A stretch of DNA of 64,000 bases, taken from NCBI GenBank assembly GCA_964023275.1, contig OZ029917.1, positions 33,570,505 through 33,634,504 of the forward strand, in the 5' to 3' direction. Source of the DNA: Norana najaformis (Eukaryota > Annelida > Clitellata > Crassiclitellata > Hormogastridae). Under the pieces are notes generated by a model, which worked only from the letters and a program-made list of their open reading frames with translations, had not been told where the DNA came from and did not search any database. Shown one piece after another: positions 1-64,000 of the stretch. Made by a program: the position numbers and the translations under genes. The stretch's first letter is position 1; each line of letters starts with the position of its first letter.

Positions 1-359
1 CGGAATGTACGGAGGGACGAACGAGCCCACAAACTAAACAAGTAGACGTATGTATAGTTGAAAACGGAGTAGCAGCATGACTGCTTTATGAAGGACAGAA
101 AGGCGCCTATTATCTGAGTTTGCCCAGAGTACGAGAAAGATGTTTATCGGCTAAGAAATTCATAGCCTATATTTACATAAACTCGTTACCGCCTATCAGG
201 AGCTATATAAGTAAGCCAATACATGCACACTTAACTGGACCATTTTCTAGCACCACTGACCCTAATCGCTGGTAAATGTAGGTGCACGTGGGACAGAAGA
301 AATGTTATGTTATATAGCTACATATAAAGAAGGTGAAAAAGAATAGCAATCTCTTCAGC
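1..359. other. Unassigned intergenic DNA
   Basis: AT-rich sequence with no convincing ORF, RNA gene or repeat that I can recognise. Confidence 0.4.
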
Positions 360-585
360 CAGCCCTGAGGCAACCATTGGTAGGAAGTGCTTGCCATTTC
401 ATTGTTTGAGCCGCAGTAAATGGGAGCGGGTGGCCCTCCCCGTCTCATCTTCCTACCGGTAGTGTACGGTCAATGTACTCCTGCAGCTGAGTTGGCTAGG
501 GAGCGCGTGGAGCCGCAATCTCGAAACAAATTTCTGTCCTGCATGGCGGGGATTTAGACTCCCGATTTCTCGACTGACTTCTCTT
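360..585 (-). mobile_element. tRNA-derived SINE, family S1 (degenerate copy 1)
   Basis: Read on the minus strand, this has a tRNA box B-like motif (GAGTCTAAATCCCCGCC), then GAAATTTGTTTCGAGATT and CTAGCCAACTCAGCTG. The same order and wording recur at 9640-9960, where a box A is also visible. The shared body shows an interspersed repeat, and the tRNA-like head makes it a SINE. The 3' limit is uncertain. Confidence 0.6.
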
Positions 586-635
586 CTTCCCCTTTTCTAT
601 CTTGCACATCCAAATCCAAACACCACCCACCGTAA

Positions 636-710
<75 letters not shown>

Positions 711-865
711 ACTCTTGAATCTCGACCTGGAACCGAACCCTTCCTTTCTAACGATTTTGTTTTGACTGAGCGGCTGTGAATAGGCTGGTTCCCGCAACTT
801 AGCTATCGTTGTGCGCTGTAGAAATCTCGAGTTTACGATTACGATTACAGTCCAGCACGCTAAAT
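580..865 (+). mobile_element. L2-type LINE 3' end (family L2-B) containing a TGCC microsatellite
   Basis: This matches the last ~200 bases of the long L2-B copy at 36605-39093: a pyrimidine-rich stretch, CACCCACCGTAACTG, then GACCTGGAACCGAACCCTT, TTTTGACTGAGCG, and the terminal GCGCTGTAGAAATCTCGAG followed by a TTTACGATTACGATTAC tail. No coding sequence is left. The TGCC run lies where other copies have only a short CTGCCAGCCTG. Confidence 0.8.
637..710. repeat. (TGCC)n microsatellite
   Basis: About 18 uninterrupted TGCC units inside the L2-B 3' tail. The Gly-Arg-Gln-Ala ORF read across it on the minus strand is an artefact of the repeat. Confidence 0.97.
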
Positions 866-2100
866 GCTAGACTATCGCGCAAATCATCAAAATTATTAGC
901 AAAATGGGAAGCAATCTAGTTTCAGGGTTTAGCCTACATCATTGCACGCGGTTTAACTGACAATTGCTGTATTGGAGAACAGTGGGAAAACCGGTGGACA
1001 AAAGGCATAGTGAACGCGGAAATGCACCTAAGAGTACAGGTGGCCTGAACCAATAAGGGTAAATTTTCCCTTCCCCTATAAATAGAACATTGAGTGAATG
1101 CAATAACCTAGTCATTCTGAAACGTCTACAGGGCCTCCATGAATAAGAGAAACGCCGTACAGCCATTGCAGACAATTTATTTACAAAATTTAACTACACT
1201 GCATTTCTGTATCTCTTGGAAAAGCTACGCAGCCAATGCCAGCCATGCATTCACTTAAAATGCACTTGATATAGACGGTGCAAATTTTCTACGCCGTTTT
1301 CAATCTTCTCAAACTTTCACAGCATTTTTTAAAATGAGTCACTGCATAAAACATACAAAGACTGCCACTGGACTTAGTCAGTCCAACTGGGTCTCTCATA
1401 AAACCATTATTAAATCGGTGTAAAGTTCTCCGACGCAGTCATTTAGATTTAGAAAAGAATACCACGCTATGCTGCATGCCACGCTACCTTAGCCCCGGTC
1501 AAATATAATTTATCTCATTTTTGCAAAAATGATGGTAAACATAAGTGTCTAGAGCACAAGCGAGACGATAAACTATGTAAAATGCAGTAGGAGTCATACT
1601 GCTTGTGCACGCGCATACTCAAGCACACATGCAGACATACCCGTCAAGAGAAATACGCTGGAATACATAGACGTTTTGATTAACTGTACGCAGCTGAGTG
1701 CACACACGCGCTTGAAAAGATATTCATCGGTGCCAATGGTTAGTGAGAACCTTCGGAGCAACGCCAGAAGTCCTTGCGGCACCCAGATTGAAGATGACGT
1801 TCTCCTTTACATAGGCAAATTTTGGTAATTATTAAGAATTCATCTGCCCCGTGGGCGCTGAAGGTTATCTCGGCTGAAGTATAAACAAGACAATCGGTGA
1901 CGTGTACCTGGTTAGGAGTTCTGGGGTCTGGAGGCCAAAACCATAAATTTTGGAATTCTTGTAGATCCGATGAAATTGTTAGATGTGCCGCCACCACCCT
2001 TCCCCGACCGGTGACTCGGCTTTTCTCCGTCGACGGATACAAGTGTCATACAATATAGACCGCTTTCATGTATTCGATTCCTGATTTGTTTATTTCGGCA
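866..2100. other. Unassigned intergenic DNA
   Basis: No protein family, RNA gene or clear repeat recognised. The short ORFs here (about 100 codons at most) show no domain or composition that suggests real coding. Confidence 0.4.
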
Positions 2101-2450
2101 AAATGCGTTTGCTTCTAGGGCTCCGCCCCGGGCCCCACTTCAAAAGTTTAAGACGCTCTTCAGACCCCTTCGCGTCATCGATGCTCGCTTTCTTAGACCC
2201 CCTCAAGTTTTACCCAGGTACTGGACCACCTGGCCATGGAAAGGCGCACAAACATGTAACCCAAATGTACATAATTTCATTCTAAATGTTTCAAACTGCG
2301 TTAACTTCCAGGGTGAAGATGGAACCCGCTTGGGAGCTGACATCGCTCCTCAAAACCTCTAGTTGTTAGGGAGTTCGCTGTCCCATACCCTCAATTTCCT
2401 CCATAGTGTACCTGACCCCCTGGCTACAAAGTTGCTTACGCCACTGCAGT
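2101..2450. mobile_element. Possible decayed DNA-transposon remnant
   Basis: The stretch has GC-rich blocks (GGCTCCGCCCCGGGCCCC) and ends in TTACGCCACTG, whose complement CAGTGGCGTAA resembles common hAT-type termini. I could not find a matching opposite end or target duplication, so this is only a suggestion. Confidence 0.25.
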
Positions 2451-3393
2451 AATCAACAGCCGAACATTTTGCAACAGCGCGTCTAGGCACTAAATATAAC
2501 GCCCTAAGCACAGCAAACATACTGCTGCAGGTTGTTTAAGGGCAGGAAATAACACCCATTGTTGGTTAAAATTATGATATATTCCAAAGCTTTTTAGAAG
2601 CGTAACCGGATTTACGTGCACACTGAAACCAATGAGGCCAAGGAACAGCAGAAAATCTCTGCACTAGATAGGCTCAATGACGTCAACTTCGAAAGACAAA
2701 CAAGTCATCCCCTCTGGGAAACAACATCAACGACGTCTGGCAAACAAGACGAAAAGACACACAGGATCAAAGCACTCAAAGACCAACGGCTGAAAACCGA
2801 AAGCCGGTCTGACTCAATATCAAAAGGACGCCTATTTATAGGTTGGCGTTTCCCGCCATACGTACGATGTCAATCATCTTGATATGACAGCGTCGTTAGA
2901 TAAATGTTATCAAACTAAACGCCTTGCGTATGGCGTACAACGCACAGCTCCAACACACGGTCTCATCCCTTCGCCGTATGTAACAATATACATATAAACA
3001 CGGATAAAGAGTTTATTTCATAAATTACTCAGCACTTTCGACAAAGAGCAGCTGGCATAAGAGAATTTATCTTATCTAATCTAATCTGGAAATTTCTGTA
3101 ATCTCTCTGTCATTCAGTGGTCGCTTAGAAATGCAACCGCAATCAGCGGTTAATACTAAAATATACGCCTACAGTCGAAATACGAGAGGTCTCGGACACC
3201 AGAAGCTGTGCTGCGCTTCAGAAAAGACGAGATTTGAGCCACCTGTCCATCGGCTAAACGTGGAACTCGTACGGGAACAAACGGAAGAACAAACGGATGC
3301 AGGCAGCGAATTGTAGAACTTCGGACCAGCTACCGCGAGAAAGTCATGAAGCCGAGTATTGTGTTGATTATAGGCAAATAAAATGGTTAAATT
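2451..3393. other. Unassigned intergenic DNA
   Basis: No recognisable gene. Near 2885-2900 there is a GCGTCGTTAGATAAA motif similar to the GTCGTTAAAC tail of SINEs elsewhere in the window, but too short to call. Confidence 0.35.
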
Positions 3394-3480
3394 ATTATTA
3401 TTATTATTATTCGTTTATTATTATTATTCGTTTATTATTATTATTCGTTTATTATTATTATTATTATTATTCGTTTATTG
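3394..3480. repeat. (TTA)n microsatellite interrupted by TTCG
   Basis: Runs of TTATTATTA broken at intervals by TTCGTT, giving a compound repeat of about 87 bases. Confidence 0.95.
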
Positions 3481-3976
3481 ATCCCCAAAAGAAATTGACA
3501 ACAACCAATATACATGTTTGACATGAACCATTGTCAGGTTATCGGGAATAAGCGGTAGACCCAGAAGGGACCATAGTCCCGCTTAATTGGGGCCACCAAT
3601 TAATAGGGCCTATGCAATACCAAATATGAGACTAATTTGCAACTTATTTTTGTGATATCTACCGTTAACATCACAGTTTCGAAAGTGTTGTCTTTTGACA
3701 GCACTAATATGGATCAAAATAATAAACTGTCTGATAGAAAGATACAGGTTGTATGACATTTCAGACGTGAACGTCGCCTAATGTAAGCTTAATGCAATTT
3801 ATGTCTCCTCGGCAAGAATCAAATAACAAAGCAAATGTGTCAGATGGCATACGCCACAACAATTTTGCTCATTTACCAGAAAGTCTGTCTTTTCGAAATT
3901 ATAGTGTCTGCTACTATGACCATTAATTTTAAGATATGTACATTTTCGCAAACGTCGTTGAATCGAGATTTCGGAT
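3481..3976. other. Intergenic or intronic DNA downstream of the membrane-protein exon
   Basis: If the exon at 3983-4285 is real, this is the start of its first intron on the minus strand. Nothing else is recognisable. Confidence 0.35.
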
Positions 3977-3982
3977 ACTAAC

Positions 3983-4285
3983 CTCCGACAGTTTCTCCTC
4001 TACGGTCAGGATCTTAGTTTCCAGAATCTCCACGTCCTCCTTCAGCACATAATTCTCCGCCTCCAGCTTCCTCTGACTCCACAAACAGACAGCCGACATC
4101 AGAAGTGAAGCAGCCGTCAAGACGAGCGCACAGGATATCCCCAGGCGATACCCTCTCCAGGCCGATCGCTTCCTTCCAACGGCGGCTTCTCGTCCCAGTC
4201 CGCCAACGATGACGGCCTTCGTCCCGTTGAAGCGCCTGCCATCTGCGGAGGCCATTTCACAGCATTTGAAATCTGCCATAGTCAC
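3983..4285 (-). CDS. First coding exon of a predicted type II single-pass membrane protein with coiled coil (partial)
   Basis: The minus-strand ORF starts with ATG at 4285 and encodes 101 residues before a good splice donor, GAG|GTTAGT (intron begins at 3982). The reading frame stops 17 codons later if unspliced. Residues 1-47 are hydrophilic and basic near the end (GRKRSAWRGYR). Residues 48-70 (LGISCALVL...CLWS) form one hydrophobic span. Residues 71-101 are charged with heptad-like spacing, a likely coiled coil. Basic residues before the span predict the N terminus inside the cell. This is the usual layout of transmembrane collagens, gliomedin/colmedin-like proteins and some lectin receptors, but no diagnostic domain is in this exon, so I give no name. 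The exon is GC-richer than its surroundings and ends in phase 0. Further exons should lie below 3976, but I could not identify them. Confidence 0.6.
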
Positions 4286-4560
4286 GACTGGCGCCGCGAA
4301 TATTAACAGCGAACAGTGAGAAGAAGTGAAGCAGAAACACAGTCGGTGTTGAGTCCGTGCAATGTGGCGGCGAAGGCGCTCGCAGTCAAAGCGACCGACA
4401 TGCAGAATGAACGCACTAAGGCGGCATCTCCAACGTGAAACCTGGATCTGGCCGACAGTCGGTTTTATCTACGGCTTTTGGCCGGCGTTCAAGCGGGCAT
4501 AACCCCCCTGCAGTCTCACCACCGGATTCGATAGCCGTCACCGACCTGATTGGTTACCGT
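4286..4560 (-). promoter_or_regulatory. Likely promoter and 5' UTR of the membrane-protein gene
   Basis: This GC- and CpG-richer block lies directly upstream of the ATG at 4285. It contains an inverted CCAAT box (GATTGGTT at 4548-4555), about 265 bases from the ATG. No TATA box is evident. The block sits in AT-rich repeat DNA, which supports a real host gene start. Confidence 0.4.
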
Positions 4561-5145
4561 AGTTGTTCGAATTCAAGCCATGCTTTCGAAACGTGACTTC
4601 AACATAATAGAAGGGCGTATACGCTATAGGCCCTTAGTGTTCTATTTTATGGCCTTTACATATACAAATACGTGCGCATATAGGCCCTACTTGTTCGTAA
4701 AATATACACCCCTATTTCAGTTATAAATAATCCACAGTCTGTAGTTGGGTCAAAATAATCATCAACACCGCTCATACCTCCTTTTGCTGCTTAATTCAGT
4801 GCCACGTCTGAAAAATGTCGGAATAAATCCATGGTTTTATTAAAATGAAGAAACTAGTATGCAGTAAGGCGAAGTTTAGGTGTCAGCTTCGCAGGTAAAC
4901 TGGTTTTATTCCTTAAGATCTGAAAAAGAATGGTTATTCCAAACGGTCAGGAAAAGAAAGATCCTTCCAAATGGAAATGCTTCCTTAAAAAGGCTAACTT
5001 CATGCCACCATCTCTGTTTATCTGTCAAAATCTCTATCTGTACACATATAGAGAGGAGGCGCTGGGTAACGATGATAATATTGTAGTCAGGAGATGTAGT
5101 CAACGGTGAAGACGTATGTCGTAGTTGATACCTTTAAATCAACCG
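4561..5145. other. Unassigned intergenic DNA
   Basis: AT-rich sequence with TAGGCC words. No gene or repeat recognised. Confidence 0.4.
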
Positions 5146-5149
5146 ACGC

Positions 5150-5285
5150 TACATCGGCATGGGCCCATTCAAACGGGCAGCGATGGTGAGAGATCTAACC
5201 CGATAAATTCACTGGAAGATGAGCAGGATCATGGCCATATTGTAGCTATAGAAAACCGTTTACATTTACATTTACATTGTCGAAT
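5150..5285 (+). mobile_element. SINE family S2, 3' part (copy 1)
   Basis: The sequence GTGAGAGATCTAACCCGATAAATTCA, then GATGAGCAGGATCATGGCC, then a tail of repeated TTTACA, matches the 3' half of the longer copy at 13325-13600 in the same order. The 5' tRNA-like head seen there is degraded or missing here. Confidence 0.7.
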
Positions 5286-6860
5286 CCGTTAAGAGAGAGT
5301 TCCACCGCAGTATTCGACTTCAATATGAGGCTAACTAGACTTAGAAATGAAGTATTTCTAATACACTGGACAAATATGGTTACATTTGATCAAGCTGAAA
5401 ATAAAATGACCAAGTAATTCTATTTTTGTCCGGTTGCCATATCTTTATGTATGTTCCTCGGGTCGTCTATTTCTGCGCCTCTCTGTCTAGATCTTTGTCC
5501 GTCTGACCTGACTTCATTTTGTCTGTCTACTGTCTACCTGTTTCAAGGTTCTCTCTCATTCTGTCGGGCTAAATCTGACTCTCTGTCCTTCTCGTTCTCC
5601 CTGTTGGTGACGTTCGCTCAGTGCATGTTCTTAGTTTGGAATTTCTGCGCGTTACTGCATGCGTGGATCAGCCAGCCACTTTGTGTGGGTGATTGGTTTA
5701 ATCTTGGCGCAACATACGTGTCTATCATGGTCTTCACTACACTTATATGTCCATATCTGCCTCTCTTTCTTTTCTGTCTGCGTGTCTTTTCTTATAGTCG
5801 GTCAGTCTGTATCTCTCTTCCTTTATACATGCGAGCATGTATTAAGACGGACGCAGGGGTGAAAGGCATATGTATTAGACATATGCTACCTCTAAAGACC
5901 TATAACGACATATAAACAGGTACCCGAAGGCATTCAGGTCATAATAAGGCTGGTAACATAAAGGATGACTATACGTGCCACGTTAGGTTAACAACCCTGG
6001 CAAGGAGACCCCTCCCTTGCAACCCATAAAACCGAGGTCACAGGCGAATCTGAATTGGGTAGTCACGAAAATTACATGACACGGAGCCTTCCATTCAGTC
6101 CATTTGGTCTTGAAATTACCTCGCTCTTCTTCGACGAGCATCATAAAACAAAATTTTTAAACCAGTGGCTCATAATACCACTCACACTTTCTGTCTCATT
6201 TATGTATAGAGCTAAACTTTAGTCTGAATATGCAAATTTATGCGCAAGAAGATGAAAATGTGCAATACGTCTGGCCAAACCTTAAATACAGAGGACTTTG
6301 AAAGAAAGTCTTGCGTCGCATGGTGTCATTTAGATGAATGTGAAAAGGCGCTAGATAAATCAGCATATGGTATTGTTTTACAATTACCTATTGACACACC
6401 GCTGGTCCATGCACTGGCAGCAAGTATGCCCGTGACCTTCAAAACATGATAGGTCTTGTGACAAAAGTCCTATCTGTTTTGTTAATAACATGTTGGACCA
6501 CAGTCACAAAAACCTGTGAGAGCAGCATTTCAAGATGGCCGCTTGTCGAGTTAGCATAGACACCAAAAACTAGACTGCAAATAAACCTAATGTAGCCTAT
6601 AAGTTGGCACTATACACATTATAATAAACTTAGAAGGCATCACTTTCCGGTCAGCTGATGCAATCGGTTTGTCAGACGCAGACCGAGGAGACGAACAAAC
6701 ACGGCACTATATACGCTAATAAGAATGAGGTGTGTTTATGTAAATGCAAATGTAAAGGTACACGGTTTAAAATAGCGACCGTATGGCCTCGACCTTGCTC
6801 ATTTTTCAATGAATTCATCGGTGAGATCGTACTGGTCGTACTTCCTGTTACAACTCAAAG
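5286..6860. other. Unassigned intergenic DNA
   Basis: Part (5450-5830) is CT-rich low-complexity DNA, which explains a long hydrophobic ORF there. No gene or RNA recognised in the rest. Confidence 0.4.
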
Positions 6861-6867
6861 CTAACCT

Positions 6868-6905
6868 ACTTTGGAAATCTCGAGCTTACTTTTACGATTA
6901 CTTCA
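6868..6905 (+). mobile_element. Very short L2-B 3' tip
   Basis: GGAAATCTCGAG followed by a (T)TTACGATTAC tail matches the last ~35 bases of the L2-B 3' end seen at 820-865 and 39068-39093. Such 3' stubs are expected from reverse transcription that stopped almost at once. Confidence 0.45.
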
Positions 6906-8250
6906 AAACCCGGAACCACGATTTTGAGGCAAGGGCGTCGGCACAGGAGCAGAGGTCATCGCCTTGACTTGAATATCTGGGAGGGAAGTTCGTTTGACTC
7001 AATTCTTGGATCCGAAAGAATAAAGCTCTGCGTGCTTTCGGCCTGGTAAATGGTGCACATGTGTCTGTGTTTCAGCGTCACCAAACTCAGCTATAAAATA
7101 AGTACATCGACTTTACATTGTCGGTGGGAAGACAAGGCGGCGAGGGAGAGGGCTGGCCACATGCCTTCATATGCCGAGGCTAAGAAATTGAAGTGGCTAA
7201 TACTTCATACCCACGGTTGCCCATCGTGATTAGCTTTAAGGGGCTCATCATCATAGTCGTCGTCGTCGTCGTCGTCATCATCGGCATTAGCATCAGCTCC
7301 ACGCGTCGAAAATCCCCGTCCCAGCATGGCCATGCACTGCGTATTCTCATCCGATGAAGACTGCCAGTGGGCTTGCTTTAGCGGTATTACGGTAGTGTTG
7401 TCGAACCACGAGGCACCTGCCCGGCTTAGGCAAGGCCCACTTGTAAGGTAGTTGCGCCACGCCACGCAACGCCTACTAAGGCACTGAGGGTCGCCACAAA
7501 CACCACTGAATATCTTAACAACGCACCTGCCAAGCAACGTAGGCCATGCGAACTAGTTGTATTTTTCCAACCTGTTTCGATTAGCGCAGAACCAAGTAGC
7601 CTAGTATTGAGTATTATTACGCAGCAAACATTTCTTAACACAAAGGCCACTATATATACATATTACATCATATATACATATATAGTTATACATATACATA
7701 TCGTCTCATAGGTAAATCTAGGAGACTTATGTTAGATTTCAAGCTCTCCCTTGCGTGCTGCTGGTCCCTGGATACCGAAACCACTTACTAGAGCGTAGTC
7801 ATGCATTATAAAGTGCATTTTCACACGATTGTACACAATACTGAACACACAAAAGCTTGTTCGATTAAAAGTTTAGGCCTAACTATTTATGGATTCATTA
7901 TATATAACCATAGCACATATTTGTGCACTGGTTTGCACTACATTACGTTGACCGTATGTGTTGTTGTTAATAGACTTACGCTGGTTAGGCCTATCCTGGG
8001 GCCAGTGTTCACGCAGTGTACATGCTTTGCAAGGTTCTGTCTGTATTGGTAACGTACGGAGCTTCATAGATTAAATTAGGCCGATGATTTCGTGATTATG
8101 TAGAAGAGTATTGACTTATAAGAAAACACGATGCAGAGCCTGTTGCTAATAAAACAACCTAAATATGTTTTCTTTGATTGCTTTTCGTTGGCGATAGATC
8201 ACCATTGACATATACAATAAAGGTATGCATGTCCTGACAATAACTCGCAA
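6906..8250. other. Intergenic DNA with short repeats
   Basis: It contains a (CGT/CAT)n run at about 7257-7285 and TATATACATA repeats at about 7645-7705. A minus-strand ORF of 110 codons (7205-7537) ends in an Asp run produced by the first repeat. Without a homologue I do not call it a gene. Confidence 0.4.
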
Positions 8251-8366
<116 letters not shown>

Positions 8367-8492
8367 TAAACATGCTCTGGCTGTTTATTATGATTTCTCT
8401 TTCTCTCTTCCCTACATGATATCTTTCACTTTCACACTTTCGCGACTCTTCTTTGCTTTTTACTTTACATAGTACGGCGCATCATGGCAATC

Positions 8493-8502
8493 GTCGTCGT
8501 CG

Positions 8503-8550
<48 letters not shown>

Positions 8551-8562
8551 ACAACAACAACA
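8493..8562. repeat. (CGT)n/(CAT)n/(CAA)n compound microsatellite
   Basis: Trinucleotide run TCGTCGTCG, then CATCATCAT, then CAACAACAA. Confidence 0.95.
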
Positions 8563-8755
8563 GTCTCTATGTTGTGCATAGGCAGACTTTTCGAGGGTGC
8601 AGGTCAGAGACTCCATAGACAGGGTTGAGGCATGACGAGACAGTCGAGCAAACCGTTCATTCATGTAGATTGGGAGACAATACATGTGATGACATGAAGA
8701 GGAAGTACTTGTGCCATACTCTTGAGAACCGATCGACTCCAATGTCTACGAGGCA

Positions 8756-9100
8756 GTTAAGCGTAATTGTAATCGTAAGCTCTAGATTTCTAAAGCGCCC
8801 AACGAAAGCTAAGTCGCGGGAACCAGCTCATTCACAGGCACTCAGTCAAAACAAAATCAATAGCCAGGAAGGGTTCGGTTCCAGGTCAAGATCCAAGAGT
8901 CAGGCAGGCAGATAGTCAAACGGCTATGGTGGATGGTGTTTGGAATTAAACCGAAAAGTGAGATAAGGGGAAGAGGAAGAATCAGGATAGGATTTGTGGA
9001 AGAGGAATGCATTCAGTTTTGAGTGAAAGACCAGTGCAGAAATTGCAAGAGGTGAAGTGTTGGTGAGTTCGTATGATGGGTCAGATAATTGACGTAATTC
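8756..9100 (-). mobile_element. L2-B LINE 3' end (5'-truncated)
   Basis: Read on the minus strand, this matches the last ~340 bases of the long L2-B copy: the end of the RT ORF (CAGAATTACGTCAATTATCTG, ...TCATACGAACTCACCAACACT, CTTTCACTCAAAACTGAA), the 3' UTR (GACCTGGAACCGAACCCTTCC) and the terminal GCGCTTTAGAAATCTAGAG plus ATTAC tail. There is a short GCAGGCAGG run where copy 580-865 has its long TGCC array. Confidence 0.85.
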
Positions 9101-9640
9101 TGGTAGGCTAGAATAATAAATTTGGTCAACCATTGACGAAATTTACCTCCACAAATAGTGGAGGTTCGGTCTTTTCGCAGTTTTCTATTGCAGCATGTCT
9201 GTTTCAGCTGGTTGAAGATATCGAACATCCGGTCTGCTATGCTAAGGGAACGAGCCGGAAGAAGGGAAGTTTGAAAAAGGTGTCATCACCAGGCGTATTC
9301 AAACCCACCATATCAGTTACTTAAAAGACGCTATGCTAACTGCTTTGAAACATACGTACATACTTGCAAGTCTAATTGGGCCCCAATGTCCCAATTAATT
9401 GTTTACATCAATGAAGCAATTTAAAATTAGCTTAAATTCTATAAACTGATTAGTTTGTAGTTTCTTCTTTGGTCTGTTACACTTGTATTTTATTCCACTA
9501 ATTTGGCCCGTAAGCTGAAGATTCTTGGCCTGTTTCTAGACTTGTTCCTTATCAAGACTCTCCTTATACTCAGTACAGTCACGGTGAGACATTCAGAGGA
9601 CCTGATCGAGTGGAGACAAATCTTAGGAGCCACCACAGCA
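9101..9640. other. Unassigned intergenic DNA
   Basis: No gene or known repeat recognised. Confidence 0.35.
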
Positions 9641-9962
9641 CAAAGACAATGAAGTTGCCTGAAACAATAAAGGCAGAGAGAGAGGGGAAGCAGTCCCTTC
9701 AGCTAGTCCCTAGAAGCAGCCATGGGTATGAAGTGTCTAGCGACTTCATTTTTCTTAACCTCGGTATGCGAGGACGGACGGTTAGTCCTCTCCCTGATCT
9801 TCTCCTATGTACGGTCAGTGCATTCATTACAGCTGAGTTGGCTAGGGGGCGCAAGAGGAACCAAAATCTCGAAACAAATTTCTATTATGGCTGGGATTTT
9901 AACCTCCGACCTCTCAGCTGACTGTCAAATACGTTAACCATTAGACTATCGGCTGAAATGTA
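9640..9962 (-). mobile_element. tRNA-derived SINE, family S1 (copy 2)
   Basis: On the minus strand the 5' end has a tRNA-like head: box A (TAGTCTAATGGTTAACG) and box B (GAGGTTAAAATCCCAGCC) about 35 bases apart. The body continues with GAAATTTGTTTCGAGATTTTGG and CTAGCCAACTCAGCTG, as in copy 360-585. These pol III promoter boxes plus a second copy identify a SINE. It has no coding capacity. Confidence 0.75.
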
Positions 9963-10059
9963 GAGCTTTATAGAAAACTAGACCCCACTTGAAAATTATT
10001 ATTTTTTGTGAGTAGCCAATGCAACGATTTAAGACGGGAGATGTATGTTCATATTTTGG

Positions 10060-10395
10060 AGTTTTAGTTAAGGCTCTGGCCAGGGTGTTTTGGACCCTAT
10101 TGAAGCTTCGTCAAGTTAGCGTCTGAAATGTCAGTAAGAAGCGAGCTACAGTAGTCAAGAGGCTAGAAACCAAGAAATTTTCCAGACAAATCAAGGCAGA
10201 AAAGGGAATGCGGCGCCAAATTCTTCAGATGTAATAATATGGTAGTGGGCTGTTCTACATATCGGGTTAATGTGTTCACTGAAGGATAGGTTCGAATCAA
10301 ACACAGCCCCCAAATTACGTGAACTAGACTTTTTGGCGTAAAAAGACCAGGTGGTCTTGTTTCCAAAAACAAATTTTCGACAAAGCTTGAGCCAT
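10060..10395 (-). pseudogene. L2/CR1-type LINE reverse transcriptase fragment
   Basis: The minus strand encodes a block typical of the region after the RT domain in L2/CR1 elements. It reads RNLGAVFDSNLSFSEHIN, then RTAHYHI, and after a frameshift LDYCSSLL followed by a LxKLQ motif. The order and spacing match the intact blocks in the long L2-B copy (RNLGVIFDQNLSFSDHI ... LDYC). Frames change and stops are present, and both ends are lost. It is next to the mariner-like element but not part of it. Confidence 0.7.
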
Positions 10396-10473
10396 ATAAA
10401 CATCAGCCGGTACCAACAAAATACAAAATGTCAAAATTGTAACTATTGGTAACCAGTGGGGAATATATATATA

Positions 10474-11248
10474 CAGGGTGGGCCAGAAGTATTTGTTCAA
10501 CTTTGAAGGCCTATAACTTAGGCAGTTTAGCAAGTAAGTGTATGCTTAATGCATCAAATTAAAGGTCGTTATATCAGCTACAACTGCTCAAAAATTTACA
10601 TTTTTAGCTTTATTAATAATTGCGTAAAACTACTGTACTGAATATGTATCAGTTTACAATGATTTTACAGTTGTTGAACCTCACGACGACGGAAAATTTT
10701 TAAATTTAAATCTTTCTTAGCAATACGCCGTACGCTGCTTCGCGATATTCGTGTCTCGCGCTCAATCTCACGAGGACTTTTGCTTGTGCCTGGATTATCC
10801 TCTTGGCTACAGATCAATTCAGCTACACGAGCGATGTTGTCAGCGGTACGTGCCGAACGAGGACGGCCAGTAACAGGTTTACGTTTAGAACTTGCACTCG
10901 CGTCAATTTGTCTAATTAATCGGTTGAGATTGTTTTTACTCCAGTTTCTAGCAGGAAATTCATTCATCATTTGATATGCATTTAAATGTTTTTCAATTCT
11001 TAAAATTCGAATCAAAGTCCTGTCATCTTCTGTTAACGGCGCCTTGATGAAATTATTGTTTACGTCAGAAAACAAGGTAGGTGCGGTACACAATAATTAT
11101 ATGGCGCGTAGTGCAAGCTACCGTAATGAAATTTGTCGGACTTATAGCTGATATAACGACCTTTAATTTGATGCATTAAGCATACACTTACTTGCTAAAC
11201 TGCCTAAGTTATAGGCCTTCAAAGTTGAACAAATACTTTTGGCCCACC

Positions 11249-11251
<3 letters not shown>
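10474..11251 (-). mobile_element. Mariner-like (Tc1/mariner) element, internally deleted, with 107-bp TIRs
   Basis: Terminal inverted repeats at 10474-10580 and 11145-11251 differ at one position in 107 bases and start CAGGGTGGGCC. Both ends are flanked by TA (10472-10473; 11252-11253), the Tc1/mariner target. The element is 778 bp, too short for a ~1.3-kb full element. It carries only the N-terminal half of a transposase. The target was a (TA)n run, which continues on the right to 11328. The near-identical TIRs suggest recent movement. Confidence 0.93.
10665..11093 (-). CDS. Truncated mariner-like transposase: helix-turn-helix domains only
   Basis: The ORF encodes 142 residues. It contains LTEDDRTLIRILRIEKHLNA, then a WSKNNLNRLIRQID motif, a GRPRSART hinge, and a second helix-turn-helix (SPREIERETRISRSSVRRI). 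This is the paired DNA-binding region of Tc1/mariner-type transposases. The protein stops after RRREVQQL, just where the DDE catalytic domain would begin, so it cannot catalyse transposition. It should still be able to bind the TIRs, and might act as a competitor or repressor; that last point is inference. The start is the first ATG, about 50 bases inside the right TIR boundary. The ORF has no internal stop, unlike most mobile-element ORFs in this window. Confidence 0.8.
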   Translation of the reverse strand: MCTAPTLFSDVNNNFIKAPLTEDDRTLIRILRIEKHLNAYQMMNEFPARNWSKNNLNRLIRQIDASASSKRKPVTGRPRSARTADNIARVAELICSQEDNPGTSKSPREIERETRISRSSVRRIAKKDLNLKIFRRREVQQL

Positions 11252-11332
<81 letters not shown>

Positions 11333-11348
11333 CTCTCTCTCTCTCTCT
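11252..11348. repeat. (TA)n followed by (CT)n microsatellite
   Basis: Perfect TA repeats to 11328, then CT repeats to 11348. The left flank of the mariner-like element also ends in TATATATATA, so the element landed in this repeat. Confidence 0.97.
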
Positions 11349-13045
11349 GAAAAAATAACATTTTTGTTCATCTGCTGTATGTTTTAATTCTAACAACTTT
11401 GGTGTACGTACATGTCAAGCCTCGAGTACGAGTACAAGTATGAGTGCTTTGGTTTCAAGTACTAGTACAGGTATAAGTACTTTGTTATCAATTATAAATA
11501 CCAGTACTTAAAAGTGCACTCGATTTGCACTAGAGTACAGGTTGTTCCAAGTAAAACATCTCTGCTGGTAAACCAACCTGACTAAACGACTCCTCTAGCG
11601 TTGTTAAAAGATCTGAGATCTGCTATGGTTTTCAAGGCCATAGAAGAAGATTACAAAAGCCTACTATGCAACAGTTAATGCTCCAGTTTAGATACACATA
11701 CAATGCGAACTAATCAATGGGCGGATGAGTAGATAGATCAGTTGGTACTCTCTTAAATGTTCAACGTATAGGACAGTCGGTAGACTCTAGAATCCAGATA
11801 ATCAACAGAACCACTCATGTTATAGGCCTACACACGTTTATGTGATATCAATATAAGTATAGGCCATATATAAATATATAAGCACATGTTATAGGCCTAT
11901 CAGTATTATTATATATGGATCTTGTAATGGATATTATAAATCAATGCAAGTGCAATATTAGCGGTCTAGTATTTCTGAGAAAAAGAAGCACCCTTGTGCT
12001 TGTTAAAGATTGTAGAAGGGCTATATCGATGCTGCATTGCAACTGATGTAAAATTTAGTAAGTTGTTTAGAACAGGCTAGTAAATCCAAAAGTTTAAATA
12101 ATGTTCAGATTCAGGCTTTGAGTTGTGAAGCGTGGATGTGGGGTGGAAAAGTAAGACGTGAAATTACAGTATGCTGATAGGCGCCAAGTTCCAGTTGGTG
12201 AACGATGTGAAGCACCCATCGTTTACAGTCTTGGGTAGCGATGTATTCAGCTGGGTCCGGGGCATTTTTTGTAGTCGCGAACGATTTAAGCCTTATCCCT
12301 TATGCACTTCTATTACATAACTATTTGACTTTCAAAGTTATTTGTAAGTAAACGACTGAGGGGGCGCCGTAGACGTTCGCTTTCGACTTAGTCATTAAGC
12401 CATCCATGTGATCCGGAACGGAGCCTCGACCGACAATGGTTTTATGTCAAAATTATATTTCTGAAAAAATTCAGTTGAAAATTAATTTTCAATTAATAAA
12501 TTTGGCTCTAAAAGATCAACTTAGGAGTTGAACGACTGTGGGTTTATCAGAGGAGTTCAGATTGATTGCAACCATGAATTTTAATATCTAGACTGGGATG
12601 GTTGAATTTTGACAGCTGTTAGACATCTAGACATTTTATATGGCCCCTTTTAAGTACCTCACAAAAGCGCTGACTACGTTGATGTTAACTAACTACGCTG
12701 CCGAAATAATGCTAAATTTCATTGAGAACAGAAGTTCCTGGCTCGCGAATTTATTTGTGTTGCGCTGAGTTTGTGAAGGTTACAATAGGAACTTGGAATG
12801 TTAATTGCAGTCTATCTACAGTAGGTAAGATGACCGTGTTTTGCGAGCGTTTCACCAGCTCTCCACTATTGTATCTAAGCATGTAGTTGAAAATTTATAT
12901 ACCGCAGTCAAAGAACTTATTGGAGGCGCTCCCTGCCTAACCCAAGAACAACAAAATCATGTGTAAGCAAATGTATCCAAATAGTCAGAAAAGTCACCAA
13001 ACAATACAGATGACTAGTTACCTGTATAGCCATTAATAATTTATC
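11349..13045. other. Intergenic DNA
   Basis: The part at 11405-11535 is rich in AGTAC/GAGTAC words (imperfect short repeats). The rest is AT-rich with TAGGCC words. No gene recognised. Confidence 0.4.
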
Positions 13046-13190
13046 TTTTACATGGGTGGGTAGGTAGTTTATGTTTAACGACGCTCTTTCGTAACGAAGA
13101 TCATTAGCGTCGTCCTCCTTCATTTAGGCTTCGGACTGGCAATGCCAGAGGGTGGCATCGGCGGAGTTTTTGCATGTATCATTTCAATTC
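13046..13190 (-). mobile_element. SINE 3' domain, family S3 (copy 1)
   Basis: On the minus strand this reads AACTCCGCC, TGCCAGTCCGAAGCCTAAAT, AAGGAGGACGACGCTAAT, and ends AGCGTCGTTAAACATAAACTA. The same blocks in the same order occur at 14085-14180 on the plus strand. Two dispersed copies with a common ending GTCGTTAAAC support a SINE body. I did not find the tRNA head. Confidence 0.65.
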
Positions 13191-13324
13191 TCGACCTAGA
13201 TGTCCGTTCGCAATTATTCTTAAACTTCAGTGTTTTGTACATTAATATTTGCTGTTATTCTACTGTAAAATGAGTTGGCGATCTAACATATTTTTTTTAA
13301 CTTCTGTAGCGCCGCAATCGTAAC

Positions 13325-13600
13325 ACCCAAGGCTTCAATACTGGCCTAATTAGCTACATCGGTGAATGCGTACGCCAGGGAAGCCTCTACGTGAGGATCC
13401 CCGGTTCGCGTCCCGATCGAGGCTTATTTCAGAGATTTAAAACTCGGGCTAGTACGGTCTGTGGACGGGACTTTAAATGGCCTGGCGCCCTTTCACACGG
13501 GTGGCGGTGGTAAAGGATCTCACCCGATAAATTCATTGCAAAATGAGCAGGGTCGAGGCCATAGAGTCGCTTTTATAAACCTATGCATTTACATTATATA
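13325..13600 (+). mobile_element. tRNA-derived SINE, family S2 (copy 2, with head)
   Basis: A tRNA-like head has box A-like TAGCTACATCGGTGAATGCG and box B GGTTCGCGTCCC. A body follows with TAAAGGATCTCACCCGATAA, ATGAGCAGGGTCGAGGCC, and a GCATTTACATT tail. The body matches 5150-5285. This is the better copy of the two. Confidence 0.75.
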
Positions 13601-14010
13601 TTTTCAATCAACTGTCGCTACTTATTAAGCCCCATTTTCTAATCACAATCTGTATTTGTTCGTTGGAGGTGCTACTGTATTAGCATGACCTATGTCCTCT
13701 CTCAGAGGTAAGACGGGTTTGCTTTGAGATAGCCAAGGAAATTTTTTATTACAGATTTTAACACTGCATTGTAGGCAGCTTCTGTCACAAGAAGATTTGT
13801 CACAAAGCGAGCGCTTTCATACTCTGTTAAATGCATACAACTAACATTTATATGCATTTCACAATTCGCAGATGACATGCTGACTTGGCGTATAAAAATA
13901 TGCCGAATATTATTTGAAATTTTTATAAGCAAGGTCATGACGTCATCTTTACTGCTTGCTCACTGAACCCTATATCAGACGTCTGCTCTCTCTAGGTATA
14001 AAGGTAAGGT
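13601..14010. other. Unassigned intergenic DNA
   Basis: No gene or repeat recognised apart from the TAAGGTAAGG words at the end. Confidence 0.35.
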
Positions 14011-14014
14011 AAGG

Positions 14015-14060
14015 TCGACGGCCCTGGCAGCCACAAGATGTCGGACAACAATAGAATTAC
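14015..14060 (+). mobile_element. SINE tail fragment, family S4 (copy 1)
   Basis: GTCGACGGCCCTGGCAGCCA, then CAAGATGTCG and GACAACAA, matches GTCAACGGCCTTAGTTGCCA, then TAAGATGTCG ... GACAACAA at 39705-39775. Confidence 0.45.
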
Positions 14061-14084
14061 TACAGTAACTACAGGTTCACTGAA

Positions 14085-14180
14085 ACTCTGCCACTGTCGT
14101 TTTCTGGTGGTGCCAGGCCCAAGGCTGGATTAAGGAGGATGGCGACACTAATCATCATTGATATGCACAGTGTCGTTAAA
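14085..14180 (+). mobile_element. SINE 3' domain, family S3 (copy 2)
   Basis: It shares with 13046-13190 (other strand) the blocks AAACTCTGCC, TGCCAGGCCCAAGGCTGGAT, AAGGAGGATGGCGACACTAA and the end AGTGTCGTTAAACAGAAACTA. Confidence 0.65.
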
Positions 14181-14199
14181 CAGAAACTAAACATATACA

Positions 14200-14895
14200 G
14201 GTTCGCTGCAGGCTCATTTGTCCAGTAGCGCCACTCCTCACGATGTTGTGCCTACTGCTTCAGCTTGCAGTATCCGTTCATCAACTAGTCCAACAACATA
14301 TGTCTAGAGCTTCCTCTTGTTTCCTTGCCTTCATTCTTCCTTCGATGTACCTTCGATGATAATTAACAGGAGGGAACACAGGCGTCGATACGTAGTAAAC
14401 ATTGTAGGGGCTGGGACCTATAATGGGGATCTGGGTGCAAAGCCCCTATCGGGTTCCAGAGGCAAAGCCCTTGCTATGGGGGTCAAGAATAGGCCTAATG
14501 GAGGAAGAATGAGAACTTTATCAGCCCACAGCTGCCTTTTACTGATTTTACAGCAAAAATATTGCTGGGGTCCAACCAATGGCCGAGCCCTCAAGCTCAA
14601 AATATTGCCGGGGCCCGGGCCCCGGAGGCATCCATATGATCGACGCCTCTGGGAGGGAATCCCCTCTCAGTATACTGTACGTGACCAATCCGTTTCCTCC
14701 ATCGCATACTAATCGGAGCCATCAGAGCTCTTTCCTTCTTCCACAATTTGCATCAGTTCTTTGTTTCATGTTCTGTCGACTACTTTCTCCACCCTTCGCC
14801 ATGTCGACACCTCGAAAACCTCCATTCTTCTTTGTACTCTTTCTGAGGGCCCATATTTTCTTACTCAGACAGAACCACACTTCAAAAAAGGGTGG
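14200..14895 (-). pseudogene. RTE-type LINE 3' end (old copy), split by a hAT MITE
   Basis: Two blocks, 14200-14376 and 14660-14895, align with the C-terminal RTE coding end seen at 24310-24700. Shared landmarks, read on the plus strand, are GCAGGCTCAT, AGTATCC, CAACATATGTCTAG, CTTCCTCTTGTTT, then GACCAATCCGTTTCCTCC and CTCCACCCTTCGCCATGTCG. It is much more diverged than the two RTE copies at 24-33 kb, so it is older. It carries no open frame. The MITE at 14377-14651 interrupts it. Confidence 0.75.
14377..14651 (-). mobile_element. hAT-type MITE with perfect 8-bp target site duplication
   Basis: The ends are inverted copies: CACAGGCGTCGATACG at the left and the complement of CAGAGGCGTCGATCAT at the right. 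The flanks carry the identical octamer GGAGGGAA (14369-14376 and 14652-14659). The 8-bp duplication and CAGxGGCG-like ends are those of hAT elements. Its subterminal sequences (TAGGGGCTGGGACC..., GGGGCCCGGGCCCCGG) match both ends of the larger element at 56644-58371, so it is an internally deleted derivative of that family. It has no coding capacity. Confidence 0.93.
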
Positions 14896-15930
14896 TAACC
14901 ACTCGCTTTAATATAATGCGTCGTTGCATTAAACGTTGTATTTAAAGCAAGGAAATTTGTCTTTGGAAGTTTGAAACTTAAAAGCAGGTCTCCAGTTCCA
15001 CGCACATATTGACGTCGAATGAGAAATCGCTCGTGAAAATCGGTCTACGCGTATTACCTACCCGGGCCGAGAAGGTATAAACTGAAAATGAAGTACCGTA
15101 TGTATATTTTGGGTGTCGTTGGAAGCGCCACATGTAACTCATTTGCTCCCAAACTTTTACAGGGTGTAGGCCTTGTTGACCTAATCGCTCCTATCGAAGC
15201 TCAAAAGAATCAGTTCAGACTTTCGGAATTTATGGTGGGGTCAAAATACGCCATTTCCTATAAATAAGCAGTAGGCGCCCATTCGCTTAAGTATAGGAAA
15301 TGACCTAGTTTAACCCTGCTATAAGAAATGGCCGTTAACGATCAGAGATGAAGCGACAATCATGTTCTATATAAAAGGAGTCGTTAGGTAAACGATGTAT
15401 GCAATTATGCAGTATAGTTTCCTCTGAAACGCAGCTTGTCACATGCTATGTATTTATCGGCAATAATTAACGGTCATGTGTTTAACTCGTCTTGCAAAGA
15501 AGCACACCTCACATGGCCTACAGTCAGTTGATAAACACGGCATTTATTGCAACCAGTGTTGTGGCTCTTGGCAGCCCGGATAAAGGGCTCTTGGGACCAC
15601 TTAGGTTCCAGGTAAAAAGCAGTGGAAAGGCAGTGCTTAACTTCAAATATCTGGTCATCCAAGGTATTCAAATGGGTCCTATGAAGCCTGTTCCTACTTA
15701 ATCAGCCTCTGAGCGAGCCTCCTCTCTTTCAGATTATGGTCCGGGCCACCCGCATTTGCAGGCCCTGCGGGCCCCTAGATACGCTACTAGGTGAGAGTTT
15801 GGGACCGTTTTGAGCCTCAGGTGGGGCCTGCGGCCGCCAAGGCTTTTCCATGCACTAAACCCGCTAATATGAGCTTTCTGGAGGCCACTTTGATTAGGCC
15901 TACAATTCCCCAACAATAATTAACATTATA
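14896..15930. other. Unassigned intergenic DNA
   Basis: A GC-rich part at 15730-15850 resembles a decayed transposon end, but no termini could be matched. The rest shows nothing recognisable. Confidence 0.35.
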
Positions 15931-15933
15931 TGT

Positions 15934-16069
15934 AGGACATATGAGGCCCACATGACAACATTCCCATATGGCTTACACATGTCCTATTGTAAAGTGGACC
16001 CATATGATTCCGTTTGTAGGACGTATGCAACCCATATGGGAATATTATCATATGGGCCTCATACGTCCT
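15934..16069. repeat. Fold-back (inverted) repeat with 38-base arms
   Basis: The arm 15934-15971 (AGGACATATGAGGCCCACAT...) and its complement at 16032-16069 differ at 4 of 38 positions. The 60-base spacer contains another diverged unit, TAGGACGTATGCAACCCATA. It could form a hairpin or be a small MITE, but I see no target duplication. Confidence 0.8.
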
Positions 16070-16281
16070 GCTTTTGGGGTTTATGCGCTGAATAAACCAA
16101 TGATTCTTATTCACAAAATTCGCGGTAATTGTTATTATAGAGTTTATTTTGTGCCCTGCAATGAATCTACCGAATTTAGAGGATTGCAAAAATTGTATTG
16201 TTGTTCGATGGCTGCCCTTGATGTTGCGGGGGCCCCAAGACAGCTGTTTGACACTGTGCATGCGACACTGTCATGTGCATT

Positions 16282-16340
16282 GAAGTTAAGCGATGCTGAG
16301 CCCAATTAATGCTTGGATGGATGACCGTCCGCAGAATACC
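16282..16340 (+). ncRNA. 5S rRNA-derived fragment (pseudogene or SINE3 head)
   Basis: GAAGTTAAGC, then GAGCCCAATTAATGCTTGGA and TGGATGACCG through GAATACC, matches the middle and 3' part of eukaryotic 5S rRNA, including the A and C boxes of the internal pol III promoter. The first ~40 bases of 5S are not recognisable and several stem positions are changed, so it is not a working gene. It is either a 5S pseudogene or a 5S-derived SINE. Confidence 0.75.
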
Positions 16341-16759
16341 ACACCACCTGATGCTCACTCAGTCCACCATCCTTTTAGGATATAATATCCAGATGGTTAC
16401 TTTATCCATTACATGCATATATTTCACACTCATAATTCATTCACTCAATCATCGTTTCCAACGGTAACATCACAAGATACAGTACATAGGCCTACAAAAC
16501 TATTTCTTTGAATCAAAGGGCAGACCAAGGAAGAACCGAGGTCTCGCTTAACTGGGTAGCCTGTGAAAACAAAATCGTTTGGTTTCTCCATTGGACAGAT
16601 TGGGATTACACTGCTCCTGGCAGTGTTGAGTCTCAACCGTCAGTTTGTTGTATGATTGCATCCATCACTCAACATCATCATTTTCCAACTTTCTTCTCCT
16701 TTCAGTCTCTCCCTTCTTCTTTCGTCGTTGTTACCATCATCGTCACCACTGCACACCAC

Positions 16760-18560
16760 CACCAACGTGCCTTTTTGATAAATTACTTCGTCCTAGTTCT
16801 TCATCTCCCGTCTTAGACTAATTTCAGCCAACTCTTGCAGAGGTTCGCAGACTCATATTTTCTTCACTTAACAAAAGCTCTCTCCTAGACACCATTCCCA
16901 CGTCTTTTCTGAAAGAATGTTTTTATGTCCTGGATCCAACCAGTACATCAATTATCAATATCTCATTCACTTGAGGAATCCTTCCCATCTGCTTTTCTCA
17001 TGCCATAGTCCATCCTCTGCTAAAGAAACCTTCTCTAGACCCTGGGGCCTGTCTAACTACAGGCCTATCTCAACTTTAAATTGCGCATCAAAAGTTCTTG
17101 AACGAGTAGTTTTGAATCGTATGCAAGCTCACCCGTCTTCCAATCCACTAGTCTCTCCATTTCAGTCTGCATACCGCAAATTTCATTCAACAGAATCTGC
17201 CATGCTTGCTCTTCATTACGACATCATGTGTTACGCCTACGATTCCTCGCTCAGCCCATGGACACATGGCGGGTCAACAAATGTCTTACTTACTTACTTT
17301 ACTTCCATGGATAAGGGTAAGCTGACAGCACTTGTTCTTCTTGATTTGTCTACTGCCTTTGACCATTCTCTCCTTTTGCATCGCCTCCAACACTGGTTTG
17401 GGGTTTCTGGTCCCGTCCTACATTGGTTTGCTACTTATCTCAGCCCACGCACTTTTCCAGTATATTTAAATGGACATTAATCGTCTAGTGCTTTGTTGAC
17501 ATGTGGTGTTCCGCAGGGTTCTGTACTTGGTCCTCTTTCATTTACATTATGCACTATACCACTAGGTACAATGCTGGATAACCATTCAATAGGATATCAT
17601 TTCTTTGCGGATGATATCCAAATCTACATTTCATTTGACAGTTTGTCTTGTCACTCGTCTGTTCAGCTTCTGTTCAGCTGTTGTGTGATGCCTTTGAGGA
17701 GAAGCAGTCTTGGATGGTGGCTAATAAACTCCTCCTTAACCCATCAAAGACTGAATTTCTACTATAGGGCACTCCACATCAACTAAAGAAGTTTAACTGG
17801 CTTAAAGCTAGGGGTCTCACTTGTTGAGTCGGCTGATGCTACTCGTGACTTGGACGTTGTGTTTGATTCTACCATGTCTCTCACAAACTATGTAAATGGT
17901 ATTTGTAAGTCATCATACATGTATATTCGTGACATACGCAGAATTAGGCGCTATGTTCCTATGTCTTCTAGAATATCTTTGGCAAACGCATTGGTCTCCA
18001 GTCGCCTTGATTACTGTTACTCGCTTCTTGTTGGTATACAAAGTCAAACATGCAGAATCTCCAAAGAGTTCAGAACTCCTTGGCTAGAGCCATAACAAAT
18101 ACTTCAAAATATGAGCATATAATCCCTGTGCTCAAGTCTTTGCTCTGACTTCCTGTTCAGCAAAGGATTTGTTTCAAATTGGGACTTACAGTTAATAAAA
18201 CATTAAACTCTGGCCAACAACAATACTTAAAATCAGTCCTAATTTCCCAGACTTACCATTATTCTGCAAAGTCATCTGATTATCTTTCTGTGGTCATACC
18301 TTGGACTAGAACTGTTCTCCGTAAACGGGCTTTTTCAGTTGCTGGATCTAGATTTTGGAACTCTCTCTTGGTGTCTGTTCGTTCCGCTCAGTCGCTTCTG
18401 TCATTTCGTTCTCAACTTAAAACTTTCAAATTGCTTATCCACCATAGACTGTCTCTCTGTTACATGGACTTACCTTCTGAATATTGAACTGATTGCGGCT
18501 TAGCTTTGGTACGTAATCGGTTCATACCTTGTGCATTAGACACCGGCGCATTAGAAGTTA
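16760..18560 (+). pseudogene. L2-type LINE (family L2-A), 5'-truncated and frameshifted
   Basis: Several frames together give an ordered L2-clade reverse transcriptase: LDTIPTSFLKECF, LSNYRPIST (16.9-17.1 kb), FQSAYRKFHSTESAM, LVLLDLSTAFDHSLL (motif A), CGVPQGSVLGPL (motif B, 17.5 kb), FFADDIQIYIS (motif C, 17.6 kb, FADD instead of YADD), SSRLDYC, and the C-terminal AFSVAGSRFWNSL. The endonuclease domain is missing. Stops and at least five frame changes make it dead. The 3' UTR (CCTTGTGCATTAGACACCGG) ends near 18560 and is shared with the copy at 30122-30595. Confidence 0.88.
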
Positions 18561-18859
18561 CTAGTTATTATTTCTTCGGAGCGTTTCAGTTTTTACTATG
18601 TCCTACATACGTCTTGATCTTGGGCTCATTTTGAGGCTCATTGTAGTCCGATATTAAACAAATAAAGTTCACACTCCGTCGCCCGTGTTCTGGTTCATAT
18701 AATTATTAAATCGGTCTCGTCTCGTAACCTCCAATATGTCTGAACACGTCTGGAAAGGCCTTCAACACTGGGACCTGCTAAATCGGACGCCGGTAGATTT
18801 GCTGCGTTGGTGCTGTATATTTATAGTGCGAGATGCTTTTAAAATAACATAATCCAGTC
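18561..18859. other. Unassigned intergenic DNA
   Basis: No gene or repeat recognised. Confidence 0.35.
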
Positions 18860-19070
18860 TTTTGATCATCAATAGTTTGGTCGTCAGTCGTTTGGTTGTC
18901 AGGCTTTAGGTTGTCATTCTTTTACTTGTCAGTTGTTTGGTTGCCATTCGTTTGGTTGTCAGTCGTTTGGCCCTCAGAATTTTGGTTGTCATTATGATAC
19001 TTTTCACTTGTTTGGTTACTATTCGTTTAGCCATCAGTCATTTAGTTGTCAGTTGTTTGATTGTTAAATG
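18860..19070. repeat. 15-bp minisatellite, about 13-14 imperfect units
   Basis: Units of the form GTTTGGTTGTCAGTC repeat with a strict 15-base period and scattered substitutions. The ORF over this block has a 5-residue period and is an artefact. Confidence 0.9.
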
Positions 19071-19789
19071 TCATGGCGTTTGGACTCTTGCCGATTCTGC
19101 CAGGCTCGACTCTGGTATGCATATTAAATCGTTATGCTAACTATCCAAAACTATTCAGTTTGAGGCTGATCTGTATGAACCATATGAACAAACATTGAAA
19201 ATTTATCTGCTATTATTCATGTATGGATTAAAATTTGTCAAACAGGAAGTGACCAACTTCAAGAACAATTGGCCATTCTGTCCACTATTTGGCCATCCGT
19301 TCGTTGGTCAATCGTTTCAAGCAGAAGGTTATAAACTCAAGACAGTCATTTGGTTGAAATTAATTTATGCAAATAGAAAAGGATTCATGTAGGCATTAAT
19401 GAATTTATTTAAATTTATAATGGCTGCTTGAAATAAAGCTGTTAAGGGTTCATTTAAACTGAAGTCAAACTTTTATTTTATGCAAGACAACCAGCCACCG
19501 TGAATTTTAAAAAGAAGTAGTACTCGAGGCGATCAGATGGCTGTCACCTAAACACTCTGCTTTGAAACTCAAAGTATTCCAAATGTCGTTTTGATTTGTG
19601 TTTCCGGTTTTTTATTTCTGTTTGTTCGTTTGCTCTTCAGCCGATAGATCCGACAACCTCTCAGACATAGGTTAACGCTTTTCACAGAGCGACTTTTTAC
19701 AGTTTGGAAAAATAATTAAGCTATTTAAACTATTATATCTTTCATTAACCTTTGCACATGCCCCGTTGCACAAAATCAGCAATTTGCAT
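19071..19789. other. Unassigned intergenic DNA
   Basis: Near 19270-19325 there are more TTTGG.CATC / GTTCGTTGGTCAATCG words like those of the minisatellite. No gene recognised. Confidence 0.35.
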
Positions 19790-19960
19790 GTGACACGGTG
19801 GCCGATTGACTGAGCGCTGGTCTAGTAACGCGGAGTGCGTGGGTCCCATCATTCCACTGAGATAGCCACTGCGCTGGAACCTTGAGCATTCCTAAGGCAC
19901 AGTTGCTTAGCGCCATTGTTTTCCTATGTTTGGTAGTGCTGTGCTAATTTAAAAATTTAT
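19790..19960 (+). mobile_element. tRNA-derived SINE, family S5 (copy 1)
   Basis: It starts ACACGGTGGCCGATTGACTG, a tRNA 5' half with box A. A TAACGCGGAGTGCGTGGGTC box B region follows, then TTGAGCAT and CACAGTTGCTTAGCGCCATT. The copy at 59815-59995 has the same layout. Confidence 0.75.
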
Positions 19961-20544
19961 CAAATATAACAAGTAACGAATTATAAAACTGCTTGACCAC
20001 TGTTATTTCCCACAGACCCATATTTCACAACTGGTTTACATGTTTTCCAATGGAAAGTTTATGAATCTTTAGGGCGGTGCATGCTTTATAGATACTTCAT
20101 CGGATCATAAGCAATTCACTCACACAGTCAAGCCTAACCCAAGCAGCAATCAAAAACATACACCAGTGCTAATAAAGTGTTTTAGTCTGCTAGCAACATT
20201 AGCTCCGTAGTTGAGATTTATTCAATGCTTGCTAAGATTTATGGACTTTAGCAGAAGTAGTCTGATTTTTTGCAGAGGCGCAGAAGAATAAAAAACCTTT
20301 GACATCCTGGTCTGATTTTGCTGTTGACCAACATTGGTCTAGTTGGATGAAGCCTCACTAGCTTCTCACAAATCAAATCCTAAATGTAAGCAACTGGAGA
20401 CGAAAGACGTCAGCCATGACTCTTTCGAACTGTTTCCAATGGATTTTAAAATACATTCCAGCTGTGAGCGTCTATTAATTTATAGGCCTACATATTTTAT
20501 GCCCTGATATGAATCAGTTTGTCAGTTTTATAATCGTTATCATA
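19961..20544. other. Unassigned intergenic DNA
   Basis: No gene or repeat recognised. Confidence 0.35.
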
Positions 20545-20800
20545 AGTTCGAGATTTCTACTGCAGAGCCCAACGAAAGCTAAGTCGGGGAACCAGCTTAT
20601 CACAGGCACTCAGACAAAACTAAATCGATAGGCAGGAATAGTTCGGTTCCAGGTCAAGATCTAAGAGTCACGCAGGCCGACGGTCAGACAGCTACGGTGG
20701 ATTGTGTCTAAAATTGTAGTGGAAAGAGAGATAAGGGGAAGAGAAAGAACCAGGATAGGATTTGTGGAAGAGGAATGTTGAGTGAAAGACATATAATGGT
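20545..20800 (-). mobile_element. L2-B LINE 3' end (5'-truncated)
   Basis: The minus strand matches the L2-B ending: CTTTCACTCAACATTCCTCT, ATCCTGGTTCTTTCTCTTCC, GACCTGGAACCGAACTATTCC, TTTTGTCTGAGTGCCTGTGA, and the terminal GCTCTGCAGTAGAAATCTCG. No coding capacity remains. Confidence 0.8.
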
Positions 20801-22390
20801 CGACCGTCGAATGCGCAAGAATTTTGTTTATGCAAGAACGCAGAAAAACACTGAAAAACTTACAACCAAGCTATTCATGTAACTTTTTAAGGCTCCATTT
20901 ACTTCCTTCTAAGAACGTTGTAGCGACAATCAGTGGTAATCATTCCACAACTTTTTTTGCATATTGCTCTAATATCAGATCCGCACAAGTGGACAGTTTT
21001 TTTTTGCAATAGCTGCTTCATAAATTTCTCCAATACGATCCAACTGATGTGACTATATCATAGTCGTTATGCTTCTCTGAAATGTTTGCGAGAAAGTGTG
21101 AAGGTAGGCAGTCGATGGGCCAAAATGCACGTGAGTAGATATTGCAAACTATAAACAATATTGCAGAGAAGATAGAACTGGCGTCGTATAGCTTTGTCTT
21201 CTAATGATTTCATCATAGACGAGAACAGCCAATGTTTATAACCTATGCATTTCTCTAGAAAATAGAACTGATTCACCCATTTGTTCGTTCTTTCATTTTT
21301 CAAACAATTCATTCAGTCAGTCCGTTCATTCTTACATAAATAAGTAGGCGTTGTTCATTAATTAAATCATTCATTAGTTCTTTCGTTATTTTGCTTGTTC
21401 AGAGCCCTTACACTGTAAATAGAACGCTTCAGGAACTTACTCAGAAGCTCTTAATCAAAATAAAATAATTAAAACTCTGGGTAATTGGTTAACAATAAGA
21501 TAGGCTGCATAAGGACAAGTTTGCGTAAATGACATTTAGGTTTGCATGGAAAAAACCGATCCCAGAGGCGTCATAATTATGTTGAATATATGGTGAGAAT
21601 ATGACAATTTATTCCTATATAGGCTCTATATGTCCTAAATATGGGTTCATACTGTAGCTCATGTGTGAGAATATTGTCATATTCTCACCATATCTTTTAC
21701 ATAAGGCCTAAAACGTTGATATTGGGAGCTTCTAGTGTCACAATAGTTTACACGTATTGTTTCAAATTCGATTTCAATCCGTGCTGCGCTAACTGACGGT
21801 TTCCCATCCGTAGAGGAAATTGTAAGTGGAGAAGTGGAAAATATCGGAAAATATGCATTAGCTGAATATCAAACTGTTAAACCGATAAATAAGTCTGTTT
21901 GAAAACACAGCGCTAAATAACCACATCTAGTAAGAGATAGTATGCCCACGAAGCTCAGACGTCCTCAGAAATTCTCAAAGATCTGCGTGATCCTTAGGAG
22001 ATCTTCAGAAGTACTAGTAATCGTGGATTATAGAAGCAAGTAATAAACAGCGTATAAAAATCATATTCAGGCTATAAAATAAACTGTTGTTGTGAGATGA
22101 CAAAGTAAGTTAATGTAAATAAAGTAAGGTAAGATAAGGTAAGGTAAGATAAGCAAGGCAAAGTAAGTAAAGGTAAACTTCTTTTCCTTAAGTCGTTCTC
22201 AAACAGTCCTCACAGCTCTTCTGAGGTTGAAGGACCTTCAGAGGAAATAATTTTACCCAAATTAAGAATGCGTTACGTAGGTTAACAATCAATATTTGAC
22301 AATGCCTCAACACAATTCACGCACACCGGTATTTATCATCAAACAGTAGAATTTTGTACTGGTCAGCGAAAGCTCTTTTATTTTTATTTT
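20801..22390. other. Intergenic DNA with a small palindrome
   Basis: Apart from the inverted repeat at 21588-21693 and TAAGGTAAGG words at 22120-22180, I see no gene or known repeat. Confidence 0.4.
21588..21693. repeat. Perfect 21-base inverted repeat
   Basis: ATATGGTGAGAATATGACAA(T) at 21588-21608 is exactly complementary to 21673-21693, with a 64-base spacer. The arms and spacer share words (GGxxATATGTCCTAAATATG) with the fold-back at 15934-16069, so the two may be related small elements. Confidence 0.8.
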
Positions 22391-22397
22391 TTTTTGG

Positions 22398-23475
22398 ACT
22401 TTTGTAGATTTGGAGAAGGCTTTTCATAGAGTACCAAGAGAGATCGTATATTGGAGTCTGAGGAAAAAGGGAGTATCGGAGAAAATTGTGCGACTGGTGA
22501 AATCAATGTATGAAGATGCACAGACTTCAGTGAGGAGCAATATAGGAAACACAGTACAATTTAAGATTCGAGTGGGTGTACATCAGGGATCCTGCCTGAG
22601 TCCTCTGCTGTCCATCACAGTAATGGATGCCATATTGGAAAATGCGAGAAGTACCATGGGATGTGTTGTATGCTGATGACCTCATATTGGCAGATGACAC
22701 AGCAACTAAGATACAAAGGCGTTTCACTGATTGGCAGAGGGCACTGGAGAGCAAGGGTCTTAAATAAATATTAATAAAACAGAGACCATGGTATGCTACA
22801 AAATGGATGAGACACTTGTGGTCAAGGACATCACAGGAAATGCATTGAAACAAGTAGAAACCTTTAAGTATCTTGGGTCGATAATGAATGCTAAAGGAGA
22901 ATGCAAACATAATGTTAAGAACAAGATTAAGGCAGCGTGGCAAAAATGGAAAGACCTATCGAGTGTATTATGCTATGTCAAAATGCCGGTTCAAGTCAAA
23001 GGAAAGGTGTACAAAACAATGATAAGACCAGTGATGATATATGGAGCAGAAGCATGGACACTGACAAAAGAGGAGGAGAAGCTGCTGGAGAGAACAGAAA
23101 TGAGACTGCTGCGATGGATACTTGAAATCTCACTGAAAGACAGGAAAAGAAATGAGTATATCAGACAGAAATTGGGAGTGGCATGTATATTTGACAAGGT
23201 ACGAGAAGCCAGGTTGAGATGGTACGGCCATGTGATGAGGAGAGAGGAGGAAAACTGCATTAAAAGAATTATGACAGCCGAGGTTTACGGACACCGCAGT
23301 CGTGGACGACACAAGAAGAGATGGGAGACATGATTCAGCAAGACCTAAAGCTCCTCAGATTGAAGAAAAAAGATACTGAAGACATAAACAAATGGAAAAG
23401 AAGGATTCGTGTGGCTGACCCCTATTCTAGGAGGGATTAATTCCAGCCAGAAGGAAGTAGAAGAAGAAGAAAGCT
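22398..23475 (+). pseudogene. Non-LTR retrotransposon RT fragment, RTE-like (5'-truncated)
   Basis: It starts abruptly inside motif A (VDLEKAFHRVPREIV). It continues through GVHQGSCLSPLL (motif B), LYADDLILADD (motif C, near 22668), FKYLGSIM, and the long C-terminal block IYGAEAWTLTKEEEKLLERT ... RWYGHVMRREE ... GHRSRGRHKKRW. Order and wording are those of RTE-like non-LTR elements. A frame change near 22650 and a stop near 22765 break it. The element ends in an AGAAGAAGAAG tail at about 23475. Endonuclease and early RT motifs are absent. It is a different family from the RTE copies at 24-33 kb. Confidence 0.85.
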
Positions 23476-23579
23476 AGGGAGTAAACGGAAAGTCCTGAGC
23501 TGGACTAGCCCCGTGTCCAGGACCTTGGAATTCGTCCACTGCCGGCTCAAAAGACTAATTGCAAGAAATGAGTCTGCCC

Positions 23580-24282
23580 TGTGTTCCCCACTGAAGATTA
23601 AACCTTTACTGTACTTTATTTCCTCTGGAATAAGACGAAGCTGCTATAACTTTCCTATATTTCCTGTATTCCCGTCCTTGGAAACAGACTATGCTGTTCC
23701 ATTCATCCTTAGTTCTTCTGGAATAAGACAAAGCTGCTATAATCCTCATGTTTTTCCTCAAAAACTTAGCCCCCAACTTAAGGCCATGCTGTTCAATTCA
23801 TCTCCTCTACACACGTATGTTTAACGCCATTCTGTTCTACTCCTCTGTTATATCCTCTATATTGCCTTGCAATAAGACTATTCTGTTCCAATCCTCTGTC
23901 AAATCCTCTATATTGCCTTGCAATAAGACTATTCTGTTCCAATCCTCTGTTAAATCCTCTATATTGCCTTACAATAAGACTATTCTGTTCCAATCCTCTG
24001 TCAAATCCTCTATATTGCCTTGCAGTAAGACTATTCTGTTCCAATCCTCTGTCAAATCCTCTATATTGCCTTGCAGTAAGACTATTCTGTTCCAATCCTC
24101 TGTTATTTCCTCTACAGTGTATATTGCCTTGCAGTAAGACTATTCTGTTCCAATCCTCCAATATTTCATCTGGAATAAAACAGTGCTGTTTCATTCTTAC
24201 CTATTTCTTTCCTTCTCCTTTTCTTCTGGAATAATACTATGCAGTAGTAATTATTCTCCTATATTGTCGCTGGATTAAGACT
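23580..24282. repeat. 51-bp minisatellite array, left part
   Basis: Between 23830 and 24084 there are five consecutive 51-base units (TTCTGTTCCAATCCTCTGTC... GCAATAAGACTA). A 58-base variant and decayed units lie on both sides. The theme ATAAGACTATGCTGTTC-TAATCCTC also continues at 27285-27630, beyond the RTE insertion. ORFs with a 17-residue period on both strands are artefacts. Confidence 0.92.
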
Positions 24283-27200
24283 CTTCTTCTTGTGGTTCTC
24301 TGCCCTTTAGGCAGGTTCATACGTCCAATGGCGCCATTCTTCACGGTGCTGAGCATCTCTTTTCAGTCCGCTGTATCCATCCGTGATCATCCAGTCCAGC
24401 AACATCTGTCTAGGTCTTCCTCTTGTTTTTCGTCCCTCCATTCTTCCCTCGATAATAGTTCTTACAAGTGAGTTCCCTCTCATTATGTGGCCAATCCATT
24501 TCCTCTGTCGACGTCTAATTGTTCCCACCAAGGATCTTTCTTCCTCTACTCTTTGCAGTATCTCCTCATGTGTAATGTGCTCCGTCCAGCTGACTCTCTC
24601 CATCCTGCGCCATATCCACATCTCAAATGCTTCCAATCTTCTGATGTCTTCTTTTCTCAGAGTCCATGTTTCTGATCCATACAGAAACACGCTCCAAACC
24701 AAGGTTTTCACCAGTCGTTTCTTCAGGTTCCGATTTAGTTTCCCTCTCATTAGTTCCCTCCTCTTACAGAATGCGTCCTTTCCCATAGCTATTCTCCTTT
24801 TTATTTCAGCATGGCATTTCGCATCTTGTGTAATCACACTTCCCAGGTAGCAGAATTCCCCGACCTGTTCTATTTCTTCACCATTTATAGTGATCCTGAC
24901 TGTCGTTACCTCTTTTTTACTTATCTTCATAACCTTTGTCTTTTTGATGTTTATTTTCATTTCATATTCTGTCGAGACACTATTCAGACGGTCCATCATT
25001 CTCAGTAGACCCTCCTGACTGCCCGCCAACATCGCCTGATCGTCTGCAAACCTCAGAGCATTCAACAACCTGCCTCCCACCTTTATTCTCTCTGTCATGT
25101 CCTCCAATGCCTCTCTTATAAGTTCTTCAATGTATAAGTTGAAAAGCAGTGGTGAAAGTGGGCAACCTTGTCTCACTCCTCTACCTATTTTTCCAGGCTC
25201 CGAGTATTCTCCTTCGATTCTTATCCTTACTTTCTGGGCCATGTACAGGTTTCCTATAAGCCTTCTGTCTTTCCAGTCCACACCCAGTCGTGTAAGTGTA
25301 TGCATTAACTTCCTCCAGTCTACTCGATCAAATGCCTTCTCGTAATCCACAAAGCATACGTAAATGTCCTGAGCATGTTGGAGATTTCTTTCTGCTAGTA
25401 CCTTCAAGGCTCCAATTGCATCTCTTGTTCCTCTACCCTTCATGAACCCAAATTGATCCTCTCCTAGAAAGCCAGTTGCTTCTGTCTTAGCTTGTATCCT
25501 TTTTGTGAGAATTCGTAAAATGATCTTGGATGCATGAGTGAGAAGACTGATAGTTCGATGGTCCTCGCATGCTGTTGCATTTGGTTTCTTTTTGAGCGGG
25601 ATCAAAATGGTCTGCAAGAAATCCTCTGGCCATGCTCCAGTGTTGTCGATGTCCTGACATATTCTTACCAATTCTGCCATTGCCTTTTCTCCTAGGTTCT
25701 TAAGCAACTCAATCGGTATGCTATCAATCCCCTCAGCTTTATTGTTTTTCATTTCCTTGATGGCCGCCATTACCTCCTCCTTCATCACATCAGGTCCAGT
25801 AACATCACCCCTGTCATCTGGTGTGTACTCTTCCTGGAGAACCCTGTGGTTGCAGTCGCCCATATATAATTCCTCCACATAATCTTTCCAACGACTCCTG
25901 ATGTCATTGGGATCCTGTAGTATCCTGCCACACTTGTCCCTGACTGCAATTCCTCCACCAATATTCGGTTTCTTTGCTAACTTTGTAACCTTTTCGTATA
26001 CTAGATCATGTCTTCCAAACTCCTGTAGTGCCTCCAGGTCATCACATTGCTCCTCCCACCACTTTTCTCTTGCCTTGTCCGTTGTTCTCCTTAGTTTATT
26101 GTTGAGTCTTTTATATTCCTTTCTTGCTTCTTCTGTACTTTGGTGTTTCCATTTTCTTCTTCCTTCCATATCCTGAAGCATTTCTGTTGTGACAAAATAG
26201 TTTTCGAGGGGCCACCCCCACCTGGAATCCCACCATCTCCACCGCCTCTCCAAGCACTGTCTGCTTAAGTCTCCTCCATCTCTCCTCTGTTGATGCCATA
26301 TTTCCTGTTTCCAAGCGTTCCTCTATCCTATTTGATAGCTCTTGACTCTTCATTTGTAGTTTTTCCTTATTCCACTTCTGTCTTAGTATCCTTTTCTTCT
26401 TGAGGAATTTTAGTTGGAGGCAGAACGTCATGGCAACCAAGTTATGGTCCGTGTCCGCATCGGCTCCGGGTAGAGCTTTAGAGTTCTTTACACTATTCCT
26501 ATATCTTTGTCTAACCATGATATAGTCCAGCTGGTAACGTGCCTCATCACCTGGCGACTTCCAAGTGTATCTGCGCCGTTTTTCCTGCTGAAACCAGGTA
26601 TTTGTTACCACTAATTCTTGACGTCGGCAGAACTCCACAAGCTTCTCCCCTCTGTCATTTCTCTTCCCCAACCCATATTTACCTATACATTTTTCTTGCC
26701 CTCCCTCTCCAACCGATGCATTCCAATCTCCAATAACAATTATGTAGTTGCTTCCTTTGATGTCAGCGAGTTTTTCTTCTATTATCTCGTAGATACCGTC
26801 GACCTCCTCTTCCTCATGTGCTGTGGTGGGCATATAAATTTGCATGATCACAATGTCTACTCCCTCAGCCTGTAACGTCACCATGATCAACCTATCTCCA
26901 TGCTTCTCCACTATGTATACACACTTTGCGAGCGTTTCCTCCAACAAGATGGCCACACCATTTTGACTTTCCCTTCCGCCGGTGTAGATAACCCTAATTC
27001 CTTCACTCACAAAATCCCCATCCTCCCTCCATCTGACCTCGGATAGGCCCAATATGTCCAAACCTGCCCTTCTCATCTCTCCAATAACATTCGCCAACTT
27101 TCCTGGTCTCAGCATCGTTCTCACATTCCATGTCCCTACTCTTATCTTCTCTTTACAAGGATTTCGCTTGTTGATGACCTTAGAGGCCTTGTTCCCTCTC

Positions 27201-27284
27201 CTGCCGAACGCGACTCTTTCCGAAAACTGGATTGAATCGTTAACGTTGTTGACTGGCTTCTTTTTTGGCGTCATCTTCAGTTTA
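24283..27284 (-). mobile_element. RTE-type LINE, nearly full length (copy 1)
   Basis: The 3.0-kb element is bounded by a 9-base direct repeat, ATTAAGACT (24274-24282 and 27285-27293). Removing element and one repeat restores a normal unit of the surrounding minisatellite, so both ends are firm. The 5' leader before the first ATG is about 10 bases. The 3' end is a short AAGAAGAAG run, as usual for RTE elements. It is nearly identical to copy 2 (30644-33132), differing at about one to three bases per hundred in the stretches I compared. Confidence 0.95.
24307..27274 (-). pseudogene. RTE polyprotein: AP-like endonuclease and reverse transcriptase, one frameshift
   Basis: The endonuclease half reads from ATG 27274. 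It contains RVGTWNVRTM (about residue 45), LSEVRW, GDWNASVG, YQLDYIMV and ADTDHNLV, the catalytic motifs of APE-type LINE endonucleases. The RT half continues to 24307 with [26 protein letters not shown] (motif A), [13 protein letters not shown] (motif B), [10 protein letters not shown] (motif C, FADD), FCYLGSV, and the C-terminal GSETWTLR ... KWIGHIMRG ... RGRPRQ. The two halves are in different frames. Compared with copy 2, copy 1 has one extra base between about 26190 and 26202. No other stop is seen, so a single mutation disables it. Similar endonucleases are annotated as craniofacial development protein 2-like in many genomes, because that gene captured one. Confidence 0.93.
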
Positions 27285-27630
27285 ATTAAGACTATGCTGC
27301 TCTAATTCTCTCCAATTTATTCTATTCGCAACTGAAATAAGACGTTACTGTTCTAATCCTCTCCTATTTTCTAAGGAAAAAGACTTTGCTGTTCACCACA
27401 ATTTCACCTAGAATAAGACTATGTTGCTATAATATTTTCCTTATTTCTTCTGGAATAAGACTGTGCTTTTATATTCTTCCTCTGCTTTCCCAGGAAAGAG
27501 ATCATAGTGCTCTAATCCTTACTTATTCATTTATTCCCCATTGTAATGGAACTGTCCTGCTGTAACCCTCATCTCTTTCCTCTATACCTCACTAGATCGA
27601 AGGCCATGCTGATCTATCTTAGTAGAAAGA
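27285..27630. repeat. 51-bp minisatellite region, right part
   Basis: Decayed units with AATAAGACTATG(C/T)TG and CTAATCC/TCTC continue from the left part across the RTE insertion, up to the start of the TIR element at 27634. Confidence 0.75.
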
Positions 27631-27633
27631 TAA

Positions 27634-29402
27634 CACTGGACAACGAAGCTTTTGTTTTCTGAACACTTTTGGGTATATCTTATGGATTTTGGGCTGCTGA
27701 TCACGAAAATCACCTTTAAATTTTCCTATCACCCACTGTTTTTGAAATCGCCTATTTTTGTGATTTCCTCTCACATTTTCAGTCTACTAATATGTTGCCC
27801 ACAAAATAAGCTGTTCACTCAAGTCCTGGCATGCCTGGACATGCACTCAGTGCAAGTTGCACAAAATGTAATGGTAATGCTAATTCTTAGGCATGTCTGG
27901 TGAACCTCATCTGATAACAAAGTCAGAATTAAATGACCTGATCAGGGACTTAGGTTTGTCAAAAACAAAAATAGGACTATCTATCCTGTAGCGGAACATC
28001 TGTCCCTTCTGGAATGCCCTTTTACGCCTGCACTTGTAATATTTTGGGTGAAACTATTGTAGCTGTCTAGAGTGTTGGTTGTTGATGATTCAATAAACAA
28101 TGATTCAATTATTCAAATTTGATTCAAGACTGCAAGGATGCTGCCAGATAGAAAAATTTATGCCCTTCCGGCCCACCAAGAAGATAAGAGAAATTTCTTT
28201 GTGCAGGTTGACAACCTGTTTATGGCTGACATTGGTGGGTTGTTTACGGCTTTGGTTTGTGAGCATGACACAACAATTGCGTCTTTTTTTAGATTAGTCA
28301 CTATTAAGCCTGAAAGCTGTCTTGTTACACCAATCGCAATGTCCACCCTTCAATACGTTACTGGTTATGCAATATACATGATAAACTCCTACGAAAACAT
28401 GGAACTATTGTTGAAACACATACAGTACAGCAACTACAACTGGAACATCTATGGTGATTAAAAAGTAGTGGCACTGCTACTAGGAATGCAGCTTGGATAT
28501 ACCAAGTACTGTTGTTTAATTAGCGAATGAGTCAGCCGTGCTAAAGAGTCTCATTACATTAAAAAGAACTGGCCGATCCATAAGCGTTTGGTTTCAGGGC
28601 AGAAATGTGTGGCACATAAACCACTTGTTGACACGAGAAAGATATTTTTGCCTCCTCTTCATATAAAACTCGGACTGATAAGAAATTTTGTGAAAGCGAT
28701 GAACAAGGAAGGTGAAAGAATTCGATATTTGGGAACGATATTTCCAAGAATAACTGACGCCAAGATTAAGGAAGGCATTTTTGTTGGTCCACAAATCAGT
28801 CACGTCATCAACGACAAGCGGTTCGAAGATCTGCTAGTGGGGCCAGAGAAAATTCCATGGAAGGGATTCATTGATGTTGAGAATTTGTTTGGCAACTACA
28901 GAGCACCAAGCTATACGTGCAGCTGGTTGACAACATTCTTCAAGCATATAAAAACCACGAAGTGCAACATGTCGCTGAAGATTCATTATCTGCACTCACA
29001 CTTGGACTTCCTCCCTCTGCTAGTCTTAGTGCAGTTAGTGACGAACACGGTGAAAGGTTTTACCAGAACATTGTGAAGATGGAAAAGAGATATAAGGGCA
29101 ACTGGAACCCGTCAATTAATGCTGGCCGACTATTGCTAGACAGAAACGAGAAGCATCAGATGCTGAGTACAAGCCAAAATCAGAAGCAAAACACGTTTAG
29201 TTCAGTTGAGCAAATGCAAAATGTCTGTATCGATGTGTGATAAAACACGCTACATTCAATAAAAGTTAATTTTATGTTTCTCAAAATTCCTACGTGATAC
29301 AGTCAATCTGAAATTATATTTGTGTTCAGGTTGAAGCTGTCTATCAAAATCACCCAAAAATTTCAGGAAGCAAAAACTTTTGGAAAAATTTGTTGTCCAG
29401 TG
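27634..29402 (+). mobile_element. TIR element of an unnamed superfamily (copy B), internally deleted
   Basis: The left end CACTGGACAACGAAGC... and the complement of the right end CACTGGACAACAAATT... are inverted repeats, similar over about 50 bases (TTTTGxTTxCTGAA, TTTTGGGT). Both sides are flanked by TAA (27631-27633; 29403-29405). The element carries the C-terminal two thirds of the same gene found intact in copy A. Compared with copy C, the leader up to about 27885 is present, but the N-terminal zinc-ligand region is missing: the sequence jumps straight to GEPHLITKSELNDLI. This is an internal deletion with both ends kept. Confidence 0.85.
27890..29239 (+). pseudogene. Broken transposase-like gene of copy B
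   Basis: Several frames give an ordered copy of the 563-residue protein of copy A, from its residue ~172 to near its end. Landmarks: GEPHLITKSELNDL; an unrelated or decayed ~110-base stretch at 27985-28100; NWNIYGD followed by a stop (second-Asp region); KSHYIKK; LPPLHIKLGLIRNFVKAMN; GIFVGPQISHVI; NLFGNYRAPSY; MSLKIHYLHSHLDF; and DEHGERFYQNI. There are at least two stops and three frame changes. An AATAAA signal lies at 29258-29263, just after the stop. It is closer to copy C than to copy A. Function is inferred from copy A. Confidence 0.85.
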
Positions 29403-30121
29403 TAATAGGCCTAGCATGCGAGAGCTTCTGATTTGAATCATAGATGATTACACCTCTGTCAACACTTCACTATATCCCATTAGCCTACTTACATTACAGT
29501 TTAACAATCTCTTTTTGTTATAATAAGCGTCTCATGTTCTAGTATCATACAACAATGGCCAAAATGAGCCACCTACTCACAAACAATCACATGTCATCCT
29601 ATCTGGTCAAATCTAACAATCATTTTCCTCTGTTCCAAGGAAACACTAGCCGTTGTGATGCCCTTTCTCACATTGGTTCATGTCTGGGGAATTAACTACC
29701 TCAACCTTTACGTGACTTTTCTCTGCTTCTTTATTTTATTTTCCTAACGATAAAAAACTCGTTTTTTCAAACTGCCCACACTTTTAGGCCAATTCATTAA
29801 TTGGCGTGATTAATAAATACAAAGCATTACACTGTGTGAAATTTCCCATCATTGACTGACGTGTGCTGCGTTAGCTTTATTGGACTATTTGCATATACAT
29901 AATATGAAAAGAAAAAGGCAAACACTGAGAATTATTCCAATAACTAATGGATATTATCATCAAGTTTAATCCAAACTAGAATTTTAATTTAATAATTACA
30001 AATTAATTTAACTACATTTTAACTATAATTTTTGACGAAAACACATAGCTCCATATGTTTCATTTAGCCGCAGAACACTTTTAATGCGTCAGACCATAAA
30101 AGGTACGTCATATCCATTACT
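29403..30121. other. Unassigned intergenic DNA
   Basis: AT-rich, with no gene or repeat recognised. Confidence 0.35.
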
Positions 30122-30595
30122 AGTACGTCAAAATATGAGCATATAACCCCTGTCCTTAAATCTTTGCACTGGCTTCATGTTCATCAAAGGATTTGTTTTC
30201 AATTAAAACTTATAGTTTTTAAAACACGAAACTTTGGCCAACCAAAATGTTTTAAATCAGTCCTCATTCTCCAGATTTATCATTATTCAACCAAGTCATC
30301 TGACTGCCTTTCTTTGGTCATACCAAGGACTAGAACTGTTCTAGATGAACGTGCTTTTTCGGTTGCTGGACCTAGATTTTGAAACTCTCTGTTGGTGTTT
30401 GTTCGTTCTGCTCAGTCGCTTGTGTCATTTCATTCTCAACTTAAAACTTTCAAATTGCTTATCCACCGTAGGCTGCCTTCCTTTCTTAATGGACTGACCT
30501 TCTGGAAACTGACCTGATTGCTGCTTGGCTTTGGTGCACCATCGGTTGATGCCTTGTGCATTTGACACTGGCGCATTAGAAATTCCTAATTACAG
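30122..30595 (+). pseudogene. L2-A LINE 3' end (copy 2)
   Basis: It aligns without large gaps to 18105-18560: AAAATATGAGCATATAA, then CAAAGGATTTGTTT, GGACTAGAACTGTTCT, GTTGCTGGACCTAGATTTT, CTCAACTTAAAACTTTCAAA, and the 3' UTR CCTTGTGCATTTGACACTGG. It encodes the L2 C terminus (TRTVLDERAFSVAGPRF), then stops. Confidence 0.88.
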
Positions 30596-30643
30596 TTACA
30601 ATAACCGTTTTGTTCTCTCCGCTAAATGCTATTTTACAAGGGT

Positions 30644-33132
30644 CTTCTTCTTCTTGTGGTTCTCTGCCCCCTAGGCAGGTTCATACGTCCAATGGCGCCA
30701 ATCTTCACGGTGCTGAGCATCTCTTTTCAATCCGCTGTATCCATCCGTGATCATCCAGTCCAGCAACATCTGTCTAGGTCTTCCTCTTGTTTTTTGTCCC
30801 TCCATTCTTCCCTCGATAATAGTTCTTACGAGTGAGTCCCCTCTCATTATGTGGCCAATCCATTTCCTCTGTCGACTTCTAATTGTTCCCACCAAGGATC
30901 TTTCTTCCTCTACTCTTTGCAGTATCTCCTCATTTGTAATGTGCTCCGTCCAGCTGACTCTCTCCATCCTGCGCCATATCCACATCTCAAATGCTTCCAA
31001 TCTTCTGATGTCTTCTTTTCTCAGAGTCCATGTTTCTGATCCATACAGAAACACGCTCCAAACCAAGGTTTTCACCAGTCGTTTCTTCAGATTCCGATTT
31101 AGTTTCCCTCTCATTAGTTCCCTCCTCTTACAGAATGCGTCCTTTCCCATAGCTATTCTCCTTTTTATTTCAGCATGGCATTTCGCATCTTGTGTAACCA
31201 CACTTCCCAGGTAGCAGAATTCCCCGACCTGTTCTATTTCTTCACCATTTATAGTGATCCTGACTGTCGTTACCTCTTTTTTACTTATCTTCATAACCTT
31301 TGTCTTTTTGATGTTTATTTTCATTTCATATTCTGTCGAGACACTATTCAGACGGTCCATCATTCTCAGTAGACCCTCCTGACTGCCCGCCAACATCGCC
31401 TGATCGTCTGCAAACCTCAGAGCATTCAACAACCTGCCTCCCACCTTTATTCTCTCTGTCATGTCCTCCAATGCCTCTCTTATAAGTTCTTCAATGTATA
31501 AGTTGAAAAGCAGTGGTGAAAGTGGGCAACCTTGTCTCACTCCTCTACCTATTTTTCCAGGCTCCGAGTATTCTCCTTCGATTCTTATCCTTACTTTCTG
31601 GCCCATTTACAGGTTTCCTATAAGCCTTCTGTCTTTCCAATCCACACCCAGTCGTGTAAGTGTATGCATTAACTTCCTCCAGTCTACTCGATCAAATGCC
31701 TTCTCGTAATCCACAAAGCATACATAAATGTCCTGAGCATGTTGGAGATTTCTTTCTGCTAGTACCCTCAAGGCTCCAATTGCATCTCTTGTTCCTCTAC
31801 CCTTCATAAACCCAAATTGATCCTCTCCTAGAAAGCCAGTTGCTTCTGTCTTAGCTTGTATCCTTTTTGTGAGAATTCGTAAAATGATCTTGGATACATG
31901 AGTGAGAAGGCTGATAGTTCGATGGTCCTCGCATGCTGTTGCATTTGGTTTCTTTTTGAGCGGGATCAAAATGGTCTGTAAGAAATCCTCTGGCCATGCT
32001 CCAGTGTTGTAGATATCCTGACATATTCTTACCAATTCTGCCATTGCCTTTTCTCCTAGGTTCTTAAGCAACTCAATCGATATGTTATCAATCCCCTCAG
32101 CTTTATTGTTTTTCATTTCCTTAATGGCCGCCAGTACCTCCTCCTTCATCACATCAGGTCCAGTAACATCATCCCTGTCATCTGGTGTGCACTCTTCCTG
32201 GAGAACCCTGTGGTTGCAGTCGCCCATATATAATTCCTCCACATAATCTTTCCAACGACTCCTGATGTCATTGGGATCCTGTAGTATCCTGCCACACTTG
32301 TCCCTGACTGCAATTCCTCCACCAATATTCGGTTTCTTTGCTAACTTTTTAACCTTTTCGTATACTAGATCATGTCTTCCAAACTCCTGTAGTGCCTCCA
32401 GGTCATCATATTGCTCTTCCCACCACTTTTCTCTTGCCTTGTCCGTTGTTCTCCTTAGTTTATTGTTGAGTCTTTTATATTCCCTTCTTGCTTCTTCTGT
32501 ACTTTGGTGTTTCCATTTTCTTCTTCCTTCCATATCCTGAAGCATTTCTGTTGTGACCCATGGTTTTCGAGGGGCCACCCCCACCTGGAATCCCAACGTC
32601 TCCACTGCCTCTCTAAGCACTGTCTGCTTAAGTCTCCTCCATCTCTCCTCTGTTGATGCCATATTTCCTGTTTCCAAGAGTTCCTCTATCCTATTTGATA
32701 GTTCTTGACTCTTCATTTGTAGTTTTTCCTTATTCCACTTCTGTCTTAGTATCCTTTTCTTCTTGAGGAATTTTAGTTGGAGGCAGAACGTCATGGCAAC
32801 CAAGTTATGGTCCGTGTCCGCATCGGCTCCGGGTAGGGCTTTAGAGTTCTTTACACTATTCCTATATCTTTGTCTAACCATGATATAGTCCAGCTGGTAA
32901 CGTGCCTCATCACCTGGCGACTTCCAAGTGTATCTGCGCCGTTTTTCCTGCTGAAACCAGGTATTTGTTACCACTAATTCTTGACGTCGGCAGGACTCCA
33001 CAAGCTTTTCCCCTCTGTCATTTCTCTTCCCCAACCCATATTTACCTATAGATTTTTCTTGCCCTCCCTCTCCAACCGATGCATTCCAATCTCCCATAAC
33101 AATTGTGTAGTTGTTTCCTTTGATGTCAGGTA
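30644..33132 (-). mobile_element. RTE-type LINE, 5'-truncated (copy 2)
   Basis: A 9-base direct repeat, TACAAGGGT, flanks it (30635-30643 and 33133-33141). The 3' end has the AAGAAGAAGAAG run. The homology with copy 1 ends at about 33128, inside the endonuclease domain, so roughly the first 500 bases of the element were not copied. Very high similarity to copy 1 indicates that both come from a recently active source. Confidence 0.94.
30671..33097 (-). pseudogene. RTE endonuclease (partial) and reverse transcriptase with one premature stop
   Basis: It opens inside the endonuclease at GDWNASVG (an ATG created by I-to-M change) and includes YQLDYIMV and ADTDHNLV. The RT follows in the same frame: [26 protein letters not shown], then a stop at 31604-31606 where copy 1 has a Tyr codon (TAC to TAA). 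Reading resumes without frame change: [36 protein letters not shown]. The region frameshifted in copy 1 (PRKPWVTTEM) is intact here, so the two copies carry different, independent lesions. Confidence 0.93.
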
Positions 33133-33141
33133 TACAAGGGT

Positions 33142-36100
33142 ATTTTCAATAAATGTCGTCACTGTGATGTTATTATTTAAAAGGGACTGTTCATAATTTT
33201 AAATTTAGTTTGTATTATGATCACGATTAAAATTGTTTTAGTCATTGATTTTTAAAAATCACGATTGCTAATTAAACAACTATTTAAAGGCCGTTTTCTC
33301 CGTTCACGGTGTACAATAAAGTTTATGTAATGTAGGCCCCTAATTTAAATCTCCAATATTTCTCACCTCAGTCTGATTACCTTTCAATACACGATGTAGG
33401 TCTAATATGTTTCTATTACACGAGCGATTCGCTTGCGCAAATCATTTGAATCAAGAGGAACACGAATTATGGAATGAGGTACTCATGACGATGAAAGTTG
33501 GTGACTCGTTGTTTGTCATAACTCCGTATGGGACTGTGTGGGCCAGTAGGTCTTAATGCCCTGTCTCCCACTGGACCCGCAAGTCCTGCACGAAGCTTCT
33601 GATTTTCTCGGCCCTTTCTTTCAATCCAAGAAACAAATCCTCTTCTTTTAATACAACGTCTGGATATTCGACTGCGACCACTTCTCATCGGTATCATTGC
33701 AAAAATTCATATCATTTGTGTCCAATCATGGACTTTTCAAAGTCCTAAGTCCTGCCTGATTTCAACAAAGCTAAGAAGTCAGATATTACTTCGGAAATAC
33801 TTCAAAGATTGCTCCAAGAAATGGACATTAAGATACACTTCTTATTTCAGAAAGCACTTATGGGTCAAAGCTCAAAAGAAAAGGGTGCAGTAGCCGCAAT
33901 GTAAAGTAGCCTGCTATGAAGCAGCTGTATGTCAGCACGACTTCCTGCTAGGACCTGTTTAAACAGCTGTGCTAAGAGTAGGTCGTCTGTTAGCCCATGC
34001 ATGATATAGTAAAGAAACAAAGGCAAAAGGAAGTCTTCATAATTGATTCACTATCGTCCCAGCAAGTTGTAACAAATAATGAATTGATTCACTCATTTAC
34101 AAATTTGATCACTAAATGTTACCAAAACGAGGATTCTGTTTTGTTGCAAAGGATCATATTATAATTTCAAGCGGCACATAGGACTTCCCATGAACTGTAT
34201 ATATGAACAATGAAGTAGGGTGTAAAATAGGAAGAAAAGGTACAGCATCAGCAGCAGCGGAAGATGCCGCAGAAGCAGAAGAAGCAGAAAAGCAGAAGAA
34301 GCAGAAGAAGCAGAAGAAGCAGAAGAAGCAGAAGAAGCAGAAGAAGAAGAAAAAGAAAAAGAATAAGAAGAATAAGGAGAAGGAGAAGAAGAAGTAGGAG
34401 AAGAAAAAGAAGATTAAAATAGTCATCAGCATGATTATAATGATCATTATGATCATGATCAAAATTATATTCCTAGTCATAATCATCATCACCAGTCACC
34501 ATCACCACCATCACTATCGACCATGTTGTTATGCCAGTAGGCACCGAAAATAAACTAGATCTCACAACAGTACTACAAAAACAATGTCAATCGCACAAAA
34601 TAAAGCACTAAAATTCGGAAATAAAAACATAAATAAAAACTACGAAACTTCGTAAATAAAAATATTGTCAGTTAAATTTGAATTATAGTTGTAGAGAACG
34701 CCGGAAGCAGAATAATAAATACAATGTTCAGCAAAATAACACCATAAAATATGTAAGCCCAATCAACCAAGGGCAAAGATGAAACCTTTGAAAGATTCAC
34801 ATCTGCTGTGCACGTGTGTGTAATTCATCTTTCTCCTAAGTCACCAGCAGAGGCGTAAGTACTGGCAACCTGTTGCTTTCTTGAAGAGATAAATTACAAA
34901 GCTCATTAAGGTCTTTGGCAGCTAATTAGATGTTTACAACCAAAGAAAAGATCGTTTAACCGCCTCTGTGTTGAAGGTTAGTGATTTCCCATGGTTAGTC
35001 ACCAAACCAAAGCTTTTAATTGATGGCACCCATGAAATTGAGACGCCCCTTAAGATCATGGAATCAGTAACGGAGCTAGCCAATTTACACACACCAGTAC
35101 AATAGAATTTTCCGAGAATGATCTTTGGAGAGATACACAGTAACTCTGAAAACGAATATGCTGAAGTTAAACATGTATTTCAGCCAATTAACAGAGAGCA
35201 TAGTTGCAACATATCGTCAGCATAGAGCAGAAAGAAAATGACGAATTTATTGGCAACCAATGCCAAGTTTACTCAATTACACAACAAAAATGTTTATCAA
35301 TATAATGAAGAGAAAGAGAGAGTGATAAAACACTGCCTTATCTCACTCCAAAAGCCACTGATAAGCGGTACGAAGAGTAATAACCCGAAGGCACTTTAAC
35401 CATACCAACTTACTAATTACCTCTGGACCGCTTTACCCAGGGAGAATTTGCTCGACATTTTCAAAAGTCATCTTGCGGCAAATGTCATGACTTTAAGGAT
35501 GAGCGGGGTATCTGGACATCTGGATGCCAGATCTTGGATCTTGTCCAAATTATACCACATATGCCACGAAAGTGATCAGCAAAATTCGTATGCGACATTA
35601 TAGTCAGTAAGACAACCGCTGAGTGAAATGTTTGAGAGGCTACGACAAACTTTCGAATTCAATGTTTTTCAAAGCTTCGAAGGGCTTTTGTTTAGAAAGT
35701 ACTCGCACAGTTCATCATTATGTCGACTTGCAAAGTACGGTGATGAATCTCTGATTGTTAACATACAGTTCAATTAGCAGAACAGTTATTGCGATACATC
35801 TTGTCGCCTGCAGTAGACATCCACATATCACTATTACTACTGCTGCTGCTACTACAACTACTGTTACCACCACTCCCACCACCACCACCAAACTGTTCAA
35901 GATATTACCAAGGCAGCGAGGATAATTAAGCCCACCGCTTCAACTATCAGCACCAATCAGCACCGATTCATCATCATTATCAAAACAATTCCTTTATCAA
36001 CTGCAGATGTCGCCGGATTTGGACTCTAAACCTGACATGTGTAAGGCAATGCCACAAAACGATGCTAATGCTGCATCGAAAGGTAATATCCTGAACAGCT

Positions 36101-36600
36101 GAAAGCAATAGGCCAATTTTTTGTCTAATTAACCAAAAATAAATTAGGCTTACTGTGTAATTTAATAGAATAACCAAAATAATGAAGTCTTGTCGCACAT
36201 ACACGAAAGTTCATTCTTAACTGCAGGCAGTTTTTATCAGTCGTCCTACCCATATAACAGGGCCTATGTCAACTCCTGGCTTATCAGGTGGATAATATAT
36301 CAACACGGGTGAGCTCAATTAGCAAAATAGGTCCATTTGTTAATAATGCATTTTATATAGCTCTTTCAAAGTCCTAAAGTTAGTCCTGTATGCAACTTTA
36401 GGAAATTGGACAAGTATTCGAGTCAAATATATAGACTTCAAAGACATATTAAAGATATATATTCACGGATTTATTGAGTAAAAGTTACAGTGGGCGCTAA
36501 ACGAATATGCATAACCTGAATCTAATGATATAGCGCGTTTCTTAGCAACCCTGTTGAAACAAATGTGATTTCACAAGTGTACGGAATTTTTGTCTGTTTA
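33142..36600. other. Intergenic DNA
   Basis: Contains a (GAAGCA)n/(GAA)n purine run at about 34255-34410, a (CAT)/(CAC) run at about 34480-34515, and trinucleotide repeats at 35830-35890. A 76-codon minus-strand ORF at 33467-33697 has no recognisable domain. Nothing else supports a gene. Confidence 0.4.
34255..34410. repeat. (GAAGCA)n/(GAA)n purine-rich microsatellite
   Basis: GCAGAAGAA units repeat and run into GAAGAAGAAAAAG. Poly-Lys/Gln and poly-Phe/Cys ORFs here are artefacts. Confidence 0.93.
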
Positions 36601-36604
36601 TATC

Positions 36605-39093
36605 TTTCTCTTTTGACACACCATCTGATCATTATCCCATCTTTACACGTCTTGCCGTTCAACCTACTCCACGCCCTGATCCTGTCTTTCATTGTTTTTT
36701 CCTGTCATTAATTCAATTAACATTGAAGCCTACAAGATATCTCCTGCACAGGTCTTGTTTTAAATCCACACTCCTCCATTGATGACCTTCTCTCTTCCTA
36801 CAACATCACTCTTTCCATAATTCATGGCCAGCATGCACCTATCATTACCAAATCCAGCTCTAACTCTAGCAATCCTTGGTACAATTCCTATCTTCAGGCC
36901 TTCAAATCTTTCCGGCGACGCCTTGAACGCGCTTACAAACGCACCCATGAGCCTTCAGCTTCTACCTGCCCTTAAATCTGCCACAAATAAATATTATCAC
37001 CTTCTTATTGCTGCTAAAAAGAGATTTTACTCTTCTTTAGTTCGCTCCCAATCCTCTAGCCCCACCTTCTCTGGAAAACCATAAACCAACTCTCCTCCAT
37101 CGGAACTCATCCAGCCCACTTCCAAATTCTCTTCCACCTTCTTCAGTAGCTGATTCCTTCTGTTCTTTCTTCTCTGATAAAATTAGTACCCTCTGTCTTT
37201 CTCTACAATCTCTCCTTTCCAAAAACACCAATTGTCCACCTGATGATCATTCCTTTCCCACCCATGACTGCCCACCCTCCTCACCACGATCTTCACTTTT
37301 TGTCTTTCAACCCACATCATGACTGAAATACTGCATCTATTAAACTCTCTTCCTAACAAACATTGTGAACTTAACCCTATGCCCACATCCTTATTGAAAG
37401 ACTGTGCATCTGTCCTTGTCCCAATCATTACCAAAATAGTTAATCTCACTTTATCTAAGGGTAATTTACACCTCCTTTTCACACAGTCTCTTGTTATCCT
37501 CTTCTGAAGAAATCATCACTTGACAAAGAAAAACCTTTGAACTACCGACCTCTTTCTAACCTGCCTTTCATCTCCATATTAACTAAAGGGATTGTCCTCT
37601 CTCAGATAAATGACTATTTAGCTTACAACTCACTCCTTAACCCACACCAGTCTGCTTTTACTAAGCGCCACTCAACTGAAACTCTGCTGACATCTCTCTA
37701 CAACAAGCTTGTTTCTGCCATCTCTCATCAACAGATTTCTTGCCTCTGTCTCCTTGATATCTCAGCAGCCTTTGACACCATAGTCCAACGACTCTCAACC
37801 TGGTTTGGTTTTGCTGACACTGCTCTGCTCTGAATACGTCTTATCTCTCCTCCCGCTCTTTCTCCGTTAAAACTTCTGAAGCCTCTTCTCAATCATGCCC
37901 TTTCGCTTGCGGAGTTCCGCAAGGCTCCGTTCTTGGACCTCTTCCACTCAGTTCACTCGTTAAAAAAGCACCCTCAGTTGACCATCACCTCTATGCTGAC
38001 GACACCCAGTTATTCATCTTTTTCTCTCCGAATTGTTTCAACGAGTCAATAGATCATCATCTTTGTGTGGTTAAACAAATCTCCTTCTGGATGAAAACTA
38101 ATCTCTTGTGCCTCAACCCATCTACAACTGAATTCAAAATTGAATCCATACTTATTGGCCTTCATGACCAGCTCAGGAAAATTCCTGACCCCTCTATCTC
38201 CCTCGGCCTGGACTCTGGCTCCACACACACCTTTAGCAATAACTCTTATGTCCGTAACCTAGGTGTGATCTTCGACCAAAACCTCAGCTTCTCTGATCAC
38301 ATTACCCATCTCTCCCGCTCTTGCTTTATGCATATCCGTGACCTTCGCAGAATCAGCCCTATGCTTGACTTCAAAACTGCATCTACCGTTGCCACATCCA
38401 TAGTCCATGCAAACCTAGACTACTGCATTTCACTTTTTCTCAATATAGATACCACTCAAATAAACCGCCTTCAAGCTATCCAAAATGCTCTTGCTCGTGC
38501 TGTCACCAAAACTCCCAAACACCATCACATAACTCTTGTTCGCAAATCACTTCACTGGCTTAAAATACCTGAACGTATAGAGTACTAAGTCCTGTCCCTT
38601 ACCTATAACACACTTCAATCCTCCCAACTCTCCTATCTTCGTCAATTATTTACAATCCAACCACTCCGTTCAACACGCTCCTCTTTTGTCATAACCCTTC
38701 TTCGCCCTACCGTCACCTCACCCTTAAAATTTGGAAATCGCTCCATACCTCTGGAATAAACTCCCGCCAGAATTACGACAATTATCTGATCCATCATACG
38801 AACTCACCAACACTTCACCTCTTGCAATTTCTGCACTGGTCTTTCACTCAAAACTAAAAACATTACTTTCCAAAAGTCTTATCCTAATTCTTCCCCTTAT
38901 CTCTCTTATCGTTTCATTTTCAAGCACCATCCACCGTAGCCGTCCGACTGTCTGCCAGCCTGACTCCCGGATCTTGACCTGGAACCGAACCCTTTTGCCT
39001 ATCAATTTTGTTTTGACTGAGCGCCTGTGAATAAGCTGGTTCCCGCGACTTAGCTTTCGTTGGGCGCTGTAGAAATCTCAAGATAACGATTAC
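36605..39093 (+). pseudogene. L2-type LINE (family L2-B), longest copy
   Basis: It starts at the last endonuclease motif (SDHYPIFTRL, near 36625). It continues through a KSATNKYYHLLIAAKKRF linker and decayed early RT motifs with LSNLPFISI at 37.55 kb. Next come NPHQSAFTKRHSTETLL, LCLLDISAAFDTI (motif A), CGVPQGSVLGPL (motif B, 37.91 kb) and HLYADDTQLFI (motif C, 38.0 kb, intact YADD). A long open stretch follows with RNLGVIFDQNLSFSDHI, LDYC and HITLVRKSLHWLKI. The 3' UTR ends GCGCTGTAGAAATCTCAAG plus an AACGATTACG tail. Several frameshifts and stops, and no 5' end, make it non-functional. It is the reference for the L2-B fragments at 580, 8756, 20545, 45335 and 55672. Confidence 0.92.
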
Positions 39094-39700
39094 GTTTAAT
39101 TGTTCGTATAGGTTCATTCCTATTGGTATGTTTCTTTAGGTTATGTCTTGTCTCCTTTTCCATCTGCTGAGAGATTTCCTTTGTTTGTTTACATATGCCT
39201 ATATCTTAGTGTGTATATTAGTCTGTTTGTATATCTGTTTGTCTGATTGTATCTCTCTTTGTTTGTGAGGTAAAGTGTTTTGCTGTAACCGGATATACTC
39301 ATAAAAAGAAACAGGAGGCTAACTTAAAATGTTGGTGGTGTGTGTCTTATGGGATCACTCAAATGATTGCATTATGACAAAAGCCATAAGGAATCAGACC
39401 AAGCAGGCCCTCTGTCACACACACACATACACACACACCTACACACATACATACACACACTCTCTCTCTCACGAGGGATTGTAGTTCTCGGCAATGAGTT
39501 GCAAATCTCGCATGACGCTATTTGGGTATACCGAACCCATGATAAAGGATAACGATCGCCGACTGGAGAGTAGGACACAGTTCACCCTCCACCCTGTACA
39601 ACCCCAATCAGTTTTTAAAAATACATACATTACCTACGGAAACAAAAATATTAAAGGAAACGATAAGAAGAAAGAAATGAACTTATGGACAACGTCAACA
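39094..39700. other. Intergenic DNA with (CA)n
   Basis: CACACACATACACACAC run at about 39415-39462. No gene recognised. Confidence 0.4.
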
Positions 39701-39775
39701 ACATTTTCATGTCGAAGACGTCAACGGCCTTAGTTGCCATAAGATGTCGTTAAACCCATGGACAACAACAGCAAC
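39700..39775 (+). mobile_element. SINE tail fragment, family S4 (copy 2)
   Basis: GTCAACGGCCTTAGTTGCCA, TAAGATGTCGTTAAACCCAT and GGACAACAACA match 14015-14060, and the GTCGTTAAAC ending is shared with family S3. Confidence 0.5.
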
Positions 39776-41685
39776 CTTGTACAACCCCAAGAAACGCTCG
39801 AATTACTTAATTACGTTTCGGACAGCACGCGAACTGAACACGAAAACTTGAACAATAAAATGTAACACTATATATAGATAGACTGCGCATATACGACCAT
39901 CCATATTTAATTAGGACCATAGAGATATTAGACCAACAGACATGATCTGTGTGTCGATTTTCTAGCGCTTTTGTGTAAAAGTCACTTCCTTAACTGAATC
40001 GAAGGCTTGCTCATGAATAAATATACCTCGCATTACTTCGGCTCCTTCAGGATTAGTCGTGTTCCGTTTTCGAAGCTTAGCTGCAGACCAACTGAGGTCC
40101 TTACTTAGACTGAGTGAAAAAGATCTTACGAAGGGAAAATACTTTAAAATGATTTAAATTTGAAAGTAAAGCTGCTGACCAATAGCAATGCGTCTGTCGA
40201 TAGGAGGTGCTTTCCCGTCAAAAATCCTCGCCCCCTTGTCCAATCAGAAGACGCCGGTATGCTCTGATAAGCGTTCTCAGAATGGAAGGGTGGGAAGGAG
40301 GGGTGCATCGTAGGCCTAGCCTAAGGCCTAGTTCAATTTTTAGGCTTATGCGTGCGTCGTGGCGCCCCTATCGGCAGCGTTCTGTACTGTTGTTTACATG
40401 ACGGCATTTATACAATCTTAAAATGTCTTATAATAGCAGACACTGGTGTAGCTAGAACATATACAACAACTATAAACTGCTTGCTGACAGGAGGATAGCT
40501 AACACGACCAAGTGTTAGACTAATAACCTGTGTTATTAAAACATGCCTTCGCTCGCTGCATGGGCCACTGTAAACTAACATTACCAATTTTTTTATTCTG
40601 ATCACAGTAATGTTTAAAAGAGTCTAATATATATGTGTGAGGTGCATGAAGAGATGGACAAGTGTAGATTGAATGACGTCAATAGAGTCTGTTCTGGAGC
40701 ACTTGAAAAGCACTCAGCGCCGAGGCCAACACTGAAGAGGGCGGCCAGACGGACAGGCAGACAGGTTGGCAGGTAGGCTGACAGGCGTTCCCATTGGTCC
40801 ATTCAGGGTAGGGGTCGCTGCCCGCACGGAAATCAGAACGTCATCCTCAGGCTGTTTCTTATTTCTTACGGTAGCCAACGAGGAACGTCATATTGTCAGC
40901 AACGAACTCGAAAAATTAAATTTTTGTCAAAAAAAACTAAACCAACAACTGAGAAGCTAACATGTCCTAATGTATGTACATTCCATGCGAAATGCTTCCA
41001 GTCGTTGTTGAGTATAAGTTCAAAAACTGAAACTGGAAGTTGTTTTCCTCATAAGGTTTTCATCAGTCTTCCTCAGAAAGAATGTCAGCTTGGTTTCCAC
41101 TATCATCGCAGTTCTGTTGGTAAGCTTCTTGCCTAACCCTAAACAAGGCACAATCCGGTTTGCAATGTGCTTGAAGAGTCTTCGTCACATAAGCGGCTTT
41201 CAGGATAGAGTCTGCTGTTCTTGAAGATACAAATTATGCTTCTTCTAGAGTTGCAGTCCAGTTACTGTTGCCTAACAGGTCTTCTAAGCACTTCGAGCTT
41301 TTTCACGTGGAATCAACCAACGATAACAACAAAAGGATCATCTTAACAAGAAGGCCCTATTATAGGCCAACTCCACTGAATCCTTTCATAAGTCTGTAGA
41401 GTAGTTGATCACAGGTAATCACGGCTATATGTCCTGGATTCAAAACAGCTATTACATTCCTATTTATATCCAGTCCATGGAATGATGTAGCGTTGCTCTT
41501 TATTGATCAAAGTGGAAAGCAGCCAACTTGTTTGGATATTTGTCATCACTATCTTTCTTTTCAAGCAGGTCAGAAACATGCCAATTGTTCAGAAACAAAT
41601 TCTAGATTAGGGAATTATCATGTAGGCATTTGCATCAATTTCTGAATAACTGCTAATTTCGATGACCTGCACATGGATACTCACT
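39776..41685. other. Intergenic DNA
   Basis: A GC-richer part at 40195-40400 has a CCAAT box (TCCAATCAG) and several TAGGCCTA words. A TACC/GACAGG-rich part lies near 40740-40790. They could be promoter-like, but no exon can be attached to them. No other feature recognised. Confidence 0.35.
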
Positions 41686-41689
41686 GAAC

Positions 41690-42360
41690 AGCCTTTCAAG
41701 TTTTAGACCTATCTCAAACTTCAGAAACATTTCTAAGATTATTGCACGACTCGTTCTTACACGGATTAAGAAACGTTTTACTTCCTCTCCTAATTTCAGC
41801 CTCACAAATCAGCTTACCGCGAAGGTTACTCCATTAAAACAGCTTTTGACTTCACACGGGATAACATCTTCTCATATATCGATATTGAATAGGCATGCCT
41901 CTAGGTACACTTGGACCTTAGCGCGGCATTCGACACCGTTGACCACCGTCTACCTCTTTCCAGACTCAGCCAAGCTTTGATGTCTCTGGAACTGTCTTAA
42001 ACTGGCGAGCTTTTAACCACTGCCATCTTCAAGTATAGTCTTTTGGCTGAGCCACAAAGCAGAACTAGCCCTTCACCTTCATCAGCTTCAAACAAGCACT
42101 TCTTATGTACAAAGTGCAGGCAAATCATCTGCCATCTTACATATCATCTATGTTTGCATCTAGTATCTCTGTTAAAGCCCGTTTCTCTCTCCGATCTGCT
42201 TCTTCTGAAAAGTATGTTGTTCGTGGCACACGTCTTGTGTTTGGCCGGCGTTCATACACTGTTGCTGGTCCTTCCTACATTTGCAACTCTCTTACTGTGA
42301 CTGTCTTTCGCTCCCAGCTGAAAACTTACCTATTTCAGTCTGTCTATGACTCTTAATGTC
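41690..42360 (+). pseudogene. L2-type LINE fragment, internally deleted
   Basis: Frames give FRPISNFRNISKIIARLVLTR, then LDLSAAFDTVDHRLPLSRL (motif A), and after a deletion of motifs B and C the C terminus ANHLPSYISSMF ... RRSYTVAGPSYICNSL ... FRSQLKTYLFQS. The order is that of L2 elements. Many stops and frame shifts are present. Confidence 0.8.
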
Positions 42361-42477
42361 TCCTGTTTCCCGGCTTCAATATGCATTTCTGAACTTTGTA
42401 AGGAGGGCATTATTAAATTATAGTTGTATTGTATTTAGCTTGCAGATTCAAATGGCGCTGTCTTACACGGATATCCA

Positions 42478-43050
42478 CTATTTGACACGATGGACTACAA
42501 CATGTTGCTGTTTCGACTCAGTGCTTCCTATAAAATTGTCGGCAGCAATAATTGTAATGGGTAGACATGATGTTGGAAATCGGATCAGACAGATAAGAAT
42601 GGGCACCAGTCCCTTGCGGTGTTCCGCTGCAGGACTCGGTCCTTGAACATCTTGTAAACAGCCGACCTGCCGCAAGTCGTCACAGCTTTGGGGCCACGGT
42701 TCACCAATACACCGTCGATGTTCGGCTCTATTCGACATGCCATCCCCGGATACACATGCCTATGTATAAAGGTGCGGGTCATTATTAAAGATGTACAGAT
42801 GGGGATGTCACTGAATCGGCTACGGTTGAATCCGTTAAAAACGCAGTTCGCATGGCTGGGCACTCGACAGGTGCTCGCAAATATGGCCAGGGAGACGATA
42901 GCGGCGGCATTCCCGAGCTGGGAACCACTAGACGTCGTCCGGGACTTTGGCCTGCTCCTGGAGGAAGATATATCAATGGCCGACCAAGGCATCTTTCTCT
43001 GCAGATCCTGCTTTTACCAACTTCTCTAGATCCGGGTCATCGGAATTTAC
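42478..43050 (+). pseudogene. L2/CR1-type LINE RT fragment
   Basis: It begins FDTMDYNMLLFRLS (motif A), followed by a decayed motif B (GVPQGSVLEHLV in another frame). The motif C region reads HQYTVDVRLY where active elements have YADD. It ends with LNPLKTQFAWLGTRQVLAN, VRDFGLLLEEDISM and LCRSCFYQL. The two catalytic Asp of motif C are changed and frames shift, so it is dead. It belongs to another family than L2-A and L2-B. Confidence 0.8.
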
Positions 43051-44081
43051 ACTGCCAAGAAAGGCAAATGTATCGGCATTTCAGCACGATATTGAGATAC
43101 AACTGCTTTCACAAAAACTCAAATCCAGTCAAGAATGTTTCTGTGGATCGGTAATCTTACGATACCGAGTGCCTGGGTTCCTGTATGCGCAAAACACAGC
43201 GTCGCCGCTCTCCGACTAAAGCAGCGCAATGCAAGACACGCTTTATTCGACCCCTTTTGCCCAACTTAGCTATAAATTTATTTAATTTCTGCATTATTTA
43301 AATTAAAGCAGGCCTGTTATATAATTAAATTCTACGTCGAAAGCTTTGTGGCCGATCCGCCACATATGCATCTATTGTTAGGCTTAGAAAATAGTTAATT
43401 TATGATCCGTTGATGTCATTGTCTTTGTCTGATTCTTTGTCTCTCTCTAAATGCACTAACTAGGTTCGGCCGAGGTTTTGAGGATGTAATTTCACTTCAC
43501 CCTAACCTGCGCCGGCCTAACCACGACCAGCCAGCCAATATTCTCGCGTATTTTGAACTGCAAGAGACATTGCACTGGGTTGACAACAGAATTACAATCA
43601 AGATTGTAATTGTAATCTCAAATTTATATAGCGCAACTTAAACAGAAACTCATCGCGACCGGAAAACGTAAAATCACGATCGAATAGAACAGCTTTCAAG
43701 CACACGTAAAAAGCAGGGAAAGGCCAAGGAGTTCGGAGTTCCTGCCGTAGGTTGCTAGGGTACTTATTTCAGGAAGATGGACCCTTCACAGCTTCGATAC
43801 TGGACCGTGGGTGTTCGAGCTCGCGAACAACCAGATCACCTTGCGCAGTAGAACGATGAAATCTGAGGCCAGGGATGGAGGTGAACCGAGACACATACCT
43901 GCGTGAGACAGTGGGTAGAACAACTTACAAGACAAAATGCCCTTAAGCATTATGATCTTTAACTCATAGCTGACAAGTGCCGTTCCTCCCTCATGAACAT
44001 CTCCCTAATAAGGCTGACCTCAATACTAGCCGGTCCCCGAATACGTCAGGAAGCTTCTTATTCCTTTCTCGAGCCTAATTT
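43051..44081. other. Intergenic DNA with a possible LINE tail
   Basis: At 43590-43640 the minus strand reads GCGCTATATAAATTTGAGAT followed by TACAATTACAATC. This resembles L2 3' ends (GCGCTATATAAA plus ATTAC repeats) but is too short for a firm call. Nothing else recognised. Confidence 0.35.
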
Positions 44082-44310
44082 GCGCTGGGTTAGGCCTGCG
44101 TGCTTCAGCTATGAATGTTGCCTGTTGCATTTGGCATTGCTAAGTCGCAGATTTTTATTCAAAAGATGTACAATCACGCCACCCAACGCAAAATAAATCG
44201 GGTCGAAAACATTCTTAATAGTATACGAATCATCATAAGAGAATGCCAAGTAAAACTGATTGTCTGCGACTGCAGTCATAATAAAAGCGCCATGCAAGGT
44301 TCTGGGATAT
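44082..44310. repeat. Unnamed dispersed repeat R1, copy 1
   Basis: GCGCTGGGTTAGGCCTGCGT, CTTCAGCTATGAATG, ATTTTTATTCAAAAGATGTA, CACGCCACCCAACG, TGCCAAGTAAAACTGATT and CTGCGACTGCAGTCATAAT recur in the same order at 45961-46195. No coding capacity or ends recognised. Confidence 0.8.
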
Positions 44311-45330
44311 ATGCGACATGAAAACAGTTCGACAACATTGCTTTCAAACACCCACGAGAACCTGATAATCCCACAGTTCCATATGCCGACACGAGCATAC
44401 CGTGCTTTCTCGCGCACTGGAACGTCCTTCTGGAAATAACTTCCAATGATAATTAGAAATCATACGATAGAAATAGCTCGAGAAATATGCTCAGCCGATC
44501 TTACTTCTTAGTTGGCATTCGGCCAAGAACGACTGCGTACAGAATACAGACTTCAATTCATCTGCATTCGGGAGCGTGAGTCAATTAGCAAACATTTGAT
44601 TTAAATCTGTTCATAGGCTATGCAGGAGATCTAGAGGGGCTGTTTTAAAGAACTCGGGTGACCATGAACGACGATATACTTGGATATATAGGTCTAATGC
44701 CCGGTCACCGACCGCATCTAAAAGAGTGCTGTCTACTTCCTGGTCCAAGCCATTTGAATGAATGAATATTAAGAGATTAACGTACCAGACATCAAAAATA
44801 ATTTGATATATATATACATACATACATACATACATACATACACATACATACATAAATATACAATGTAATGCTGTATGCTACTTGCCTAAAGCAACACTTG
44901 CATCTCTGTAGATGTCGAACTATTATAAGTGTAAAATAGGAGACGCATAAAAGCAGTGCTTAGAGCCGTGCTACTCAAAGAAATCATGTCATGCACTAGA
45001 ATTTGCATCAAAGAGACACGATCGAACAATTTCAGTCACCCCAATATTAGGCCCTATAAACTAATGGAGTCTCGTTATATAAACCATATTTAAACCGTTA
45101 AATTCTTCTAAACCAGTATGCATGAATTGTGTTTGTTTGTATGCTTGCATGCATGCATATATGTATGTATGTATTATGAAGAGCCTTTAAGTAGGTGGGC
45201 CTTAAGATAAGAAGGATATGCAACTTGGGAACAGTACGATATATGTCCGAAAGAAGGCTGCACAAAGAGGAAGGACTTACATATGAGAATGCGCAGTTTA
45301 TTCGAGTTGATACTCGAGTAACTGGATTCC
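44311..45330. other. Unassigned intergenic DNA
   Basis: Contains (CATA)n at 44812-44855 and (TATG)n at about 45135-45175. No gene recognised. Confidence 0.4.
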
Positions 45331-45334
45331 AGCA

Positions 45335-45615
45335 CTCCTCAGGCATTCCATTCAAAGCTGAAGTCTCACCCTTTCAAGAAATCTTACCCTAATCCATCCA
45401 ATCCGCCGCCTTCCATTTCTCTCAACCTAAGCAGAACCCACCGTAACATTTCCTCTGTCCCCTTCTCTCTGGTCTACTAGCCCCGGACTTTGTTATTCTT
45501 ATTACATCTTTGGAAAACCCCTCTAACTTGACGCAGCGCTCATGAATAAACCTGTGCCCTGCGCTTAGCTTTATAGAGACGCTTTAGAAATTCTCGAGAT
45601 TACGATTATGTCGGG
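45335..45615 (+). mobile_element. Diverged L2-B-like LINE 3' end
   Basis: CATTCCATTCAAAGCTGAAG aligns with the TTTCACTCAAAACTGAAA segment of L2-B. It is followed by CCGTAACATTTCCTCTG, GCGCTCATGAATAAACC, CTTAGCTTTATAG, and the end AGAAATTCTCGAGATTACGA. More diverged than the other copies. Confidence 0.6.
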
Positions 45616-45960
45616 GCGGAACCGACCAAAAAATTTCATCCAAGGAGGATTTTAAACTTTATTCTTTCCTCGACAGGAAGCCAGTGAAGCATTTCTTTTA
45701 TATAATTTGATATGAGAGAGAATTTTGATAAGCTGGTCATCGAAACGCGCAACTGAGAACGGATTGAGGGTAACGTATTCTGACTTCGGCAGACTACCAA
45801 GATGTACAGGAATCGATTGCAGGAATCTAGGCGAGTAAATGTGAAGGAATGAAGCAGGTTCTTTTATACGGCTCTTAAAGACAAGTTACACCATACTGAT
45901 CGAATCAGACGCAGCTAGGAGAGGTGTGGCATGCATTTTAGCCAAAAAGAAGCCAAAATG
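45616..45960. other. Unassigned intergenic DNA
   Basis: The segment 45640-45900 has a repeat-like feel (GACAGGAAGCCAGTGAAGCA), but I have no second copy in the window to prove it. Confidence 0.3.
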
Positions 45961-46195
45961 CGCGCTGGGTTAGGTCTACGTGCTTCAGCTATGAATGCTG
46001 CCTATATTGCATTTAACATAGCTGACTCGTCGATTTTTATTCAAAAGACGTACACTCACGCCACCCAACGAAATATAAATTGGATCATATGCATTCTTAT
46101 TTGTCTAAGAATCAATACAAAGGCCTATTAATGCCAAGTAAAACTGATTTTCTGCGACTGCAGTCATAATCAGAGCACCATGCAAAGTTTTGCGG
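45961..46195. repeat. Unnamed dispersed repeat R1, copy 2
   Basis: Same blocks and order as 44082-44310, about 80 per cent alike by eye. Homology starts at GCGCTGGGTTAGG in both and fades after CCATGCAAxGTT. Confidence 0.8.
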
Positions 46196-46706
46196 AAGGC
46201 AACATCTCTCAATCAGCTTGACTACGAATTTTATGCCCCTCGTTGGGTAACTGAAATGGTTTGGGACATCTGGGCCCATGCCGCATATATCCCAAAACGA
46301 ATCTAGCCCTGAACAAGTAACGTTTTTGCAACCCATTATATACATATAGGCCTATAACACTGGATCACACGAAAAACATTTTCGCCTGCTACTAGGCATA
46401 TGTTATGTGTACTACACTAAATCGAATCTGCTGATTCCAAATCTGAAGTCAGATTTTGTGTAGCACGTCAGGATCTTAAGATATGCAGCATACATGCTAA
46501 TAATTATGCAAACTCTTTACAGAACTAGTATTTCCTTATAACTGTGTAATTATGCAAACTCAGAGTATTCATAACAAGAAACAAAATGTTATTCTTTTAT
46601 AACTTTAAATTAAAATATGTTTTAAAATGTAACATAAATATATGTATGTTACTCAGATGAAAGCATACATTTCGAAATTTTGTCTCTATCTTAACTCTAT
46701 ACGAGT

Positions 46707-48398
46707 TCAAAAGTGCTTTAGACACTTGCTCTTGCGCTTGTGAGTGGGCGCTGTTGCCCGCTGCAGAAACCAGCAGTTATCGCCCATCATGTTGGAATTG
46801 CAGTGGCCCTGATATCTTGCTTCAAAGGTGGAGATGTCTTGATGGAATCTCTCTCCATGCTCATCGCATACATCACCCAAGTTTGGTGGGAAAAAATCCA
46901 GATGGGAATGTAAGAAATGTATTTTTAGTGACATCCGGCAGCCGAGTTGCTTATATGCTGTTAGCATGTTGCTAACGAGTTCAGCATAGTTCTCAGCTCG
47001 GTGATTCCCAAAGAAGTTTTGGACCACCAACGTACGTGCATCCCAAGCGGCAAATTCCAGTGGGTTGAGCTTGGTTCTAAATACAGTATCACGCATTAGT
47101 TCGCGGATTTCTGGCCCAATAAAAATCCCAGCCTTCAGCTTAGCATCAGTTTTGATGGCTCCAAATTTATCTCTCAGATACTGGAAGCCTTGTCCAGTAC
47201 GATCCATTGCCACTACGAAATTCCTCATGAGGTCCAGTTTAATGTGAAGTGGTGGTAAATACACTTTCAATGGATCAACCAAAGGTTCGTGTTGCACATT
47301 GTGCCGACCAACAATGTGCTCAGATCTAGGAGGCCACAGTTTCACTTTGTAATGGTTGCTGCCATCACGACTGTTCCACAAGCACAAAAAGCACATATGT
47401 TTTGTGTACCCCAGCTGTAGGCCTAGAATAAGTGCTACCACTTTGAGGTCCGCACAGATGTTCCATTTGTGGTCTGAGTAGTTGATCACTTTCAAAATGA
47501 GTTTCATTGAATCATATGTCTCTTTGAGGCCTACAGCGTGGGCTATAGGAACAGACGGCTTTTCGTTACCATTGTGCACCAACACAGCTTTCAAGCTCGC
47601 TTGGCTGGAATCTATGAACAGTCTCCACTGATCAGGAACGTATTCGCAACCTAAATTCAGCATGAGACCGTTCACGTCAGTACAGAAACAGATATCATTT
47701 TCCAGTTTGTAATATGTAGCTAACTGTTTGTGACGATAACGGAAGTGTGATGTTGTGGTACCTTTATGAAGCAAGTTCCACTCCCCTAGTCTGGAGGCTA
47801 ACAATTCAGATTTCTCCTTTGACAAAGATAGGTCCCTCACCAGATCATCTAACTCACCTTGCCTTATCAAATGCGGCCTACCCTCTTCCAAATCTTGATC
47901 ACTGGATTCATAAACAGTAACGTCATCTTCTGTATTACCATCAGAACTGACCGTTTCATCAGCACCCGCAGCAGGCGGAAATGGTACTGGATTCTCTTCA
48001 TCATGCGGCACTGGCTTTAGAGCGGACTTGCAATCAGGATAAACGATTTTATACTTATTTTTCTTTGAAAATCCAGCAACTTTAGTAATGCAGAAATAAC
48101 AGTCTGCATGATGATTTCTTGGCTCGCGCCACACCATAGGCACAGCAAACGGCATTGAATTCCTTTTGCCATTCAGCCACTGTGTAAGCCCAGAGTAGCA
48201 CACGGTGCAGCAGACATGAGGTGCCCAACTTTTATCCTGGTCTCCGATTTGACATCCAAAATAATACTTGTAAGCAATCATCACTCTCTTAGTTAACTTC
48301 TTGCGCTGGTCACAAAGAGTATATTTACCACAAACATAGCAAAAATTGTCTGGATGGTTAACACAGCCTCGCCTATTCATTTCAAAATTAAATCTCAC
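46707..48398 (-). CDS. Transposase-like protein of the unnamed TIR element (intact, 563 aa)
   Basis: I recognise the family as widespread uncharacterised proteins in animal genomes, without a known function. N-terminal part: a Cys-rich, probably zinc-binding region (C20-x2-C23, C63/C64-x2-C67, C100-x2-C103). Residues 140-172 are acidic. The core resembles an RNase H-like fold: WRLFIDSS strand with D263, AVLVHN and IAHAV strands, KWNICADLK with D317, then C336-x2-C339. A long helical insertion follows with LPPLHIKLDLMRNF (H385), then HSHLDFF and DEHGERFHQD (E513, E516). D-D-CxxC-H-E is the arrangement of several DDE transposases. Residues 550-563 are basic (HKRKSK), a possible nuclear signal. 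Met7 is an alternative start, because the related copy C begins there in alignment. The gene lies wholly between the TIRs. The DDE assignment is inference; the reading frame is open throughout. Confidence 0.85.
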   Translation of the reverse strand: MRFNFEMNRRGCVNHPDNFCYVCGKYTLCDQRKKLTKRVMIAYKYYFGCQIGDQDKSWAPHVCCTVCYSGLTQWLNGKRNSMPFAVPMVWREPRNHHADCYFCITKVAGFSKKNKYKIVYPDCKSALKPVPHDEENPVPFPPAAGADETVSSDGNTEDDVTVYESSDQDLEEGRPHLIRQGELDDLVRDLSLSKEKSELLASRLGEWNLLHKGTTTSHFRYRHKQLATYYKLENDICFCTDVNGLMLNLGCEYVPDQWRLFIDSSQASLKAVLVHNGNEKPSVPIAHAVGLKETYDSMKLILKVINYSDHKWNICADLKVVALILGLQLGYTKHMCFLCLWNSRDGSNHYKVKLWPPRSEHIVGRHNVQHEPLVDPLKVYLPPLHIKLDLMRNFVVAMDRTGQGFQYLRDKFGAIKTDAKLKAGIFIGPEIRELMRDTVFRTKLNPLEFAAWDARTLVVQNFFGNHRAENYAELVSNMLTAYKQLGCRMSLKIHFLHSHLDFFPPNLGDVCDEHGERFHQDISTFEARYQGHCNSNMMGDNCWFLQRATAPTHKRKSKCLKHF

Positions 48399-48450
48399 AC
48401 ACTAGCTACAGCTATATAAGAAAACTTCACCTTCGTTCTACGCAATCTCG

Positions 48451-48459
48451 CCTTATATA
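48451..48459 (-). promoter_or_regulatory. TATA box of the copy A gene
   Basis: The minus strand reads CAGTATATAAGGCGAG. TATATAAGG lies about 53 bases upstream of the ATG at 48398, inside the right TIR region's inner side, so the element carries its own promoter. Confidence 0.6.
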
Positions 48460-48757
48460 CTGGTATTGATGCTGACATGCCCAATCGTGTCTAGCGGCTG
48501 CTGCAGGCTTGCTGTTAGGAATATTTCAGGCGACACTTGCAGGCATGCACGTATCACTGGCAACAATCGTGGAGACACATACAACAGAATGTACAGACAT
48601 AACCGAAAACGAGTCCTTACGTCATTACTTGAATGCATGCATAACTTAAAATCTAGACGTGCTGGGCAGATTCTGACTTCATATTTGGAATCAGCACATT
48701 TGAATCAATATAAGGTACATGCATTACTTTCAGTAGCAAAATCGTTGTGATCCAGTG

Positions 48758-49705
48758 TATAATTGCATGTAAGATATACTGTATATAATATGCAGTTAAC
48801 TCCGACCGGTAAGTAGGCTACTTTCTTCTGAAACATGACCATTGCAAAGCCATTACCGGCTACCTAATTAGTCAAATAATTAATAGGTCACTCATGAAAC
48901 TGTTCAGTTGGTCCCAGACAGAATAAACGTATAACTCTGAACAGATTTTAATCAACATAATGTGCGAAACAGCAGATAGCTATCAACAAAAAATGTGTTT
49001 TAGTATTAATAAAAACGAAAGCTCCACCGATCGAATTCAACACTTCACAGTTTGGAGTATCGAAGAGTTCTATTCCAGAAAAAAATAAATTTAACGAACA
49101 TATTGACAATTTACGACGTGTAGCTTAGCCTCAAAAAAGCTATAGTCCTATCCAGTGGAGAAATAGAAAACATTAGGTCTCACAGTGGAGAAATTTAAAA
49201 TATTAGATCTCAAAGCTATAGGCCTATATATCCATGAAGAAATTGAAAAGATTAAGTCTGCTAAAGAGAAACACTTAAAATATTCGTGTCTCTCATCATA
49301 AACCGTAGTTCTTGCACAAAACAAGAACGTGATTAAAATGACTGTTTTATGAGCGTCATTTTAAATACTACTTATTGACAAAATTTGCTGGAAATTGTCC
49401 AAATTTTCCAAGCCATGCAGCGACCATGCAGGTCAGGTCTCTCATGCTGTACATGTGCTATGCCATTCTGTTCCTTAAATCATCGCCATCTATCATGCAC
49501 CCGCTAAAAAACTAAACCTACCTATTCCTAGAGTTATGTGTATCTTCAGTTCTAGTTGCCTATCATCGTTCGCATATCACATAAACCGAACAATGAATGA
49601 CGTGCAAAGATATTGTTTATAAATGGACACAAGGCAACCAGTTAATATCTAAATTAAATGCAGGAATGCCTTGCAGTTTGCTAGTTTATGCTGTTTGCCT
49701 AAAGT
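48758..49705. other. Unassigned intergenic DNA
   Basis: Contains a small local repeat (GTGGAGAAATxxAAAAxATTAG at about 49155-49205). No gene recognised. Confidence 0.35.
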
Positions 49706-49710
49706 AAGAT

Positions 49711-49999
49711 TTAATTTTATAATTTGCATGGATATATATATACAACCCTATTTAATACGTTGCCCTATATGGCTTTGTCATATGCTAAGTAAAGAATCAT
49801 TTACTTACTTCCTTACCTTACTGACAATGCGAATTACAATCTTTAAGTTTTAATTATATAATTTGCATGGATATATATATATATATATATACAAGCCTAT
49901 TTAATACGTTGTCCGATATAGCTTTGTTATCTGCTAAGTAAAGGATCATTTACTTACTTCCTTACCCTACTGACAATGCGAATTCCAATTTTTCTGTGT
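49711..49999. repeat. Tandem duplication of a ~140-bp unit
   Basis: 49711-49849 and 49850-49999 share TTAATTxTATAATTTGCATG, GATATATATA, CTATTTAATACGTTG, CTAAGTAAAGxATCATTTAC, TTACTTCCTTACC and ACTGACAATGCGAATT. The second unit has a longer TA run, which accounts for most of the length difference. Confidence 0.93.
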
Positions 50000-52633
50000 T
50001 AATTTTATGCCTTTTTGTCAGAATAAAGTTGTTTTATCCTCCTCTACCTACAAGAAACAAAGTTTCCTAACTATGGTGTATTAGCACACGTTTTACTTAC
50101 TTGCTTGCTTACTTACTTGGGACTACACGCAATAATTGTCCTATCGTTTAATATCAAGAAAATTTAATTTATTTTAGTACGTGACAAAATAAATACATGT
50201 GAACAATGAGAGTAGGGCTATATAGGCCTATATTTATTTTTATGCGCCGACTGAGCAATGCAGAGAATTTACAATTCTATTCAAATGAAATATGCACATA
50301 GATAATTTTAGGAATTGTTCATAGGGCCTAAATGTTTTCCGAGCAATTTTTAACGGTAATAATGCATATTTCGATGAATTTAAACCTAAATAAAGTGCAT
50401 ACGTATAAAATAACAGGATTCTAAATTACTATTACATGCAGAAATCTTAAGGTGATCAAATATATTATATGGACAATTTTGCAGAAATATTTAAAACGTT
50501 TCGACAAATACATAAATGAAATAATATTATTTATATAGCGCTACCATTTTTAAATCGTAGTAACTGTGCAAAATGTACATAACCTGCATACGTTAGTATG
50601 CTTTTATAAATGCACCCAATATAAAATTCCTTAAGCTTGAACTAAAAAACTATATTGCGGCATCGTTGCTATGGAGTTACGCAGGTTTGAACATTTCATT
50701 CCAGAGTTTCTTTTTTATTATATATATATATTTATTTAAACAAAATGCATTGTATTACATTACGTCAGGCCTACACAAATAGCTCAATGTGCCTACATAT
50801 AAAGCCTATATGTCACAAAAACCCGAACTATAACCCTTAAAAAGCGTTTACGCATGATTAGGCCTAACTATTAACTATAACGTTAGTGACTATTGTTACT
50901 AACGTTATTTCATTATTGTAATTATTGCTGTTGCCATCACGGTTCTAGTTGCTTCGCTAGCGTTTTGCTATGTTTATTAGCACTCAGTTTTGTCTAAATA
51001 TTTTTTTCAACTTTGAGCCAAGTTGTTTTAGCGTAATAACGTTTAAATATAAAGAAAAATATCGAAACAGGCGATATAAACCTGGCTTTCTTTCAAAATA
51101 TGGCTTTTTCGCAGACTTTGTTTTATAGGCCCCGCCCAACAAAAGCAAATCACGACCTTCTAATCTGAGAACAGGCAACTTTCAAGCAAAGGATAGAGAT
51201 TCGATGTAAAACCTGCTAAAAGTGTTCAAATAAGCCCCATACATCAATATCTTTCTAAGATCCCACAAATCGCGAACCTTAGTAGCCCAGAAACCTCCAC
51301 TTTTTGCATTCAAAATCGCTTACTTCGAATGTCACCTCCGGAAGCCGGATGCCCGTTGCAATTTGAAAAGCAGCACAACTATGTATATATATATACAAGC
51401 ATACGTAATGCTGTTCTGCGTATAATATACCTGATTGTATATATGTATAGACCTATATATATATATAATATTACCACGTAGGCAAGAGAATATGCACGTA
51501 GGCTGTGCTGCATGCTTATATATAGCGCCTATAGCAAATTTCTGTGTTCGAAATATTCCCTCCATTTCCAACTACTTCACAGGCTTGGCATGTAAGTCCT
51601 TGTTGATGATTATTCATTGAAACTATTAAAGGAAACGAATCACGTGATGATGAAATCCCATAAACCTTCGGGTATTAGAATACTTTTATTTGTTGAAAGG
51701 TAATAAAGCGGCTACTGACGAAATCGCAATGCAAGGGAGCGTGGTTCACTGTTTTATGTTTCGTGGACACTGAATTCAAAATAAAATTCTTAAGACTCGC
51801 GATGAAAGTCTTTTAGAAAAACATTGAATGACGGAAATACAAAGCGGTGGAAATATATTACTTGCATAAGTCCCACAGGTATAATGTAGTGTAAAGGCCA
51901 ATGTGTTTCAGTACTGATATAGTATAGCCTAATGTAAAGTAGCAGATTTATATAAATTTTAATTGATTGTTTGATTCACTGATCTACTGATTTAATTATT
52001 CATTGAACATTGCATTGCAAGAATAATTTTTAAAATTCGGCCATTTTATTGTCCTGATAAAGGCTAAGTGAAAACGTGAAATCGAAAAGACACAGCGCAC
52101 CACCGCCACAAACTCACGCAGAATTCATTATGTTAGTTAGTTAAGTTATTGTGTGCAGAGGACCAGCTTAAAGCAAATCTTTACAAAATTCAATTCATTT
52201 TCTTAATTTTATTCTATTCTTTTTTGATATTTTATTAAACGGAATGTTCGATTATGCACAGCGTTTTGGTTCATCTCTAGTAGGCCTATAGGCCGAAGTG
52301 TAAGTAAGCAGATGACCAAATGTTCATTCGAAATTTCATTTGAGTGTAAGTGTATTTCAATTTGAAATCGGAATTCCGAGTGAATACGAACTTCAGTAGT
52401 TTAAAGATATTTCTGTCAATACACCGACATTTCTTTACTTTTACAGATTAGTGTGCTAGTTTGCATTAAGTGGCAAAAGGAGACAACTAGCTTGAACTAA
52501 ACATGAAACATACTTACACACAAGGTTCGAAGCGATGAAGCAATACACTGCTGTAGATGTGCAATATTATAGAACCCGCTTCTGGTCACTGAAGGTGTTA
52601 GAGGGGCATTGGAAATGCTCTGCTGTGTTACTG
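50000..52633. other. Intergenic DNA
   Basis: AT-rich with many TAGGCCTA words and short TA runs (50716-50735, 51380-51470). No gene, RNA or known repeat recognised. Confidence 0.4.
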
Positions 52634-52845
52634 TTATTATTAATAACACACCGGGCCTTACCTGGAAAGGGTAAAGGTGGAATTTCCCTCCAGGCCTTCA
52701 TTGGTTCAGACCTCCAATGGACTGTTACTATTAATAACACACCGGGCCTTACCTGTTACTATTAATAACACACCGGGCCTTACCTGGAAAGGGTAAAGGT
52801 GGAATTTCCCTCCAGGCCTTCATTGGTTCAGACCCCAATGGACTG
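52634..52845. repeat. Nested tandem duplication X-Y-X-X-Y
   Basis: Block X (31 bases, TTACTATTAATAACACACCG...) is at 52634-52664, 52725-52755 and 52756-52786. Block Y (about 59 bases, GAAAGGGTAAAGGTGGAATT...) is at 52665-52723 and 52787-52845. Copies are nearly identical, so the event is recent. X contains TTATTAATAA, a small palindrome. Confidence 0.95.
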
Positions 52846-54813
52846 GCGTCTGATATCCCAGACAGCGATCATCTTGCCTAATTTCTCCGGGGTATACAGT
52901 GCATAGGCGGTAAGAACGCATTAACCTCAAAGCTGCTAGTGGCGCCTGCTAATGGGCTAAGTCGCTAAATCCCCAAACTTTTGGCTCAACCACTGCCATG
53001 TCTTGCAGTATGTGGAAATACTGGAGCAGAAGGGGCTAAAACCAAATGGAAATAAAACTGGTCAAGACAAAAGCCCTGACAGCGGTCGGTGATGACGTTC
53101 AAGTGGAGCCAGCTGGAGATTATAAAGTGTATGCATCTATAGACCTAGATCACCAAAGTCTGCCCGTTCAAAGACTACGAAGCTGCCTGTCTTATAGAGT
53201 TAGACGCTCATAAAAGTCCTAAGAAGATTCTGGATGCCTTCCTACAATGCATATGAGAAGGATCTTGTACTTTATATATACGGTATACATTACCAATCTA
53301 TGCCGGAGTCCGATTCAAATCTCGGTGTTGGAGACCTTTCCAATAATGCTCGGGCATATAGCACCTGCAAGACTAGACAATGCCACGCCAGCATAGATAT
53401 ATTCGGCCCCATAATGGTCTGAAATGAAGACCGGTTCAACAGCCCTAGGTTAAACCCGGACGGTAAAGTCTGAAGTCCATTTGGTAAACGTCAGGATACA
53501 ACAGCCTCGAAATGAAAATGAGATCAGGACGGCTGCAGAGCATACCATCGAAATTGCGACGCTCCGGCGAAGGGCAGGCAGCTGGTAGTGATGACACCAT
53601 GAAAGAAAATTGCCAAACGTTAAGTCCTGATGCCTCTACTCCTACACTAGGACCCTCAAATCGCACCCTGATGAAGAATAAAGCAATGAACAAACAAAGA
53701 AACACAGAATATGTAAAGAATCTACACTTAACATACTTCAGTTTTGATTTTTGATTTTACGGATTTGAATATATTGAGGATGAGTTCTGGGAACTTCACA
53801 GAATAAAAATCAGATTTTCGAAATGGATCCAGTTTATAATGACTAAACGGAAGTTAAGCTCAGTCGCATTTCTTAAATCCTGTATTCTGTAATGATGGCA
53901 ATTAATTCCATTAAGCTTCCAATTTCTGTATTTATGAGCTGCTGTCACCATGCATAATTATATCCTTGTAATTTCGTTCGTACTAACAGTCGGTTATTTC
54001 CTATTAAATATCCTGGACCGTCAATATGGAATGCGCTAACAGTGCGCATTCGTTGGTTGCCAAATTTTAAATTAGTTAAAAGCAGATGTAAAACTTGTTA
54101 AATGCTTCTACTTGACCGCTAACCTAATTGTGAACAAATTCTTCTTCTGTTTTTGTCTCATGGATTCTCATGGGATTCTTTCGTTGTTCTCGTAAGATTA
54201 TATAGTTTTATAGTTTGTTTTTGTGCACAGTTTGTATATAGTTGATTTTAGTTGGCTTTAACACAGCAACGTTTTTCTTTTCACACAATGATAACGGCGC
54301 TACATGATGCTTCGACTGTGATCTTACTTTAATCGATGTGATAAAATAACCACCCCCATATATCTTTGCAGAATGTGACATGTCAATTTTGAGATAGAGT
54401 TGATTGATTGATGATGATAATGATGATGATAACCTAGACGACGACGATGATTGTGTGCTTATAGTCGGCTACTGCATTATAATTTGCCCGGGCGACATTA
54501 AATATTCTTAAGACTTCTAAAGCCTAAGAAAGATGATCAGAACCTAGGAAATAGTTGATTTTTATGCATATGCCCCTTAATTTTCAGAGCAACGTTTTCC
54601 AGCTCAAAATGGAAATTTTTCATGAGAAAAGCAAATCTTTCCTAGCACAGCTTCGACGAAATTAATTTATCACCTTTCTTAAAGTTGAAAACCCTGATAG
54701 GATGTAAGTACCTATATAGGTATTGTATATAGTGCAATATAGCAATTTAGTACAAGAATTTGACCCGTGTTCTGGCACACATTTAGAAAACGTGTCCATT
54801 CATCATCTGATAA
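52846..54813. other. Intergenic DNA
   Basis: The part 52980-53740 may be an old LINE fragment (short stretches such as a GLKPNGNKT motif), but I could not build a consistent frame. A (GAT)n run is at 54405-54450. No gene recognised. Confidence 0.3.
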
Positions 54814-55101
54814 CACTGGACAAACGAAGATTTTGCTTCCTGAACACTTTTGGGTGTATCTTATGAATTTTTGGCTGCTGATCACGAAAATCGCCTCTAA
54901 TTTTTCTATCAACCACTGTTTTTTGGAATCGCCTATTTTTGTGATTTCCTGTCACATTTTCAGCCCACAAAATAAGCTGTATTGTTTAATCCAGGCAAAC
55001 CTGGGCATGAACTCAACGCAGGTTGCTCAACTTGCAAAAGAAATGCTAATGCTTAGGCTGATTGGGCATGCTTAATCAGGATGGATGCTGGCAGGATAGG
55101 C

Positions 55102-55109
55102 TATAAAAG
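55102..55109 (+). promoter_or_regulatory. TATA box of the copy C gene
   Basis: TATAAAAG lies about 145 bases upstream of the ATG at 55253. Copy A has a TATA box in the comparable place. Confidence 0.45.
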
Positions 55110-55671
55110 AAGCTCGTATACACAGATGCTATGCATTAAGTTGGTATCAGTTTGTACATATGATGATACACATGTTCTACAGGCATAGACAGCATAGTAT
55201 GCGCACCTAACAATACCTTTTATTGTCTACAGGACGATTCCTTACAGCAGAAATGACTCGTCAATGTCGCAATAGCCGCGATACATTCTGTTACATTTGT
55301 GGCGAGTATACGCTTAAGCTTCTAAACTGCTTCATGTCTGCACTGAATAAGAAACCATGTCAGCTCTATTTCGGTTTTAAAATTGGTGATCAAGACAAAC
55401 TCTGGGTTCCTCTAATATGCTGTGCACATCTGTTGTCGATCTGAGAGCTAGGCTCAGAGGTTCTTGGAAGTCAATGTAGTTCGCAGTCCCGATGATATGG
55501 CGAGAACAGACGGCTCACGTTACGAACTGTTACTTCTGCCTGACCAATGTCTCTGGCTTCTCTGCTAAAAATAAGGAATCTATCGAATGCCCCAATCTGC
55601 CTTCAGCCACGAGACCTGTGCTGCATGACGACAGTTTGCCAGTACCGAGGCCACCAGAGACATGGAGATTA

Positions 55672-56616
55672 CGCGACCAGCTTAAGAAAATTTCAGATTC
55701 CTCTATCTCTTTCAGCCTGGACTCTGCATGCACACACAACTTTAGCACTAAATCTTCTGTCCGTAACCTAGGTGTGATCTTTGACCAAAACCTCAGCATC
55801 TCTGATCACAGTATCTATCTCTCCCGCTCTTCCTTTATGCATATCCGCGACCTTCGCAGAATCAGCCCTATGCTTGACTTTAAAACTGCATCAACCATCG
55901 CCACATCCATAGTCGATGCTAAATTAGACTATTGCAATTCACTATTCCTGAATATAGGCTCCACCCAAATAAGCCGCCTTCAAGCCATACAGAATGCTCT
56001 TACTCGTGCTGTCACCAAAACCCCCAAACACCATCACATCACTCCTGTTCTTAAATCACTCACTGGCTTAAAATTCCTGAACGAATTGAGTACAGAGTCC
56101 TATCACTTACCTACAACACACTTCAATCTTCCCAATCCTCCTATTTTCGTCAGTTGTTTACAATACAACCGCTTCGCTCAACCCGCTCCTCTTCTGCCCT
56201 AACACTTCTCCGCCCTCGCCTCATCTCATCCCTAAAATTTGGTAATTGCTCCATACCATAGCTGCCTCTCCACTCTGGAATTAACTCCGCCAGAACTGCG
56301 ACAGCTTTCTGACCCATCATACAAACTCATCATTGCTCCACCGCTTGCAATATCTGCTTCGGCCTTTCACTCAAAAGCTGAAAACATTCCTCTTTCACAG
56401 ATCCTATCCTGACATCCCTTCTTCCTCTTATCTCTCTCTGCTGTTCAACCCCAAACACCACACCCCGTAGCTGCCACGCTGTCTCTCCGTCTGAATTTTG
56501 GATCTTGAGCTGGAACCGGAACCTTTGTTTTGACTGAGCGCCTGTGAATAAGCTGATCCCAGCGGCGCGGCTTTCGTTGGGCGCTGTAGAAAAATCTCGG
56601 AATTAGGATTACGATT
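55672..56616 (+). mobile_element. L2-B LINE, 5'-truncated, inserted in copy C
   Basis: It aligns with 38168-39090 of the long L2-B copy. It encodes RNLGVIFDQNLSISDHS, MHIRDLRRISPMLDFKTAS, LDYCNSLFLNIG and KTPKHHHITPVLKSL, in one open frame of ~170 codons. The 3' UTR and GCGCTGTAGAAAAATCTCGG end follow. AGATTA on both sides (55666-55671; 56617-56622) is a possible 6-base target duplication. Confidence 0.88.
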
Positions 56617-57654
56617 AGATTAGGCAGACGAAGATGCCACAATCAGTGGCGTCGATCCTATGGGTGCCCCTGGGGCCCGGGGCCCGGCAATATTTTGAGC
56701 CTGGGGGCCCGGCCATTGCTTGGGCCCCGGCAATATTTTAGCTGTAAAATCGGTACAAGGCAGCTCTGGACTGACAATTTTAGTTGTCAGTCTTCACTTT
56801 AAGACGTTAGTAAACAATGCCAGTCCGTAATTTCCAATTGTACCTCTCTATGTATTGCTGTCTATGCCTACCTTTGCTTAGGTAGACCAAGGGACAGACA
56901 GAAAGACAGATACATGAATATGCACTGCATCAGTACATATGTACTTTTAATAATATGCAGGTCGCGCAAGCAACTGAGTCACAGGCAGCCCTTAATTGAG
57001 CTACACAAGTCGCCAGAGGGCAGATCTATAGCAAGATTTGACAGAGCCCTGAAAAATGAATGGAATGCAGGTCCGACAAACTCGCCCTCACCCATGGAGA
57101 ACTAAATAATAGGGTCTATGCCTCACCTCACTGCCATCGCCATCTGGATGTCATCTTTGACCAGTCAGGCAGTAGGGATATAAGCCTACCCGCTAATTTA
57201 GTTTCTTCAGCTACAATACCATATACATGTACCTTATGTACATATGGTTTTGTAAATATGGGGCGGGTACATATATACCCATATTCGTATAGTCGCCTTT
57301 TATAATTATAATCCCCACTCGGTCGCTGCATCGCTAGCCGAAGAAAGCTCCCTCTGTTAAATATATGAATATAGGATTTCGTTAATTTTGAACAAGTAAA
57401 ATTTTAGAAACATTGCGTTTGAATTTGCTGAACGAAAATAGATAAATTTGCTATAAAACGGAAACGACTAGATGACAGTATTGATGGTGAAATTGCACTG
57501 GTGGAGGTAGGCTCATCAGCTTTTCATCACTCTTTCAGTGTAGGTGCAATGAGAATAAATTGAAAGCCAGTTACTTACAGTAGTTTCCCAAGGTTCAACT
57601 ACAGGTATAGAAAATTTTCTTAAGTTGAGCCAACTATCCATCTTATCTGTATAA

Positions 57655-57842
57655 GTTTAGTGCCCTGCGTCGGCTAAAGAAATGGATGCGAAGTACAATG
57701 ACGCAGGAACGGCTAAACGCTGTCTGTGTGCCATGCTAACAAAGACATTCTTGACAGATTGGACGTAATGACACTAGCGGCACAGTTTGCTAAAAGAAGC
57801 ACAGTCAGGGAGATCATTTTTGGCAATTTCAATCTTGAATAA
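57655..57842 (+). pseudogene. hAT transposase C-terminal (dimerisation) remnant
   Basis: RRLKKWMRSTMTQERLNAVC, then after a one-base frame change ANKDILDRLDVMTLAAQFAK and a final IFGNF. This is the pattern of the C-terminal hAT dimerisation region, in the form found in Tip100-like transposases and ZMYM/THAP-associated relatives. The catalytic part and the BED-type finger are missing, so the element depends on another source for movement. It confirms the hAT assignment made from termini and target duplication. Confidence 0.82.
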
Positions 57843-58095
57843 ATAATAATAATAATAATAAATAATCTAAGAACTTCTTTAGCGCCACTGTAATAATGGC
57901 TCAAGGCATCAGTCGATGGTCGCTGCTAGGCAAAATCATTGTTAAGCCAAATTCCATGGTGAGTCTGGGTCGAAAAGCCAAGGTGAAGTCAAGAAGGCAC
58001 AGAGACAGCCTACCGAGGAAATGAGTTGATGAAGACGTGAGTTTTTAGTCGAGATCTGAAGGCCGAAAAAGAGTTTGCCGAGTTAAATATGTGCT
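57843..58095 (-). mobile_element. L2-type LINE 3' end inserted in the hAT element
   Basis: The minus strand encodes ANSFSAFRSRLKTHVFINSF and a stop, the typical L2 C terminus. A 3' UTR ending TGGCGCTAAAGAAGTTCTTA and an (ATT)n tail follow. The tail differs from L2-A and L2-B, so this is another L2 family. Confidence 0.78.
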
Positions 58096-58772
58096 CAGAT
58101 TGCGCTGCTTTAGCATTACAGCCATTACAGTCATTACTGACATACTGTTCGTAACTGTTGTAAATAGGCCGCTGTAAATAGGCCCATTATTAGTGACATT
58201 CCTCATTTGTTGTCTATTGAGATGTTGTGCTTTATGTCTCCTGCATTAGGCCTACTTCATGAATCCTACATGGGTCAGGGGTTTTGTCCCTGGAAACCAA
58301 TAGGGGCTTCGCACCCAGACCTCCATAATATGCCCGGGCCCCCCAATGTTTAGGACGGATCGACGCCTCTGGCCACAAAGTACGAGGCCGACGTGATAAA
58401 CGACATTGATCTAGATTTCGAACTGTTTATGACTGGTGAGCCGCATCTGATAACATAGTCACAATTAAATTACCTGGTCAGGTTCGTCAAAAGCAAATGC
58501 AGAACTACTTGGTTCAAAACTGCAAGAATGGGGTTTACTGTCGTCAGGTACGAAAATTTCCGTATCTCAGACCCACCGAAAAGAAATGCGAAATTTCTTA
58601 GTGCAGTTTAATTTACAAGTTTCTGCACTGACATTGATGGGTCGTTCACGGCTTTGGGTTGTGAGCATGACTCACAACAATGGCGTCTTTTCATATATAT
58701 GAGTCACTGTTAAGCCTGAAAACTGTCTTGTTACATCAATCGCAATGTCCACCCTTCAATACCTATTGGTTA

Positions 58773-58861
58773 TTATTTTTATTATTTATTTATTTTATTT
58801 ATTAAAGCACTTGTAACGCGCGCAATGTCAGTACACCTGAATCTGAGGCGCGGAGATGTTA
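58773..58861 (-). mobile_element. Short retroelement 3' end inserted in copy C
   Basis: Copies B and C align on both sides (GTCCACCCTTCAATAC; ACGAAAAxATGGAACT), but C has ~89 extra bases. On the minus strand these read GCGCGTTACAAGTGCTTTAA followed by an (ATAAAT)n tail. This is the look of a severely 5'-truncated LINE or SINE end. GTTAT on both sides may be the target duplication. Confidence 0.65.
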
Positions 58862-59577
58862 TGCAGTACACATGAAAGAAACCTACGAAAAGATGGAACT
58901 GTTGTTGAAACCTTACAGTATAACAGCTACAACTGGAACATCTGTGGTGATCTAAGACGAGTGGCCCTAATAGAAATGCAGCTCGGATATCTCAAGTACT
59001 GTTGTTTCATTAGCGAATGGGTCAGCCGTGCTAAAGAGTCTCATTACATTAAAAAGAGCTGGCCGATCCATAAACGTTTGGTTTCAGGGCAGAAATGTGT
59101 GGCACATAAATCACTTGTTGACACGAGAAAGATATTTTTGCCTCCTCTTCATATAAAACTCGGACTGATGAGAAATTTCGTGAAAGCGATGAACAAGGAA
59201 GTTGAAGGATTTCGATATTTGAGAACGATATTTCCAAGAATAACCGACGCCAAGATTAAGGAAGGCATTTTTGTTGGTCCACAAATCAGTCACGTCATCA
59301 ATGACAAGCGGTTCGAAGATCTGCTAGTGGGGCCAGAGAAAATCGCATGGAAGGCATTCAAGGATGTTGTTGGGAATTTTCTTGGCAACTATAGAGCACC
59401 AAACTACATCCGGCTGGTTGACAACATTCTTCAAACATACAAAACCATGAAGTGCAAGATGTCGCTGAAGATTCATTATCTGCATTCACACTTGGACTTC
59501 TTCCCCTCTAGTCTTAGTGCTGTTAGTGACAAACACGGTGAAAGGTTTCACCAGAACATTGTTAAGATGGAGAAGCA

Positions 59578-59814
59578 CAGAAATGGTTGTTGAACAAGGC
59601 AAAGAAACTGGGACAATGCATAAAAGTTGAAGAAAGCATGGGGGACAGTGCTTGGTTTAGCATTGTCCCCTCTGCTGTCCCCCATTAGAAGTTTCAACTT
59701 TGGGGAATAATCCCCCAGTTAAAACTTTGTGTGGGGACAGTCTCTCTCTGCCCTCCCCGTGATTTCCGCCACTAGCCCCGCCGGGGTCTACCCTTCCTCA
59801 ACTTAAAATCCAAT
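59578..59814. other. Unassigned repeat-like DNA next to copy C
   Basis: GGGGGACAGTG / CTGTCCCCCA words alternate (59640-59690), and CCGCCACTAG lies at 59770, reminiscent of a DNA-transposon end. I could not define borders. This segment replaces the missing right end of copy C. Confidence 0.35.
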
Positions 59815-59995
59815 GGGGCACGGTAGCCGATTAGTTAGAGCGCTTGGCTTGAAACGCGGAATGTACGGGTTCTAACCTCCCTCGGACGATGGCTGTTTAG
59901 AGACGTTGAGCAAGTCATTCACTCACAATTGCGCAGCGCCATCGATTGATGCTTAGTGACGCTTAATAAATGGAGAATTAATTTTTTAAATCCAG
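59815..59995 (+). mobile_element. tRNA-derived SINE, family S5 (copy 2)
   Basis: GGCACGGTAGCCGATTAGTT contains a good box A. A box B, GGGTTCTAACCTCC, follows about 40 bases later. The body TTGAGCAAGTCATTCACTCA, then AATTGCGCAGCGCCATCG, matches 19790-19960. The tRNA-like part cannot form a full acceptor stem, so it is a SINE head and not a tRNA gene. Confidence 0.8.
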
Positions 59996-60529
59996 CATCG
60001 TCACTGGCCTACCCTGGAATGTTCCAGCATCCCTCCAACCATTTCGTTTGGCACCGGCCCTGCAAATAGACTTCTCCAAAAATTTAGCATGCTGGTTTCT
60101 GTTGCTTTTTGCTGCAAACGGGAACCTGCTAACACATAATTGATTAATTTAGTCCCTTTTGCTTTCTGTTTCATAGAATAGAAAACTGCTGGCACCAAAT
60201 GATTTCACAGTTCCTGGTTCCCAAAAAAGAGAAACATAGGAGCGGTGTAATTACAGAGTTTTTAGTAAAAAAATATACATTAGATGAACCGACTCAGTTT
60301 TTGCCCGATGGATTAAACGTCTACGCGGAAGTCATTTCCATTTTTCTGTTCCACACTTGAACACAAGTGATTTGGACATCTCATCTGATCGCCAACATCA
60401 TAAAATACGGTTCACGAAGCCTCTAAGAATACTAGTGACGCAACTTACATTCAGACAGCATCACATTACATGACAATGTATCCCATTAGATCACGCTAGA
60501 AGACGTCACATTACATCGCATCAGATTAT
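59996..60529. other. Unassigned intergenic DNA
   Basis: No gene recognised. A CATTACATCGCATCAGATTA-like low-complexity stretch lies at 60420-60530. Confidence 0.35.
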
Positions 60530-60690
60530 TGGACTCATCTTTCTTCATCCTCTCTGATCTCCCGCCAACAGGATCTTGTGCTTTGAAGGTGTCTTTGAAC
60601 AAGTTCTCTGACTTTATGTAGCGCTCGTGTATAAGCTGGTGCCCTTCATGTGGTCGATGAGTAGCGCTGTAGAAATTTGGACTTTATTAC
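60530..60690 (+). mobile_element. Diverged L2-like LINE 3' end
   Basis: GATCTTGTGCTTTGAAGG, TGTAGCGCTCGTGTATAAGC, TGGTGCCCTTCATG and AGCGCTGTAGAAATTTGGA follow the order of the L2-B 3' UTR. No coding capacity. Confidence 0.5.
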
Positions 60691-61379
60691 TTTAAAAGTT
60701 AATAGTACGCAAGCAGTGCTCAGGTAAGTACAACTCACCAGTGGGCGGGTTTCCGAGCACTCAGGTAGAGCCAAACCAACGGATTCCCAACCAGAGTTGA
60801 CAGCTGACACCATGTTCAGAGTTCCGGAGTCGCGCTGCATTCTTTAAAAACCGGCGTCCATGCATCTTATTGGTAAATAAAGTTGTTCTTGTGGTCTCGC
60901 CAGATGGCGTATTTAAACAGCAAACGCGCTTTCATTTCAATCGGTTTTCAATGTCCTGGCGCCATCTTGCGATACCTTATGCTAGTTACTACGACGTCAT
61001 TGAAAACTTTCATCTATGAGCCTTAATGCGTTGGTTGTTCACCTCAGCGACCTGGGTTCGAATCAAGGGTTCGTCACATGAAATCGACATAGATCGTTTT
61101 GGATGACTATGACTAACTTCAGGGGCCATCATCGTCGATACGACCTCTTGTGAGTAGTAAAGGGGAAGATCAATTTGTGGCCGTGGAGAGGAATAGGGCC
61201 ATATGTAGCAGGAAAGAAGACCCAAGGACAGCAAAAGGGAAGGATCAAATATCGGAAATGCAAAATGTTCTCGCCTGTCGGCAATTTTTATACTTCCAAA
61301 CACTTTGCCTAAATAAATTCGTTTCTCCCTGGCATTTTAAAAGCTATTCTACGGAGCTTCGAAAGTTAAAAAAACTTTG
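60691..61379. other. Intergenic DNA with a tRNA-like box B
   Basis: At 61020-61075 the words AATGCGTTGGTTGTTCACCT and CTGGGTTCGAATCA resemble a SINE head, but box A is unclear. Nothing else recognised. Confidence 0.3.
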
Positions 61380-61530
61380 GCCAGAGCAATCAGTAAAAGT
61401 CAAAAGTATGAACATATATAACCGATTCTAAAATCATTTCATTGGCTGCCCATAGAAAAACGAATAATTTTCAACACTGGGCTAAATGTAGGTCTACAAC
61501 ACATTTTAGCGGATAAAAACAAATACAGCG
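61380..61530 (+). pseudogene. L2-type LINE fragment
   Basis: Across two frames it reads KSKV.EHI.PILKSFHWLPI, EKRIIFNTGLNV and LQHILADKN, the L2 block that normally follows LDYC. About 50 codons remain, without ends. Confidence 0.6.
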
Positions 61531-62577
61531 GTAATTGATTTATTATTATTATTTATTCGCAAAAACGTTCAAAATACAAATGTGCAGTAATAACAAATCA
61601 ACAAGGTGCAAACATAAAATCAAAATGCTGATGACACGCAAGCACCCTATCAAGACATTATACAGTACACAGAAATGAAATTATAACTAATTTTTTCGAG
61701 TTAAAACACTGGCGTTGACAATTCTAACTCGTGCTCTTCATAGCCTTATGCTTATTCTTCGTCGAAATAGGTAGCGAAGGTATAATCTACATTAAGAAGA
61801 ATCACATCAGATAGAGGATTTCAGTCTTGCGATAGAGTTTTAAATTACTATTATTCAAGCCAAACACAAAGTCTGACCTTAGTCCTACTATTCGACGCAA
61901 ATTAAACTAGCACCTATGGCGCTGAGCAAATGTGCGTGAAGGACTTACTGAAGGTCCCAACACATTAATCGTCTAAGAGGAAGCTCTAACCAGTTTCCTC
62001 CACTTTACAGGCCGATCGCTCTAGCCGAACGGCTACCGTGCCCTCACATTCGCTCACCGTACCCATGACAGTCAGCTATCATGCCCCTCACAATAGCCTA
62101 CCGTGTTCCTTCATGCTCTTCGCTCTATGCTGACTTCTTAAGTAAGTAAGTAAGTAAGTAATGCATTTTTAACACGCCATATATCCATCGACTTGTTTGT
62201 ACTCGGCCACTAACTCCGACTGTCTTAATCCATCTGCTCTAAGCGTTTAGCAGTTTTACAGTTGATGGAGACGAAGAGTAGGAACGTTTGAAAGCATTGG
62301 CACTTTGTATTTGTTGCTGTATACGTGTTACTTGTATTGTGTTGCCGTTAACACTCATTTACTCACTCTTAAAATGTAAAGTTGTTTTCATCAATATTAT
62401 TTACGTATTACCGATTTATTTTATGACTGAACGCAGCTGATGAAAATGAAACTTCGGATGGCAGTGACATTGAGGTGTTTAGCAGTTAGAACGTTCATGA
62501 TAATAATGATTACAACAACTAACTAACCTATCACGTGCAGAGCACACTAGTTAGGCAAAATATCTCTGCCGATGTCA
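61531..62577. other. Intergenic DNA
   Basis: A (TTA)n-type run lies at 61530-61555 and (TAAG)n at 62140-62162. No gene recognised. Confidence 0.4.
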
Positions 62578-62645
62578 TATCTCCCTGTCTCAGTCCCTGT
62601 CCCTGCCTGTTCCTGTCCTCTCCCTTTCCCCTTCCCTTTCCCCTC
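62578..62645. repeat. Polypyrimidine (CCCTGT/CCCTTT) tract
   Basis: Strand-biased C/T-rich run of imperfect CCTGTC and CCCTTTC units. Confidence 0.85.
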
Positions 62646-62766
62646 AACTGAAGCGAATTCCACTGTACATTGAATTGCGATTTAAAATTATATAACCCAA
62701 AGAACATAGTAACCTATAGTGCTGAATCTTGAAGTAATACCACTCTGCAGGTGCAAATGCAAGATA

Positions 62767-64000
<1,234 letters not shown>

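Follow-up and report, generated by a model that had tools for sequence, protein, structure and literature searches.

A complete Chapaev3 DNA transposon, very probably of recent spread, in the genome of the annelid Norana najaformis

Introduction

A stretch of 64,000 nucleotides from contig OZ029917.1 of the N. najaformis assembly GCA_964023275.1 (positions 33,570,505 to 33,634,504, here called the window) carries a Cys-rich open reading frame of an uncharacterised animal protein family between inverted repeats. An earlier note, made from the sequence alone, read this arrangement as a cut-and-paste DNA transposon of a superfamily that it could not name, and so the locus raises the question of whether the element is mobile and to which superfamily it belongs. 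The evidence given below leaves us confident that this is an autonomous cut-and-paste element of Chapaev3, recently spread in the host genome. It is a complete, real transposon of a published superfamily, and its recent activity is probable.

Results and Discussion

Boundaries and gene content

The element extends from 46358 to 48757, starting with CACTGGATCACA and ending with TGTGATCCAGTG, and its main features are as follows.

46358..48757, minus strand (that of the gene): complete transposon, assigned to Chapaev3, supported by its ends and inverted repeats, genome copies and the empty sites of two other copies
46358..46501, no strand: terminal inverted repeat at the gene's 3' end, starting CACTGGATCACACG
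46707..48380, minus strand: transposase gene, one exon, 557 aa, a single open frame from ATG
48453..48459, minus strand: TATATAA box, read from the sequence, 79 bases upstream of the ATG
48624..48757, no strand: terminal inverted repeat at the gene's 5' end, reading inward CACTGGATCACAACG

The arms of the inverted repeat are 144 and 134 bases long and align imperfectly, with several indels, which confirms the repeats seen previously and refines their length of about 130 bases. As the earlier note had stated, the gene is the sole occupant of the space between them and has its own TATA box and an open frame; the length of 563 residues given there is corrected to 557 aa from the ATG, or 564 aa from stop to stop. 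The only other frame of at least 80 aa in the element is one of 93 aa on the opposite strand, near one end. At 2400 bp the window copy is shorter than the other 29 fetched matches (L002-L030, 2404-2416 bp), and the start of its gene is 14 bases closer to the end than in most of these, so that a short segment ahead of its coding frame has been deleted.

Copies in the host genome

The element was used to search the 608-Mb host genome of 17 contigs, and this revealed at least 40 near-full-length copies, spread over 14 of the contigs, so that the further full copies proposed as a check do exist. All of the 40 scored matches (the best 40 of 577 first-look candidates) cover at least 2393 of the 2400 bases at 97-100% identity. 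Thirty copies were fetched, and since these were chosen as the best-scoring ones the sample leans to young copies. The full 557-aa frame is intact in 24 of them, CACTG is found at the start of all 30, and 27 have both CACTG and CAGTG at their ends. Identity of the fetched copies to their majority sequence ranges from 98.6 to 99.4% and averages 98.0% between pairs of copies, and this near-identity suggests a recent burst of the element, in a sample that favours young copies and in terms of relative age only.

Target site duplication

Flanking words were compared in 27 of the 30 copies, L007, L015 and L030 being dropped because one of their ends could not be located at the boundary. Identical 3-mers flank 18 of the 27 (11 TTA, 6 TAA and 1 TTT, that is, 17 TWA), while identical words of lengths 1, 2, 4, 5, 6, 7 and 8 occur in 2, 2, 0, 2, 1, 0 and 0 copies, respectively. 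The base before the duplication is A in 25 copies and the base after it is T in 23, and together these counts define the target as A-TWA-T, with TWA duplicated. Transib and RAG duplications are 5 bp long.

46353..46357, plus strand: left flank TATAA, read from the sequence; it ends in TAA, in agreement with the 3-bp rule of the other copies
48758..48762, plus strand: right flank TATAA, read from the sequence; the 3 bp adjoining the end are TAT, against the family rule

The TATAA reported on both sides of the window copy is indeed present. As a 5-bp duplication of the family it was rejected, identical 5-mers occurring in only two of the 27 copies against 18 with identical 3-mers. TATAA may nevertheless have been duplicated in the window copy itself, one of the exceptions, where it stands on both sides by chance or through an unusual event.

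Empty sites

Precise empty sites, another of the checks that had been proposed, were found for two other copies, L002 and L003. Left and right flanks were put together around a single 3-mer for 29 of the 30 copies, those of L007 and L015 being wrong on the right. The genome query was made up of five of these joins (L002-L006 whole) and 33 bases of the L007 left flank, and the best 40 of 148 candidates were scored. Rows came from L002 and L003 only; the other three whole joins matched nothing, their own loci included. Both insertions sit inside a repeat with many uninterrupted paralogues, and reading at the base level gave four empty sites, three of them for L003 and the fourth for L002, each continuous with a single TAA. 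In L002 the occupied left flank reads CAA and the empty site TAA, and so the mismatch in this flank is most likely a later mutation. When joined flanks were compared with the fetched sequences (27 copies) there were two spanning rows, from the L002-L003 pair only.

The L002 and L003 insertions were seen to fall within members of a single abundant repeat, their two positions in it being separated by about 210 bases, from which it follows that the transposon has struck this repeat at least twice.

The transposase

46710..47873, minus strand: RAG1/Transib-like catalytic part, about residues 170-557, by predicted fold

The catalytic part is predicted to adopt an RNase H fold of the RAG1/Transib type, with RAG1, HzTransib and BbRAGL as the best fold matches, and structural alignments with Transib, RAG1 and ProtoRAG show 11-14% identity. 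The protein has 1,565 database relatives. In an alignment from which P0005 was left out, D257 and D311 are invariant; the candidate catalytic Glu is E507 or E510. Other motif residues are C330-x2-C333, L378-H379 and H488-x4-H493, corresponding to C(2)C, LH and H(4)H. A Pfam scan of the window's transposase matched no family, and the PDB gave only weak, unrelated rows for the single sequence and no sequence match to a 120-row profile. When 52 alignment members were scanned, Transposase_21, the Pfam name of the EnSpm transposase, was absent among the 25 listed of 30 Pfam families. Relatives were also sought in phages, with nothing useful found, and in viral contigs, where 37 pattern matches included no relative by tblastn.

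The many copies, the 3-bp duplications, the empty sites and the RAG1/Transib-type fold all bear out the reading of the element as a cut-and-paste DNA transposon.

Assignment to Chapaev3

The superfamily can be named after all, as the hallmarks open to a conclusive test are those published for Chapaev3 in PMC4079192 and PMC4411706. According to the former, Chapaev elements end in CAC/GTG and carry the motifs C(2)C, LH and H(4)H, and Chapaev3 duplicates TWA between A and T. The present element has 5'-CAC ... GTG-3' termini and all three motifs (C330/C333, L378/H379 and H488/H493). Its family shows empty sites in paralogues, each with one TWA (L002 and L003, four alignments), and TWA duplicated between A and T, from which the window copy deviates. 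In its ends, A-TWA-T duplication and motifs it resembles Garfield, Merrow and Conan, the Chapaev3 elements of PMC4079192, and in size it is close to Garfield (2,289 bp, 556-aa transposase). Differences from these elements are the inverted repeats of 134-144 bases and the single exon, the genes of Garfield and Merrow being split into two (PMC4079192).

Kinship of the fold with RAG1 is to be expected and is not new, since PMC4411706 groups Transib, TransibSU, Chapaev and Chapaev3 with RAG1 (see also PMC12730594). The element is therefore an ordinary one, of an animal type already in the literature (Chapaev3, distantly related to the antibody-gene recombinase RAG1), with the N-terminus as a possible exception.

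An unnamed new superfamily with a RAG1 fold, only resembling Chapaev3, would fit the lack of a Pfam family for the window's protein and of a PDB match to the 120-row profile, but the Pfam absence carries little weight, as Chapaev3 is not known to have a Pfam model. The ends, A-TWA-T target, protein length and C(2)C/LH/H(4)H motifs all agree with what is published for Chapaev3, and the Cys-rich N-terminus does not conflict with it, making a new superfamily very improbable.

Even less credence can be given to a Transib or RAG-like (ProtoRAG) transposon. RAG1, HzTransib and BbRAGL are the best fold matches and the ends start with CAC, but the whole of the wider CMCT group has the C(2)C and H(3-4)H motifs in common (PMC12730594), the duplication is 3 bp long (18 of 27 copies, against two with identical 5-mers), and there is one transposase gene only, with no space for a RAG2-like gene. 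A CACTA/EnSpm element is just as improbable. EnSpm, too, is reported to have 3-bp duplications and CAC..GTG ends (PMC12730594), but Transposase_21 was absent among the 25 families listed of 30, and the A-TWA-T target, LH and H(4)H are Chapaev/Chapaev3 signs (PMC4079192).

Other mobile elements in the window

Two copies of a second Chapaev3-like family are present in the window.

27634-29402: copy with a broken transposase frame, ends CACTGGACAACG and TTGTCCAGTG
54814-59638: broken copy, start CACTGGACAAACG, preceded by ATAA

The first is flanked by ATAA and TAAT, again following the A-TAA-T rule, and with its ends this supports the Chapaev3 assignment from inside the window. The second consists of an N-terminal part (55253-55845) and a catalytic part (about 58294-59638) with other sequence between them, and is 90% identical to the first over 727 bases; no second end was found for this copy.

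Two similar stretches on the minus strand (24307-27301 and 30671-33145), with motifs such as FADD, read like a non-LTR retrotransposon, a label we assume from reading. Frames with the look of reverse transcriptase pieces, from another type of retroelement, are found at 16872-17480 and 37818-38588, the latter with YADD.

The N-terminal zinc domain

47970..48380, minus strand: N-terminal zinc domain, residues 1-137, at the position of the Chapa domain (PMC4411706)

The N-terminus of the transposase is Cys-rich and predicted to be folded, and an N-terminal Chapa zinc domain is described in Chapaev and Chapaev3 (PMC4411706). Residues 1-137 may adopt a ZAD-like fold. The zf-AD profile (PF07776) did not match the window's protein or its N-terminus, but gave weak matches in six of 16 N-termini (best E 2.4e-4) and in none of 16 shuffled controls; the best score among 10 full-length relatives was 19.0 bits against a curated cut-off of 28, and no match of known score was above this cut-off. 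The Pfam RAG1 importin-binding model matched weakly in three of the 16 N-termini (best E 0.077). Likeness to the ZAD of insect C2H2 transcription factors, confined to the N-terminal domain, lies in two Cys pairs, a modest fold match and the in-register position of the weak Pfam matches. Unlike in ZAD proteins, C2H2 fingers do not follow in the transposase, and there is an extra Cys pair and His (C94, C97 and H90) beyond the Pfam match.

Homology between the Chapaev3 N-terminal zinc domain and the ZAD of ZAD-zinc-finger transcription factors in insects is a tentative proposal, somewhat more doubtful than probable. Under it the most abundant class of insect transcription factors may have captured this domain from a RAG1-related transposon, or the reverse; the THAP and BED domains, which also occur in P-element and hAT transposases, offer a parallel.

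Proposed mechanism

By analogy with RAG1 and Transib, the 557-aa transposase would act as a dimer that pairs both ends, the inverted repeats being bound, presumably, by the N-terminal zinc domain and the pre-RNase-H region. Cleavage would take place beside the terminal CAC at the predicted DDE site (D257, D311 and E507 or E510). RAG1 and Transib cut via hairpins on the flanks, and such hairpins are probable here as well. The ends would then be joined, staggered by 3 bp, to A-TWA-T sites, and host repair of the stagger may produce the duplication.

Significance

A protein that was formerly uncharacterised, and that has 1,565 relatives in the databases, becomes a transposase whose ends and target site are known and whose fold is predicted. 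The ZAD-like N-terminus is the part that may merit a second look and, if true, the link to ZAD would provide a testable origin for this domain of insect transcription factors. With many intact copies near one majority sequence, the genome of N. najaformis is a good one in which to seek current Chapaev3 activity.
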